From Struthio camelus (lineage: Eukaryota; Chordata; Aves; Struthioniformes; Struthionidae): 64,000 nucleotides of DNA. The position numbers and the translations under genes are program-made. The notes beneath the pieces are model-generated. The model did not search any database, was not told where the DNA came from, and worked only from the letters and a program-made list of their open reading frames with translations. Positions 1-64,000 of the stretch are shown piece after piece (the stretch's first letter is position 1; the number at the start of each line of letters is the position of its first letter). Location of the stretch: positions 3,488,001 through 3,552,000 of the forward strand of contig NC_090952.1 of assembly GCF_040807025.1 (NCBI RefSeq), given 5' to 3'.

Positions 1-3000
1 TTCTTTCCAGGACTGTGTGCCCTTCCCAAAACAGATCAGACTAATCAACTGTGCCTGGCTAAAGGGAATGCAGACCCTGGCAATGTCAGCAGCACCACAT
101 TGCCAGGGCAAGAGAGGCAGGGAAGGACCAACTGGGAGGGGAGAAGAAACCACAGGAGGTTTGACAAGCTCAGCTAACTGTGAGGAGTTCTGGGGAAGCT
201 GTGACATCATCTCCCTCTCTGGCCTATACCCGGAAAAGGACACAACAAATTCATCAGTAAATCAGTGCAATAAAACCATACTGCCTTATTGGAACGGAGT
301 TCTCCGTGGTTCTTGTGCTCCCAGTATGCATCAGCTGCTCTCCTTACTGCAACATGAGGTTTGCAAAAGTTGCTGTTATTCAGTTTAAATGTACAGATAA
401 ATATATTAGACAAATAGGAAGCCTAGGCCACTAACAATTGGTCGTTAGTGTAGTGCCAGGAGTTGTTAAATTTCTGCAAGTCCCGGTGCTATAAAGCATG
501 TATTGAATAAATGTGTTTAAGTGCCAGTTGTGGGCCACCGTCGTCCAGCAGAGGCTTAACTTGAAGCGTGTGGTAAAGTCCCACAACATGGGATTCCTCT
601 CCTCTTTTAATACGTGAAAAACAGCTTGACCTCTACAAGCAAAAGAGGTTTTTGTTATTGGTCATAAGTTGATGGAACAAAAAGAGCAAAGGATCTCTTT
701 CTTGGCCTTTCACCTCTGTGATGTGGGTCCATGTGAGACCATTATCCATGCCAGTGGCACAGATGCTGAGACAGCATCTGTGGCATTTCAGTTTGAGAGA
801 ATGATGCAGAGTTCCCCTTCTGACATGAACAGTGCACACACCAAACTGCACAGAATCTCGTAAATTAAGCCAAGCTCAGCAGGAGATTTTGCCCTGTACA
901 GCAGCTGGAAAGGTTACCTGTCTGGCCCATGGCTTTCGGGGATGCTCCACAGTGAGAATTTTTTTGGTAAGAGTAGCAGCTATTGCCTTACACTGTTGCT
1001 ATCAAGCAGATAAATCAAGAATGGAATGTCTCAGCCCTTAAGGAAAACACTTGAGCACATTGGGATGATGGGAAAATTAGGGGTTAGACTAGAAACTGTT
1101 TTGCAACTTTAGAGTTATGGACAAAGCTATAATTTAGGTTATAAAAGGGGCAAGATAACACAGGAGCATGCTTTCTTCTAACGGCACAGAAAGATGGCAA
1201 GACTGTTTTAAAGATTCATGATGAAAGGGTTTTTAAAAATATTCCTTGTTTTGAGCCTTTTTTTTTTTCTTTTTTTCCAAATCAGCTTAGTCCTTCAGGG
1301 TCCACTAAGGAGGAGTTAAGTTTGGATTCAGCTCGCTCTTCTGAGACAAACTGCCTGGGCAGGAGGCAGTGACTTGAGGCAGGAGTAGATTGTAGAGTGC
1401 ATTCAGATATATAAATATATGATCTGGCCCTGGAGCCCACGTGCCAAATAGTGAGTTTGGAAAAGAGCTTGTTTCAATGTCTCAGACTAGCTAGCCATCT
1501 CTTTCCAACTTAAAGGGCATAAACCCACTGAAGACGCTAACGTTTCCTCTCTGTGTATAACAGGGCTCTGACTGCAAAATAGTATCACACCTACTTTCTG
1601 CCACCCTGTCTGTCTCCCTGAAGAGCTTGCAGGCGAACTAGAGAGCAGAAATTGGTGTTAGTCTACACTGAATATGTGACCAAATGCAACAGGGCCCTGA
1701 CATCAGGGCCTGAACTTCACACAACAGTCCTGATACCTTTGGAAATCCCACTGGGTCCCTTATTTTCTCCAAATCACTCTTTGGAGATAGGTGTCTCAGA
1801 ACTAGCTATAGAAGGATCCTAATGTACCTATCCTCTTAAATAATACCTCGATTATGTGCCTGCATTGGAGAACCTTGCTTTGACTCTCTTGTACCAGCCA
1901 ATGTGAGGTAGCACAAGGTAGCTCAGCCCCAGGAGAACTACAGAGATTATTGCTATGCGTTGTATATGATTCCTTCATAAAGCTTCAGACAACTGCTTAG
2001 TTTCATTGAGAACCATCAATGATATTGCCAGGACAACGTGCAGAAGCAAAAGATTACCTGAGGACTGCTGCCTAAACGAGGTAAAGACCAGTAGAGCTCA
2101 CCTGACTCAATAAACTCTGTCTGCATTTACAGGCAGTGTGAAAGCAGGAAATATAAAGGCAGGGACTTTTTTTATGGTTCAATGAATCCAGCAATCAAAA
2201 GACGTTCCAGAAAAAACGAACATTTACCAGAATCTAGCCTTACCTTGACACTCATATTCTCGTGCATCTTCTGCTGACTCATGAGAAAGTATCATAAAGA
2301 GGTGTTTGCACTGTATCTCTTTTCAGGCATCACGTGCGGCACAGTAAAAGGAAAACAGACGCATTTGTTTCTAACGACAAAGTGTGTAAACTTTTCCTAG
2401 TTTGTTCTGGGAACAAGCATAATTACCTACTTATAGCATACAAGGAAATAAGTTAGCTTTCTTGGTGTTGTCTCTCCTTAGTGCTGCTAAATAGAAGAGC
2501 GGAAAATCTCCTTTCCAGAACAGATTTGGGGAAATCCCCCTTATATTACTGTCTTGACAAGGCTTTTTTGTTAAAGTTCTATGAATTACAGTATTTTGCA
2601 ATGACATCAATTGCATATTGTTTCAGCTGCGGTTTATCAGGACCCCCTTCTTGACAAGCAAACCTATCGTTCAATAATTGCCAGTGATTTGGTCAGAAAT
2701 GCCCAGCTGTGTGTGCAAGATCACAGGAATATAGAGACTGTAAAACTAAAAACAGACTGAAGACATGTCTGGCTTGAGTGCTTGTGCTCAGTAGATATTC
2801 TCACCAAATAGCAAAGAGAAGTCCCTATTTTCCAAGGCAAGCACTCACAAAATTGTTTGCCTCCAAGACGGTTTAATTGTACTCCGAATACTAACAACTC
2901 TAAATCTTGACCATGTATGACGGGACCCTACTAAGTGCTTTAGCACTAACTCCAGAGGATCTCTGGAGATTCTTAGTTTTTGGTAGTGCTGACTGTCAGT

Positions 3001-6000
3001 TGAGAGAGGACCTCATTAACACTTTCCATATTTGCTCCTTTCCTATTATTTTCATGCACTTCTGACTGGTTAGTGCATCAGGTTGCTAATTCTTTCTCTT
3101 TAACCAAATATAAAACAGAATTTGTCACTGACATCTGAACAATTCTCACTACAAATCAACCTGGAAAATGGCTTAGTAACCAACCCCCATATCAGTGAGC
3201 AGCCACAGGGCTGGCTCAACAAACCTACCAGGTCTTTGTTCCCCATAAATTCGGCACAAGAACCTCGCATGCTACAGTAACTTCTGTGCGGCGACATACC
3301 CAACATTCTTTTCCAGGACTCCAAATAAACTCCTGAGGCCTAGACCGCCTCTGCCAGCATTTCTTCAAGGACAAAGGAGACAAACATATCTCCCTTAAAT
3401 GAACAACAGGAACCTTCATTTCCTTTAATGAAGCTTCCTAAACACAGGGTCCTTTCATCATAGCTATTGCTAATATTTAATGTCTGATGCAGTATTCGTC
3501 TTTAAGAGATGCTACATATTGCTGAAGGGTTATTTCCAAGCGGAAGGCAACAATGAGCAACTGGGCCTTTGGTTTCCAACTCAGCTAGGCGGAATGGATG
3601 TAAACCATGTCACATCTGTCCCTAAATCTCTCCTGTGGATGGGTCTCTTCATTTTGCCCTTCCCCTTCTCATCCCATTACTTGATCAGGAGTTAGTTGAG
3701 CTCTAGGGAAATAATTTTCAAGGACGCGGCACTAGCTATGGCAAAGAGAAGAGCAGCCCACTTGTTGAATGTGCTGCTGCACGTTCAGATGGGAAGGTGA
3801 AAGAGGTGTAGAGGGAGGGACAGGAGAGGAAGTTTTAGACAAGCAAACAAAATGTCATTGTTTTATTAATAGAAACATTGTGCAAAAAGTTGTTGCAAAA
3901 CTGAATGCCTACTTATGTCATCAAGGACTTAAAATTCTACTAAATGAAACTGCTGGTAAAGAGCATCACATTTCCATTCCAGCCTAGAAGCTGAAGGGTG
4001 ATGAAACATCAGGATCCAAGGGGCATTAGCATCCATCCATGAACAGGCCCATTCTGTGATCAAGAGACCAATACCCCCCAAGAGGAATAGCACATATGAA
4101 TACACCTCCAAGTCTATGACACCTCTTCAGTGTCTTCTTTCTCAGGACAGTGTCCTATGGTCATTTCAGCTTCCAAGAGCACTGCATTTCCCTCTCTGTC
4201 TCAGCACAGAAAAATACTAATCTGTCCACTCTCCTGGGCTGGCAACATTCACATTGTATTTTCACTGTTTTATTATTTCATTTTATTTGACAATTACATT
4301 TTTAAGTCAAGAACAGGTATCTTCCTGGAGGCAGTGAGGTCATAGCTCCTTAGGTTTGCTTTTTATCTGTCTACATTTTAGAGAGTTTCATGTAGTAGCA
4401 GGATAAAATAACCAGTTCCTTAAAATTTGTTATACATATGCACACACCATCCTCTTTCTCTCTTAATGCTTCCCCCATAGATCTGGTAGGACTTACTTCC
4501 TCAATCAACAGGACGAATTGTTCTGTTCTTGGCAAAGTGCATCCGTATATCCATATCCTTTTACAAAGATCAGACCCAAAGAGGGATGGCAGAGCAGCAG
4601 AAAGTTTTACAGTCGCCAAAACATACAGTATCACAGGTAAGGCAAGTTCAAAGGATCCCATTGCTGCTGTGTGAAGCTGGTCTTCAATTATGAAGCTCAA
4701 CAAAGCTGCTCTGTTTTATATTAGATGTTTAGCTATGAAGAGACATCACTCACACTCTTTTTTTGCCTTTGAAGAGGTACGGCTTGGAAGCTAGATGACA
4801 AACATAATCATTATTAATAGTGATGCTGGATGCCTGTGGAAACCCCATCTCTACTCTTTCTGTGGCCAGGAGGTATAAAGCCTGTATCCTGCGTCCCAGC
4901 AGTCACTGATACTGTTACCTGCTGATCCAAGAGAAGGATTTGGTTTCTTCATTCCTAGAACTGCAGCAAGCTGCTGTGTCTGCTCCTTCTTTATTCCTTC
5001 TCTACCTCTACTACCATTACTACTTTCCACTAGAGGTACCTGTATTATCAGCTAGGACTTGGTTTGTTTTGCAGGTGAATACAGCTGCTTGCAGCCACGG
5101 GCAAGGTGGGCCTGGAACAATTGGGGGGGGAGGGGGCAGGAAGGAGGACAGAGACTGCGGTATGTCTTAGGTCATATAAGATCTGATAACCTAGTATGGG
5201 AGGGCACGGTCCTCAGCAAGGCTGCAGGCAAAAAAAAATGCCAGAGGCAGTTGGATGGCTTAGGGGAATGCTGAGGAGATAAGGTGAGCCTGGTTGGGGG
5301 CAGAGTTAGTGCTGCTGGTGCCTATCCATCTTCCAGGCTTTTGAGAACAGTGTATTGAAAAGGAATTTGCTTAAGCACATCCTGCTCTTTTGGGGGCCTT
5401 GTCACTGCAGAGGTCACAGTAGAACCTGTAACAGTGAGGAACTGGTTATTTGTTGGCCAACAGATGCATCATTAATTCAGCAGATAAGAAAGCAATTGCT
5501 GAGAGTGACACAGCAGTCAGGTGGAAGGAGAAAGGCTGCTGTATCATCTGCTACAATCAGTTTTATGTTAGAGAAGGTATTCAGAGTTGGCTGTTTACTG
5601 AAACTCATGAGAAACATCTCATTATGAAAGACGCAAGTTATTTCCTGCTAGGAGGACAATATGAAAATTATGTGTTCTGAGAATGCAGGTGCTCAGGTTG
5701 AGGTTTACATCAGTAAATTGAGGATGTGATCCTATAAACCCCTACTCCTCCGAGGACTCACAGTCACATAAGAGCCAACATAGGCTAATTTGCAAGCTGG
5801 TCAAAGATTGCTTTCCCATGGTTTACGGTTTCCATAGTAGAACATGGAGAATATGGGTTTCCCGAAAGGCTTCTGGACACAGCTGCTCCTGTAAGGGATT
5901 ACTGGATCATCCTGCTGTTCCCAAGTCAAATGCTCTTTCCTCATAAAGAATTTCCTGATTCCGGGGCAAACCCGAAAGTAAATTCAGATTTCTTGACAGC

Positions 6001-9000
6001 CCTTATTTTCTGAGGCTTCGCCCGTGATATATGAACACATGACACTGATGGCTAGCTCTTTGTTCCAGAACTACTGAGGTATACATAATTCAGGGTAAGT
6101 GTCTGAACCCTGACATCTGTCTTGCAGCCAAAGCAGAACTACTTGTTGAAACTCCTGCTTTTTTGATATCTAGAAAGAGATAATAACATGAGTAAGACCT
6201 CCTTGCATTTTCTGGGAAGGAAGGAAGAGGTGACTATTACATTAACTGACATTTTTGAGCCTTTGGATAGGAGCTTTTTCAGCTGAGTTACTTGTTACGG
6301 CTGCTGAACCATGGCCAGGGGCAGGGGCAGGTGCAGGGGCAGTGCTGAACTGAATGTACAGGATAGACCTTCCCGGCTGGCCCCCAACACTACCCCTTGC
6401 GTTGAGTCACTCAGTTACTGCTCTGCAGCAGTTTGTGCCCATCTTCCTCCACCCAGTGCATGGAAGACCTGCGGCAGTGCTGGGGTGGGAACCTTTGAGG
6501 CCTCTGCAGTACCAAGATGGGGACTGGTAGAGAGAGCTAGAACCTGTGCTTGGTTGTCTTCGTACCCCTTCAAACCCTGCCACCACACAGTGTATCTGAA
6601 TGGAGAACTACTGAGAGTTGAGTGTTTATACAGAAATACCTAGGGTTGCAGGATCCCCTCCATCAGGGAGCACAGATAAACAGCGCAGTGCCACTGAGCT
6701 CAACACAAGCCCTCACGTGCATGGTCAGTTATTAACAGAGCTCATTTGGCAGTGACACGCAGGAACTATGGAAATGGAACAGAAAAATACAGTGATCTGA
6801 TAAGCCCACTGTCCCCTGCCCAAACAAGACGCTGCTACTACAGAATCTTTATTTCCTCAGCCTCAGGTAAGACAGTACACTGCAAAAAAAAAGCAGGTTG
6901 CCCAGACAAATTCTGGAAGTGTTAGAGTCATTAGACACTTTTTCAGTTGGGGTAGGAAGGAAGAATGTCATGGGGTCATAACTGGAAGTTAACCCATTTA
7001 ATTCTTGTTATAAATCAAGAAGCTCAATTTCAATTTCCAGACTGCAGTTTTTTCTCACAAAATGTTTTATATAATCAGTTTTATTCACTAGCTGCTTTAT
7101 TGTTATTCATTGGACTTTTGCATTGGATGACTTTAGGTGCATGGTGAATTACGAGGGAGATACATAGTTAAAGATAAATTTAACAGTTCTTTTCTGCTTT
7201 GGTTAAGTGCCTAGATACCATCACCCAGCTGTCGCTGTTCTGACTTATTCTATGTCTCAGCACAGAGCTGCTCCATATATTCGATATTACAGCTGGCAAG
7301 AACTTCAGTGACTCCCAGGTGGCTCTAGACCCTTGGAGGTTGTCTGGCTCTTGGCTGGACACTGCAACACACTCAGCTATCATAAATATAGATCCAAGTT
7401 GCATTTTGTTGAGTTAGTTGAAGATTTGGCCCAGGATTTTGAAACATGCTGTATCTTTGTTGTTCTCAATATTTCCCTAAGACGTGATAAACCTGATTAT
7501 CAGGACACTTTGCAGAAATAATCCTAGGGACTTAGTCTGGGAGGTGTACCAGGAACAATGCGGCTCACTGAGCACGACATAAAATAACTACAGGTCATGT
7601 TTTCAGATGCTGTGCCCTCAGTAGTGCCAAGGAAATCAGAGGGTTTTGTTTTGACCAATTATCATCCAATCAGCAGGACTTTCCTTCTGCCTGTTCTTCC
7701 ATCTCATGACCCGTTTCAAACTAAAGGCAGAATTTGACTTTCATATTTCAGGAGCAGGAGCTGAATAGATAAGGGCTCTGTTGCTACTGAGCAACTTGTT
7801 CTTGGTGTTTCTTTAAGTTGGAGGTAGTCAGGACACATTCCAGACTCTGCCTATGCCTCAAGCCTTCTGCTAAGCTGGTTTCATTCAAGAGGTGGTTCTG
7901 ATGCCACCCTTCCTCTCTGAACCACTCTGCCCACTGCAGTATCAGGTCCACCCACTATACCAACACGCATCCTTGAAGATGTCAGTGAGTCAGTTCCTGT
8001 TCATATGGCAGAACGCTGCTCTCAGAAGGGTGAGCTGGTTTTTCCTGTGACCAAAAAATATGCTTCTTTGTTTTCCTTTTTTTTTTCCCCATTGACACAG
8101 ATGTCTGGATTCCACAAAGGTGGAATCAAGGTGGGACAGCCCTTCTTTCCGGGTTATTTCCAACCCCAGTGGGATTAAAGTGTTGGCTATTTTATAAAGA
8201 GGTTCATTCACGAGATTATTTTTTCTCCCAGACTGACCTTTCAGGCCTAAAGGCCTCAGTAATTGACAATACAACCAAAATTTGTCCTTGTCTGAAGTCC
8301 ATGATTTTCCTCAGTCTCTTCAATGTCCTCCTTTGATGAAAGTTTAGAAATCCCTTCTATCCCTTTCGTCTGATACACTGCAATGGTGCAGTTCCTTTCC
8401 ACTAAGCAGGATGGGAGACGAATGGCACCAGAAGGGCACACTGTGGAGTCTCTTCTGAAGAAATTTGGGCAATCGTTTTTGACTGAAAGCTACATTTTTA
8501 GTGATGAAAATTTTTAGTAAATTCTTGTCAATATCTCAAAATAGATTTGATTTGAGATTTTTCAGTAAATAAGATGAAAAAGTCCCAATGTTTCTCTCAA
8601 CAGTTTGACTGAAGTATTTTGGATTTGCCACTTATACCAATGGTTTTTTTCCTTTCTCTATTTCTCTTTAAAAATGTTTTGCTTCACTTTAAATGTTGGG
8701 AAAACTCTGGAAATAACAGAAATGGTTTTGCTTTGATTTAACTGAAACATCCCATTTAAATCTTCTCTTCCCAAAATTATTTCTTTCCAGTTTGCCAATA
8801 CACAGGAGAGGTGTGTGGGAGCAAAATAAGGACAGAACTCAAATGTTTCCCTGTCTTTCACATTAGTTATCAAAATGAAAAATGGTTCCCCATCATGTTC
8901 TCCCAGCATCCTGATATTGTGATCAAAACTTCTATGAGTAAGAAACAAACACCATGGAGAGAGAGTGCAAGAGGAAAAATGGAATCCAGCCAAGGCATCT

Positions 9001-9490
9001 TGTGAAGAATACAACTCCTTAGACCCCTTTTAACTTGTGGTGCACTAAAAGAAATCATCATAGGCGGTGCAGGGCAGCAGCATCCCTGGTATATTTAAGT
9101 CGGGACTTTTTTCTACAGGAAAAGGCTTTGTGATGCTTCAGCACCTCTCCAGATTAATACTTCTACCATACTCCCCCAGATTTCAGTGTTTACAATTTTT
9201 TAAAAACTTGGTTAAGAAAAGGGGCCAAATTCAGTCTTGGTGTTCAGTCCTATAAACTCATTAGCATTCCTCATCAAGGAAGCTGGCACTGGGGGTTGGA
9301 TGTTAGGAAGTATCCTCCCTTTCCTTTCTCTTCCCACCCTGGAAGGTGATGCAATTTGATTCACCTGTGAGGACTGGGAGCCCCGACATGCTGAAATACC
9401 TAATTCTTTGACCTGCAAAGATTTTCCCAGATACTTTCCGCAGATGGTAGCACAGTTGTATGTGACATGTGACATGTTTTACCAGAAATA
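1..9490. other. intergenic DNA, no gene recognised
   Basis: I found no exon with recognisable protein similarity and flanking splice sites in this stretch on either strand. Open frames here are short (about 120 codons or fewer), lack family motifs and look random. The composition is ordinary AT-leaning vertebrate intergenic DNA with short homopolymer runs. It lies downstream of the minus-strand transporter/YrdC gene, so its right edge may include that gene's 3' untranslated region. Confidence 0.6.
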
Positions 9491-9491
9491 T

Positions 9492-9497
9492 TTTATT
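9492..9497 (-). terminator. candidate poly(A) signal of the transporter/YrdC gene
   Basis: On the minus strand this reads AATAAA. It is the first canonical hexamer I noticed downstream of the stop codon at 10697 and would give a 3' untranslated region of about 1.2 kb. Only the hexamer supports it, and a nearer variant signal may be used instead. Confidence 0.35.
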
Positions 9498-10696
9498 GAT
9501 TTCTAAAGATCAAAAACCCAAAGAGATACAGTTAGCAGATTGGCAAAATGAATTAACAACTCAATTATCCAACTTTTTTTTTCTCTACAGGTTCTTTCTT
9601 TCCAGAAAGCTGGTTCTATAAGAACAGCTGAGAAGGCAAGGTTTGCCACAGTTCATAGAAGTTTAGCTCCTCTGACTGCACAGGATTTATGCTTGACTTA
9701 AGTTCTAGCAAAACGTCAGGTGAAATCAGTGAGACTGTCTATTGTAGTTCCTTGCAGCTGAGTCAGGTGAGAATAAGATCCACAGTTTTCAGAAGATAAA
9801 CAAGGCAATAACTGCTCGGCCAGTCAGATTTTACCAAGGAAGACTCCTCCTGTCAGTTTGAAACTTCTTTTTACCTCCTCTAGGTCAGCAGCTACCAGTC
9901 AGTACAAAATCTGCAGTCTGGAGGAAACCTACCATGAAATGAGCTGTGGAAATGTGTACAGTTATGCTGGAGGGTAAGACCAGCTTCTAGCATCCTCAAA
10001 TGCAGTGCATATGACACCTCTGAAATGCATGCTCTGCACAAGTTAATATGAGAAGGGAGGGTTTTTCCTCGTGCTCCATCACTTCTAAGGAGATATTATG
10101 GGAGTTATTAAAATGGTAATTCTACCCTCACCCTGACGAATACAGAAATTATGCCTCAGATGATGGCAATTCTTTTCTGAGAAGGCTGCTATCAGAAGAA
10201 AGCCCCAGCTCCAAGGACCATGCTTTGCCTCACTTATTTTGGGAAGCTCACTGTATTCACCAACACAGTACCCAAATATAGCTTCCATCCTCCCTCTCCC
10301 ACTCTTTGTTTCATGCAGGGTTTTTTCCCCCAACATGTAATTATGAAACACTTCAAGCTATTCTCTACCCCAAATCAAAGGTATTAACTCCTAGTAAAAA
10401 AAATAAAACTCTGTTACTCTGGAGCCAGTCAATCACTGACGTGACACTTCCTTTCGCTATGTCTGATCTTCAGTGAAAGCTGGTAGTTTTCAAAAGTTAA
10501 AAATTAACCGGTACAAACTAGGTGAATGTGGTTTACAAGTCAGCTCTGCACTGGGATATTTTAGTGGAATCCACAGAAGGGTGAATAAGTCACCCCTTCA
10601 GCTGGGGAACCTCTCCCATTCCCCAACTTGACCTGAATGTCGTTTTCCAGCAAACACCTCCCTAGGGAGCAAGTAACTTTGACCTGCAAGGGCATC

Positions 10697-13600
10697 TCAG
10701 AGCCGAGTGTGGCTCTCAGAGATGTCATTAGTGGACTGCACTGGAACTGTCTCTTCTGAGATAGCCATGCCCACCCCATTGTGTACAGCATGGTTATGAT
10801 TCACATGCTCCTCCTGGCCTTTTGCAGTGACAGGGCCATTGTTGTGAACCAATGTGTATTTCTTCTGCACCTGCTCCAGTATCTGCAGCACCTGGAATTA
10901 GCAAACAGAGCTGTGAGTTGCTTACTGGTTAGGGGAAAGCACAAATTTCTTTTCCGGCTATTGAAAGATGCCTCGTTCTTTTTCACACTACCTGTCTGGG
11001 CCTCTCCTTGGGCTTACACTAAGCATTCCTGTCTGCTCAAAGGTCTCTGGGACAGGTGTAAAATGAAAGCCTGCTCCATGGAGATCCATGACCATGGATC
11101 TCAGACCTCTTTCCCTTAATGAATCAGTCTCACCTCACATGATCCTGAGGGATGTGCTTAGCACAGAGAGATGCAACGGTGGTCCATAGGCAGGATCAGG
11201 ACACAGGCAATGTGGAGATATGTTTTTCTGCTCTTTCACGCCACCCTATGATATCTCCTCACACTATCACAGATTTCTTCAGCTCCTCATGGAAAAAGTG
11301 AACCTGCTGTCTGATACTCGTTTAATGGAGATAGGAAAAGCAGAGAGAGAAGAAGAGCAGAAACAAATTCAAGATTAATTTTACCTGAGACTTTGGGATG
11401 ATTCCAACCCTGAAGAAACCTATGCTTCCACTGTTGATTTTGGTGCAATCCACAACGGTGGAGGCAATGTTCTCTGGAGAAGGCCCATCGCAAAGAACTG
11501 CATCCACCTTAAGAGAAGCAAACGTTCACACCAAGTTCCTTGTAGGCACTTGGGAAAAGAGATGGCCGTTTCCCTCTCTTAACAGCTGGTAATTATTACT
11601 ACCGACAGCTCTGCTTCTTCCTACCCTTGCTTTGTATTGTCCACTAACTACCTGCTGAATTTGACTGCGTAGTGGAATGAACGAACTTAGTAAAAGCAAA
11701 GAGAGAGCTCTTTATGTGGTGTAGATCACCAGCAGAGCTAGAAAGGTTTACATCAGCTGAGGAGCTTTGAGGAAGTCCCATTTAAGAAGCAAATGTGTAG
11801 AAAACTATATTTTTGCGGCGTTACAGGTAGATTGGCACTACCGCTTGTTTAAAGCTGCCCTCACATGAGCTGATATGAATATTATGTCCCACGCCCAGTA
11901 TTCTCAGTTTCAACAGTGGAAATGAATGACAGCCTTTTGAATGGCCATGACCATCATACTTCCAGAACTTACAAAAGCTGTAGAAGGCAGGAATATGTTA
12001 AAGCTTTGATGCTAGTTTAGACCAGCTTTAGCCTTAGATGGGAATCCCTAATGTTCAGACAACTCAGCGCCAGCTGGAGCTCTGTCACATTCAGGCATTG
12101 ATGGTTTTATTGCTTCTAAGCAAAGAAATATCTTTCTGCTGCTCATATCATTCTGTGGTGGAAGATGAACTAAGTCAAGCCAGGCCACAACTGTGCTGCA
12201 TAAAACACATGCATTTTGGCTTCCCATCAAGTTTCTTATTTTTACATCCTTCTTTCTCCTTAACTCTGACATCAACATAAGGCGTGTCAATGAGATTCTT
12301 TTAATTAGATGCTCCTCCAGATGCTTGATATCATTTATTGATTTGTCTACTTGGAACAAAGTGATTGCTTTCTTCTATCCCTCTCTCTCGGGACCAGCCT
12401 GAATGAAAACAAACATAACTTCAATTACCTTATCTCCTAGCTTAGCATACACTTGGTTGTGGTGTGTTGTATCTGCCTCTCCTGTTGGGTTAGCTGATGT
12501 GACCACAATGGGGCCAACCTGGTGACAGAAAAAGGGGAAAAAGAACTCTGAGTAGGCCTTGCTATATAACACAGATGACTTGCACTCTGAAGTTCACTGA
12601 TGAGTCTCCGTGACTATAAAGTGAACTCACTGTGACTCGCCCAGATAGAGACACCTACTCTGTAGGCAACTAAAGTTGGAAGAGATGAATCCTAGCAAAT
12701 CTGTGTAAGAGTGACTGAGACCCTGCTGAACTGGGGTATACTGACTTAGATCAAAAAGGAACTTTTTATTTTCAAGTGATAGTAATCATCAAAGAACTAC
12801 AGTGGTTGCCCTAGAAATGAAGTAGTGAGCAGGGACATTACCACAGGACTTGTAGGGTGCCATGCTTTCTCTAGCAAAGCCCAGAAATGCAGTGGTGGAC
12901 CACGGATCTGAACTGTGGGAGGAATGTGAATTTCTTCCTTTAAGGTGAATTTACTAGCAAGGCTATGGGGCTGTAACCATTGTTCATTGTCACGCATCTC
13001 CAACTCTTGAAGTCAGAGTAGTGGCCTGGCCATGCAATTCGTTCCACTCAGAGCACAGCTGCAACCAGCTGAGCCAGAGATCAGCTTTTTAAAGAGAAGA
13101 TTGTGCAAGAAAATTTTCTCTGTAAAGCAACACTACTCATCACGCTAGGCAGCATCATCAACGTGCTCGCATCCAGAGCTGTGTCAAGGTATCTTCGGGG
13201 CAGTGATCAGCTCTGCAGCAGAACATTTCCTATCACATTTTCTCTGCAGCTGCTCTGCCACTGTGCTACAGCCAATCACATATTGAGTTGCTGCTGCTGC
13301 CACGAGGTCATACAGCACAGTGCAGAAAGAGCTTTCTTCCAAGTAGGGATCAGAAGATCACATGGACAAGCCAGTGTGCCTGGCCCACAACGCTGTAACA
13401 TCCTTGAGGTTAGAGCAGTAGAGGCCAGACCTTACCCTCAGGTGTCTGTGCACCCTGAAATGTTTATGTGCTCACCCCTGCATTGTTCTAATACACATAC
13501 ATACTCTCCCAGGTTGTCACCCCAGCAGCTACTGCCTGGCTAAAGTCATGGAGCAGTGAGGCTTATAACACAGTAAACTGATGTTGTTCTACAAGCCACA

Positions 13601-16600
13601 TTTTGGACCTCCTCAAGTTATGCTGGCTTAAAATAAGCCTGTGCTTGCAACAGAAATGTTGAAGGTAGGAAATCATATGAAATATCTGTTAATTGCATCT
13701 TTTATGGCATTCTGACCTGAGGGTCTGTTTTCTTCCTTTTTACACTCCCTAGCTAATAAAACCAGCTACCAGCTGCCTGCATACCCCACTCCTTCCTAAT
13801 GAAAATTTTTGTTGAGGGAGCTAGTCATCTGAGCACTTTTCACTTCCCTGAGCTCTCTGACTATTCTAGGATCCTCATTTCAAAGAGGAAAGAAAAAAGA
13901 AAGGAGAGGTGACTTGCCAAGACCCAGCAAGAGGACTGGCTGAGTACTTCAGTCTCACCATCCTCCTCTGGGTGCTAGTGATTAACTCCAAGCCTGCCAC
14001 CTCGACAGTGGATTGGCAAGGTCTGGTCACCAGTGCTGCTGAGAGGAGTGTGCTCTGACCACTCACCAAGTCAATGAGGTGTGTGGTGACAGAGCAGTCA
14101 GGAATGCGGATGGCGATGCTCTGAGGGGTACCAACGTATTTTGCAGAGTCCTTCATTCCCAGGAAGTCCACCCATTCTCCTGCACAAGGAAGAGCCATAC
14201 ACTTACTGATACACATCAGTCCAGCCACAGTGATCTTACCAGGAATGTTGACATGGAGTACGTGGCACTGCGATGAAGTGCGGTTGTATTGGAGTTTCAA
14301 ATCCAGAGCTCTCCAGAGAGCTTGTAAGCAACAGCATTTCCTCACCTCTGGGAACCACCAAGCTAATAGGAGATGGCCAGGCAGCCTCCATGAAGTCCCA
14401 GAGGAGGGGGGTGAACAAATGCTTTGCAGGTTCCAGCTGCTTCAGGCTAGAAATCCAGAGTGACATGGGGCGCTCTTGCGCCTGGTGCTTGGAGCTAGAG
14501 TGGAAAAAAGAGACATGAACTTGGAAGTAAGCTAGGAATCATTATTTTTATTATTATTATTTATTATTATTATCTATATATATTATTTATATATATAAAT
14601 ACATTTATATATATTTACATAAATATTGTTATTGTTATTGTTATTGTTATTGTTATTATTATTATTATTTTCAAGCTGAAACAGAAACTGCGTTGGAGAG
14701 ACCCAGTGTTAGACAATACCTGTAGGCCCTGCCCCAGGTAAGCAGTCTCTGTAGTAAAAGCTGAACTGTCCAACAGATGACCTGACAGGAAAGGACATGG
14801 ATGTCGATTCCCAGTTATGGTTTTAACTCATCGTATCGTCATGGGTAGAAGTCAGAACTGCCCCAGTTCTGAGAAATACACACCAATCTGAGGGTGCAGA
14901 GGGTACAGAAGCGTAGCCAGACACATTTATTAAAATGGTCGGTACCTATAGGTAGGTACCCCGCCTCATTTTGTGGTCTGTAGACTTCCTTGTGATATCC
15001 ATCACCTGCCAATAGCCTTCAATACTCTAGGAGATAATTTCAGCTCAGCTGTTCCCTTTTCTCATTCAGATCTTCTCCCCAGGCGTGTCAGCTTATTCCT
15101 CTCAAGAAAGCTAAATTAAGTGTCATGTTGCTCTGGACAGTTGCTGTAGCCAGTACTCAGTAACAGCTGTAGGTCCCAGAGGCTTCCTTATACAACCCAG
15201 GGAAGCCCTCACTGGGGCAGTGAGAGAAATACTTACTGATGAGCTTTCTCCACAGCATCAGGTCTATTACAGGCTGCCACAAGCACATATACAGTATCTG
15301 TGGGGATGCCACAGGTCCCTCCATTCTTCAGGATATCTGTTGACATGTGAACAGGGCAGAATCCCTTGAGTGACTAAGACTGAGGGGCTGTAATTCACGG
15401 AAGAGCTGTCACAGACAAAACAGCCAATTCAGTGCTCTCATCTCTTTTTCCCAACTAACAAGTATTTCCTCTGAGTGCCTTTTAGCACTCACCCAAGAAG
15501 AGATCTCACATTTGGGGGAATTCTGAGCCATGTTCATCTGGGCCAGAAGTCATTCAACCCTCTGGAGAGAGGGAGCACCATTCATTTGCCCTGCTTTCTC
15601 TGTATGAAGCTCTCAGTGGTAGACCCAGCCTGGAGGATGCATGTGTCTTAGACTGGACGAGCAGACAGAGATATGATACAGGAGCTACAGCAACAAATTC
15701 ACTGCTAAACCCAGCTTCCGCCATGGAATTGGTCCTATTTTCCCCAGAGTGTGTTTCGGTTCTGATGCCTCCTGTAACTTGGCCTGCTTGGTCAAAATGT
15801 AATCAAATTATCATGGTGTCTACATTTGGATGTGAAAAATGTCCTTCTAATAATGTTCTGCTATAAAATCTCTCTGCGTTAACCCTCCACCCGCACACTA
15901 TCCCCTGTATATTTCCCTTACCTGCAATTCTCTTGACTGAGGAAGCTTTTCTGGCAGGAAGATGAAGGCACTTGTTCATTCCTCCCCCCACACCACTGAG
16001 CTGTACAATGGGCCTACCCATTGGTAAGCAGGAACCTTCAAAGATGCTATTGAAAAGGGCAGACAGGAAGCAGTAAAAGCTGACCAGACCAAAGATGAGG
16101 GTGGCAGCAATGTCATAGCCAGCTGGAACAGCACTGATGGCATCCAGCAAGAAGCTGATAGGGATGAGCAAGAAAGTGAGGGAGTAAAAGAACCAGGTGA
16201 TGTTTAAGAAGAGCGTGCAGAAGACAATGAAGCCATTGAAAAGCATGAAAGCAATGATGCCCACTGCTGTGTGGAAGCTTCTGGCAGTGCCATAGAGGCT
16301 GCCATATCTTGTCAAGCCCCAGATGATCCACATGACACCATAGAGAATGAAGGCGCTGCTCTCCAGGGTTTTACCCCGGGCAAAGGCTACTGAGCCAGCT
16401 AGAAGCTTAAGGATCCCACCAGCTACCACAACCCATGGAACTACAACAGTAGCAAGCGGAGCCTGCGGGTCCCCTGACATCATTATAGCAAAAGAAGCAA
16501 GGACACTGCATGCATAGCCAAGTACTTCAGCATCTGCATACTTGGAATAGCCTAGATAGGGAGCGTGAAGGTCTGCCCCTTCACGAAGCTTCAAAAAACT

Positions 16601-19600
16601 GCTGCGAGCAAGTAAGGCCTTCACAACGCTCTTCCCTGTCGGGATTTTGGCACCTTCTTTTGTATTGTACAGGTAAATTAGAGTCATCAAGGCTGAGGCC
16701 GCAAAGATGGCAACATCCATGCCTTGGGGTCCACTTTCAAGAAATCCCTTGGGACGACAAGCTAATGCAATGCAGTAAGCCACGTAAAACAGCAAATATA
16801 GGCCATCCATTGGGCTCTTAAGAGTGAGAAAAAGGGCCAAGACAGCAAAAAGAATTGCAAAAACCACCAGAAATGGAATAGGGAAAGATGGCTCCTCTGG
16901 CTGCCAGATTGGGTACAGAAGGCAATAGCCTCCAGCAAATTTCAGGATGGAAGTGAAACCAAAGAAGGTAGCCATCAGTGTATCCATTGCACGGTATGAT
17001 AAAATGCATACTCCAATCTGGTAGATCCCAGCAGCCCACAGCCAGGGCACCTGACCGATAAACAGTTTGCTAGTCACACCCAGGAGCCTACAGCCAAAGA
17101 CACTGGCAGACAGCATGTTCAGGATCAGGCCTGTATTTGCAAAATGATTCACGCTACCACTGGTGGACTTGATCTGTTCATGGGTCTTATTCGTGGCTAG
17201 ATCTGTGCCAGGAAGGACAATTTTCTCTTTGGTGAGCAAATAAAGAGTCCTTCCCAGAGCAAAATAACCTCCGACCAAACAGACAATCATGTAATTGCAA
17301 GCCACAGCAGAGGATCCAAAAGCTGTGTTATAGAGCATGGCAATTTCATGAGCACTTGCAAGTGAGACAGCGGAAGCAATCATAGCTAGGATGACCTCCC
17401 TATGAAGGAAGCCCACCACTGCAATAATGAGTAGTGCCAGAGTAAATGTGACCAGGCCAGGCACTGAGGCATTGCGGAAATCACCAGTGTCATTCAAAAC
17501 TCCTTGCCCTCCTAGGATGAAGACCACTCCATAGCTGCACCAGAACACTGAGATGGTCAGGCAGAGAGACAAGAACAGGGAGGCATTTCTTAGGCTTCTC
17601 CGAATTCCTAGGAAACAAACGACAAAGGAGACAGAATTGCGATTTTAAGACACAAGGTTAATGAAGGTAGTACTTAGGACATGCATTTGTGCTTATAGGC
17701 ACATAGCATGTGGGCACATGAAGCTGCACAGATCCTGCATGATGCCAGAGAGAGCTAGCACAAGATTGGGTAGGTCTGCATCATGCCCCATTACCCTGTG
17801 TAGACATGACCATAAAGGCTCCTTCAGAATAACGCTGTCCATTCATCAGAGTGCCTGGGGTGAGCTCAAGGTTCATGAGTTCCTTCAGCTTAATACAGTA
17901 CCAGGCCTGGCAAGCAGTCCGCCCTAATGAAGTCCATGTTCAGCAAGCCATTATCTTCTCTGCCTTGTGATCCCCACAAGACTCAACAATAACGACAATA
18001 ATATTTTAATACAGATCAAGTCCTGACACTACTTTACTTTAGGTTGCTAGTGGCTTGTTTTTTTCCAGCTGTAAGCTAGCAGGTCCAAGTATGTTTGTAC
18101 CACAGCTCTCAAACATCTTGCTGAATCTCCACAAATAACGGGCAGAGCCCGTTATTCCCTGAAGACAGGGGTATAGCAACTGCCAGACTCACTCTTTCTC
18201 AAGAACTATCCTGTGCAGTACCCTCATTCTGAAAATAACAAAGGCCTTGTTTTAAAAAACTTCAAGTTGAATGGAACCCAACTACTACTCCCAAACAATA
18301 CCGAAAAGTACCTTATTTTTACTGCTTCATTTTCTCACCTACGTGCATTCTGAATATACTAATAGTACAACTTCTAGCACAAATGTCTCTGGGACTTCCT
18401 ACATTTTCAGTAGGAACTTCTACACTATATCACTCAGGGAAATGCCTTGCATATTTCAGGATCACCTCAGTTATTAGGGGAACTTACAGATAGAAAGACT
18501 TGAAATTCTCATTCCAAACTGGAACTTTGCAATGGCTCTGTGCTTCATTTCTTCCTCAAACTAATATTGCCTTGTGGGCCACACTTATTTTGGGAAGGGA
18601 AGCAAGAGCTCTGCTGATGACCCCCCCAGGCTACTGGGGACTGTAAGCACTCAAGTATGAACCTCTGGGAACAAGGGAGCACAGAAATTCCTGCCTCTGC
18701 TAGGGGGCTGTTGAGTTCTGTGAGCCGTGAAGACATCACCTGCCCAATGGGCCATTCCACATGGCCCCATTAATACAGCTACTTCTAAGCATGTTCTACT
18801 AGTGTTTTGTGTCACCACTGACTGAGAAAGGAGGCAGACCTATGTTTTATGTGTTAAAGTAAGTATTGTTTCTCCCGAGTCCTCTGCTTTGTAGAGAAAA
18901 ATACCAGGACCAGTAGTGATAAGTTGCAGCATCAAAACTTGGAAGTTCATTTCCTCATTGCTCCGGGTAAAATAAGAGGAAACTTCAGCATTCGTTCTAA
19001 AGAGTGTGAACTTTGATATAATCAGTGACTTCCCTCTCCGCTAAGTAGATCCCTTGGAATTTGGACATGAATATGTTCTTTCAACCCATGCACACCTAAA
19101 CCACACCTTCAGAAAGCCTGGGAACAGTTTTTAGAGAAGTTATGCATCCACTCTGATGAAACTCTAAGAGATCTGAGAGTAAAGTCTTTGTTCAAAACTA
19201 ACATTTATTTTGGAGGTTGCATATACTGGAAAAATTTGGCGTATAGATATATTCCTATAGGAGGAGGTCTGCATCAGAGGTCTGGTAAGGCTGTCAAAGT
19301 TTACATAAACCTCTTGGCAAAGCAGATCTAATAGCTGTAAAGCTAAAGAAGGGAGGAGGCCTCAAAGCTGGCCGCGCTCCGAGTCTTACCTGCATATGCC
19401 AGAAGAGATGACAAAATCAACAGAAGGATTCCTAAAGCTGTGCTGGGGATCAGAGGGGCTGCTCTGCTTAAAGTGTAGAAGTGCACAGCCAGTAAGAGTG
19501 ATCCTGTGTGTGACAAGGGAGGCGGAAAAAGAGAAAGAGCTTTTAAATTTTCCTCCTAAAATAGGAGAAACCCAGAGTGGCAGGAACAGGGAAGAGAGAA

Positions 19601-20312
19601 AAAATAACCCTATGAGATCTACAAATAATAGGAGGGGAGGGGAGAAGAGGGGTGTTAGAGGTTTCCATGGTCTCACCTCTTCCTGGGTGCCTAGTTTTAA
19701 GAAACTTGAACTCAACCGTCTTTGAAACTGCTCCACCACTGTCAGATAAAGGTAAAATCAGCTCTCACATTCCAATTGCACAAAAGGCATACACACATGC
19801 ACACTCTACAGAGGATCATATAAGATTTTTGCTTACAGAAAACTAGCCCAGAAAAGGAAAAGAGGTAGCACTCAAAAAGAAGAAATGCGAAGAAGGAGCA
19901 AAAGAAAGGGGACTGAAAAAGGAAAACAGATCTGCAGGGAAGACAGCTAGAGAAAAGGAAAAGGGAGGAAAGTGCATCAAAAAAAAATCCTTTATGAAAA
20001 TGACTGTCACAAAGTTTTGATCTGCTTCCCACCCAGGACGGATCAAGTACAAGAGCTCAGGCCAGCACTTCAAAGCCAAGACAAATATGTTATTGGCTGC
20101 CGAAATAGGCAGAGGGATCTCTGGATCTAAAAGTTTTATCCAAGTAGAGAGACTCGGAATAAACAGACTCTCTAGCCCCCTTGGAAAGGAGGTTGTCCAT
20201 ACAAACTAGTCCCAACCCCATCCTCCCATGCCAAGAAGACTCGATCCCTACCTGCGGAAATGCCCAAGAGCCCTATGGAGTAATGAAGTGACTCAGCTTT
20301 TCTGACTGCCAT
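10697..20312 (-). CDS. triple AceTr/SatP-like membrane protein fused to a YrdC/Sua5-like domain
   Basis: Nine coding exons join in frame to 876 residues: 20312-20252, 19503-19390, 17607-15922, 15336-15237, 14494-14346, 14179-14067, 12518-12429, 11507-11385 and 10891-10697, all with GT-AG introns. Residues about 5-194, 211-384 and 416-590 are three hydrophobic modules of about six helices. Each resembles bacterial SatP/YaaH acetate-succinate transporters and ends in a short LPxG-like motif. The third keeps the family's central pattern (AGSVAFARGKTLESSAF, then YGVMW). Residues 621 to about 826 are a YrdC/Sua5 fold, with PTDTVY at 632-637 and TSANPTG at 748-754. True Sua5/YRDC enzymes make threonylcarbamoyl-AMP for tRNA t6A. 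Here the KxR motif reads KHQ (656-658), so that activity is doubtful. The last 50 residues are polar and His/Asn-rich. The start ATG lies 63 bp downstream of a TATA box. The protein is probably membrane-bound with a soluble YrdC tail; substrate and role are unknown. I dimly recall similar unnamed fish genes beside ES1-like genes, but cannot verify this. Confidence 0.88.
13866..13990 (+). repeat. MIR-like SINE remnant (intronic)
   Basis: The run of a purine-rich 'gaggaaa' block, then 'gaggtgacttgcca' and 'agcaagaggactgg', resembles the MIR core (gaggaaactgag...gtgacttgcccaag...agcta). It lies in intron 6 of the transporter/YrdC gene, antisense to it. The match is diverged and was judged by eye only. 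Confidence 0.35.
14535..14671. repeat. compound AT-rich microsatellite
   Basis: Three adjoining simple repeats: ATT/TTA triplets, then a TA-rich block (tatatat...), then a TTATTG/TTA hexamer-triplet tract. The array sits in intron 4 of the transporter/YrdC gene, starting about 40 bases upstream (on the minus strand) of the acceptor of the exon at 14494, in the branch-point zone. Its length is likely to vary between individuals. Confidence 0.9.
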
Positions 20313-20374
20313 CGCAGAGTCCGCTGAAGACCCAGATGCAGACTGAAGTGCTGCCTCTCTTTTCCTCCCTAGCT

Positions 20375-20381
20375 CTTTATA
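20375..20381 (-). promoter_or_regulatory. TATA box of the transporter/YrdC gene
   Basis: The minus strand reads TATAAAG 63 bases upstream of the start codon at 20312. That places transcription start near 20350 and implies a 5' untranslated region of about 40 bases. No CpG island is present, so this looks like a focused, regulated promoter rather than a housekeeping one. Confidence 0.6.
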
Positions 20382-20517
20382 ACCAAACCAACTCCACTGG
20401 CCTCTGTTCCTCCCTGCTCTCCACCCCTTTTCCCTACAAACATCTTCTGTTAGCGTTCCTCTCTGCGTGGAAGGAGGAAATGCAAACGAGTTCCTAGCTG
20501 CAATAAATTTCAGTCTG

Positions 20518-20527
20518 TGAGTCAGCA
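20518..20527 (-). promoter_or_regulatory. MARE/AP-1-like site
   Basis: The minus strand reads TGCTGACTCA, matching the half-palindrome bound by MAF/NRL, NF-E2 and AP-1 family bZIP factors. It lies about 140 bases upstream of the TATA box at 20375-20381. The match is exact over ten bases, but such sites occur by chance and occupancy is unknown. Confidence 0.35.
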
Positions 20528-20529
20528 TG

Positions 20530-23264
20530 GACTGCTGGTAGCTCCCTCCAGGGGCCTGTTAATTTTACTGTTGATTAACCCTTGTTAAAAAAGACACTTG
20601 AAAAATAATGTTAAGGGTTTATTACTATTACTGCCTTTTTGCCATTGCCAGTGAGGAAATCGCACTAGTTAAAATTAGGGTGTTTTAAAGAATCTATCTT
20701 GCTGGAGCAAACAAGCACTTTTCAAGCCCAGGAGCTCCTGGGGGACCAGTAATTTCTCCTAACACTGGCCATGGCCCTGCTGTTTGTCCCTGTCACAGCT
20801 ATGAATGCCTGGCACCACTGTTCTGTGCTGGGAAAACCCAGGGAAGATTCAATGCCGTTCCCCTTAAAAGTGACTTCTGTCCATGTGCTGGTCCACCTCC
20901 ATGTAATCCAGCCTCTCTGTGCACGTTCCCCGGGAACGCCTCCTTTTCCTGCGTAGTTTTCATGACGGAGGTGTCAGTGGAAACATAAATTCTGGAAGCT
21001 GTCAGTGTGAGCATAAAATCTAGAAGAGTCTTGTTGGCTTCCCAGGAGCAGTGGACCAGTGTAGGCTCTACTCCTGGGGAGCACTCGGCTCCTAGCAGGC
21101 CCAGTCAAAACAAATCCTGTTCTCGGCCTCTTGACAAGACAAAAGGTAGAGAACAGTATCAGCTTCACACCGAGTTTACTGAACTGGCCAAGGATGCCTC
21201 CACAGAGGCCCTACAGCAGCAAGCTGTGATGTTCCTCTTGGTAGATTCGGCACCATGTTCTCTCATAGGGCATGTTCCTTGGCATGTTGAAATCAGTCTC
21301 AGAGCTGTGGAGAGTGTGGGCAGTGCTGCAGCCTGAAGTCAGGCCTCCAGGACCATCCCAGATGTGTCAGATCTGCAGCAGCACTCAGAACAATCCTAGA
21401 TTGGCAGGGTCCACAGATGACGCCAAGGGACCCTGCTCCTCCTGCTCTCCAAGCCAGGTAAGGTACGGCAGCATGCTCCCACTGATCAGCTGGACCCCTT
21501 TAATGGCTCCCAAACCTTCCAGATTTCTTCAGTGCTTTGGAGGACAGTTATCTTTAATTGTGTTCACCCTTCAAGAAGAGCTTTAAGGCAATACGGTTTC
21601 TTCACAGTTATCTTTGCTAATTAGAGCAAGGTGTTAATACTAAAGCTCAATATCTATTTCCGGATAAATATCCAGAAAAAGTCTATTGCAGGTAGGTTCC
21701 ATGTATCTACTGAGATAGGACTTGTCACATGAGGAAAAAAGCACTGAAACAAGCCTAGTTTGTCCAGTTACAGCTGACCAATTATTTCAGTAGGGTGAAC
21801 CCGCTTAGTCAGTTTGCAACGCATAGAGCTAGACGATGCGGTTTGCCGCAAGCGCTAAGTTTTTTTAAATCAGTTGCCTTTGCCTCACCACTAACAGGGC
21901 TGCTCTGCAACCCGTTGAAGGAGGAAGAAACTATCTGTTCAAGCTGCAGCATGATTCAGCTGTTTTTTCGTATAAGAGGAAATAATAAGTTTCTAAATCA
22001 CACTTACAATACCTTAGACACCGAACCAAACAGCAGGGAAAATGCTTCTGGCGTTTTCCACACGTGTCTCAGAGTTTAACTCCTTTTCTGTATAATAAAA
22101 GTAACTGAAGGGAACAGCCTGCATTGGATTAGCTGGACTTCACCAAGTCCTCTCTCCACCCATCACACACGTGTTTTTTTCCCCCATTTGTAAAGATAAC
22201 AGCTTAGGAGTATGTGGTGCCTGATATCACTCATTTTAAGAGATGCATGTACTAACTGAAGACACATGTTTTAGCAGTGAATATCCTCCTCATGCCTGCT
22301 GTGAATAAAAAGCTTGCCAAAATATTTCACTAAACACTGGATACACTTCATGCCTTTTCCAAATATGATAGAGACCCAAGGAAAAATCCTTATAAATAAG
22401 CCCCGAAAAACATTTTCCAGCCATGTTGCAGGAGTTCTGTTCTTCTCTGAAGAACAGCAAGATAGCCTTAGCAAGCCAGGATTACTTCAACAGTGCAACG
22501 CTGAAGTAAAGAGAGGTTCATAATCTTCTCAGCTGAGAACGCTCCAAGGACAGGGAAGAAGAGGTCTCCGCAGGAGCAAGGGAGTCTCCTCACCACATGC
22601 TGGGAACCTTGCTGCCAGGTGCCCCTTAGGAGGTCAGAGATCTGTCAGTTCCTCTCCTTACCACGCTACCACTTTCCTGACAATTGGTGGTGTTATCTTC
22701 TTGGAGAGCTGGTGGTGTTATCTTCTTGGAGAGCTGGTGCTGTTGATGAAGACTCCAGTTTTTCATTTCTAACCTCAAGCCCCAACGGCCAGGGAACAAC
22801 TGCAACTGGGTGAAAACTGCTCTTCAGAGACAGGGTGTGAGGGTGAGAACATTTAAGGTACGAGAAGGGAAACTTGGTGTTAAAAGAGAGAGGCTGCCTA
22901 TGCAGTCCAGGGTTTGGAAAATGGGGCACACAGAGGAAATTCACTAGCTTGAATGCTTGCTCTGGGCTGGCTCCCTTCGATGCCATCACATGTACAAAGA
23001 TTTTGGTGCTTTAGTCTGAAACAGAATGGAAAATTGACAGCTGAGAAGAAGGAAAAACACAGCTGCTCTGTTGAACAGGTCACGTCAGCTGGGGATACTT
23101 TCGGGACAACGTGCTGTGAAGAAGGTCTGCAAGGGAGCAGTCAGTTTAGGCAACAAATAATATTTACATGCCCTGCTTGTGGCACTGGAAACAAAATCTT
23201 CCTGCCAGGAAGAAATTCAGCCCGGCCCTCCTGGCCCCACCTGCTCCTGGAGGAGGGATTGTGC
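20530..23264. other. intergenic region between divergent genes
   Basis: About 2.7 kb separates the TATA boxes of the divergent transporter/YrdC and GATD3-like genes. I see no coding exon in it. Apart from the 25-bp duplication listed separately, it holds only unassigned sequence. Shared enhancers for the pair could lie here, but nothing in the sequence proves it. Confidence 0.6.
22686..22735. repeat. 25-bp exact tandem duplication
   Basis: Two identical adjacent copies of a 25-base unit beginning GGTGGTGTTATCTTC lie about 580 bases upstream of the GATD3-like TATA box. The lack of any difference suggests a recent slippage event. Confidence 0.9.
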
Positions 23265-23272
23265 TATAAAAG
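23265..23272 (+). promoter_or_regulatory. TATA box of the GATD3-like gene
   Basis: TATAAAAG lies 80 bases upstream of the start codon at 23345, placing transcription start near 23295 with a leader of about 50 bases. The ATG context (gaccATGG) is a good Kozak match. Confidence 0.7.
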
Positions 23273-23344
23273 GCTCCAGGCAGTGAAAAGAGAGGCACAG
23301 CAATTTGGGGCTCTCCAGGGAATCCTCCCACTCTGGTGGTGACC

Positions 23345-26300
23345 ATGGGAAAGAAAGTGGCTGTTGTGCTGGCTGGCTGCGGGGTGTACGATGGGAGTGA
23401 GATCCACGAGTCTTCTGCTGTGCTGGTGCATCTCAGCAGGGAGGGGGCACAGGTAAGAGGCACCCCGGCAGGCTGCTGCCCCATCTGTGACTCCTTTTGC
23501 TCTGCTCTGCTTTTTGCTCTCTCTTTCTTCTCTCTTGCAAAAGCTCCCTGTTGCTGCTGGGCTCACTGCAGAGCAAAAGCGATTCGAGTCAAAGGGAAGA
23601 GCACAGCATAGGAGCTGTCGAGTGAGCGTGGAGAACTCCCTGTCTATGCTTTGCTCTTACGGCTTTGCTCTACAAAGGGGTTGGCTGGGTGCTCCTTGCT
23701 GGGCGTACCCAAGCTCTGAAGCAAACATTCCTAAATGCATCCTGTATTCTTTTTGGCTGGCATTTCCTCTTTTCTGCTCTGGTGTTTCTGTTTAAAAGGC
23801 TATTACTGTTTTTGGCTTCTTCAAATACATCTTTTTAAAACCTAGAAGACTATAATAGAAGATAGATGAGTTCTTGTGAGTTAAACTGCAAAAGGATTGA
23901 AAAAGGCAAGCCTCAAGCAGCTGCTTAGCATGCAAATATTCACTATAGCCCTTCTGCAAGAGTGGAAGGGGAAGGAGAGAAGCTGTGCGTTACATGATCC
24001 TTAGCTCTGAGCCACCCACAAATCTGGGCCAGAGCTTTTCTCCTGGAAATTAGCGTTGCTCCACTGACTAAAAGGTGCAGTGGTGATCTGCATGCGCTGC
24101 AGAGCTAGCCGACCCAATTCCAAAGTCTTCCGAGTGTGTATTCTCAGTTTGGGTTAAAGGTGAGATGTGTCCAACCTCTTCTCCGCTGTCTGTATTTTTG
24201 TCTCTTTTCTTTTTCTCCTGGAGCTTCTGCAGTTGTTCCCCTCCTGCCTTACTTCAAATTGGCAGATTCATCCCTTGATTGGAGGGGACCTCTAGCGGAG
24301 GAAACTCAGGCATTTCCTCCCTCCCCCCGCCTTTTTTTTCATCCTATTTGCCTAAAGAAACAAAGCCTGCACAATCGCAAAATCCATCACTCAATCTGTC
24401 TGTTTGCCACTTCCCACCCTTAATTTCTGCATGCCAGCTTGAAGCCCTTCTGAAGGAAGGGGAAGCATTTTCAAGGTAATGAAATCCTCTGGGCTTTGGG
24501 AAAGCAGAGGCTGGAGGGAAGAAACTTAAATTACTGTCTTTGATGGAGGCACAGGGTTGGACAGCAGCTTGCTGGGCCATCAGCAGCCACAGGATGACTG
24601 GCCCATCAGCTCTCACGTCTTGACTGGCCAGTCAGCACCCAGCTGTAGACTGGCAAATCAGCCCACAAGTCCCCTCAGGTGCAATGCCCAGCTAGGCATA
24701 GGGCTGTGCTGTCCTTCGCTTGGTGGGGGGGAAAGCCAGGGCAGGGCTGGGGCTGTCACTGCAAAGGTGGTTGTTTGGGACACGGATGGCAACCTCTACG
24801 AAATGAGCTTCACGGATGGCTCTTGGAACACCTTAGTTTCTAGAAGAGGAAGGAGTGGCTGCCCCCCTCTCCCCAAATTCAGCCCCCCAAATAAGGAGTG
24901 TGGACTAGATTCTTCACTTTCGACTAATACCCTTGTCCCTGCAAAGTCAGTGCAAGTGCTCCCTGTGCAGAAGCTACTGCACAGTAATAACTTTCTCCTC
25001 CCAGTGACAGTAACCTTCCCCGTGCCAATGTCAGATACAGGTGAGCCTGAGGGTCAGTGTTCACCAGCCAAGCTAACAAAGGAACTCGAGCCCTTTTAAT
25101 TCACTATCTATGGCCTTGTAACAGTGCCTAGGATGCATGCTCAAAGAATAACAGGCCTTACCCTCTCTCCCCAGGCAGAAGTTTATGCTCCTGATGTGGA
25201 CCAGATGCATGTTGTGGACCATATGAAAGGACAACCAACTCAGGAGAAGCGCAATGTGCTAGTTGAAAGTGCCAGAATAGCCAGAGGCAACATCAAGGAT
25301 CTAGCTAAGCTGGATGTCAAGGGGCTGGATGCCCTAATTATACCAGGTAGGATGGCAAGTGGGGTCTGTAAGCCCAAGGTTTTAGGCTGGATGATCTCCA
25401 GAAGTCCTTTCCAACCTCAACTATTCTGTGATCTGGGGGAAGGGCTTAGAGTAATGCCAAGATCCTTGAGTGACATGGGATTTGTGCCCTGGAGAGGAAC
25501 TAGGTGGAACCACTGGGGAAGAGGACAGTCTGGAGGAAGGAAGGGATTGGAAGGATGGCCATCTTCCATCTGTGCTGGTGCTAGTTTGTTTGGTTGTTCT
25601 TGTGTCACAAGAACATGTAGCAATGGAGAAGCTTACTCCCAAGAGGAGAGGGCAGATAACTGTTGATTGACTTATTATCCTCTGTACCATGTACTTCACT
25701 TGTCTCTACTTGATGAAAGGACGTAACCGCAATATCCCCTCCTACACCAACACGCATACCACCACAGAATCACGGAATCACTACCCTCTTATTAGGAGAA
25801 GCTAGGACAGAGAGAGAGAGTGACTCAAAAGTGGAAAGCTTCATTGCTCTGGTAATTAGTCTTTGGTGAAACTATGGCCTAGTGACTTCAGTGTGGATGG
25901 ACTACCCCCGGAGCAAGGATTAAATGACAAGCAAAAACCTGTAAGCTTGCTCCACCATAATTCTGGACAGAAAAGCTCATAGGTGACACAGAGGGTAACA
26001 GAGCATTGATACCTCTCCAGCTCAGTTTTGTTTAGAAGCAACAAAGGTGCTTTGGAGTCTCATCTCCTCACAGTCAGGAATTGAAAAATATTCAGAGGCT
26101 CACAAAACTTTAGTTTGTATATTTTAGCTCTTTTGTCAACATTGGACAAATGTTTCCATCCACCAAATCCATTTTAGCATTCTACTGGGTCAATTCTGAC
26201 ATAAAAATTCTGCCCTTGAGTACTCATCTTCCTGTCTCATCCATTTCCCTTTTCTCAGGTGGCTTTGGAGTGGCTAAAAACCTGAGTACTTGGGCCACCC

Positions 26301-27308
26301 AAGGGAAGAACTGCATAGTCTCCAAAGAGGTGGAAGACATACTGAAGGCATTCCATGCTGCCAAAAAGCCCATTGGCTTGTGCTGCATTTCCCCAGTGCT
26401 GGCAGCCAAAATCTTCCCAGGCTGTGAGCTGACTGTGGGTCATGACACAGAATGTGAGAAGTAAGTAATCCCGAAGTGCTTATACAAAAATCTCATCTTG
26501 AACATTGCATGATCACATCCCTCCCCAATGTATGCAGCACCTGGTCTCATGTTCCTCTTGGTCCCAGGGTAGGAAAGACGTCAGACCATTGTCTTATGAA
26601 GTCAAGCAGGTGCTGGGCAGGATCTTGGTTGCACAACACTTGGTATGAGAGGGAGGGGTTTGAACTGCCCTTACTCATCCATGAAAGCTGTGACTGAGTT
26701 CTTCCAGGGGTAGGAAAGGATATACAGGTTCTTGCTGTTTAGCTGGGAAGTAAGCTCATTTGTAGAAAGCTGCTGAAGAAACCAAGTGCAAATGCGAAGT
26801 CTGGAGTGGGGCAGGGTTAAGTAGGGAATGTCTATAGCTTTGCATCAAGGTCTTATTTTGGCTTTACTTAGGATTTGTAACTTACTGTAATCTGGAGGTT
26901 TTCCTGCTTAGTTCTATAGCTCCTGAGAAATTCCTCTGACAAAAAAAGGCTTGGATCCTATTGAGCTGGCTTTCTGTAGGGACTATTTATTTCTCTGTAG
27001 TAGCCTTGGAGTTGTTGCCATGAGGCATTCGCAGGCTTTTCACCCTAGGCCTCTGTCGGATCTTTCTCTGCAATAACAGCTTCTCCACACAGTGTTTATT
27101 CTCTTATTCTTGTAGATGGCCTTATGCAAAGACTGCTGAGACCATGAAGGAACTCGGTTGCAAGCATGTGAATAAACATGTCACTGAGATTCACGTGGAT
27201 GTGAAGAACAAACTGGTGACCACCAGTGCCTTCATGTGTAATGCCCCCATTCATGAGATCTATGATGGTATTGGAAAAATGGTCAAAGAAGTGGTCAGAC
27301 TTGCCTGA
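23345..27308 (+). CDS. GATD3: GATD3/ES1-like DJ-1/PfpI superfamily protein
   Basis: Four exons (23345-23452, 25175-25346, 26259-26460, 27116-27308) join in frame to 224 residues with GT-AG junctions. The protein starts [20 protein letters not shown] and closely matches vertebrate ES1/C21orf33 (GATD3): APDVxQMHVxDHxKGQP, [13 protein letters not shown], the nucleophile-elbow region [15 protein letters not shown], and WPYAKTAE. The family has the class I glutamine-amidotransferase-like (DJ-1/PfpI) fold; its physiological reaction is poorly defined. Human GATD3 has an N-terminal mitochondrial leader of about 40 residues. Here the first coding exon opens directly at the conserved core, so this product is probably cytosolic, perhaps a separate paralogue (GATD3-like). 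The gene is divergent from the transporter/YrdC gene, with its own TATA box 80 bp upstream. I am sure of the family but less sure whether it is the GATD3 orthologue or a paralogue. Confidence 0.93.
25383..25434 (+). repeat. CR1 LINE 3'-end fragment
   Basis: About 50 bases match the CR1 3' end (GGATGATCTCCAGAAGTCC, then TTCCAACCTC and ATTCTGTGATC). It begins less than 40 bases after the donor of GATD3-like exon 2, inside intron 2. Confidence 0.75.
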
Positions 27309-27568
27309 ACGCCACAAAGCCGAAGGAGCCAACTCTTCCAGAGTGCAAGCACTGAGCATAAGACAATGTCCTTCCCCCTTTACACCCACAAGTCAATAGG
27401 AAAACTGCTACTCTATAAATAGAGTTCTTTCCCCCACTAAACCACTGCTGGCTGCCGAGGAGGGAGAACACTGGAGCAATGAAAGCATTGCTGTGCCTTG
27501 CCAAGGACATATCACTTACTGAACTGACCACAAAATGGCAGTAACTGGAGTGTTGGTGTGCATCAAGC

Positions 27569-27690
27569 TGATATGCAGATGCCAGGTCTCCACAGGGCTG
27601 AGATACAGCTACTGTCTTTGGTTGTGAGTAGTAAAGGAGTTGTCTGGGTCATTTCAGTCATGACTGGACTAACCTGGCATCTGCATATCA
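27569..27690. repeat. 18-bp perfect inverted repeat in the GATD3-like 3' UTR
   Basis: TGATATGCAGATGCCAGG at 27569-27586 recurs exactly as its reverse complement at 27673-27690, with 86 bases between. Both arms lie between the stop codon and the poly(A) signal of the GATD3-like gene, so the mRNA could form an 18-bp stem. It may also be the remnant of a small fold-back element; I do not recognise a family. Confidence 0.85.
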
Positions 27691-27824
27691 TGTATAAACA
27701 GGAATTTGTCCCTTTCGAAGATACTTTTCAAATCTGTCTTTGCTGGTTCAAAGCTCCCCATGCACTACCACCTCATAGAATGGATGTATTAGTGGCCAAA
27801 GGAAGGAAAATGATTCTGCTACTG

Positions 27825-27830
27825 AATAAA
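27825..27830 (+). terminator. poly(A) signal of the GATD3-like gene
   Basis: AATAAA lies 517 bases downstream of the stop codon on the coding strand. It is a plausible end for the transcript; cleavage would fall near 27845-27860. Confidence 0.6.
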
Positions 27831-28124
27831 AGTAGACACTTGCTATGTGTGCTGAATTCTCCTTCACTGAATGACATTCTTTTATCTTTGCCCTGTACTC
27901 CATATTGGGAGGCACTCTTAGTGCTACTGGTTGGCCAATGAATGGGGAGAATGGTATGGGAAGAAGCCACCAATTACAAACCACACTTGTTTTGCTTGGA
28001 TGCACCAGAACTCAGACTGGGGTATGAATATGGCATTCATTAGTGAAAAAGGGAAGTAGGAATTCTGGACTGATTTTCTTCTCCATGCTGAAGTAAATAA
28101 CTAAGCCAACATTAGCATCAAAGA

Positions 28125-28317
28125 CTAATGAGGGTGACTGAACACTGGAACGGGTTACCCAGAGAGGTTGTGAAGTCTCCATCCTTGGAGATATTCAAAA
28201 CCTGACTTGACATGGTCCTGAGCAATCCACTCTAGCTCACCCTGCCTGAGCAAGGGTTGGACCAGATAATCTCCAGAAGTCCCTTCCAACCTCAGCTACT
28301 CTGTGATTCTGTAATGG
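28125..28317 (+). repeat. CR1 LINE 3' end
   Basis: Typical avian CR1 3' sequence: GAACACTGGAACGGGTTACC, AGAGGTTGTGAAGTCTCC, GAGATATTCAAAACCTG, CTGCCTGAGCAAGGGTTGGA, ending in the ATTCTGTGATTCTG octamer-type repeat. It is a 5'-truncated insertion of about 190 bases downstream of the GATD3-like gene. Confidence 0.92.
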
Positions 28318-28599
28318 GAAGAGGTTATATTCTGTTCTTGTGTTAACAGAAGACCTGCTATGATAGCATAGAGTATGTAGGAAGCAGCTTTCTATACTAC
28401 TCCTAAGCAGAAAGAGTCCAGGGTGCTGTCTAGGCATCCTAAAGAAAGCGGTGCAAATCCTAGTCACTTTATTTAGAAAACGATCCACTGTGGAAGAAAA
28501 TTCTGCATTGCAACGAGATAGCTGTCTAGCTCAAACTTGAACGGCAAGCTGTACACTGGTTTGGGTGATTAGAAATGCTTGGCAAACAAAGACACTAAA

Positions 28600-29110
28600 A
28601 ATAACCTAGTATCACAGGCCAGGAAAGGACAATTTGTCTATGTAATCCAAACACTCTGCAGGAGCTGTAATGAGCACAGTAACTTACATTTGACTGAAAC
28701 AACCCCTCTAAGAGGATCCAGTCTTGACTTGAAGACACTATTGACAGACACTATTGAAGACACTTTTTGACAGGTCATTCCCACAGTTAATCCACGCCAT
28801 TTAGAATAAGCCATGTTTTATTTCTCTCTTGTAGTTGAAGAGTATACCTCCAGCACCTGGATACTGACAGGTTTGTCTCCATTAGGTTGAAGAGCCCTTT
28901 AGATGGCAGCTGGTATGTTCTCATTATACAGGTTATTATTATTCAAGTAGCATTATATAATTCTTTTACAGACTGAGCTGTTCAGTTCTTTCAGTGTAAG
29001 ACATCTTTTTTCTAAGCCCGCAACTATCATCTGTCTCTCTTGTAAGCAAATTCTTCAGGCTTTTAAATCCTTTTCAAAACACTGGCACATTTTTACTCTC
29101 ATCAACATGG
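28600..29110 (-). repeat. old CR1 LINE fragment, antisense
   Basis: Read in reverse, it resembles the older CR1 subfamilies seen in turtles, crocodiles and birds. The + strand shows TATCACAGGCCAGGAAAGGA, GTCTTGACTTGAAGACACTA, then GACAGGTCATTCCCACAG. Further on come GAGCTGTTCAGTTC and a block like 'ttctaa...tcttgt...aaatcc'. Divergence is high, so the edges are approximate. Confidence 0.6.
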
Positions 29111-29823
29111 CAGGACCCTTCAAGACTCCACTGAGGACCAGAGTGGGAAGGAATTTATCCACATGCTGCAGCGGTGCTGCAAAGAGGGGCACCAACGTTT
29201 CTGGGAGGGACAGAATAGCCCAGAATCGTGTAAACCACCATTTTACCCAGGTTTCTTACGAAAATGGAGCTTATCCAATCACTTTTTTTCTGTGGTACTT
29301 TTTTTCACTGATCCCCCTACCAATCGTTCTCAACCCATTGGCTGTCTTCCATAAAGTTTCCAAAGGTGTAAAAGCTTCCAAGATATAAAGCGTCAGCCAG
29401 GTGTGGGAGAGCAGCTGCCAGGGAGAGTAGGGAAAACAGTTACCATCATGAAAGGCCTGCTGACTGGTCTCTTGGTCCTTAGAGAATCCCTCTCAGAGAA
29501 CTGTCACGAGTATCCCAACCTCAGAACAACATTCAACTTGAATTTGCATTTTATTAGGCAGGAAGCACAAACGAATAGTAGACCTCATTACATCTCCTGG
29601 CCTCAGAGCTGCAGAATTTTTTCCCATATGGCTTTTTCTGAAGAGGGATCCAAAGCCTAGGACATACATTACCTTACCTTACAAAAGCCCTGCATCCAAT
29701 TCCTTGAACTCATATCTTTTGCACAGATGCAGGAGTTCAGGAAAGGTACAGAAGTTTCTGACATCAGTACTAACTTCTGAGAGTTATACAGCGTATTCTG
29801 AGAGTAAAGAGCATTTTGACTAA

Positions 29824-29829
29824 TTTATT
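29824..29829 (-). terminator. candidate poly(A) signal of the centrin paralogue
   Basis: AATAAA on the minus strand, 326 bases downstream of the centrin-paralogue stop codon at 30155. It is the nearest canonical hexamer I found on the right strand. Confidence 0.5.
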
Positions 29830-30154
29830 GGATAGGCTGAAAAGCAACAGGCTGTAATTACAAGAAGGAGAACTCCAGGCACTAGCTGGAGAATTTGAAC
29901 CAATTTCAAACTTAGAACCAACCCACACAGACATAGAACTAGTAACAACATTGTTTACTGGGATGTGGAAAACTGCTTGCAATAGCAGAGCACAAAAATC
30001 GACTCCAGAGATAAAACATTAACAATATCTTGGTGTGTTTCCACGCCTAGAAAAGGCAACAGAGTAAAACTCACAAAAGCTAAGGAAGTTGGAGAAAAGT
30101 GACGTTGCTACCTATTGTTTACAATGGAACAGGAGAAGAAAAATAATCATGTAG

Positions 30155-33100
30155 TTATGGGTCAGTCAGCATCAGGATCCGCAGGAACTCCTGCTTATTC
30201 ACTTGCCCATCTCCATCCAAATCTGCTTCATCAATCATTTCCTGTGGGATAGCAATTTTGAGACCAGATTAGGTGGGCTCTGAGGGTGGCGACCCAGAAA
30301 GCCTGAACACCACTTAAAATCTCAGCAAGACTTCAATTTAATCCCAAGTGAGACAGAGACCTTGCACTAGACTTTAGCATTTGGACACATGATGGAGATT
30401 TGAGAGGAGGAAGGTTTATAAATCAGAGCAGCAGTGGTGAGTTGTCCCTTGCAAAGCAACACGGAGCATTCCCCCAAACCTTCCTTTTCTCTAAGGCATG
30501 CCCCTACCCCCCCAGAGCAGAGCACAGGAGGAACGTGCTTGTACTTCACAAACCTGCAGCTCCTCATCCGTGATGTCCTCCCCAACCTCAACAGCCACCA
30601 GCTTGAGTTTCTCGAAGGAGATCTTGCCAGTGCCATCATGATCAAATAGCCTGAAACCTCTCAGGATCTCCTCTTTCGAATATGGTTCCGCCTTAGCAAG
30701 GAAACGAAAAATGCCACCATGCAAGCATGACATCATACCACTCTACAATCGCTAGTCAAGCACTTCAGCCAGCAAACATTTGGAATCAAAATTCAAGACA
30801 CCATTTTGGGGAAAACATGGCCATAACAGAGTTATTTACCACTGCTATTTCACATTTGCTTTTATTCCCCCCCTCCATGTTATTGTGTATTAAAGGAAAA
30901 ACTCCACGCAAAGTTGTTTGAACAGCATGGGGACTTGGCTGGGAATATCCTGACCATGCTTTGTCAGGAAGAGGGGGATTAGCAGAACTACTGGGGGAGG
31001 AAGCAGTTGCCAAGAATGAGCCAATGGCTACAGCTATATATTACTTCAAAAGTGAGCCTGCCTGTGCTCCAGCCCTCACCTTGCACACAGGCAATGCATA
31101 TACAAGCTGGCATTTAGGTCTGGGCTTTGACTGAACTCCAGAGCATTAATAGGGGGAAAACTTGGATCTATACTTACCTCTTAGCACGGGTCCAAGCATA
31201 GCCCACACTGTGGCAACTATGATGGCAGTGACAAGGGAATGGCCACACCAGATATGCCCCAGTCACCTCCTGTGCATCCCACAAAGCCTTGCAATGAAAT
31301 CACAAAGATGACAGAAGCAGGACCAGGCAAGTTGGTGCTCTTCTGGAATGGCCTATGTCTACGCACAGTCGGGACTAGAGGATACAGAGGTGTTTGAGTC
31401 ACAGGAATATCAGAATGGGTGATGTGGACAAGGGAACATGATTTAGAGCTGATACGGACAAGAGCTCTTAGGAAGCTCCACAAAACTGAGTGGATGCTGC
31501 TTGCAGGAGGTGCTGACAGTGTCAGTGGGTTTTGAGGAATGATTTCTCTACAGATGGTGAATTGCTCACGTTCATCTGATGTACGACATTTGTTTACTGC
31601 TGTCCGAAGAAAATAAAAAACCGTGTGACTATGGGCACAGTACCAAAATTTTGTGTGAAAAGGTTTAAGGAAGGAAAGGGGGCAGCATCAGTCCACATGG
31701 TATGTTGGCCTCTGCAGTAGTTTGAATGCTAAAAGATGGATCCTTTCCTGGATTGTTCTGAGTCCTTCAGCCTCCCAGTGAAGATCCCAGATGTTCTGTC
31801 TGCTCAGTGCACTCCAGAACAGGGAGGAGCTGTCTGCTAAAAAGCAGCTATTCTCTAGCTGAGCTAGCTGTCTTGCTTTCTGCATAGTCCAAACAAAGAG
31901 AAAGGAGGGCTAAGCACAATTCACCCTAGGGTAGATATCAAAAACAGCTTGGATGAAACTGAAAAACTCCTGTTTCTCCCCTGCAGGGAGCCAGAGTGCT
32001 ATTGTGGGGACCTGCACTGTAAAGCTAGGCAAGAAAAATCTGTCTTTGTGACCAGCCAGATTCACATACCATTTTCTGAGTCATCACCTGCAGAAACGAC
32101 TCAAAGTTTATCTTCCCTGACCCATCTTCATCAACTTTAGAGATAATCTTCTTCATCTCTTCTTTCCTGAGTTCACAGCCCAGAGCTGTTAGGGGTATCT
32201 GCCAAAAGAGAAAACAACCCAGTGTCTGTCTGTCTTGGTGGACAAGTCAGACAGAAGCAAAGAGGCGAAGATGTCTGAAACAACCAGGTACACGAAAGTG
32301 GAGGTGGGGGGAAGCACTAGAACTTTTTGCCACATTGGAAACTATATGCAAAGGTAACAAGACAAAAAGCCTGCCAATAGAGAGATAATGAAGCAGGGCT
32401 CTTCTAGCTCTGCCGACTCTGCAATGAATCCAGGCCTATGCTAACAGGCTGTGCGGGTCCATGAGACTAATCTTGATGACCAAATCCGCTTAAGAAGTTT
32501 CAGCCCCCCCCCCCCAAGTCCTGTTCCAGATGCTCATTTTTTGCCCTCATATTGCAGTTTAGCACCCAAAACACTTTTTTATCAGGCCACAGAGTAAAAG
32601 ATGTTGCTGAAATTAGATTACTAAAAGTAACACTCCTTGGAATGCGAAGGCTATCTCAGCTCCCGTTAGAGGTTCAGGTTGCTACTTCTCAAGGCACAGT
32701 CTCTAGTAGCAATACCTGCTTGCTGCATGACCACCCTTTACCATTCCCAACAGCTCCTTCTTACTCCCCTGCTGCAATGCACTGCACCTTTGTCTCTACA
32801 GAACAAGGTCCTGTAGTTGTTTAACTTCAGTAGCATGAGATTGTAGAAAGTTCAGAGGAGAACTGCAGGCAAAGGCCAACGAGAAGGAAGGCTCCAGTCC
32901 CTCCAAAGAAAACCTGGCTAAAAAGTTGGCACGATCCCTACATCACTGCTGGCTGCATAATCACTTGGAATTAAGGCAGCAAAGTCTGTTAGCACAGCAA
33001 GCGGTCCAAAAGCAATGGAAGGCAAACAGTAATTGCTTTGTAACAACATCTTAGCAGCATTTATCAGGTGCTTGTAAACGATTAGCCCTGTTTGCAACAG

Positions 33101-34276
33101 TTATGCTTACTGCCTGTCGCTTGTGTTTGACTACAGTAATTCAAGTTCCAGGTGCAACTATGGTCACAAAGCAACGGTGTCATTCCTCCCAGCCTCAGGG
33201 GATCCCCGATTCTGACATGGCTTCCTCACATCGTACAAATACACCCCTAAGAGCGGCAGGCCGAAAGGCACACTTCAAGTGCAGCGATTTCTGCTGTCCC
33301 TTGTAAAGCCTGTTAGAGGGTAGGGAGTTTAGACAACTTTGCCTGCATGTCCTATAGCAAGTTGACGTTCCCCCGAACCTCCTGGGGAAGGGGGCTGCTG
33401 CGAAGAAAGACAGGGCAGGAGACTCCCGGCATTTCTTCCGCAGCACGACAAAAGAAGGACCTGAAACACCCTACTGAGCTGGGCTGAGTTAGGACCGGCA
33501 GCTAGGAGATGACAAGCTCTACACCCTGCTATAAATTCCCAGCGCAGGCACAACACCACTGCAATAATATCAATTTCCGTCTGTGACAAGGGTAGCTAAG
33601 GACGCGCTGCGCACCTGCGCCCTGTTTTAGGATCGTCTAAATGACGTCTACACGGAGCTAACTTGGAGCAGAGGTTAACGTTAGCCTGGCGCACAGATGA
33701 AAGCGTGACTCAGCAGCACGGCAGGCAAGTGGGGGATCTCTAGGTATGTGGCTGGCGGTCCTTGCTCCTGCCCGGATTTTCTTCTGGCAGAGAGGCAAGA
33801 AGCAAGGCGGCCGCGCGGGGCTGCGCGGCGGGGCCGCGCCTGGAGTCCCCGCTCCGCCGAGCTCAGACGCTGCCCGCTTCGCTTCCCGCCGCCCTGGCAG
33901 CGCTGCTCCGCCAACGCGCGGCATTTTCAGGTTCTTGCCTTCAGGTCCTTGACGTCTATTTGTCCCGAGCCATCAGGGTCGAGCAAGTCAAAGGCTTCTC
34001 GCAGCTGCTGCTTCTGCCCTTCGCCGAGGGGGGCGGCGGCCGGGGCTCCGCTGCCCGGCGACTGCGCCTCCGCCGCGGCCCTCGCGCTGCCGACGCCTTC
34101 CGCGGAGCCGCGCCGCTGCGGGACGGACCGCCGCGGGGCTCGCACCGGAAGGCAGGGCCGCACCCGGCCCCCCCTCCGCCTCCCGCCTCCCCCCCCACCC
34201 CGGCTGCCCGCCCCGCTCCCCTCAGACACGCCTGGGACGGGAGCGGGGCGACCAGCCCGGCCGCGGCTCTCACCAT
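30155..34276 (-). CDS. divergent centrin paralogue (CETN2-like)
   Basis: Five coding exons (34276-34274, 34115-33939, 32198-32070, 30691-30554, 30241-30155) join in frame to 177 residues with four EF-hands. Centrins are calmodulin-like Ca2+-binding proteins of centrioles and basal bodies. The match to CETN2 is clear ([66 protein letters not shown]). Exon 1 codes only for Met, and every intron is phase 0 at the CETN2 positions. Oddities: an Ala/Gly/Ser-rich N terminus in place of the basic CETN2 one; loop position 12 is Asp, Ser and Lys in EF1-EF3, and only EF4 keeps Glu; the C terminus reads LMLTDP instead of KKTSLY. The donor after DVKDLK is GC (AAG|GCAAGA) rather than GT. The frame is open throughout, so it is probably functional. 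It sits in tandem just downstream of CETN2. Confidence 0.85.
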
Positions 34277-34680
34277 CCCGCCGCCGCCGCCGCCGCGCCA
34301 CGCGGCGCCATGGCAACCAGGCCTCTCATTGGCTGGCGCTCCTGCTCCTCAGGAGGAAGCCGCGCGCCGATTGGCCGAGGCGCTCGCTCGCTCCCGCCCT
34401 CCGCGGCCACCGTTGCCGCCCCGCGGCGAGGGCGATCCCGCCGCCCGTTTTCCCGTCGTGGCCGGGCGCCGTCCGCAGCTACCGGCCTCGAGCGGCCCGC
34501 GGCCTTCGCCTCCCCGCGTCCTGACGGGCAGGATCCTCCCCGCTCCCGGCGTCCTTCCTGCCGCCGCGATCTTCCCCTTCGCTTCTCTGGGCCCCCTGCT
34601 TCTCTCCCAGGTCCCGCTGTTCGGGAACCCCTCCTTGCGCCACCACCTCTTCCCTCTCCCACATCTGTTCATCGGGGAAC
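33780..34680. promoter_or_regulatory. CpG island over the centrin-paralogue promoter
   Basis: A dense GC/CpG block covers exons 1-2 of the centrin paralogue and several hundred bases upstream. Inverted CCAAT motifs (ATTGG on +) lie at 34328-34332 and 34370-34374. Open frames across it on both strands are Arg/Pro/Ala-rich and reflect base composition only. I could not identify a partner gene on the plus strand. Confidence 0.75.
34304..34317 (-). promoter_or_regulatory. RFX X-box-like motif, centrin paralogue
   Basis: The minus strand reads GTTGCCATGGCGCC, 28 bases upstream of the start codon. The first half-site is a perfect GTNRCC, and the second (GGCGCC) has two mismatches to RGYAAC. X-boxes drive ciliary and centriolar genes through RFX factors. 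Confidence 0.5.
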
Positions 34681-34689
34681 TCAGGACAT

Positions 34690-36770
34690 GACACTTATCC
34701 TTCAGTCCCAGCGTTGCCAGCACTTACTGCCTACAACTAGCATGTTTGTGCGTGCGGGTTCAGTGGGAGACGTTGACTCCTCCCATGCGTCCGCCATCTG
34801 TTTCAGCATCTGCAAGAAGCTGTTCTTCTCCCTCCCCCCTGCCCCCAACCCCTATGACAGCTTTGTGCCTACCACTTTCTTTTTCTGTGCAGAGACAGGG
34901 GTGAAGGTGCTGGTTTTTAACTGAGAGGTACTCCCGGCTTCAAGCGCCACGCTGCCTTCAGCGTAGGAGCACAAATATGAGGTAGGAACCCAACTGCTTT
35001 TCACACCTCAGGCCACTTGCAAACGCCTTTGACAAGGGAATAGAAGACACATAATACTGCAATGAACATGACCCTAGGTAGTCCATCAGCCAAAAGACAG
35101 CGTTAGTGTACTTCCTCCCAGGAACAGGCTTTCACTGCAGCTTACTACTTTTGAAATAACAAAAGAGAAGTGTTGCAAGTCCCCAGCCTTGGGGAAAAAA
35201 AATACAAGCAGTGTTTGCACATTACCAGACTGCTGAAGCGTTAGACACAAGCAGGCTTTACCAGTTGAGCGCCTTTGCACAGACGCAGGCAGCCCATTGC
35301 TCTGCCTGTTGTCACTCGGTTCTTGTGTGCAAGCAGAGTGCTGAGCAAGTCTCCAACTTAATGCTTCTGGCAGCACCACTGGTACCGTTCAGCTGCTTCT
35401 CCCATAAACAGCACTGGATCTCAGGCAGAGAGGGAGCGTAATACACACCCAGATCAGTTTGTCTTATCCCAAGTTGCAGGGCTGTGAATCCTGCAACTCT
35501 GTTGAAAAAACGAGTGCTCCTTAGGATTCATGCAATAAATTATTTTAAAACAGGTTGGTCCCATTCTGGATGTTTACTCCTAGAGAAAGATGGGTGATAC
35601 ACAAAATTCCTTGCATGGTTGCCAGTAACTAACTCAGTTATCCTGCATTTGGAATTTGTGATAAGGCCTTCAAAACTAAAATCCCAACTACCCTGCCTGG
35701 ACATCTGAAATAATGCAGTAAGCTGAGAGAGTGAGTGATCTACATCATGCATGTTTTGGTCAACCTCTAATGCTTCTGTTCATCAGTGATGAAGTTTAAA
35801 ATGAAGACCAGGAAACAGATTTCTGCACAGCAGAAGTTATCAAAACCATGGACCATGCAGCAACAACAGACGACTTACCACCACTGAAGACTGAGGTAGA
35901 CTGGATAAAGGAGTAAAGAATGTTCAGAAAAGCAACAACTGTACATTAACTGATAAATTAAGTAATCAGAGCTTTTTGTGTGCAATTTATCACTTACTAT
36001 TTCTCTACATGCCTTCTGCTACAATTAGAAATCTGATTTTATGAATAGTTTTCTGTAGCATGGATATTTTACCAGACCACACATGGCAAGAATCTTTTCT
36101 ACCCTGCAGTGGTTTTTCTGATTTACACACAATGCCAAAACAAAGACAAGACATTTCTTTTTTAAAATGAGAAAAGGGCTTTAACTAAATTTGCCTACAC
36201 CACTGCAGTATTCCCTTATTATTTACTTTGCTGTTCCATTTAGTCTTATATTTTTCCCATGTTCACGAGTTGTGGATGTAAGCTAAACGTTCAGTGGCTG
36301 CACTGGGAAAAAAGTAGATACTAACTCTGAAAAGCAGAGGAATAGATTAGATTTTGGGGTCAGGAAGAGGCTACAATTTCTGGGGCGGGGGGGGGGGGGG
36401 GAAGTCTCTCCTCCTCTTGCCTGACAGTAGAGAGGGAGGAATCTAGAGAGATTTCTGAATCAGCTACTTCTGTTTGTAAGACATGGGAGTTTGTTTCCTC
36501 CCAAGACAAGGAAAGGGCTACCCCTCAATTACACACTTACCTCAGATAGATACCACTTCAAAGACAGAATATGCTGTAGCTTCTGCTTCTGTAGGGAAAC
36601 ACTTAGCAACGAGAACCCTTCTGAAGGCTATTTAAAAGTTGAAGCTCTGAAAAGAGTACCTGGAAGAATTGTTTTATTGTTTGCTAGTAAATCAGACGGA
36701 ATGCTGCACCAGCTGATTTGTTCATATTTTTGTATACTTCTTTCCACAACTCTGATGGCTTAAAATAAGA
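34690..36770. other. intergenic DNA between the two centrin genes
   Basis: No coding exon was recognised between the CpG island and the CETN2 poly(A) signal. The stretch is AT-leaning and unassigned, with a G homopolymer tract at 36382-36401. Confidence 0.6.
36382..36401. repeat. poly(G) tract
   Basis: A G4-C-G15 run. Such tracts are unstable in replication and prone to sequencing error. Confidence 0.85.
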
Positions 36771-36773
36771 AAC

Positions 36774-36779
36774 TTTATT
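36774..36779 (-). terminator. candidate poly(A) signal of CETN2
   Basis: AATAAA on the minus strand, 664 bases downstream of the CETN2 stop codon at 37443. A 3' untranslated region of about 0.7 kb is plausible. Confidence 0.5.
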
Positions 36780-37442
36780 TTAAATACAATCTTACATTTG
36801 AAGCCACTGAATATTCCCCCAAAACATACAGAGCTCTAATCATCAGAACTGGTAACTTTCCCTTTCTTTTACAAAGATTTCTTCAGACTTGTGGATTGAA
36901 TAGCAGTAAGTTAAGTTGCACCAGTCCGTCTACTTACTTTATCAGTTTAAAGAACATATTAAAAAAGGAGAAGGGAATCATCTCCATAAGACAGAGTAAA
37001 AAACGCTGATCCCTGCAAATACATCATATAAAGAATTTACTGCAGCTGGGTCCAAACCAAGATATTAGACCAAAACATCACTTCAACTGGTGGGAAAAAC
37101 AGATTTACACTATCTGGTTTTGAGACCTCTCTTAACCAAACCATAAGCATTTGACACATGGTTTTTAGTCAAATAAAAATCTGAATACTGTCACTGAAAA
37201 TGTGATTTGTGTATCTAAATCATAACAGTGTAAAACCTTACAAGCACAAACAAGCAACCATGTTTCTATATATAAACAGTTTAGCAGTTGGTAACTGTAT
37301 ACAAGACATGAATTTAAGATCATCCACTTGAAAGAAAATATTGACCTAACTTTTTTGTCTCAAAAGGAATAAAAAGACTGGAAAAAATTGGAGCACCTAC
37401 CAAACATATATGCACAAGTGCAAAAATAAATAAAATTCAGTT

Positions 37443-40400
37443 TCAGTAAAGACTGGTCTTCTTCATGATCCGCAAGAATTCTTGCTCATTCACTTCCCCA
37501 TCCCCATCTCTATCTGCTTCATCAATCATTTCCTGAAAGACATTTGTATTCAGAAATTAGGTTATATAGGTTATAAGGTCTCTCTTATGAGGAAAGGCTG
37601 AGAGAGCTGTGACTGTTTAGCCTGGAGAAGAGAAGACTGAGGGTGGATCTTATTAATGTACACAAATATCTGAAGGAGGGGATGTCAAGACTAGTTTCAA
37701 TGGTGCCCAGCAACAGGACAAGAGGCAACGGGCACAAACTGAAACACAGGAAGTTCCATCTGAATACGGAGGAAAAACTTCTTGACTGGGAGGGTGACTG
37801 AGCACTGGAACAGGTTGCCCAGAGAGGTTGTGGACTCTCCTTTGCTGGAAATATTCAAAACCTGCCTGGATGCTATCCTGTGCCATGTGCTCTAGTTGAC
37901 CCTGCTTGAGCAGGGGGGTGGGACTAGATGATCTCCAGAGGTCCCTTCCAACCTCAACCATTCTGTGTCTCTGTTAGTTCCACTGATACTGTAAGGGAAG
38001 ACAGTTTCAACTCAATGCGAGCTGAACAAAGCGCTGACTAAATCAAATATTAATATGTTCATATATAAAATATATTATATATCTGTGTATGTATGTATAA
38101 AATTAAATTTAGAGAGAGAGAGAGAGAGAGAGTGTATATATAATAAGTTGTATTATAGGAACTTGCCTGGGGAAAACAAAATGCTTGGAACAGTCATTCC
38201 TTTTACATCACCTCAACTCCGTAATACTGCAAGTCTACTGACACTGTGACAATTACTGTGATATAGTTTGGGCAGCCACATATGCTTAACTCATCTTTAG
38301 CCTCAGAATTTTTTTTCCACAGACAAAAATTGGCAGAAGTTCTTTTACTTTTTCTGGGGAAAAGGAGAGATTTTCATAATAGCTCAAGCATAAAGATCCC
38401 TGACAGCACCTAAAATGAAGAAACTGCTGCCTTTACCTAAAAGCTCACTGATTCTGAAAGGGCTTCCTTCCTCTACTCAGATACAAATTCCCATTCATTA
38501 CCTCTAGTGCTCAGCAAACCAGTCAGAAAGATGGTTTAGCTCTCTAAACAGAAGGAAGATTAGATTTGGGTGACTATTTATATAGGTTTTAGAATAATGT
38601 AATTATGAAACCAAGTAATACATGAATATTCAGTGACTGCCTTCATATTTAATGGACGCACTGTACTCTGGACTTTACTATGTCCGCTATACAAAAAGGC
38701 AGTCACTGCGTGTTCATGCATTATATGGTTTCATATTTATATTGTACCAGGTACAAACCTGCAACTCTTCATCTGTGAGATTTTCCCCCAGTTCTTTGGC
38801 TACGCGCTTGAGGTTTTTGAAAGAGATTTTACCAGTTTCATCATCATCAAAGAGTTTGAAAGCTTTGAGAATCTCCTCTTTGGAATCTTTTTCGGCCTTA
38901 AGGAAGTAAACATAAGTTTAGGGGGAAAAAAAAACAGTTATGTTGTAGGTAACAGTCAAAATAAAGACTGCAGTTAGAAAATACCAACATTAGAAAAATA
39001 CCCCAAGAAACTCGCTTAAGAGTAAATTTAAAGAAGCCCAAGAAGCAGGAAGCATAGACATAGAAACTGAAGGAAGTCAGAGAACCTTAACTCTGCTTAC
39101 ACAGTCATGCCTCCTGAACCTCAGGGTTTCAGGGGGATTTCTTTTTTTCTTTCCATATCTAGAAACATTTCTCTGGGATTTCAGTATCAGGATCCTCCAC
39201 TGTGACATATTTGTTTTTACTTGATATTTTCTACAATTTTCAAAAGCCTAGATTTCATCTGTGTGTTTTCTTTTCTTAAGCTCATAAAAAAAAATATTAC
39301 AGTACTTTGCTACACTGTCATCCACATAATGCATGAAGATTCCTGTCAGCTTTCTGCAGGCCAAAGCTGTTTTTCATCTGTGTTAAAAAAATCTCGATTC
39401 CAATGTTATTCCCTTTTCACACACACACAATACCAGTTGCTAAAGAAATTTATTAATGATATCATTGTTTCAACCTTAACTTGAAAAATATGATAGGGTA
39501 GTCCCCGTCTTGCAATTAAAACTTTTCCATATTTTGTTGCCAAGATTAAGACAGTGCCTGTAACTACCACTAAACCCAAAGGAGATGAAAGGTACTCAAC
39601 CATTTTAAAAATTGCTTCCACTTTGACTTTCAAATTTTACATACCATTTTTTGTGTCATCACCACCAAGAAGTCATTGAAACTGATTTTTCCTGTTCCTT
39701 CCTTATCAATATCTGATATCATTTTCTTGATCTCTTCTTTTTTTGGTTCGAACCCTAGTGCTCTCATGGCAACCTGCAAGGACAAAGAAATTATAAGCTA
39801 TGCAAAAATGTAAAGAAGATGATGGAATGAAAAAAAAAAAGTTAAGCTTTATGCCATATCATGTTAAAAGAAGTATTCTTTGTCTCAAGAGAAATTGCAA
39901 GGTCCAGGAGCAGTCTTAAAGCACTGCTTTTCTACACACAATGCAACATCAAGATGTGAAAAACGGGCATGCAGCAATTCATATTCTGGAGTCACACCTT
40001 TAGTTAACTCAGATTTCCTAAACACATCTCAACCATTGCATCCCCAGGTCGGAGGTGACAAGAATATGGCAGGTAAAACTATATAACAGAATCTTGGGAG
40101 AAAAGTTTTTTCTAAGAAAATCTTGATTCTTTCATGAAGTCTTAGCATGCCCATTTTGGTATATACCTTTTTAATTCCTGTGATAGGCTGTCAGAGCATA
40201 GAAGAATCCCGCTTCCCTTAATATTTTGAAGGAAAAATACCCCATACTGTTGCATAACGCCAGCACAGTGCTACAGATAGCATTTTGTTAGGCTACTGGA
40301 AAATAGAGCATTATTCCTTTCTTGTCAATGGAATTGCTACTGGAATGAGAAACAAGACAGTTACAGAATTAAAAAAAAAAGTGTGTCAGATGCTGTTGTA

Positions 40401-41667
40401 AGCAAGATGGGTAAACGTAAGACATAGGAAAATACCTTCCAAAAAAGCAACTCTACTAAAGAAGCTTTCATCATACCTGCAACTCCGCAGAATTCTAACT
40501 GCCTTTAGTCTGATGGCACAAGGATGGAAGCCCTTAAACTTGTAGGCCACAATGAACTTAAATCAGTTTTTCAGTCTAGTGACGAGACTTATTTCAATGC
40601 ATGTAGGGAAAACAAGAAGTAAACACTCCACATCCCTTCAAGACCATACTCCTACAAGAAGCATATTCAAGGATGCTTTTGCTTATACACACTCACATGC
40701 TGTACTTTTTTCTTCTCTGATGAACAGGCAAGCGACCACCAAAAATCAGTTATCCTCCTCCCTACTGCCTTAAGTAATATGGACACCCAACTGGCAAACA
40801 GGAAGAGCAAGTTCTGAAAGCAAAAGAGTCCTAGTTTATTGATTACTATTCTTCCCAAAGGAAAGGGATGGGGAGACAGAGAGGATATTCTGCAACAGCT
40901 AAAGCCAGGAAAGTGAATAGCATTTGTGTATTCTATAGCTTGGCTAACCTAATTTCTGAAGTATGCAATCCTTCACAACTATTAACAAAAAAAGTCTTTT
41001 TTTTTTTTTTTAAAAGATGCAGAAAACCTTTCTGATATTTTACTAACACAGAAGAAGATAATGCAGAAAATGCAGAACAAAGTGGTCCTAGAGACACTTG
41101 ACACGGCAATAAGGAGTTATAATCAATGGGAAATGAGCCTATCTGTTGCAAGTCATTACATTGGAAAAAACATTTTTTTAGGTGCCTATGCCCCTTTTAC
41201 TTTATGACCTGAGTTCAACTGCACTTTTAGCACTAGGAAATCCTTACCTTTAACTCCTTAACATCTATGTTCCCGGTACCGTCTGTGTCGAACAGGTCAA
41301 AAGCCTCCCGGATCTCCTGCTTCTGGTCCTCAGTGAGCTCCAGCTTGGGACTGGCTTTCTTCCTCTGGGACGTCGCTCCCAGTGAGGGCTTCTTCAAGCT
41401 GGAGGCCTTGGCATAGCAACAGAAGAGCAAACAGGGATCAGGCCGACGCACCGGCCCGGTAAGGGCGGCTCAGGCCCCTAGGACAGCGGCCGCCCCAGCC
41501 CCTAGACCTCGCCGCGGCCCAGGGTCGCTCCGGGCGGACAGGGGCCGCAAACGTGGAGCCGGGGAAGCGCCCGGTCCCCGTCTCTCCGCCGATGAGGGAG
41601 GGATGGCGGCACCGCGCGCGTCCCTCCCCGCCGTGTCGCGTCGCGGCGGCTCGGCCACACTCACCAT
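37443..41667 (-). CDS. CETN2: centrin-2
   Basis: Five coding exons (41667-41665, 41406-41248, 39773-39645, 38896-38759, 37532-37443) join to 172 residues, the same length as human CETN2. All introns are phase 0 and GT-AG, and exon 1 codes only for the initiator Met. The protein reads as a textbook centrin: a basic N terminus with [21 protein letters not shown]1 [14 protein letters not shown]2 [14 protein letters not shown]3 [14 protein letters not shown]4 [12 protein letters not shown], and the conserved tail [13 protein letters not shown]2 acts in centriole duplication and basal bodies. It is also a subunit of the XPC DNA-damage complex and the TREX-2 mRNA-export complex. The gene is head to head with NSDHL across a CpG island, as at human Xq28, which supports orthology. 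An X-box-like site lies about 90 bp upstream of the ATG. Confidence 0.97.
37580..37976 (+). repeat. CR1 LINE 3' portion (CETN2 intron 4)
   Basis: About 400 bases of CR1: GAGGAAAGGCTGAGAGAGCT, AGCCTGGAGAAGAGAAG, CAACAGGACAAGAGGCAACG, CTGAGCACTGGAACAGGTTG, ending GATCTCCAGAGGTCCCTTCC and ATTCTGTG. It is 5'-truncated and lies on the strand opposite to CETN2. Confidence 0.95.
38045..38146. repeat. compound AT/GA microsatellite (CETN2 intron 4)
   Basis: A TA-rich tract is followed by an uninterrupted (AG)n run at 38111-38132 and a short TATATA block. It lies just after the CR1 insertion in the same intron. Confidence 0.85.
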
Positions 41668-42130
41668 CCTGGCGGCCGGTGCCGTTGGGCTGCCCCTGTC
41701 CCCAGCAGCCGGCTATCAATGCCACCCTTCCCCATTGGCTAATGCCCCTACGCCGCTGCTATGGCAACCCTCGCTCCCATTGGTAGAAAACTGGAGGCGG
41801 GAAGCGCTTGGAGGATAGCTATAGGTCTACACGTGGCTGGGGCGGATCCAAGGGGGGGATATACGGGAGAGAATAACCTCTCCGCTTTCCGTCAACACGA
41901 TTGGCCCAAGTGGGGAGGCCGAGGACCAATCAGCGAGCGCTAGCCGGCTGGCGCGATGCTGGGCCCAGGGCGCGTGGGCGGAGCAGGGACTGGAGAGCCC
42001 GGCGAGTGGGTGGGGCTGGCCGAAACCTCGGCGCTGATTGGTGCGCGGGGAGGGCGTGGGCGGTGCAGGGGGAGGGGCTGGGGCGCCCGGCCGTGAGGAG
42101 CGGCGGTAGGTGGGTGGCGGCGGCGGCCGA
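41440..42130. promoter_or_regulatory. bidirectional CETN2/NSDHL CpG-island promoter
   Basis: A CpG-dense block spans CETN2 exon 1 and the presumed start of NSDHL transcription. It holds five CCAAT motifs: ATTGG at 41734, 41779, 41900 and 42037, and CCAAT at 41926. It has no TATA box. NF-Y sites are typical of both cell-cycle and sterol-regulated promoters, fitting CETN2 and NSDHL respectively. No clear sterol-response element was seen. The non-coding first exon of NSDHL should lie towards the right edge; I could not fix its donor (candidates near 42104 and 42131). Confidence 0.8.
41755..41768 (-). promoter_or_regulatory. RFX X-box-like motif, CETN2
   Basis: The minus strand reads GTTGCCATAGCAGC, 88 bases upstream of the CETN2 ATG. 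It matches GTNRCC-NN-RGYAAC with one mismatch. RFX-bound X-boxes are a known hallmark of ciliary and centriolar gene promoters. Confidence 0.6.
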
Positions 42131-42181
42131 AGGAGTGAGTTGGGGGGGGGGGGTAGTGCGGGGATGTGGGGGGGCCAGGAT

Positions 42182-42440
42182 GGGGGGCCGTGAGGGGGGC
42201 CGGGGAGTGCGGGAGGCCGGGGCTGTGTGGAGGGAGGCTGGGGGTGAGAGGCTGGGGGTGAGGGGGCCGTGAGGGGGGCCGGGGAGTGCGGGAGGCCCGG
42301 GCTGTGTGGAGGGAGGCTGGGGGTGAGAGGCTGGGGGTGAGGGGGCCGTGAGGGGGGCCGGGGAGTGCGGGAGGCCGGGGCTGTGTGGAGGGAGGCTGGG
42401 GGTGAGAGGCTGGGGGTGAGGGGGGGCTGGGGAGGAGCAG
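42182..42440. repeat. 79-bp G-rich minisatellite
   Basis: About three near-identical copies of a 79-base unit. The landmark CCGTGAGG recurs at 42188, 42267 and 42346. The + strand is very G-rich with many GGGG runs. It lies just downstream of the CETN2/NSDHL island, presumably in NSDHL intron 1. The proline-rich frames read from the other strand are an artefact of this repeat. Confidence 0.92.
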
Positions 42441-43936
42441 TCTGGGGGCGCCTGAGGAAAGTGGGGTGTGTGTGGTGGGAGAGAGGCTGAGGAGGTGAGG
42501 AAAGGTCTTTGGGAATGGGGGGGGGTGAAGGAGCTGGAAGGAAGCTGGAGACAGCGCGGTTCATAAATAGCCTTTTGAAGGAGGGTAAAGCCTGTATGGG
42601 AGGAGGATGTGGGAGTGGGGAAGTGGGGACAGCTGGAGGGTAGATCACCTTCGTGGTGGTTCTTCCAAACCAACTTACTCTTTGTGGCTGGACCAGCACC
42701 AGTCGTGCCTCTGTGTTTGACTTTTTACTTGTCAGTTCAAAGGCCTTTTCAGAAAATAAAAACAAGGGAACTGCAAGCTGTGCAACGCACTGAGTGAGCT
42801 GGTTCAGCAGGTGTATTTGCTTGCGTGACGTATACTTGTGAGCATGGTACGATGATAACTTTATTGCAGCATTGGTGCAGCTGTTGTTGGAGGTCCTACC
42901 CTTTGTGCTCACCTGGGTCTCCTCCAGTTGCGTTGGCAGTGGTATTCACGTGTTTGTGAAATGAGATAGGTCAGAGACCTGCCCTGGCTGAAGACCAATC
43001 CAGGCAGAAAATGATTAACTTTCAACTAGTCATGTCCTTGATCCATCTCAGTACATGAAAAGGGGGAGATGATGAGAACATCTGACTAGGAATGAGGAAT
43101 CAGCCTTCAAGGCAGTAGTTTGTGATATTGTTGGTTTAAAGTCACTTTAAAACCATCAGAAATCTTCATGTGCAGTTTTTTTGTGTGTGTATTGTACACA
43201 GATCTAAATAGAGATAGTCTGTTTTTCTGTCTTTGAATTATATGTCATAATGTAGGATCCCAGCTGAGTTGGGTATTCCGTTATTGCTGGGAGGAAGAAT
43301 ATATTTCAATGAAACTCTGGTGGCACCAACAGCCTGTGGTGTGATAACTTGGAACATCTCAGCACTGGTTCCCATCTGTTTACTGACAGGCATCAGTAAG
43401 TACCTACATTTCTTGTGTGATGTATGTCTGCCGTTTTTGAACAGACGGATGCTGAAATGCTTGAACTTCAGTTTATTTCATTGTTTCTAACACTCGTGAG
43501 CAAGTATATTCTTGGAGAGAGGATTGCCAAAGACTAGAATCATGTTCGTATTTTCTCGGCGTATAAAGATTCAGATTTAAAGGAGGCATGAAGCTAATAG
43601 GAGTTAAAAAAGAACAGTACCCTTGTTCTCAATAATATTTTATTTTATTAGAACTGTGCTTTTGAGAACACTATTTAATGTCGCTGTTAATGTTGTGCTG
43701 CTTATTTTGTTCAACAGGGCAGGGAATATTACCTGGTTCTTTTCATGCATGCGCTTTAGCATGATGGCTTCACACTTCAATTTCCACAATTAGAAATCTG
43801 CAATTAAAAAGAAAAATTGGCTTGTCCGAATAGCATACTTCAGCACGTGATAAGAGTATTATGAATAAAGTAGTATTCTTCCCTTTTTTTTTTTTTTTTA
43901 GTAAAAAAATCTGATTGGCAACGAATCCTCTGAGAA

Positions 43937-46900
43937 ATGGCCACACGCCTCAGACCAGTAAGTGGAGGACTTGAAGTTGTTTTATGAAGATCTATCTTAT
44001 GCAAACATATTTGCATAAGTGTTTCCTCTGAACATTATTAGAAAAGACGTGAGACTTTCTTCATTAATGTCTACTCCAGAGATACTGCTTGTGGAAAAGT
44101 GATTCATCAGGGAATCTGTTTGCAGGAGAGTTTGCTGTTGTTACAGTTCTGAAGATACTCAAGAATGCTCAAAGCCTCTAAGAAGAACAGACCAAATCAG
44201 TAGGTCTGGAGATTCAGTTACAGCAGGGTCATTCCTACATGCATTAAAACAATATTCCATGTTGTAGTACAGATAAGGGCCCAACTGAAGTCCCTGATAT
44301 GTATTAGACTATCGTAACCTCTTTCCATGATTATGGCATTGAATGTAGGAAGTTAGAATGTGGAAAGAATAACATCTTGCTTGGAGAGCTGTTCAGACTT
44401 CATTCTTAGGAGTCCAGCTTCCTAAGCTGTTCTGTTGCATTACCTTTGTTTCTTGTTTTTGATAAATTTCTACCTTCCAGATTGTTTTCTCATAACCTCT
44501 TCTTAAGCTCATAGAAGAGCAGTGAATCTCAGATATTTAGAAAACAAACACATAAAAAAGCAATGTAGCATCATGTTAGAAAGCCTGAGCAAGCTGTTTC
44601 TCTTCATAGCACAACGCTGTGGACAGATAATATCATATCATATTGTAATTATCATTAGAATATGATATTAGGATATCGTCATATCCTAATTATCATTAGG
44701 ATATGATATTAGGATATAGTATCATTATCCTAATAGTCCTAATCCTATTTTTATATCCAAAAAAAGGTATAATCATGCATAGCTTGACTTTCTACTTCAG
44801 TTTTTGAACAGAGCTGGTTAGTCCAGGAGTAGTAGTGTGTTAGCTGCAGTTATACTGATTCTGGTCTTTGAATTGGTTTATTTAGGACTTGCCCACAGGG
44901 TCTGTGCACTAGGTTGTACTGTATATTATAAATATACACTAAAGATTATTTAAATAAGTCTGCTTTTTATCACCAGTTAGAATACTATGCCTTACTTAGG
45001 CAAGGGGGAAGCTGTCCTACAGAAGAACTTGGACCATCTAATCTGTAGTACTAGAAAATGGTTCTCAGACTTTGAGCCAGATGAAGGACATCATTTTGCT
45101 GCTGTGTAAAACTTGGATTTACCTACATCTTAAGTACTGTGTACAGTTCTGGTATTCCCAATTTATGAAGAACGTGCTGGAATATGAAAGAGTACAGGGA
45201 AAGACAGGTAAAATATCATTGGAATGGAGCAAATGACGCTTGAGGAGAGGCTAGAAAGGCTAGGGTTCCTCAACGTGGAGAGGAGACTGGTAAGGGGAGT
45301 GATGTCATTGAGTTTGCAAAATCAGGAACATGATGAGTAAGGCAAATATAAAACTATTATTCGCTGAATCCCCTGTGATATTAAAGCTAGGGAGCGCTTG
45401 GTAGTAGGAAATAGGCCTAAAAAAGATAACAGACTACTTTACACAGCAGGTAGTGAACTTCTGGAATTTGCTGACGCACAAGTTGTGGAGACAGACGTGA
45501 CCAGCAAGGTCAAAAAGGAGTCAGCTAAGTACATGGAGGTACAGAAGTGGATACTAAAAGGAAGAGACAACGCTGTCTCTTCTGTCATTTCCAGAACATC
45601 ATCTTGTGGATGCTGGGGGAATATGAGGGGAGTGAACTGCAGGAGGGCTTAGACTCGCATACTCTTTCGGTTTAGTCTCTTCTCTTGCAACTATCAAAAA
45701 CAGAATCCAGGACCAGATGGACCAGTGGGCCAACTAGTAGAATTTTTTGTTCTTAATTAGAGTCTACTTTGCATGTGCTATTCCAAATAACAAGTTATGC
45801 TTCAATGTAAGTGAACAAGCAGAATGGAGTTTTCTCATCTCTGTCATGGATAACTGATAACTCCTCAGCAGAACCTTTGTTTAAAGATGTAGCATTTGGA
45901 AACTTTCAAACAATTGGTGCCTTTGTGTGGTTTCACTTCGTTTAAATTCCCTTCAACTCAATAGAATAACTATAGAAGTGGAGTTTGTGTATCAATAATA
46001 AGAAGCAAATTTATTTCCAACCAGGACAGAGCATTCTTTGTGCAAAAGTTTCTGCAGACTCATTGCTTGTATATTCTGTCTTGGCAGTGAGGTTTCCAGA
46101 CTCATTCTAGTTAGATGAGTGACCAGATCAGAATCAGTTAGTGACCAGCCATTAATTTTAAAAAGCTTTTTAGGAGAGAGGGGGGAAAAAACCAAAAAAG
46201 ACAAATGACTAATTAAAAAGGATAAGCTTTGCCTTAACCTGATTGCTTTCTTGGTTTGGAAGAATTATCTGGGAATGGCTTTGTCCTGGCTAACTGTGAC
46301 AGTTTTCATATTTTGAGTTCCCTGTGCTGTGTGGCTTTACCAGCAAGGCAGAGTTGGTTGGAGCCAGTCTTCTTTTGCTAGGTGAGCCACTTCATTATGT
46401 GGCAGAATCCTGCCAAAATATGAACCAGCATGTGAGGATCATTGGCAAGGCTAAATTCGAAGTTACTGTGATAGTGCAGACATACTTGAAAAGTCTTTTA
46501 ATATCTGAATTTAGATTCCTCCAATCAACCTAGTTACTGACTTTAACAGTTGCAATTGTGCAGAATTCCAGCACGTTAAGATCTTGCAAAGTTCATATCA
46601 AAGTTTACTTGTACAGTTGGTGTATGTTTGCTTGCTATGATACTTTTTTCTTTTTTGTCTCTGCAGGCCGGTAGGAAATGTACAGTGATCGGTGGCTCAG
46701 GATTCTTAGGCCAGCACATGGTGGAGCAACTCCTGGACAAAGGCTACTCAGTCAATGTGTTTGATATACGGAAGGGATTTGAGAATGAGAAGGTGCAGTT
46801 TTTCCTGGGGGATCTCTGCAGCAAAGAGGTACAAACTAATAACGGTAAATGAGCTGGTTAGATGGGAAGGATATCTGTTTAAACTAATGTTCGTTCAAAC

Positions 46901-49900
46901 AGCTGACCAAGCGTTTTCTGAAGCACTGAATCAGTTCTGTGAGAGATGGTTGCTTATGTAGCAGGTATCCTGAAATCATTTTGCAGGTTGTTAAAGCATG
47001 TGTGTGCTTTAACACACATATGTCCTCCCCCTCACCTTTCCCAGTGAAGTCAGTGACTCTAAAGTTTTCTGTAGAACCCTCTTCTAGAACATTAAAATAA
47101 ATATATCTGAGGCCTGCTTGGAGCTGACAGGAACAGAACTTATTCCTGTATTAGGATTTCTATTACTGTGAGCTCAGTTATACAGTCTAATAACTATCAC
47201 TATTGGTGATTGCATGTGGGTGCTCTCTTAGCTCACCTCAGCTGTATGAGAATGACAGAACGCATTATTTTATTTTTCATAGTTAAGGCAGACTAAGACC
47301 TCTTGGACAGTTATGCCTTAACTCAGTCATACATACGAGCCTTGGCAAAAATATTTGTATGCAATATGAGGAGATGCATCCCCACTAATATGAGGTATCA
47401 CGTCTCAGAATTTTATGACAGTCATCTCGAAAACAGACAGTGCCATGGGGTGCTGTTGATGTTAAACCTGCTGTGTGCTGAGTTTTCTAACTCCTGTCTC
47501 CAGGTAATCTTGAATCTCATACCTGAACTTGAGATGCCTGCAAATAGCTGTCTAGATAGCCTCCAGGTCTCAGTGTTCCCAGGTTCCTCTCTGTAAGAAA
47601 AAGATGTGGTGCTTTTTTGCCTAGCAAGAAGGATAGGACACTGTGCAGACTAGAGTGGCTGATCGCATTTCTGCTGCTCACCTTTATGGAAGGAACATGA
47701 CCTGAAATTTGAATGAGAAAAAGAACTGTACTGTGTTTTTTATCCTTCCTTCTCTTGTAGTAGACACTGTTCTTACTGTTTCATTGCTGTCTTGTAATGT
47801 CTGTTTTCTAGGCCTTGCTCCCAGCTTTACAAGGTGTGTCAGTGGCATTTCATTGTGCATCACCAGCACCTTCAAGTGACAACAGAGAACTGTTTTATAA
47901 GGTGAATTTTATGGGAACCAAAACAGTCATTGAAGCCTGCAAAGAAGCTGGAGTCCCGGTAAGGGCAGAAAAGTGCTTGGGGAGTATAAGATGCTGATGT
48001 GACTTTATAACTTTTGAACTGTGGTCCAAATTCAGTCTGGTTTGATAGCAAGGCAAAGCTTTCTGAGATGATGAATTCCTATTTGTTTCATGCAATTAAG
48101 TAGAAGAGAGAAGACTCTGTTGCTGTCCCACTGAGAGAGTCTGATGTAAGCTCAGTCCCTGCTGGTCACGGAAAACCTACACATCACAATTTCCTTGACT
48201 GCAAGAAAAGCATCCATTAGAATCTGTCATACTAGACACCTGGGAGTTCTCCCAAGGGAGAACGACTGACAGATGGACTCTTTCATGCTTTTAGTAAAAG
48301 GCCAACTCTAAACATAGTTTTTTTCTGCAGTGGACGTATTCATGGCATCTATTACCTACGTTTTTTTTTTTCTTGCATGATATTGTTATTGTAAAGATGA
48401 ACAAATGTGTCTTAAAAGCACTCACAGTGCGTTAAGTATTAAAATGTGCCAAGTCAAGTGGGCCCTCTGTTTTCCTTGGAGATGTTTTCCTATTGACTGG
48501 TTACACTGGAAGCTTGTTGAAATGTATACTTTATCTGCTTCTGAAGTGTTTTACTACTTTGATAAGATTTCTTGCTCTTTCAGGCAACAGTTGTGCTTTC
48601 ATCTGCTTTAGGCAGCAGTAACAATGTGACGAAATCAATTGAGAATGTGAGAGTTTTTGTACCTGCAGTTTCAGATGTTCTGTTAAACCATGTCCAGAAG
48701 AACATGGCTCATTCTCTGTAGAATCAGTTCATTAAACACTATGACTGTCTTTACTCACACTCTGTACACAACGATCCTTTTGTCTTAAGTTTCAAACAAC
48801 TGTTTTCTTTCACATCTGCTGCAGAAACTGGTGTTAACTAGCAGTGCCAGTGTTGTTTTTGAGGGCACAGACATAAAAAATGGAACAGAAGACCTCCCTT
48901 ATGCAAAAAAGCCTATTGACTATTACACAGAAACGAAGATCCTACAGGAGAAGGTATTTGTCATCATAGGTTTAACACTATTACTCTTAATAATAAGGTT
49001 ATTGTAAGGACAGAAGAATTGCCCTTCCTGAAGTAGGGCATGCCCTGGGGGACCCAACAGGCTGCCACAGGTGGCTGCCACTTCCATCTTTAACAAGTGA
49101 CCTCCAAGCTTTTGCCTAAGCACGCTGATGGAGCAATACAGGGGATGCTTTCCTAGCAGCTGTCAGTGTTGTTCCAGTCCAAAGACATAAATGCTCAGTT
49201 TTGTCTTCCTCCACTGGTGAAACTCTAAGCAATGTTTTTACCTGATAAAAAGAGAATAAAATAAAACTGTGACATCAATTACTTGGAGAGTTGACTGAAA
49301 CAGTGTGATACACTGTGCGGGGGTCTGTTTCTGGACAAAGAAGAAAAGAATTGGCAGAGGGGTCTTAAAACACCTGCTTAAATCACCAAGCCATGGCATA
49401 ATGCCCGTTATGAACTGATCCAGCTTTACTTTAAGAGCAATTGGGGGCAATATTTTGCCCTCTCTGCTCCTACTGGAAGGCTGTCTCATAATGACATTTA
49501 CCTGATTTGCAGCCTGAAGTTACTAATGGCAGTGGACATGTCCTTCTTTGGGGATTGTCAACAGGTTACTGGGGAAGGACAAGATGAGATGGAGATGGAC
49601 AGAATTAAGGAGCACGCCAGCTTAATAACATGTTGTCAGCTCATTCTTTTGGCCATATACTGAAAATATTCTTGTTAAAAGTATTAAAAAAAAACTCCCG
49701 TACGTCTGAATGTTCACTACTTTGGACATCTGCAGCTCACCAGTATCCGTTCTGCTTTTAGAGTATTAATGCTGCAGTATTTGTGGTTTAAATATGCTAT
49801 GCCAATGTTTTAAATCAAAGAAAACAATTTTTTTTTTCCAAACATTTTTCAATTGTTTGCATTTTAACTGTGGAAAGAACTTATTTGTGTAAGAAGAATT

Positions 49901-52900
49901 TACACTTGCAACTAGACTGAAGTAGATAGTGTGTCCTGTTAAGCAGAGTCTTAGACTTAACAGTTTTTCTTATGTTCCTTGAAAAGAGCTTAGTTGAAAA
50001 CACAGCAGTAAAACGTCTATTCATTTGCAAGCATAACTGCTTGGCAGTAAAAAGTGGACTAATAAAGTGGAAGCTTATGAGTAGAAATCAAATTTAGCCC
50101 AACGTTCTTGTGATTATGTTTGTGCTGGGTGAAACAGTGAAAGTATTCAGTGTTTTATTTGTATGTGTTGCTCTTGGCTTTTAACAGGAAAGATAGCAGC
50201 TATTAAAAAATTAGTAGAACGCATTGTTTGGAAACTCCCAGTGAAATTGATTGAATCTGCTTAGCACGTGGTGCTGCCAAGAAAATGGGATGACAGCCCT
50301 TCTGAATGTGATTGAGAAGGTCTATGATGGAAAGCTCCCAGTGACTGATGACAGAGATGGAGATTGAACTGCTTAGTGTCCTTCATCTTTTCTCCAGCAT
50401 GTCTGTAAAGGTTTTGTGGAGTGAAAAAACTTTCAAAGTTCCTCTGGTCTTCATGGCCTTAACTGAGAGAGCTTAAGAGCTCCTTCCCTTTGCCGGTCAA
50501 TTCATTGAGTAGGTTCAGTAGTGAAAACAGATACACGTTTGTCTTTTGCCTTTCTCATTAACGAGCAGTGGGAAAAGAGGTAGAATAAGAGGAAGGATAG
50601 TTTGTAAAGATATGGATGAATAATAATTCTTTTAGCGAGATCTTCCTCGAAGAGATGTGGGAACCCCCACTCCATTTAATGATGAGGTAGGGCTATATTG
50701 CTAAGCCAAATCTTTCTTCACAGCCTCTCTCTCCTGATTGGAATATCTTTTTTTCCCCTACAGGAAGTGCTGACAGCAAATGACCCAGACAACAATTTCT
50801 TTACTACTGCCATTCGCCCACATGGGATATTTGGTCCTAGAGATCCTCAGCTGGTTCCCATCCTCATTCAGGCAGCTAAGAGTGGCAAAATGAAGTTCAT
50901 GATTGGGTGAGTAAGGTTCAGTCATTTTACAGTCATTTTTGTTAAAATTCATGCTAAACCTACAAAGCCCTTTTTAGAAGGGAATAATATTAAATTAGTA
51001 GTAGTGTAGTGGCACAGAATGATCTTCTCTATTCTTAGTCTCTGTCCTATGATGCCCTCTGAGGAGGAAGCGGGATTTAACCTTCTGCACTGGTAGTTTC
51101 TGCTTGGGAACCGCAACATAATTCTAGGAAAAAAGTAATTTTCTTCACTTTTTCACTGAGGATCCAAGATTCTTTTTTAAGAATTCTTCTCTGTGAGGGA
51201 CTCATGCACTCAGAGGAATGAGTGTTCTTCATGCAAAACTAATACCAGTGAGGAAAGCTCACACAGCTTGAGTGATCTTTGTACAACCTAAGAGTTCTCT
51301 TCTTAAATACAAGACTGCTCAGATTACTTGCTGTTAATTTACTTGTTATACACTTCTGGCATTTGGGGGTCTTACTGTCATACCCACATTCTAACTGTGT
51401 TTTAATATTTGTGATAATAAGATCAAAGATATTTGCCTTATTATTGTGCCTGGCACAGCTTCTAGTGGACTACTGAAATTTTAGAGCAAGAAAGAATTAA
51501 AGCTATGACTAAGGATTTTTTTTAGTGGTTGTATTCTGCTCTTGAAACTAAATCTCTTTTTAAATTTATAATAGATTTTTATTGTGTGCGGGGGGCTGGT
51601 TTGTGTGTGTATGAGCACATGTGAATGAATATGTATGCAGACTGGGGTAGGAGGAAGAAATGGAATAGGGTGGTTTTTTTGGTTCCTAGTCTTTGTTGCA
51701 CTTTACTTCTGAACTGATCTCTCAAACTGAGCTGAGTAGCAAACCTGAATAAACTCAAGCTTTCCAGTTTGTGCCATTCTTCACTTTCTTCCAGCTCAAA
51801 TATGCCTTCCTCATCTGAATTTTTCTGGTGCTATAAAGACCTGTGCTATAAAGACCTTCCAGGAAAGAGAATAAAATAGCCATTCATCCATGAATGCCAG
51901 GAATGAGAATTATCAGTCCTCAGAATGTTGGATTACAGCAATATTGTTTTCATGGCAAGAGGAGTGTGATGATGGTTTTGTAACAAACAGTTTGTTTGAT
52001 TTAACTAGACTCTTGAAAGTGATAGGCAGATTCATTTTCTAATTCCATGCAGAGATAGATTTAACACAGTGGGTTAAATCTGTTTCTGCTAGGGCTGAAT
52101 TGGCTTACTGAGGGAGTAAGTTAAAATTTTATGAGCCAAGAAATTCATAATTGAAAGCTTGTCCTTAAGTGACTTTCTGTTACTACTCTATTTCTGTCTG
52201 TTCTTCTGTGGATCGTGCTTCTGATTCTGAGACCTCTAGGATTTGAAACACCTAGAAATTTGGTAACATGTGAGGTTTAAAAAGGGCACTCTTACAGGAG
52301 TGGAAACTTTCTGAGGGTCATGACAAGAGCTGAGACAATAACAGCTTTGACTCTGTCTCAAGCCTTCTGAAGATGTAGAGACTTCCATCTTTCTGGCAGG
52401 GTATTGTCTGAAGTTGCAGCACAACAGAAGGGGAGAAGAGGAAACTTAGAACAACTATATGTTGTGTGAAAGCCTTTTTTTTTTTTTTTTTTTTTTTTTG
52501 CCACAAACAAATTTTCAACCTGGATTACCTTTAGGTTAAACTTCTTCCTTTTGTCTATGCAGAGATGGAAAGAACTTGGTAGATTTCACCTATGTGGAAA
52601 ATGTGGTGCATGGACACATTCTAGCAGCAGAACATCTTGAGAAAGACTCTCCCCTGTGTGGGAAGGTAAGAAAGGAACTAGCAAGTAGTAGGAGAGTGGA
52701 TGTAACCTTGCCAGACTTCACCTGCAAACCTCACCTCATTCCATGTGTCTGTTCTGTAGTTAATGCTGATTTCGTGTGTATTGAACATCTTGGAGATGAG
52801 TGGAAATAGCTCACACAAATACATCCATGTTTTCTGTCTGTGACCATAATGATTGGTTGTACATCTGATGACCATTCTTTGCAAGCACGTAGGCTAAGAT

Positions 52901-53701
52901 ATGTGAATATACTTTAACTTCATTCTATAAAACTTCTTGTGAGAGGAAATCCAGGCAAAATTCTTGGCACCCTTAAGAAACGCAGTTACTTAGCTCTTGC
53001 AATGCAGTTCTGAACAGTAGAAATGTTTATAGATTTTCATAGTACCGCTGTGCTCTAGGCATGCACAATATGTACAGCCAGGATGCTTTAGCCTGTTTGC
53101 ATTGTATTGTATCGTTCAGTTTGACCATTTATGAATAATCTAAGGTCCAGAATGTCAGGAGCAGCCAGCTTTCTTAGCAAAGAAGGGGTTCGTCACTTTT
53201 CACATAGAGGTTATTGGTGCAAATCAGTTTCTCGTGGAAACATCTTCGCAGTCAAGTCTGGGATATCAGTTTCATCAGCTTGAACATGAGTTGGGCCAGC
53301 ATAGAAATGAGTTTGTGCAACAGTAATGTTTTTATCATCTGGCTTTCTGTCTTCCTCTCTTCCAGGCATTTCATATCACAAATGATGAACCTGTTCCTTT
53401 CTGGGCATTCATGTCCCGTATTTTGACTGGCTTGAACTACGATGCACCCAAGTACCAGATCCCCTATTGGCTGGCATATTACCTTGCCCTCTTCCTTTCT
53501 CTTGTGCTGTTGCTGCTAAGTCCACTGGTCACCATCAAGCCCACTTTTACCCCTATGCGGGTAGCATTAGCTGGAACTTTTCACTACTACAGCTGTGAAC
53601 GGGCCAAAAGAGACATGGGCTACAAGCCAGTGGTGAGCTTGGATGAAGCAATAGAGAGGACTCTGCAGAGCTACCCCCATCTACGCCGGGCTAAGGCCTG
53701 A
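43937..53701 (+). CDS. NSDHL: sterol-4-alpha-carboxylate 3-dehydrogenase, decarboxylating
   Basis: Coding exons 43937-43957, 46667-46828, 47812-47958, 48825-48953, 50764-50906, 52563-52665 and 53366-53701 join in frame to 346 residues. NSDHL removes the C4 carboxyl group during cholesterol synthesis (with MSMO1 and HSD17B7), at the ER and lipid droplets, using NAD(P)+. Visible features are the nucleotide-binding GxxGxxG (VIGGSGFLG, residues 14-22), [10 protein letters not shown] (115-124), the catalytic YxxxK (Tyr144-Lys148), [11 protein letters not shown], a membrane segment at about 268-290 ([15 protein letters not shown]), and the conserved end [14 protein letters not shown]. The first coding exon begins at an acceptor-flanked exon (from 43902), and an in-frame TGA lies directly before the ATG (ctc TGA gaa ATG). 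That fixes a short N terminus (MATRLRP before the core), about 27 residues shorter than human. Exon 1 must be non-coding, in the shared CpG island. Confidence 0.96.
44628..44760. repeat. AT-rich palindromic tandem repeat (NSDHL intron)
   Basis: Two diverged copies of an AT-rich unit of about 47-49 bases sharing ATTATCATTAG(A/G)ATATGATAT and TTAGGATAT. It contains a perfect inverted repeat, TCATATCCTAAT at 44679-44690 and ATTAGGATATGA at 44695-44706, with a four-base loop, so it could extrude as a cruciform. Confidence 0.85.
45100..45755 (+). repeat. old CR1 LINE fragment (NSDHL intron)
   Basis: Diverged CR1 of the older amniote type. The + strand shows CTGTGTACAGTTCTGGTATT, ACGCTTGAGGAGAGGCTAGA, a block like TGGAATTTGCTGACGCACAA, then GTCAAAAAGGAGTCAG, AAGTACATGGAGG and finally GACCAGATGGACCAGTGG. 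Edges are approximate. It is much older than the CR1 copy in CETN2 intron 4. Confidence 0.75.
51828..51857. repeat. 15-bp exact tandem duplication
   Basis: GTGCTATAAAGACCT occurs twice back to back in an NSDHL intron. Confidence 0.9.
52475..52499. repeat. poly(T) tract
   Basis: A run of 25 T, starting 88 bases upstream of the NSDHL exon at 52563. I saw no SINE body next to it. Confidence 0.9.
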
Positions 53702-54370
53702 GAAGTCCTGGGGGGATTTTTTTCTACTTGGTTTTCCAGTGCTTTGACAACTTACCACCGAAGCAAGCTTCCCTAATTCTTTGGAAAAAGGAATCTTCTT
53801 TAAGTCCCTCTGCCTCATCGCCATCATCAAGAAAGAGATAACTCTGGCTTGAAAAAACTTCGTATAGTAGCTGTGCCAACAGTTCTTTTCTTTGATGTAA
53901 CTGTTTTTTTTTCTGAAACAGTTACTGAACCCTATGGGCTATGGATAAACAAACACCCTGCTGTGCCCTTTTCAATCCCAAACCAACAGATCAGCATTCC
54001 TTGCTCTTCTCTCTCCACCCATGTCATCTGTTTTGTTGCTCTGGTGATTACAGCTGCCTCTTCTCGTAGCTGCAATTGGGTGATGAAATACTTATGATTG
54101 GTTCCTCTCTATGGCTTGGCCTTTTCTATACAAAAGCCATGAAACAGAAGTTCACACCAAAAAGGAGTTCTGCCAGCATTTCTTTTAAATTATGGAAGTT
54201 GATTTTATTATTCTGGGACTGCTCTTGGATCTCCCCATGATTGATGGGTGATCTGACAACTTTTTGAGGGATTGGAAGAAAACCGGAGAAATGGCATGCT
54301 AGGCTTGTCCTTGTAAGGAAGCTTGTGCCTTTGTTTTTGAAGGAGCCTATTTCTATTCAAAAGTAACACA

Positions 54371-54376
54371 AATAAA
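54371..54376 (+). terminator. poly(A) signal of NSDHL
   Basis: AATAAA on the coding strand, 670 bases downstream of the NSDHL stop codon. It gives a plausible 3' untranslated region. Confidence 0.6.
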
Positions 54377-55944
54377 TCAAGAAGAAACAATTTTGAAATC
54401 TTATGTTCCGTCTTTGAAAAGGCAGATTCTGTTCTGAACATCTCAGCATAAATAGGATTTTAGTCTTTCCCTTTGGGGAAGGTGAGGGGGGGGAATTTTT
54501 GCTGTGGCTGTTTTCAGTCAGCACGTACTATTTTTACCGTAGCTAGCTCGCTCCCCATGGGAATTACGTTATATCAAAGATCCTGCTGCACAAGGCTCCA
54601 GTCTCGTCTGGCATGCTACTGTCCAGTACTGATGATTCTGTTGCTTTGACCATTCATTACATGAAAAACTCTTTCCCACAAGAAAATGGTTATCATAATA
54701 CTATGTTCACCAAGCTGTTTAGTTTGACATTTATACTAAGTTTACTTTACCCCATAATCTTGCTAAGTGCTTGCTAAGAGCTTAGGTTAGAATTGGAACA
54801 TCTGTCTGCCAGCTCCTGTCTCCAGGAGCCTTGGTATTTCAAATTTCAAAATGTATGGGAGGTGCCTGACTATGTGCTCATATTGTGTCTAGTTCAATGA
54901 GCCTTAACCTCATCTGGGAGTTCTGTGTACTGCTAGAATCCCATAGAAATAACACTATTTTAACTGCTTGTTATTTTCTGGAAAGTTTTTTGTTGGTCTT
55001 TTTTCCTGGGAATTTTTATTTGATTCTTTTAACAGCTAGTTTTGTTGTTGGTGGGTGTGTGTTTTTTTTTTTTTTTTTAACCAAAGTTTGCCATGCTAGA
55101 TCTTGAAGTAAATACTAGCTGATTGCTTGGGTCAGTTTGCTCTTCACACAGTTGCTATTGACAGCTTAGCCACCTTGGCTGTTTTTTGTGGGCCACAGGA
55201 TTAAACATTTAAAGCTCGAATTGAAAGCTTGAGTTGCAATTCTTCAGCAGCGTGTAGATCCAAAGAAGCCCTGTGAATCCATAGTTTTCTGGAACCTATT
55301 TGTCATCCCATATCCAGTGTCAGTGGACTAAGGCAGATGCCGCGGTTAAAAGCCTGAGCTGTTTTGCCCCATGCAGTCGTTTAAGGCAAATAGCATCAAT
55401 GTGCTGGCACTAATCCATTGTTATTGGAAAGATCCTATTTCTATAACGTAAGTGGATACAAGTTTCCCATTCAGATCTTTAAAAATTTGTGACTTAGGAA
55501 GAGAACGCTCACATGGTAAAAGCATGCCTGGCAGAGAGGCATTGCTTTATTGCCAGGGCTTTGTAAAAGGCCCAACTTCTCACCTGCTTTAAGGAGTGAG
55601 GAAGGGCCAAAATATGTTCATGTTCCTCTCTGTGGAGCTGGGCTCAATACCAATTTTTGAAATGTACCGACTGCCATTACACTTTTAACTCATTATTAGC
55701 AGAAGAATGGCCTTGTGAAAACAGGCAATTCAAACATACCTCTGCTACATGCAGTAGAGGTGGCTGCTACACCTAAATGGTACATGCAAATATCCCTGAG
55801 GAACAGAGTATTTGAGCTGAGGTGCAATGCTGTATTGACAAAACAGTACTGCTTTTGGGACTCATGCTGCAGTGCAGCAGGAAGCATGGGCAGATCAGTC
55901 TGTTGGGAACTCAACTCTGCCCCGTGCTGCATGATGGGGTACAC

Positions 55945-56045
55945 CTGACCATCTCTCTAAGCTTCAGCTCCCCATCTGCAAATTAAAAATAACGCTACCC
56001 TCACTCAGAGAGGGGGTGAGAGAACAGAATGTTACTAAGTGAGAA
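55945..56045 (-). repeat. MIR-like SINE remnant
   Basis: The + strand reads ATCTCTCTAAGCTTCAG, CTCCCCATCTGCAAATTAAA and AATAACGCTACCCTCACTC. This follows the antisense MIR pattern (ctctgagcctcagtttcctcatctgtaaaat...). It is diverged and was judged by eye. Confidence 0.45.
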
Positions 56046-58569
56046 GAGCAAGCACTGTGTAATTACTTGAAGTCAAAAATAAGAAATAAGCTAGCAAAAG
56101 CACATTTTGGCCTCTAGGTGGCATTTCCCAGCTGTATTTGTCCTGCAGCTTCAACCAGTCCTAAAAGCCTGTTTCACAGTCCTTGGACATAGTTCTAGTG
56201 GAGGGTTACTCATCTCCCTGTGTCCTTGGAGAAGTGTCAGGGTAAGAGGTGAATAACATCTACCCAGCAGGTGCTACAGAAACAGGAGGCACTGGAAGTT
56301 CAAGTCTGCTGGATAAAAAGCAGCAGGCAATATGTTTTCCCTCACATGTTTGGTTAATACAACAAGAGTAAATCAGAGGTTTGCTTCCATGGGGGCGAGT
56401 GGTTTCCCAGTGTTGGGCTCTGAAAGAAGCATTGCATCGTGCTGAAATTGGTTTGACTTGGTACTCCCTACATAATTAGATCAGTTCCCAACATTTCTTC
56501 AGGGAATCTGACTAGCTTCTGTTTTTCAAAACAGAAGTAAACCCACACGGTTGCTGTGGTAGAGCCTAATGTCAGCGTATCTATACCCCTGGCCATTACA
56601 GAGGAGAAACCTTGCTCCATCCATAGTTGCTTCTTTCCCTGACCAAACCTGCTCCTCTGAGCTGATTTTCTCAGCATTTCTCGAGAGCGATCTCCCGTTT
56701 AAGCCTCATCTTGCATTTTCTGTGCAAACCGATTGTATCCTTTCATTCTCTTCTTCCTGTGAGTTATTTGTCATGCTTCCTCTTCACAACCCGTATCTTT
56801 TTGTGGGGGGAGAGGGGCACAGAAAGCAAAACTGCCATTGCCAAAGGTTTCTTTCAAGTATCTTGGGTCAAATGCAGTTGCAGTCTGCCACTGTCAGTAA
56901 CACTCAGTAAGAGCTGCCAGAGGCGTCAAAGAATTTCTTCCAGAGCTCTCTTTGAACTTTTTCTCTCTCTTGCTTTGCTTTCTTGGCTTTTTCTTGCTGC
57001 AATTACTAATTTTGCTGACCTGAGACATTTCTTGGTTTGAGGAGCAGTGGGAGAGATAAAGGAGATATTGTCTACTGCTTCCTCTAGAGAAACAGGAATG
57101 AGAGAGAGGAAGAAAGGTGCTTTTTTCAGTTCTAGGTGGAGTTAAAGTAACTGGGAACGCCATTCCCTCTCTTAAAAGAAAGACTGAAAGGGCACATAAG
57201 CACTGGAGGAATGTTGCAGTCAAAGACATGCCTTGCAGTCTTGCCCTTAGTTAGACCGCTGGGGAGCCCTTGTCCGGATACACCTTGCTGCCAGGAAATT
57301 AAAATGACGACTTGATTGTAAGTGCTTGAAAGAGGTAAGAGGAGCAATTGTTGAAAAAGCAGGTGAGAAACTGTCTTGCATGTCCAGTGAGCAGAGAGAC
57401 ATGGAGGCCAATTTAAGTCAAGCCTGAGATGAGTATGTAGAAGGTTTCAGGTGGAGGATAACATTAGCATGGCACAGGCCTGAGGTTCAGTTACAACTGT
57501 GGAAGCTCACTGCCTTTCAAGACTTACAAATACAGGGACCTACCATGCCATCACACTGCTCAAATGCAGCCTTTTATGAAACTGGGTACGTGGCGTCTTT
57601 TGACTCAGTAGATCCTTGCATACGTTATTCACATCTGCTGATGCTAGTAGTCTCCAAGCACTGGTATGACTTCCCACACCTTTTAGCCCTGCAGAGCCAA
57701 ATATGGCATGAGTGGGCTGGAACGTGACCCTTGAGAGAATTGGTTGCCGAGTTTCGCTAATGCTTGTGTAAACGTTTGGAGAGCGCCAGGCCCACAGGTG
57801 TAAGTGATGGTGCAACTTGTCATTACCATGGGAAAAGGAGAGCAACTTGTTTGTCTCAGAGCCCAGAAGCAACTTGCTGAGCTGGTGATGAGAAGTGAAT
57901 AGGCATCTCTGTACTTGCAACAGAGCACGTTTGAGGTGTTTCTGCTACCAGATTGCACATGTGGTTTTACTGTCTTAGCAATACCATCAGCCTGACACTC
58001 TAGCCACAGCCTCTCTTATGCCCTGTGTTTGCTGGCAAGCTCATCTTGTCTTAGCCCTGAGAGCTCCTGGCCTTCTGTAAAGGTGTGTCGTTATGACCAT
58101 GGGCGGTTTCCTGGTGAGATTACCGTATTCTAGCACTAAATAGTGAAGCATGTACGATTCTGTTTTGCTACCTGCTATTAGGAAGGTGAGGTCTGGCATT
58201 TTGGCAGTGCTTCGTAATGACACCTCATGAAAAACCAGTTTGATTGCCTTGCAACAAATGGGTGTAGTGATTTTACGCCCTTCTACTCATCACAGCTCTA
58301 CTCAATCTCTGCTGAAGCTTTGGTTTTCTGTCACCTTGGGAAAGGCCAAAGGATTGATTGATTTGTGACCTTCCTTCTACCTTCACTGCAAGGATGAGGG
58401 CTGGCTAGTTGCACAGGAGAAAGTGTCATCCCAAAGGCAGGAAATGTTCCAGTGGAATTCAGTACGCCTGAGTGTTGTTAAGTCATAATTCATGGCTAGA
58501 AAAGACTCGATAATTTTGAGAATATATCGTAACAACTGTTCAAATACAAGCTGCACTACTCAGGGAGAT

Positions 58570-58632
58570 TGTGTGCCTCTAGGTGGAAGCCCATTGTTGT
58601 TGTGTGCCTCTGGGTGGAAGTCCACTGTTGTC
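58570..58632. repeat. 31-bp imperfect tandem duplication
   Basis: Two adjoining copies of a 31-base unit starting TGTGTGCCTCT, differing at about three positions. Confidence 0.85.
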
Positions 58633-60197
58633 AGTCGTGACAAGAATCACTGTGCTACCTGGTACACCCATCTTCCTGTAAAATTGGCTGTCTGGTTGTG
58701 TGACTTGAGCAGGTTCCTACCTTCTAGACATCACTATTTCAAAAGGTATGCGTACTGCCCCTCTAGAAAGGAACATATTGTAGAGTTATGCAAACTGGTT
58801 TTAAACTGGCTGTCTCTGGGAGTAGCGTGCCCATGGCAGCAGAAAGCTTAGAGCAGACTGATTTACCCTACCAGGTAACTGCAGTTCACAGCCAGCCAGA
58901 CCTGCTAGCGTGATCTACATTGCTAGCTGTCAGCTTTCAGGCGCTAACTCTATGTGACCCAGATGCTGGGGTTTGGCTAAGGAGTCCCTTCTGAGACAGC
59001 TTCTGGACTTCTTCAAGAAATGGAGAACTAATCTGTTCATGTTTCAGAGCACTGGCAGTGTTTAATACCCATTGCTGTTCCAAAAAACCCCCAAACCAAA
59101 ACTTCAAACCCAAAATCTAATTTTCAGTGGGAATGTGCCTAGTTTAAGCATCAGTCATCATCTTTCTTATTTTTATTTCCTGGATGGAAATGCCCTTCAT
59201 ATGTTCTCTCCCTGAAAATTTTCCTACACCAGGGTCAAGTCATCTCCGTTTTCTTTTTGTGGAGCTAAGCAGCCTGAGTCCTTTAAATCTTTTGCTGTTA
59301 GGCATTCTCTCCGCTCTGCAAGTGGTTTCTGTGGCTGCAGCTTCCTTGTGTGAGGCAATTCTTATGTTTCACTGATCCCAAGTGTTCTGCTTTGCAATGC
59401 ACTAAGACCATAAGGGAGGCAGATAAACAGTAGTGAAACAAACATTAACCAGCGCTAACTGTGCAACATCATTATGAGAGGTACTTGTATTTTTCTCTTA
59501 AAGAAGATGCAGGGAGAGTCCATTTCCTGGTAAAATCAGATACTTCGGGCTGAAATTTACCTACAGCTGTTACAGAAGAATAACGTTTCCTAACTGGAGA
59601 TGGAAAAGGGATTATTTCAACCTGCAGATTCCTCTCTCCTCCCATGCAGCAGGAATTTTTGTGTGTCCCTGAAGAAGGTAGTGTTCTTTAAACTGAGTGA
59701 CAGAACATTCCTCCCGCTTTGGGCTGGGCTGGCTTCTCCAGCACACCTGGATGGACATTAGCCACACCTTTGGCTAATAGCCTGAGGAGGGAGTCAAGAT
59801 CTGCAGCGAGGTGGAGGTATTTTCAAACCAGACCCTCGTGCAGAGGAAAACAGCCCCTCTGGGACTGTGCTTCTGTGTTGATGAAGTTAAGAGCTGCTTT
59901 TCTGTTGACTTCAGTACAGGCAGGGTTTGCTCCAGAGATACGCAGGCTAGCTCTGTTGCTTCCAGCTGTGGCTGGCCTTGCCAGGTGAGTCTGAGTTTGG
60001 TGGCTGCATCCTGAAGCGTGATGCAGTTGTCACTATTTAACCTGTAACTGCTAGCTTGCAAAAGCTGCTACTTCTTGCAGTGGCAAGGGTTGGTTACTTT
60101 TGTTAGCTTCCAAACTGTATCACTGTATCAATTGCTACTGTACATATTTGCAAATAAAGGGAAACAAAGGCCCAGCTTCGTTTCCACCCACCCACGT

Positions 60198-60230
<33 letters not shown>

Positions 60231-60237
60231 CACACAC
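60198..60237. repeat. (CA)n microsatellite
   Basis: About 20 CA dinucleotides, interrupted once by a CG. Confidence 0.95.
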
Positions 60238-61101
60238 GGCTTATTGATGTTAGAAACCACAGTTAGGAATCCATTCATTCTGGAGTCTTTTCCTGAGCCT
60301 CTTCTAGAAGCTAGAGAAGCTAGATTCCTGATCTGATTGTTTCAGTTAAGTCCCTAAAGTCAGGCAAGTTGACCCTCCCCACAGAACTACTTTCCATCTT
60401 TCAGCCTTTGATCTGGAGTGACCTGGTGATGCTGCATTTCAGTGCCTTGTGGTGTGGTGCTGTACCAGATGTCCCGCAGGTCTGCCGCTTGCTGGGAAAA
60501 AGCTTCTGCCTCTGGCCACTGCTGTGATTTTGAAATGCTATGTCATTAAAAAATGAATATATTGCTGTAATTATGAGCCAGGGTTTCTGTGCCTGCTGGT
60601 GTGAGTGACATTCACCTACACTTTGGAAAGAGGGATTTATTTAAGAGCTTAATTGGAATAAAACCACAAACAATTGTTTGGGACTGATTGTCCCTAACTG
60701 TTCAAGCTGTTGCATACCATAGATGTGCTTGATGAGCTCTGTTTGCAACAGAGAGGTAGTGCGAACTGTGGTGACACAACAGCCCTGGAAATATCTAGTA
60801 CAAGGTAAGCTGTCTGCATTGCTGGCCATGGTCATTTTGACCTGAACAGAGGGTTTGAAAACCCTTTTATACAAGAAAAAAAAAAAACCCTTCCTATTCC
60901 ACTCCTCTTACTGGGAAATAAAAGACAAACTTCTAGTTTATGTTAATATGCTTGTACTACCTTTTCTGTGGTATCCAACAATTCTAGCTCTATGGCATTG
61001 TCCTAGTCCATGCAAGAAAGACAGAAGTTCCTTTTCCATTCTGTGCCGCTCCTGGCAGACAACTGTTTTTGAGATTTCCTTCTTTTAAAAGCTTTTTAAA
61101 A

Positions 61102-61104
<3 letters not shown>

Positions 61105-61132
<28 letters not shown>
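61105..61132. repeat. (TC)n microsatellite
   Basis: An uninterrupted (TC)14 tract in the intergenic region right of NSDHL. Confidence 0.95.
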
Positions 61133-61135
<3 letters not shown>

Positions 61136-61684
61136 TGTTAATGGGGAAACCCACTCCCTGAGAACTCTGTCACATTCACGCTGTTCTTGGAGCAGCCGGT
61201 TTCCTGCTCCTCCCAAGCAGCAGCCGTGATGAGAAGAGTTTCTCTGCTTTACTCTTTCCACGGAAAATGGTGCTTGGCAGCCATGCGCTATATGGTGTTG
61301 AGGCTGCTGTGTTTGTTAGGGCCGTGGTGTTGTCCTGGGTGATCCTCCTGTGCAGACTTCCAGTCTCTGAAGTACATGAGCCTGATTCTTCTTGTCATTA
61401 TCTTAGTGTAAATAAAGGTAACTCCCCTGAAGTGAAGGACTATACAGCTTCAAAACTGATAGGAGAGAGAATCGGAGCTGCTGGAGAGGTCTCAGGTTTA
61501 ATCACAACAACAAGCCTAGCGCCTTATCTGCAAGGCACCAGCTGGAGAGCAGGCCTTGCCGCAGTAGAGTCCGTGCTACCCTGATGGTGACCTGAGGTCT
61601 GTGGGCTCAGCAAGGAAGGAGAATTGCAGTGGTTTATTCAGGCTCGACTGATCAGAGTTTCTATCCCTACTACTCTTCCTCAGT

Positions 61685-61765
61685 GTCACTGTGGGACTTG
61701 GGCAAGTCCTGTAATCTTTTTTTCTGGTTCCTCTATGTAAATCTCAGATAGCAGAGGTTCACAAG
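61685..61765 (-). repeat. MIR-like SINE remnant
   Basis: The + strand shows GTCACTGTGGGACTTGGGCA then AGTCCTGTAATC, resembling antisense MIR (tgtgaccttgggcaagtcacttaacc). It is short and diverged. Confidence 0.4.
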
Positions 61766-64000
61766 GATTCTGTATTCCAAATGCTTGCAAGAGACATAGC
61801 TACCTCAGTATTGGTGGGACCACAGATATCAGGGGAGGGAGGAGGAGGAGATATGTATTGCTCCCCGCCTCCAGGGTTGCAGTTCGCCAGTGAATCAAGG
61901 CATCTTAATTAAATAAAATGAAATGGTAACACGTTTAAATGGGAAATGAGCTGGAAGGGGTAATAATAGCAGAATGAAGTGCCTTTTATTCTGGCGTAAA
62001 CTGACCATGCATGGCAGTTGTAGCAGTATCATAGTTCTCCCCTGGCTTTCCCAGACAAGCCTTAACTCTCCTCTTGCCGTACTCCCAAGGAGCCCCATGT
62101 GGCCGATGTGATATATAGCAATAGCAGGTGAACACTTTCCTTCACTCAACAAGTGCTGTTCTGCCTTAGCCTTACATCTCACAACTGCATTAGCTCTAAT
62201 GACATTGATAGTGTTTGCACTAGAAAACCATGGCTACAATCAGTGAAATGAGATGTCTTCCCTTGTCCATTCTCTCAGGAGCATTGCCACAGGCTTAGCA
62301 CAGCGCAGAGAACTCGATGTGGGATTGAAGTGTCAGTAGGTGCCACTAATGCGTTGGAGTAGCAAGAGGGCTGGCCGACTCTTCATACGTAGGAAGGCTG
62401 TCGAAGGTCGGGACTGAATCAGTAGGGCTTTGCGTGGCATCAGGAGGTTGTACGTGGAGGGTGAAGAATGAGAAGCCTTCACAGTGTGAAGCAACTGTGC
62501 GCCAGGGCTTGAGTGGTAGTTGTTCAAATCATGTTGTTGGAAGGGAAGAAGTGTCCTGCGGGGCATTTCTCTGTATTTTCATTTGGCTACATGCTTTGCA
62601 GTATGTCTTTCATTAACAGTGTGCTCATCTGAGTTGTTGTGATGGAGTTGCCAGCACAGAAGCAGATTTTGTTCTGTTCTACCTTGCTACCACACCCCTG
62701 AGTTTAAGACCTATCTTTGGAAGTTTTGTACATACCCTTGAGCCTGTATTTTCAATCTAATAACAAAATGTTAGTTATCACTGCACCTCTCTCCTCTTAG
62801 TTAATTAAAAAAGCAGTTCTTTGCTGTGTTCCTTTCTTCTAAGGAAGAAAGCAACGCTGATAGACATCATTGGAACTAATGTTTTAGACTGGTGCGTCTG
62901 TGCCAGTTCAAGGAAACAGTAGTCTACAACTAGTAAAACAACAGTCAGTCAGCTTCTGTGTGTATTGTTCTGTGATCTCTGTATCCATTTTTTTGGTGTT
63001 TAATATTAAGGTGATCATAATAGGTGCTTTTTTTTTTTTTTTGAACATTCACTGTAGAACAGTGTGGTCATACTGCAAAAAGAATGTAGTCCACAGACCC
63101 TGGGGAGTCCCTTTTGCTCCCTTGGCAGAGGGGCCAAAAGGCTAGTCAAGCTGTTAGTCACTATTATTTCAGGAAGGAACCTGAACGAACCTTCAGCAAG
63201 TGAAGGGATGACTCAGGGGTTACAGAAAGTAAAACTGCACTGTCAGCTGGAGCCCTGAAGCAGAGGATCCTTTACAGAGGTAGGGATGGTGCATTTTAAA
63301 CAGGCTATTTCCTGAGTTGGACACCCCTATGTGCCTACTCTGAGCTTGAGGTGCGGCTTTGTAAATATTACGTGTTCTCTCCTGTGCCTATCTCACCTGA
63401 GATCATCATCAGCCTCTGAGGAGGACGGCTCAACTGAGCTGAGCTCTGTGCTGCTGCTAATGTTGCAACATAGGTGGATCAGAGAGAAAGATCTGGGACT
63501 GGAATAGCAATTTTGACATCAGGGCTTTTCAGACATTATCTCCACCGTGCTGCTGGGAGCCAGGGATGGGTTATTAGTCCGGTTATAGCCCAGAGCACGG
63601 AGGGTTTTCTCGTTGTCCTACAGCAGATCAATCACAAAGCTGCAAGGAGAACACAGGAATGCTTCTCTCCAAGGCCCCTTCTACTACAAACTCAGTGTTA
63701 CTTCGGATCAATTTGTAGAGCGCTCACTGGTGGCTCATGGAGAAGCAGTTTTGAGATGCGGAGACATACCTCACCTCCAGCAGAAAGGATAGGAGGAGGA
63801 GAGGAGTAACAACAGCAGAAGAACCTAAGACCGAACACTGACACAAGAGCTCACTATTGGGTATTTATGTAGAACAACTGCTGTGGGCCCAATATGCAGG
63901 GCGTCATGTGTGCTGATGGTTGCGAAGGTGGGGAAAGATTCTGTGGCAGTTGCCCAGATGGGGGCTTTGTTTCCTTCTTGCCATCCTGTGGCAGCTCTGA

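Follow-up and report, generated by a model that had tools for sequence, protein, structure and literature searches.

A putative carboxylate-channel-like protein of the ostrich with three AceTr-like modules and a YrdC domain of altered KxR motif

What could three membrane modules resembling a microbial acetate transporter do in a single vertebrate polypeptide that ends in the fold of threonylcarbamoyl-AMP (TC-AMP) synthases? This question is raised by a gene in the window, by which we mean the whole 64,000-nucleotide stretch of the Struthio camelus genome analysed here (C11:3488001-3552000; assembly of 1.45 Gb in 262 contigs). On the minus strand of the window (20312..10697), nine predicted exons, once joined, give an open frame of 2631 nt, corresponding to 876 residues and a stop, and all eight introns have a GT donor and an AG acceptor (Table 1). 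Because the match to PF01300 continues without interruption across exons 4-8 (residues 622-797), and that to PF01184 extends over residues 415-572, the splice frame is not due to chance. The nine-exon model of 876 residues, which had been proposed in the first-pass annotation, is thus borne out by the exon joining, the splice signals and the domain matches across the joints. In a 19-residue hydropathy scan, hydrophobic stretches were found all along residues 17-573 and, beyond these, only once, at 741. Scans for tRNAs and RNA families gave no match.

Table 1. Features of the fusion gene (positions in the window) and YrdC matches elsewhere in the genome (positions on contigs)
Feature	Position	Strand	Content
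Exon 1	20252..20312	-	start codon, residues 1-20, beginning of module 1
Exon 2	19390..19503	-	residues 21-58, module 1
Exon 3	15922..17607	-	1686 bp; remainder of module 1, modules 2 and 3 in full, linker to YrdC
Module 2	16598..17170	-	residues 205-395, inside exon 3
PF01184 (Gpr1/Fun34/YaaH) match, module 3	16067..16543	-	residues 415-572
Exon 4	15237..15336	-	beginning of YrdC domain, PTDT motif
Exon 5	14346..14494	-	YrdC; degenerate KxR (K656-H657-Q658)
Codon CAG, Gln658	14482..14484	-	aligned with catalytic Arg of KxR motif
Exon 6	14067..14179	-	YrdC
Exon 7	12429..12518	-	YrdC; TSAN (SxN motif) retained
Exon 8	11385..11507	-	YrdC; STVVD and FFRVG retained
Exon 9	10697..10891	-	C-terminal tail, stop
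PF01300 matches, second locus	C11:3482266-3484760	+	profile search, three matches
YRDC-like gene	C23:11106117-11107244	-	locus L097; KGR, TSAN, STVVD, IIRPG

A second, full fusion gene lies to the left of the window on the plus strand (C11:3476627-3485748; loci L095 and L096). The two genes stand tail to tail, with some 13 kb between their coding ends (3485748 and 3498697). In the paralogue, nine exons were joined in frame to 843 residues; a tenth exon of 93 bp would likely supply helix 4 of module 3, and without it the paralogue matches PF01300 with 119 bits and PF01184 with 37.6 bits. That two separate genes, one for a transporter and one for YrdC, had been fused by chance in the gene prediction is hardly credible: while the joint between exons 3 and 4 is held solely by splice signals and phase, the paralogue has the identical domain order in frame, and a vertebrate family of about 900 residues is on record (PMC13316224).

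The existence of this family also means that the novelty implied in the first-pass annotation for a fusion of three modules with YrdC does not hold. PMC13316224 (iScience, 22 June 2026), the only paper within the open-licence literature searched to contain both Pfam accessions, describes, in the parts available to us, vertebrate Atos of about 900 residues with three Gpr1/Fun34/YaaH domains and, in nearly all of them, a C-terminal Sua5/YciO/YrdC domain; they form two clades and occur in all major lineages but mammals. The three domains are seen in AlphaFold models, in which a fish protein of the family has a TM-score of 0.82 to SatP, and, as told in the same paper, earlier surveys had found AceTr carboxylate transporters in microbes, with animals excluded. 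The product of the window gene has the family architecture, that is, about 900 residues with transporter domain(s) followed by PF01300. By description, it is like fusions such as A0A3B3D9A3 (Oryzias melastigma) in size, domain order and occurrence in non-mammalian vertebrates, and the two neighbouring ostrich genes may correspond to the two published clades. The available parts of PMC13316224 contain no description of the YrdC catalytic residues, of the state of the NPAPLGL motif in vertebrate modules or of the tail-to-tail pair.

A genome search with PF01184 (E ≤0.001) gave one match, module 3 of the window gene; as the paralogue escaped this search, one is a minimum number. PF01300 (E ≤10) yielded nine matches, three each in the window gene and the second locus, two on contig C23 and one on C9, of which the C9 match is weak, and it and both C23 matches span a stop codon. 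Since the search was six-frame and ignored introns, small exons can escape it. The YRDC-like gene on C23, whose motifs were read piecewise from unassembled exons, serves as a control for the fused copies.

How firmly can the membrane part be assigned to the AceTr family? The proposed PF01184 similarity of each module is confirmed for module 3, which as a separate query scores 28.9 bits (cut-off 25), and fails for modules 1 and 2 of the window gene, which as separate queries gave no PF01184 match. The whole 876-residue protein scores 23.5 bits over residues 415-572, slightly under the cut-off, and 20.6 bits, against a cut-off of 50, with NF038013, the AceTr_1 acetate uptake transporter equivalog. 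In the paralogue, module 1 matches PF01184 with 38.9 bits and module 3 with 15.0 bits, below the cut-off, while module 2 as a separate query has no Pfam match. We paired each module of the window gene with its counterpart in the paralogue and ran the pairs in hhalign against a profile built from eight AceTr proteins of bacteria. This profile is not deep, since SatP of E. coli and its close relatives accounts for five of the eight members. The pairs of modules 1 and 3 reached 65% (E 6e-5) and 97% (E 6e-11), and that of module 2, weakly, 33% (E 4.5e-4), all E-values being for one comparison; values stayed at 0.1-0.2% with the profile reversed and did not exceed 1.2% in 30 column shuffles. The AceTr-like nature of all three modules is thus supported against shuffled and reversed controls, for module 2 weakly. 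An Acetoanaerobium AceTr protein also matched module 2 of the paralogue in tblastn (E 4.9e-10) with composition adjustment off, a setting that flatters membrane proteins.

Among themselves, the modules are only weakly alike (hhalign 0.3%, 17.5% and 7.1%), and the triplication therefore rests on the similarity of each module to bacterial AceTr proteins. In pairwise comparisons, the similarity of module 1 was reached by 10 of 300 composition shuffles against SatP, by 124 against module 2 and by 41 against module 3; the corresponding counts were 3/300 for module 2 with SatP, 1/300 for module 2 with module 3, and 0/300 for module 3 with SatP. A match of module 1 to bacteriorhodopsin (16.1 bits, cut-off 24.6) was sub-threshold and is regarded as chance. 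As anticipated for the ends of the modules (near 190, 381 and 586), LPxG-like motifs are present as LPG at 190, IPTG at 380 and LPMG at 586. At least three such sites occur in 257 of 2000 shuffles of the same composition, so that the count by itself is not unusual, and the position at the module ends is the sole informative aspect; E. coli SatP likewise has LPIG close to its C-terminus. As a side observation on the bacterial relatives, tblastn of SatP against plasmids returned 171 records, 141 of them from Salmonella, and retrieved three more distant copies, and in a scan of genome contigs the best 80 of 574 relatives were all 81-100% identical to SatP.

With E. coli SatP/AceTr (PF01184; 5zug, 5ys3), the window protein shares a putative six-helix module, the profile match of module 3 and the LP(x)G-like end, but it has three modules per chain and a fused enzyme domain, and lacks NPAPLGL, the AceTr signature motif (PMC13316224, in part). 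This motif is retained in none of the three modules: module 3 has DAEVLGY in its place, and in the other two it is unrecognisable. Of the SY[F]GFW motif of AceTr, a part survives as LYGVMW in module 3. Transport may therefore be altered or absent. Taken further, the loss of the pore motifs from all modules would leave the membrane part as an anchor or scaffold that has ceased to transport, with only YrdC mattering, a reading that is also in keeping with the membrane identity of just 21-29% between the two copies (54/188, 39/188 and 35/152 for modules 1, 2 and 3). Against it, module length and the LPxG-like C-terminal ends are recognisable in both copies, and module 3 has YGxxW; we judge it distinctly improbable.

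The YrdC domain that had been placed after the transporter modules is evident at the C-terminus, where residues 622-797 match PF01300 with 113.7 bits (E 8.9e-33, cut-off 25.1). Its closest solved structures are TC-AMP synthases (9d3h, E 4.4e-16; 6f87, E 2e-13), and a second (SUA5) domain is absent among the Pfam matches of the window protein. ATP and threonine are bound by K56xR58/S143xN145 together with T33, S181 and R195, all of which are needed in yeast Sua5, according to the available parts of PMC10321239. We mapped these residues through an alignment with chain 6f87, assuming that the printed numbering is one below that of PMC10321239. Six of the seven, T33, K56, S143, N145, S181 and R195, are retained in the window gene, while the equivalent of R58 is glutamine, turning KxR into KHQ; the KxR/SxN tetrad of active TC-AMP synthases is accordingly incomplete, with SxN intact. 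KxR is intact elsewhere, as KDR in the paralogue, KGR in the ostrich's own YRDC and KQR in E. coli TsaC. As a single residue of a single assembly, Gln658 could reflect a polymorphism, and if the ancestral codon were CGG, its change to CAG would be a CpG transition. Around the motif, the Pro after KxR is Ala, the N62 position (Lys in several TsaC) is Arg, and H67 is Trp. Further on, Thr precedes SAN, which is described as TsaC-specific, with Pro in Sua5 (PMC10321239, in part). Where the three reference rows share PGP, the window gene has PSP and the paralogue PGG; the two fused copies also have V or A in place of the G that follows TVY. In common with the TsaC/YRDC/Sua5 synthases (PF01300), the window gene has the whole domain, SxN, PTxT, STVVD and the late Arg; in contrast to them, it has KHQ for KxR and a membrane tether, and it shares with the paralogue a longer loop preceding the VGT segment. 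The paralogue retains all seven substrate residues, with K-D-R, TSAN, STVV and the late Arg.

Do the fused domains then still catalyse? Authors of the family's description proposed that the fused domain may carry out a Sua5-like reaction, and the idea of coupling to transport is likewise found in PMC13316224, in the parts available to us: YrdC would use threonine, bicarbonate and ATP to form TC-AMP or a carbamoyl-adenylate akin to it, while the modules supply or remove carboxylate or bicarbonate, so that import is coupled to assimilation. The six of seven substrate residues in the window gene and the seven of seven in the paralogue speak for such a tethered enzyme, as does the stronger conservation of YrdC (101/207 identical residues between the copies) relative to the membrane part, which suggests that YrdC is the more constrained of the two. 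KHQ in the window gene, the PSP/PGG and V/A replacements in the fused copies and the score of 99.1 bits, short of the cut-off of 123.2, with TIGR00057, the L-threonylcarbamoyladenylate synthase equivalog, point the other way, and we consider an active enzyme possible, if rather unlikely.

On balance, we favour with moderate confidence the reading of the window gene as a vertebrate member of the Ato/AceTr-Sua5 family that encodes a putative carboxylate-channel-like protein, with YrdC as a regulatory ligand-binding domain. Its single chain would consist of three six-helix SatP-like modules followed by a YrdC domain on the cytosolic side, the latter as suggested by family knowledge and the even number of helices per module. 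SatP is a hexamer and an anion channel (PMC8471396, in part), and the three modules would represent half of a SatP-type six-unit ring, in line with the Ato dimer forming a six-domain ring that is proposed in the available parts of PMC13316224. Through this ring, small carboxylate anions such as acetate would pass the membrane. As all but one of the seven substrate residues are intact, YrdC of the window copy would still bind nucleotide and/or threonine, yet it would be inefficient at making TC-AMP because KxR is changed to KHQ; binding without efficient turnover would thus let it act as a ligand-sensing regulatory domain, and the t6A task would fall to the separate canonical YRDC gene.

The window also contains exons of other genes. 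At 26114-26461 (+), we find an exon of an ES1/GATD3-like gene (5lir, sigma cross-reacting protein 27A, E 1.3e-14), and frames resembling it, as judged by eye, at 23270-25666. An EF-hand exon at 33930-34325 (-) is closest to centrin (3qrx, E 7.4e-13; centrin-2 chains from E 8.3e-11) and, judging by these matches, probably belongs to CETN2; in a Pfam search of ten other ORFs of the window, only this EF-hand scored above its cut-off. An NSDHL-like exon lies at 48789-49001 (+) (6jkg, sterol-4-alpha-carboxylate 3-dehydrogenase, E 2.1e-21), and what we named by eye as the last exon of this gene, at 53330-53701 (+), gave no match when searched. CETN2 and NSDHL are neighbours at human Xq28, and this site could be the place where the fusion genes were lost in mammals.

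A separate observation comes from a catshark transcript annotated as Yrdc, XM_038776212.1, for which the available parts of PMC13188829 give TPM values of 47 for vertebrae, 37 for Meckel's cartilage, 17 for denticles and 6 for chondrocranium, against 0-1 for spinal cord, the dental lamina and vertebrae of embryos, and which its authors put aside for low embryonic expression. Such a pattern, mainly of mineralised skeletal tissues, seems odd for a housekeeping YRDC, and the transcript may instead represent the fusion gene.

A bolder reading, which we hold to be quite a long shot, takes the two neighbouring genes as the two halves of a heteromeric six-module ring, in which an enzymatic YrdC with the full tetrad would be joined by a binding-only YrdC with broken KxR in a gated carboxylate/bicarbonate channel that was lost in mammals. 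If true, this ring would be a channel that is read out by a couple of enzyme and pseudo-enzyme. The gene pair, with the catalytic arginine in one copy and without it in the other, offers a clean functional comparison, and the fusion of three AceTr units with a threonine/ATP-binding fold in non-mammalian vertebrates points to a new means by which small carboxylates are sensed or handled.
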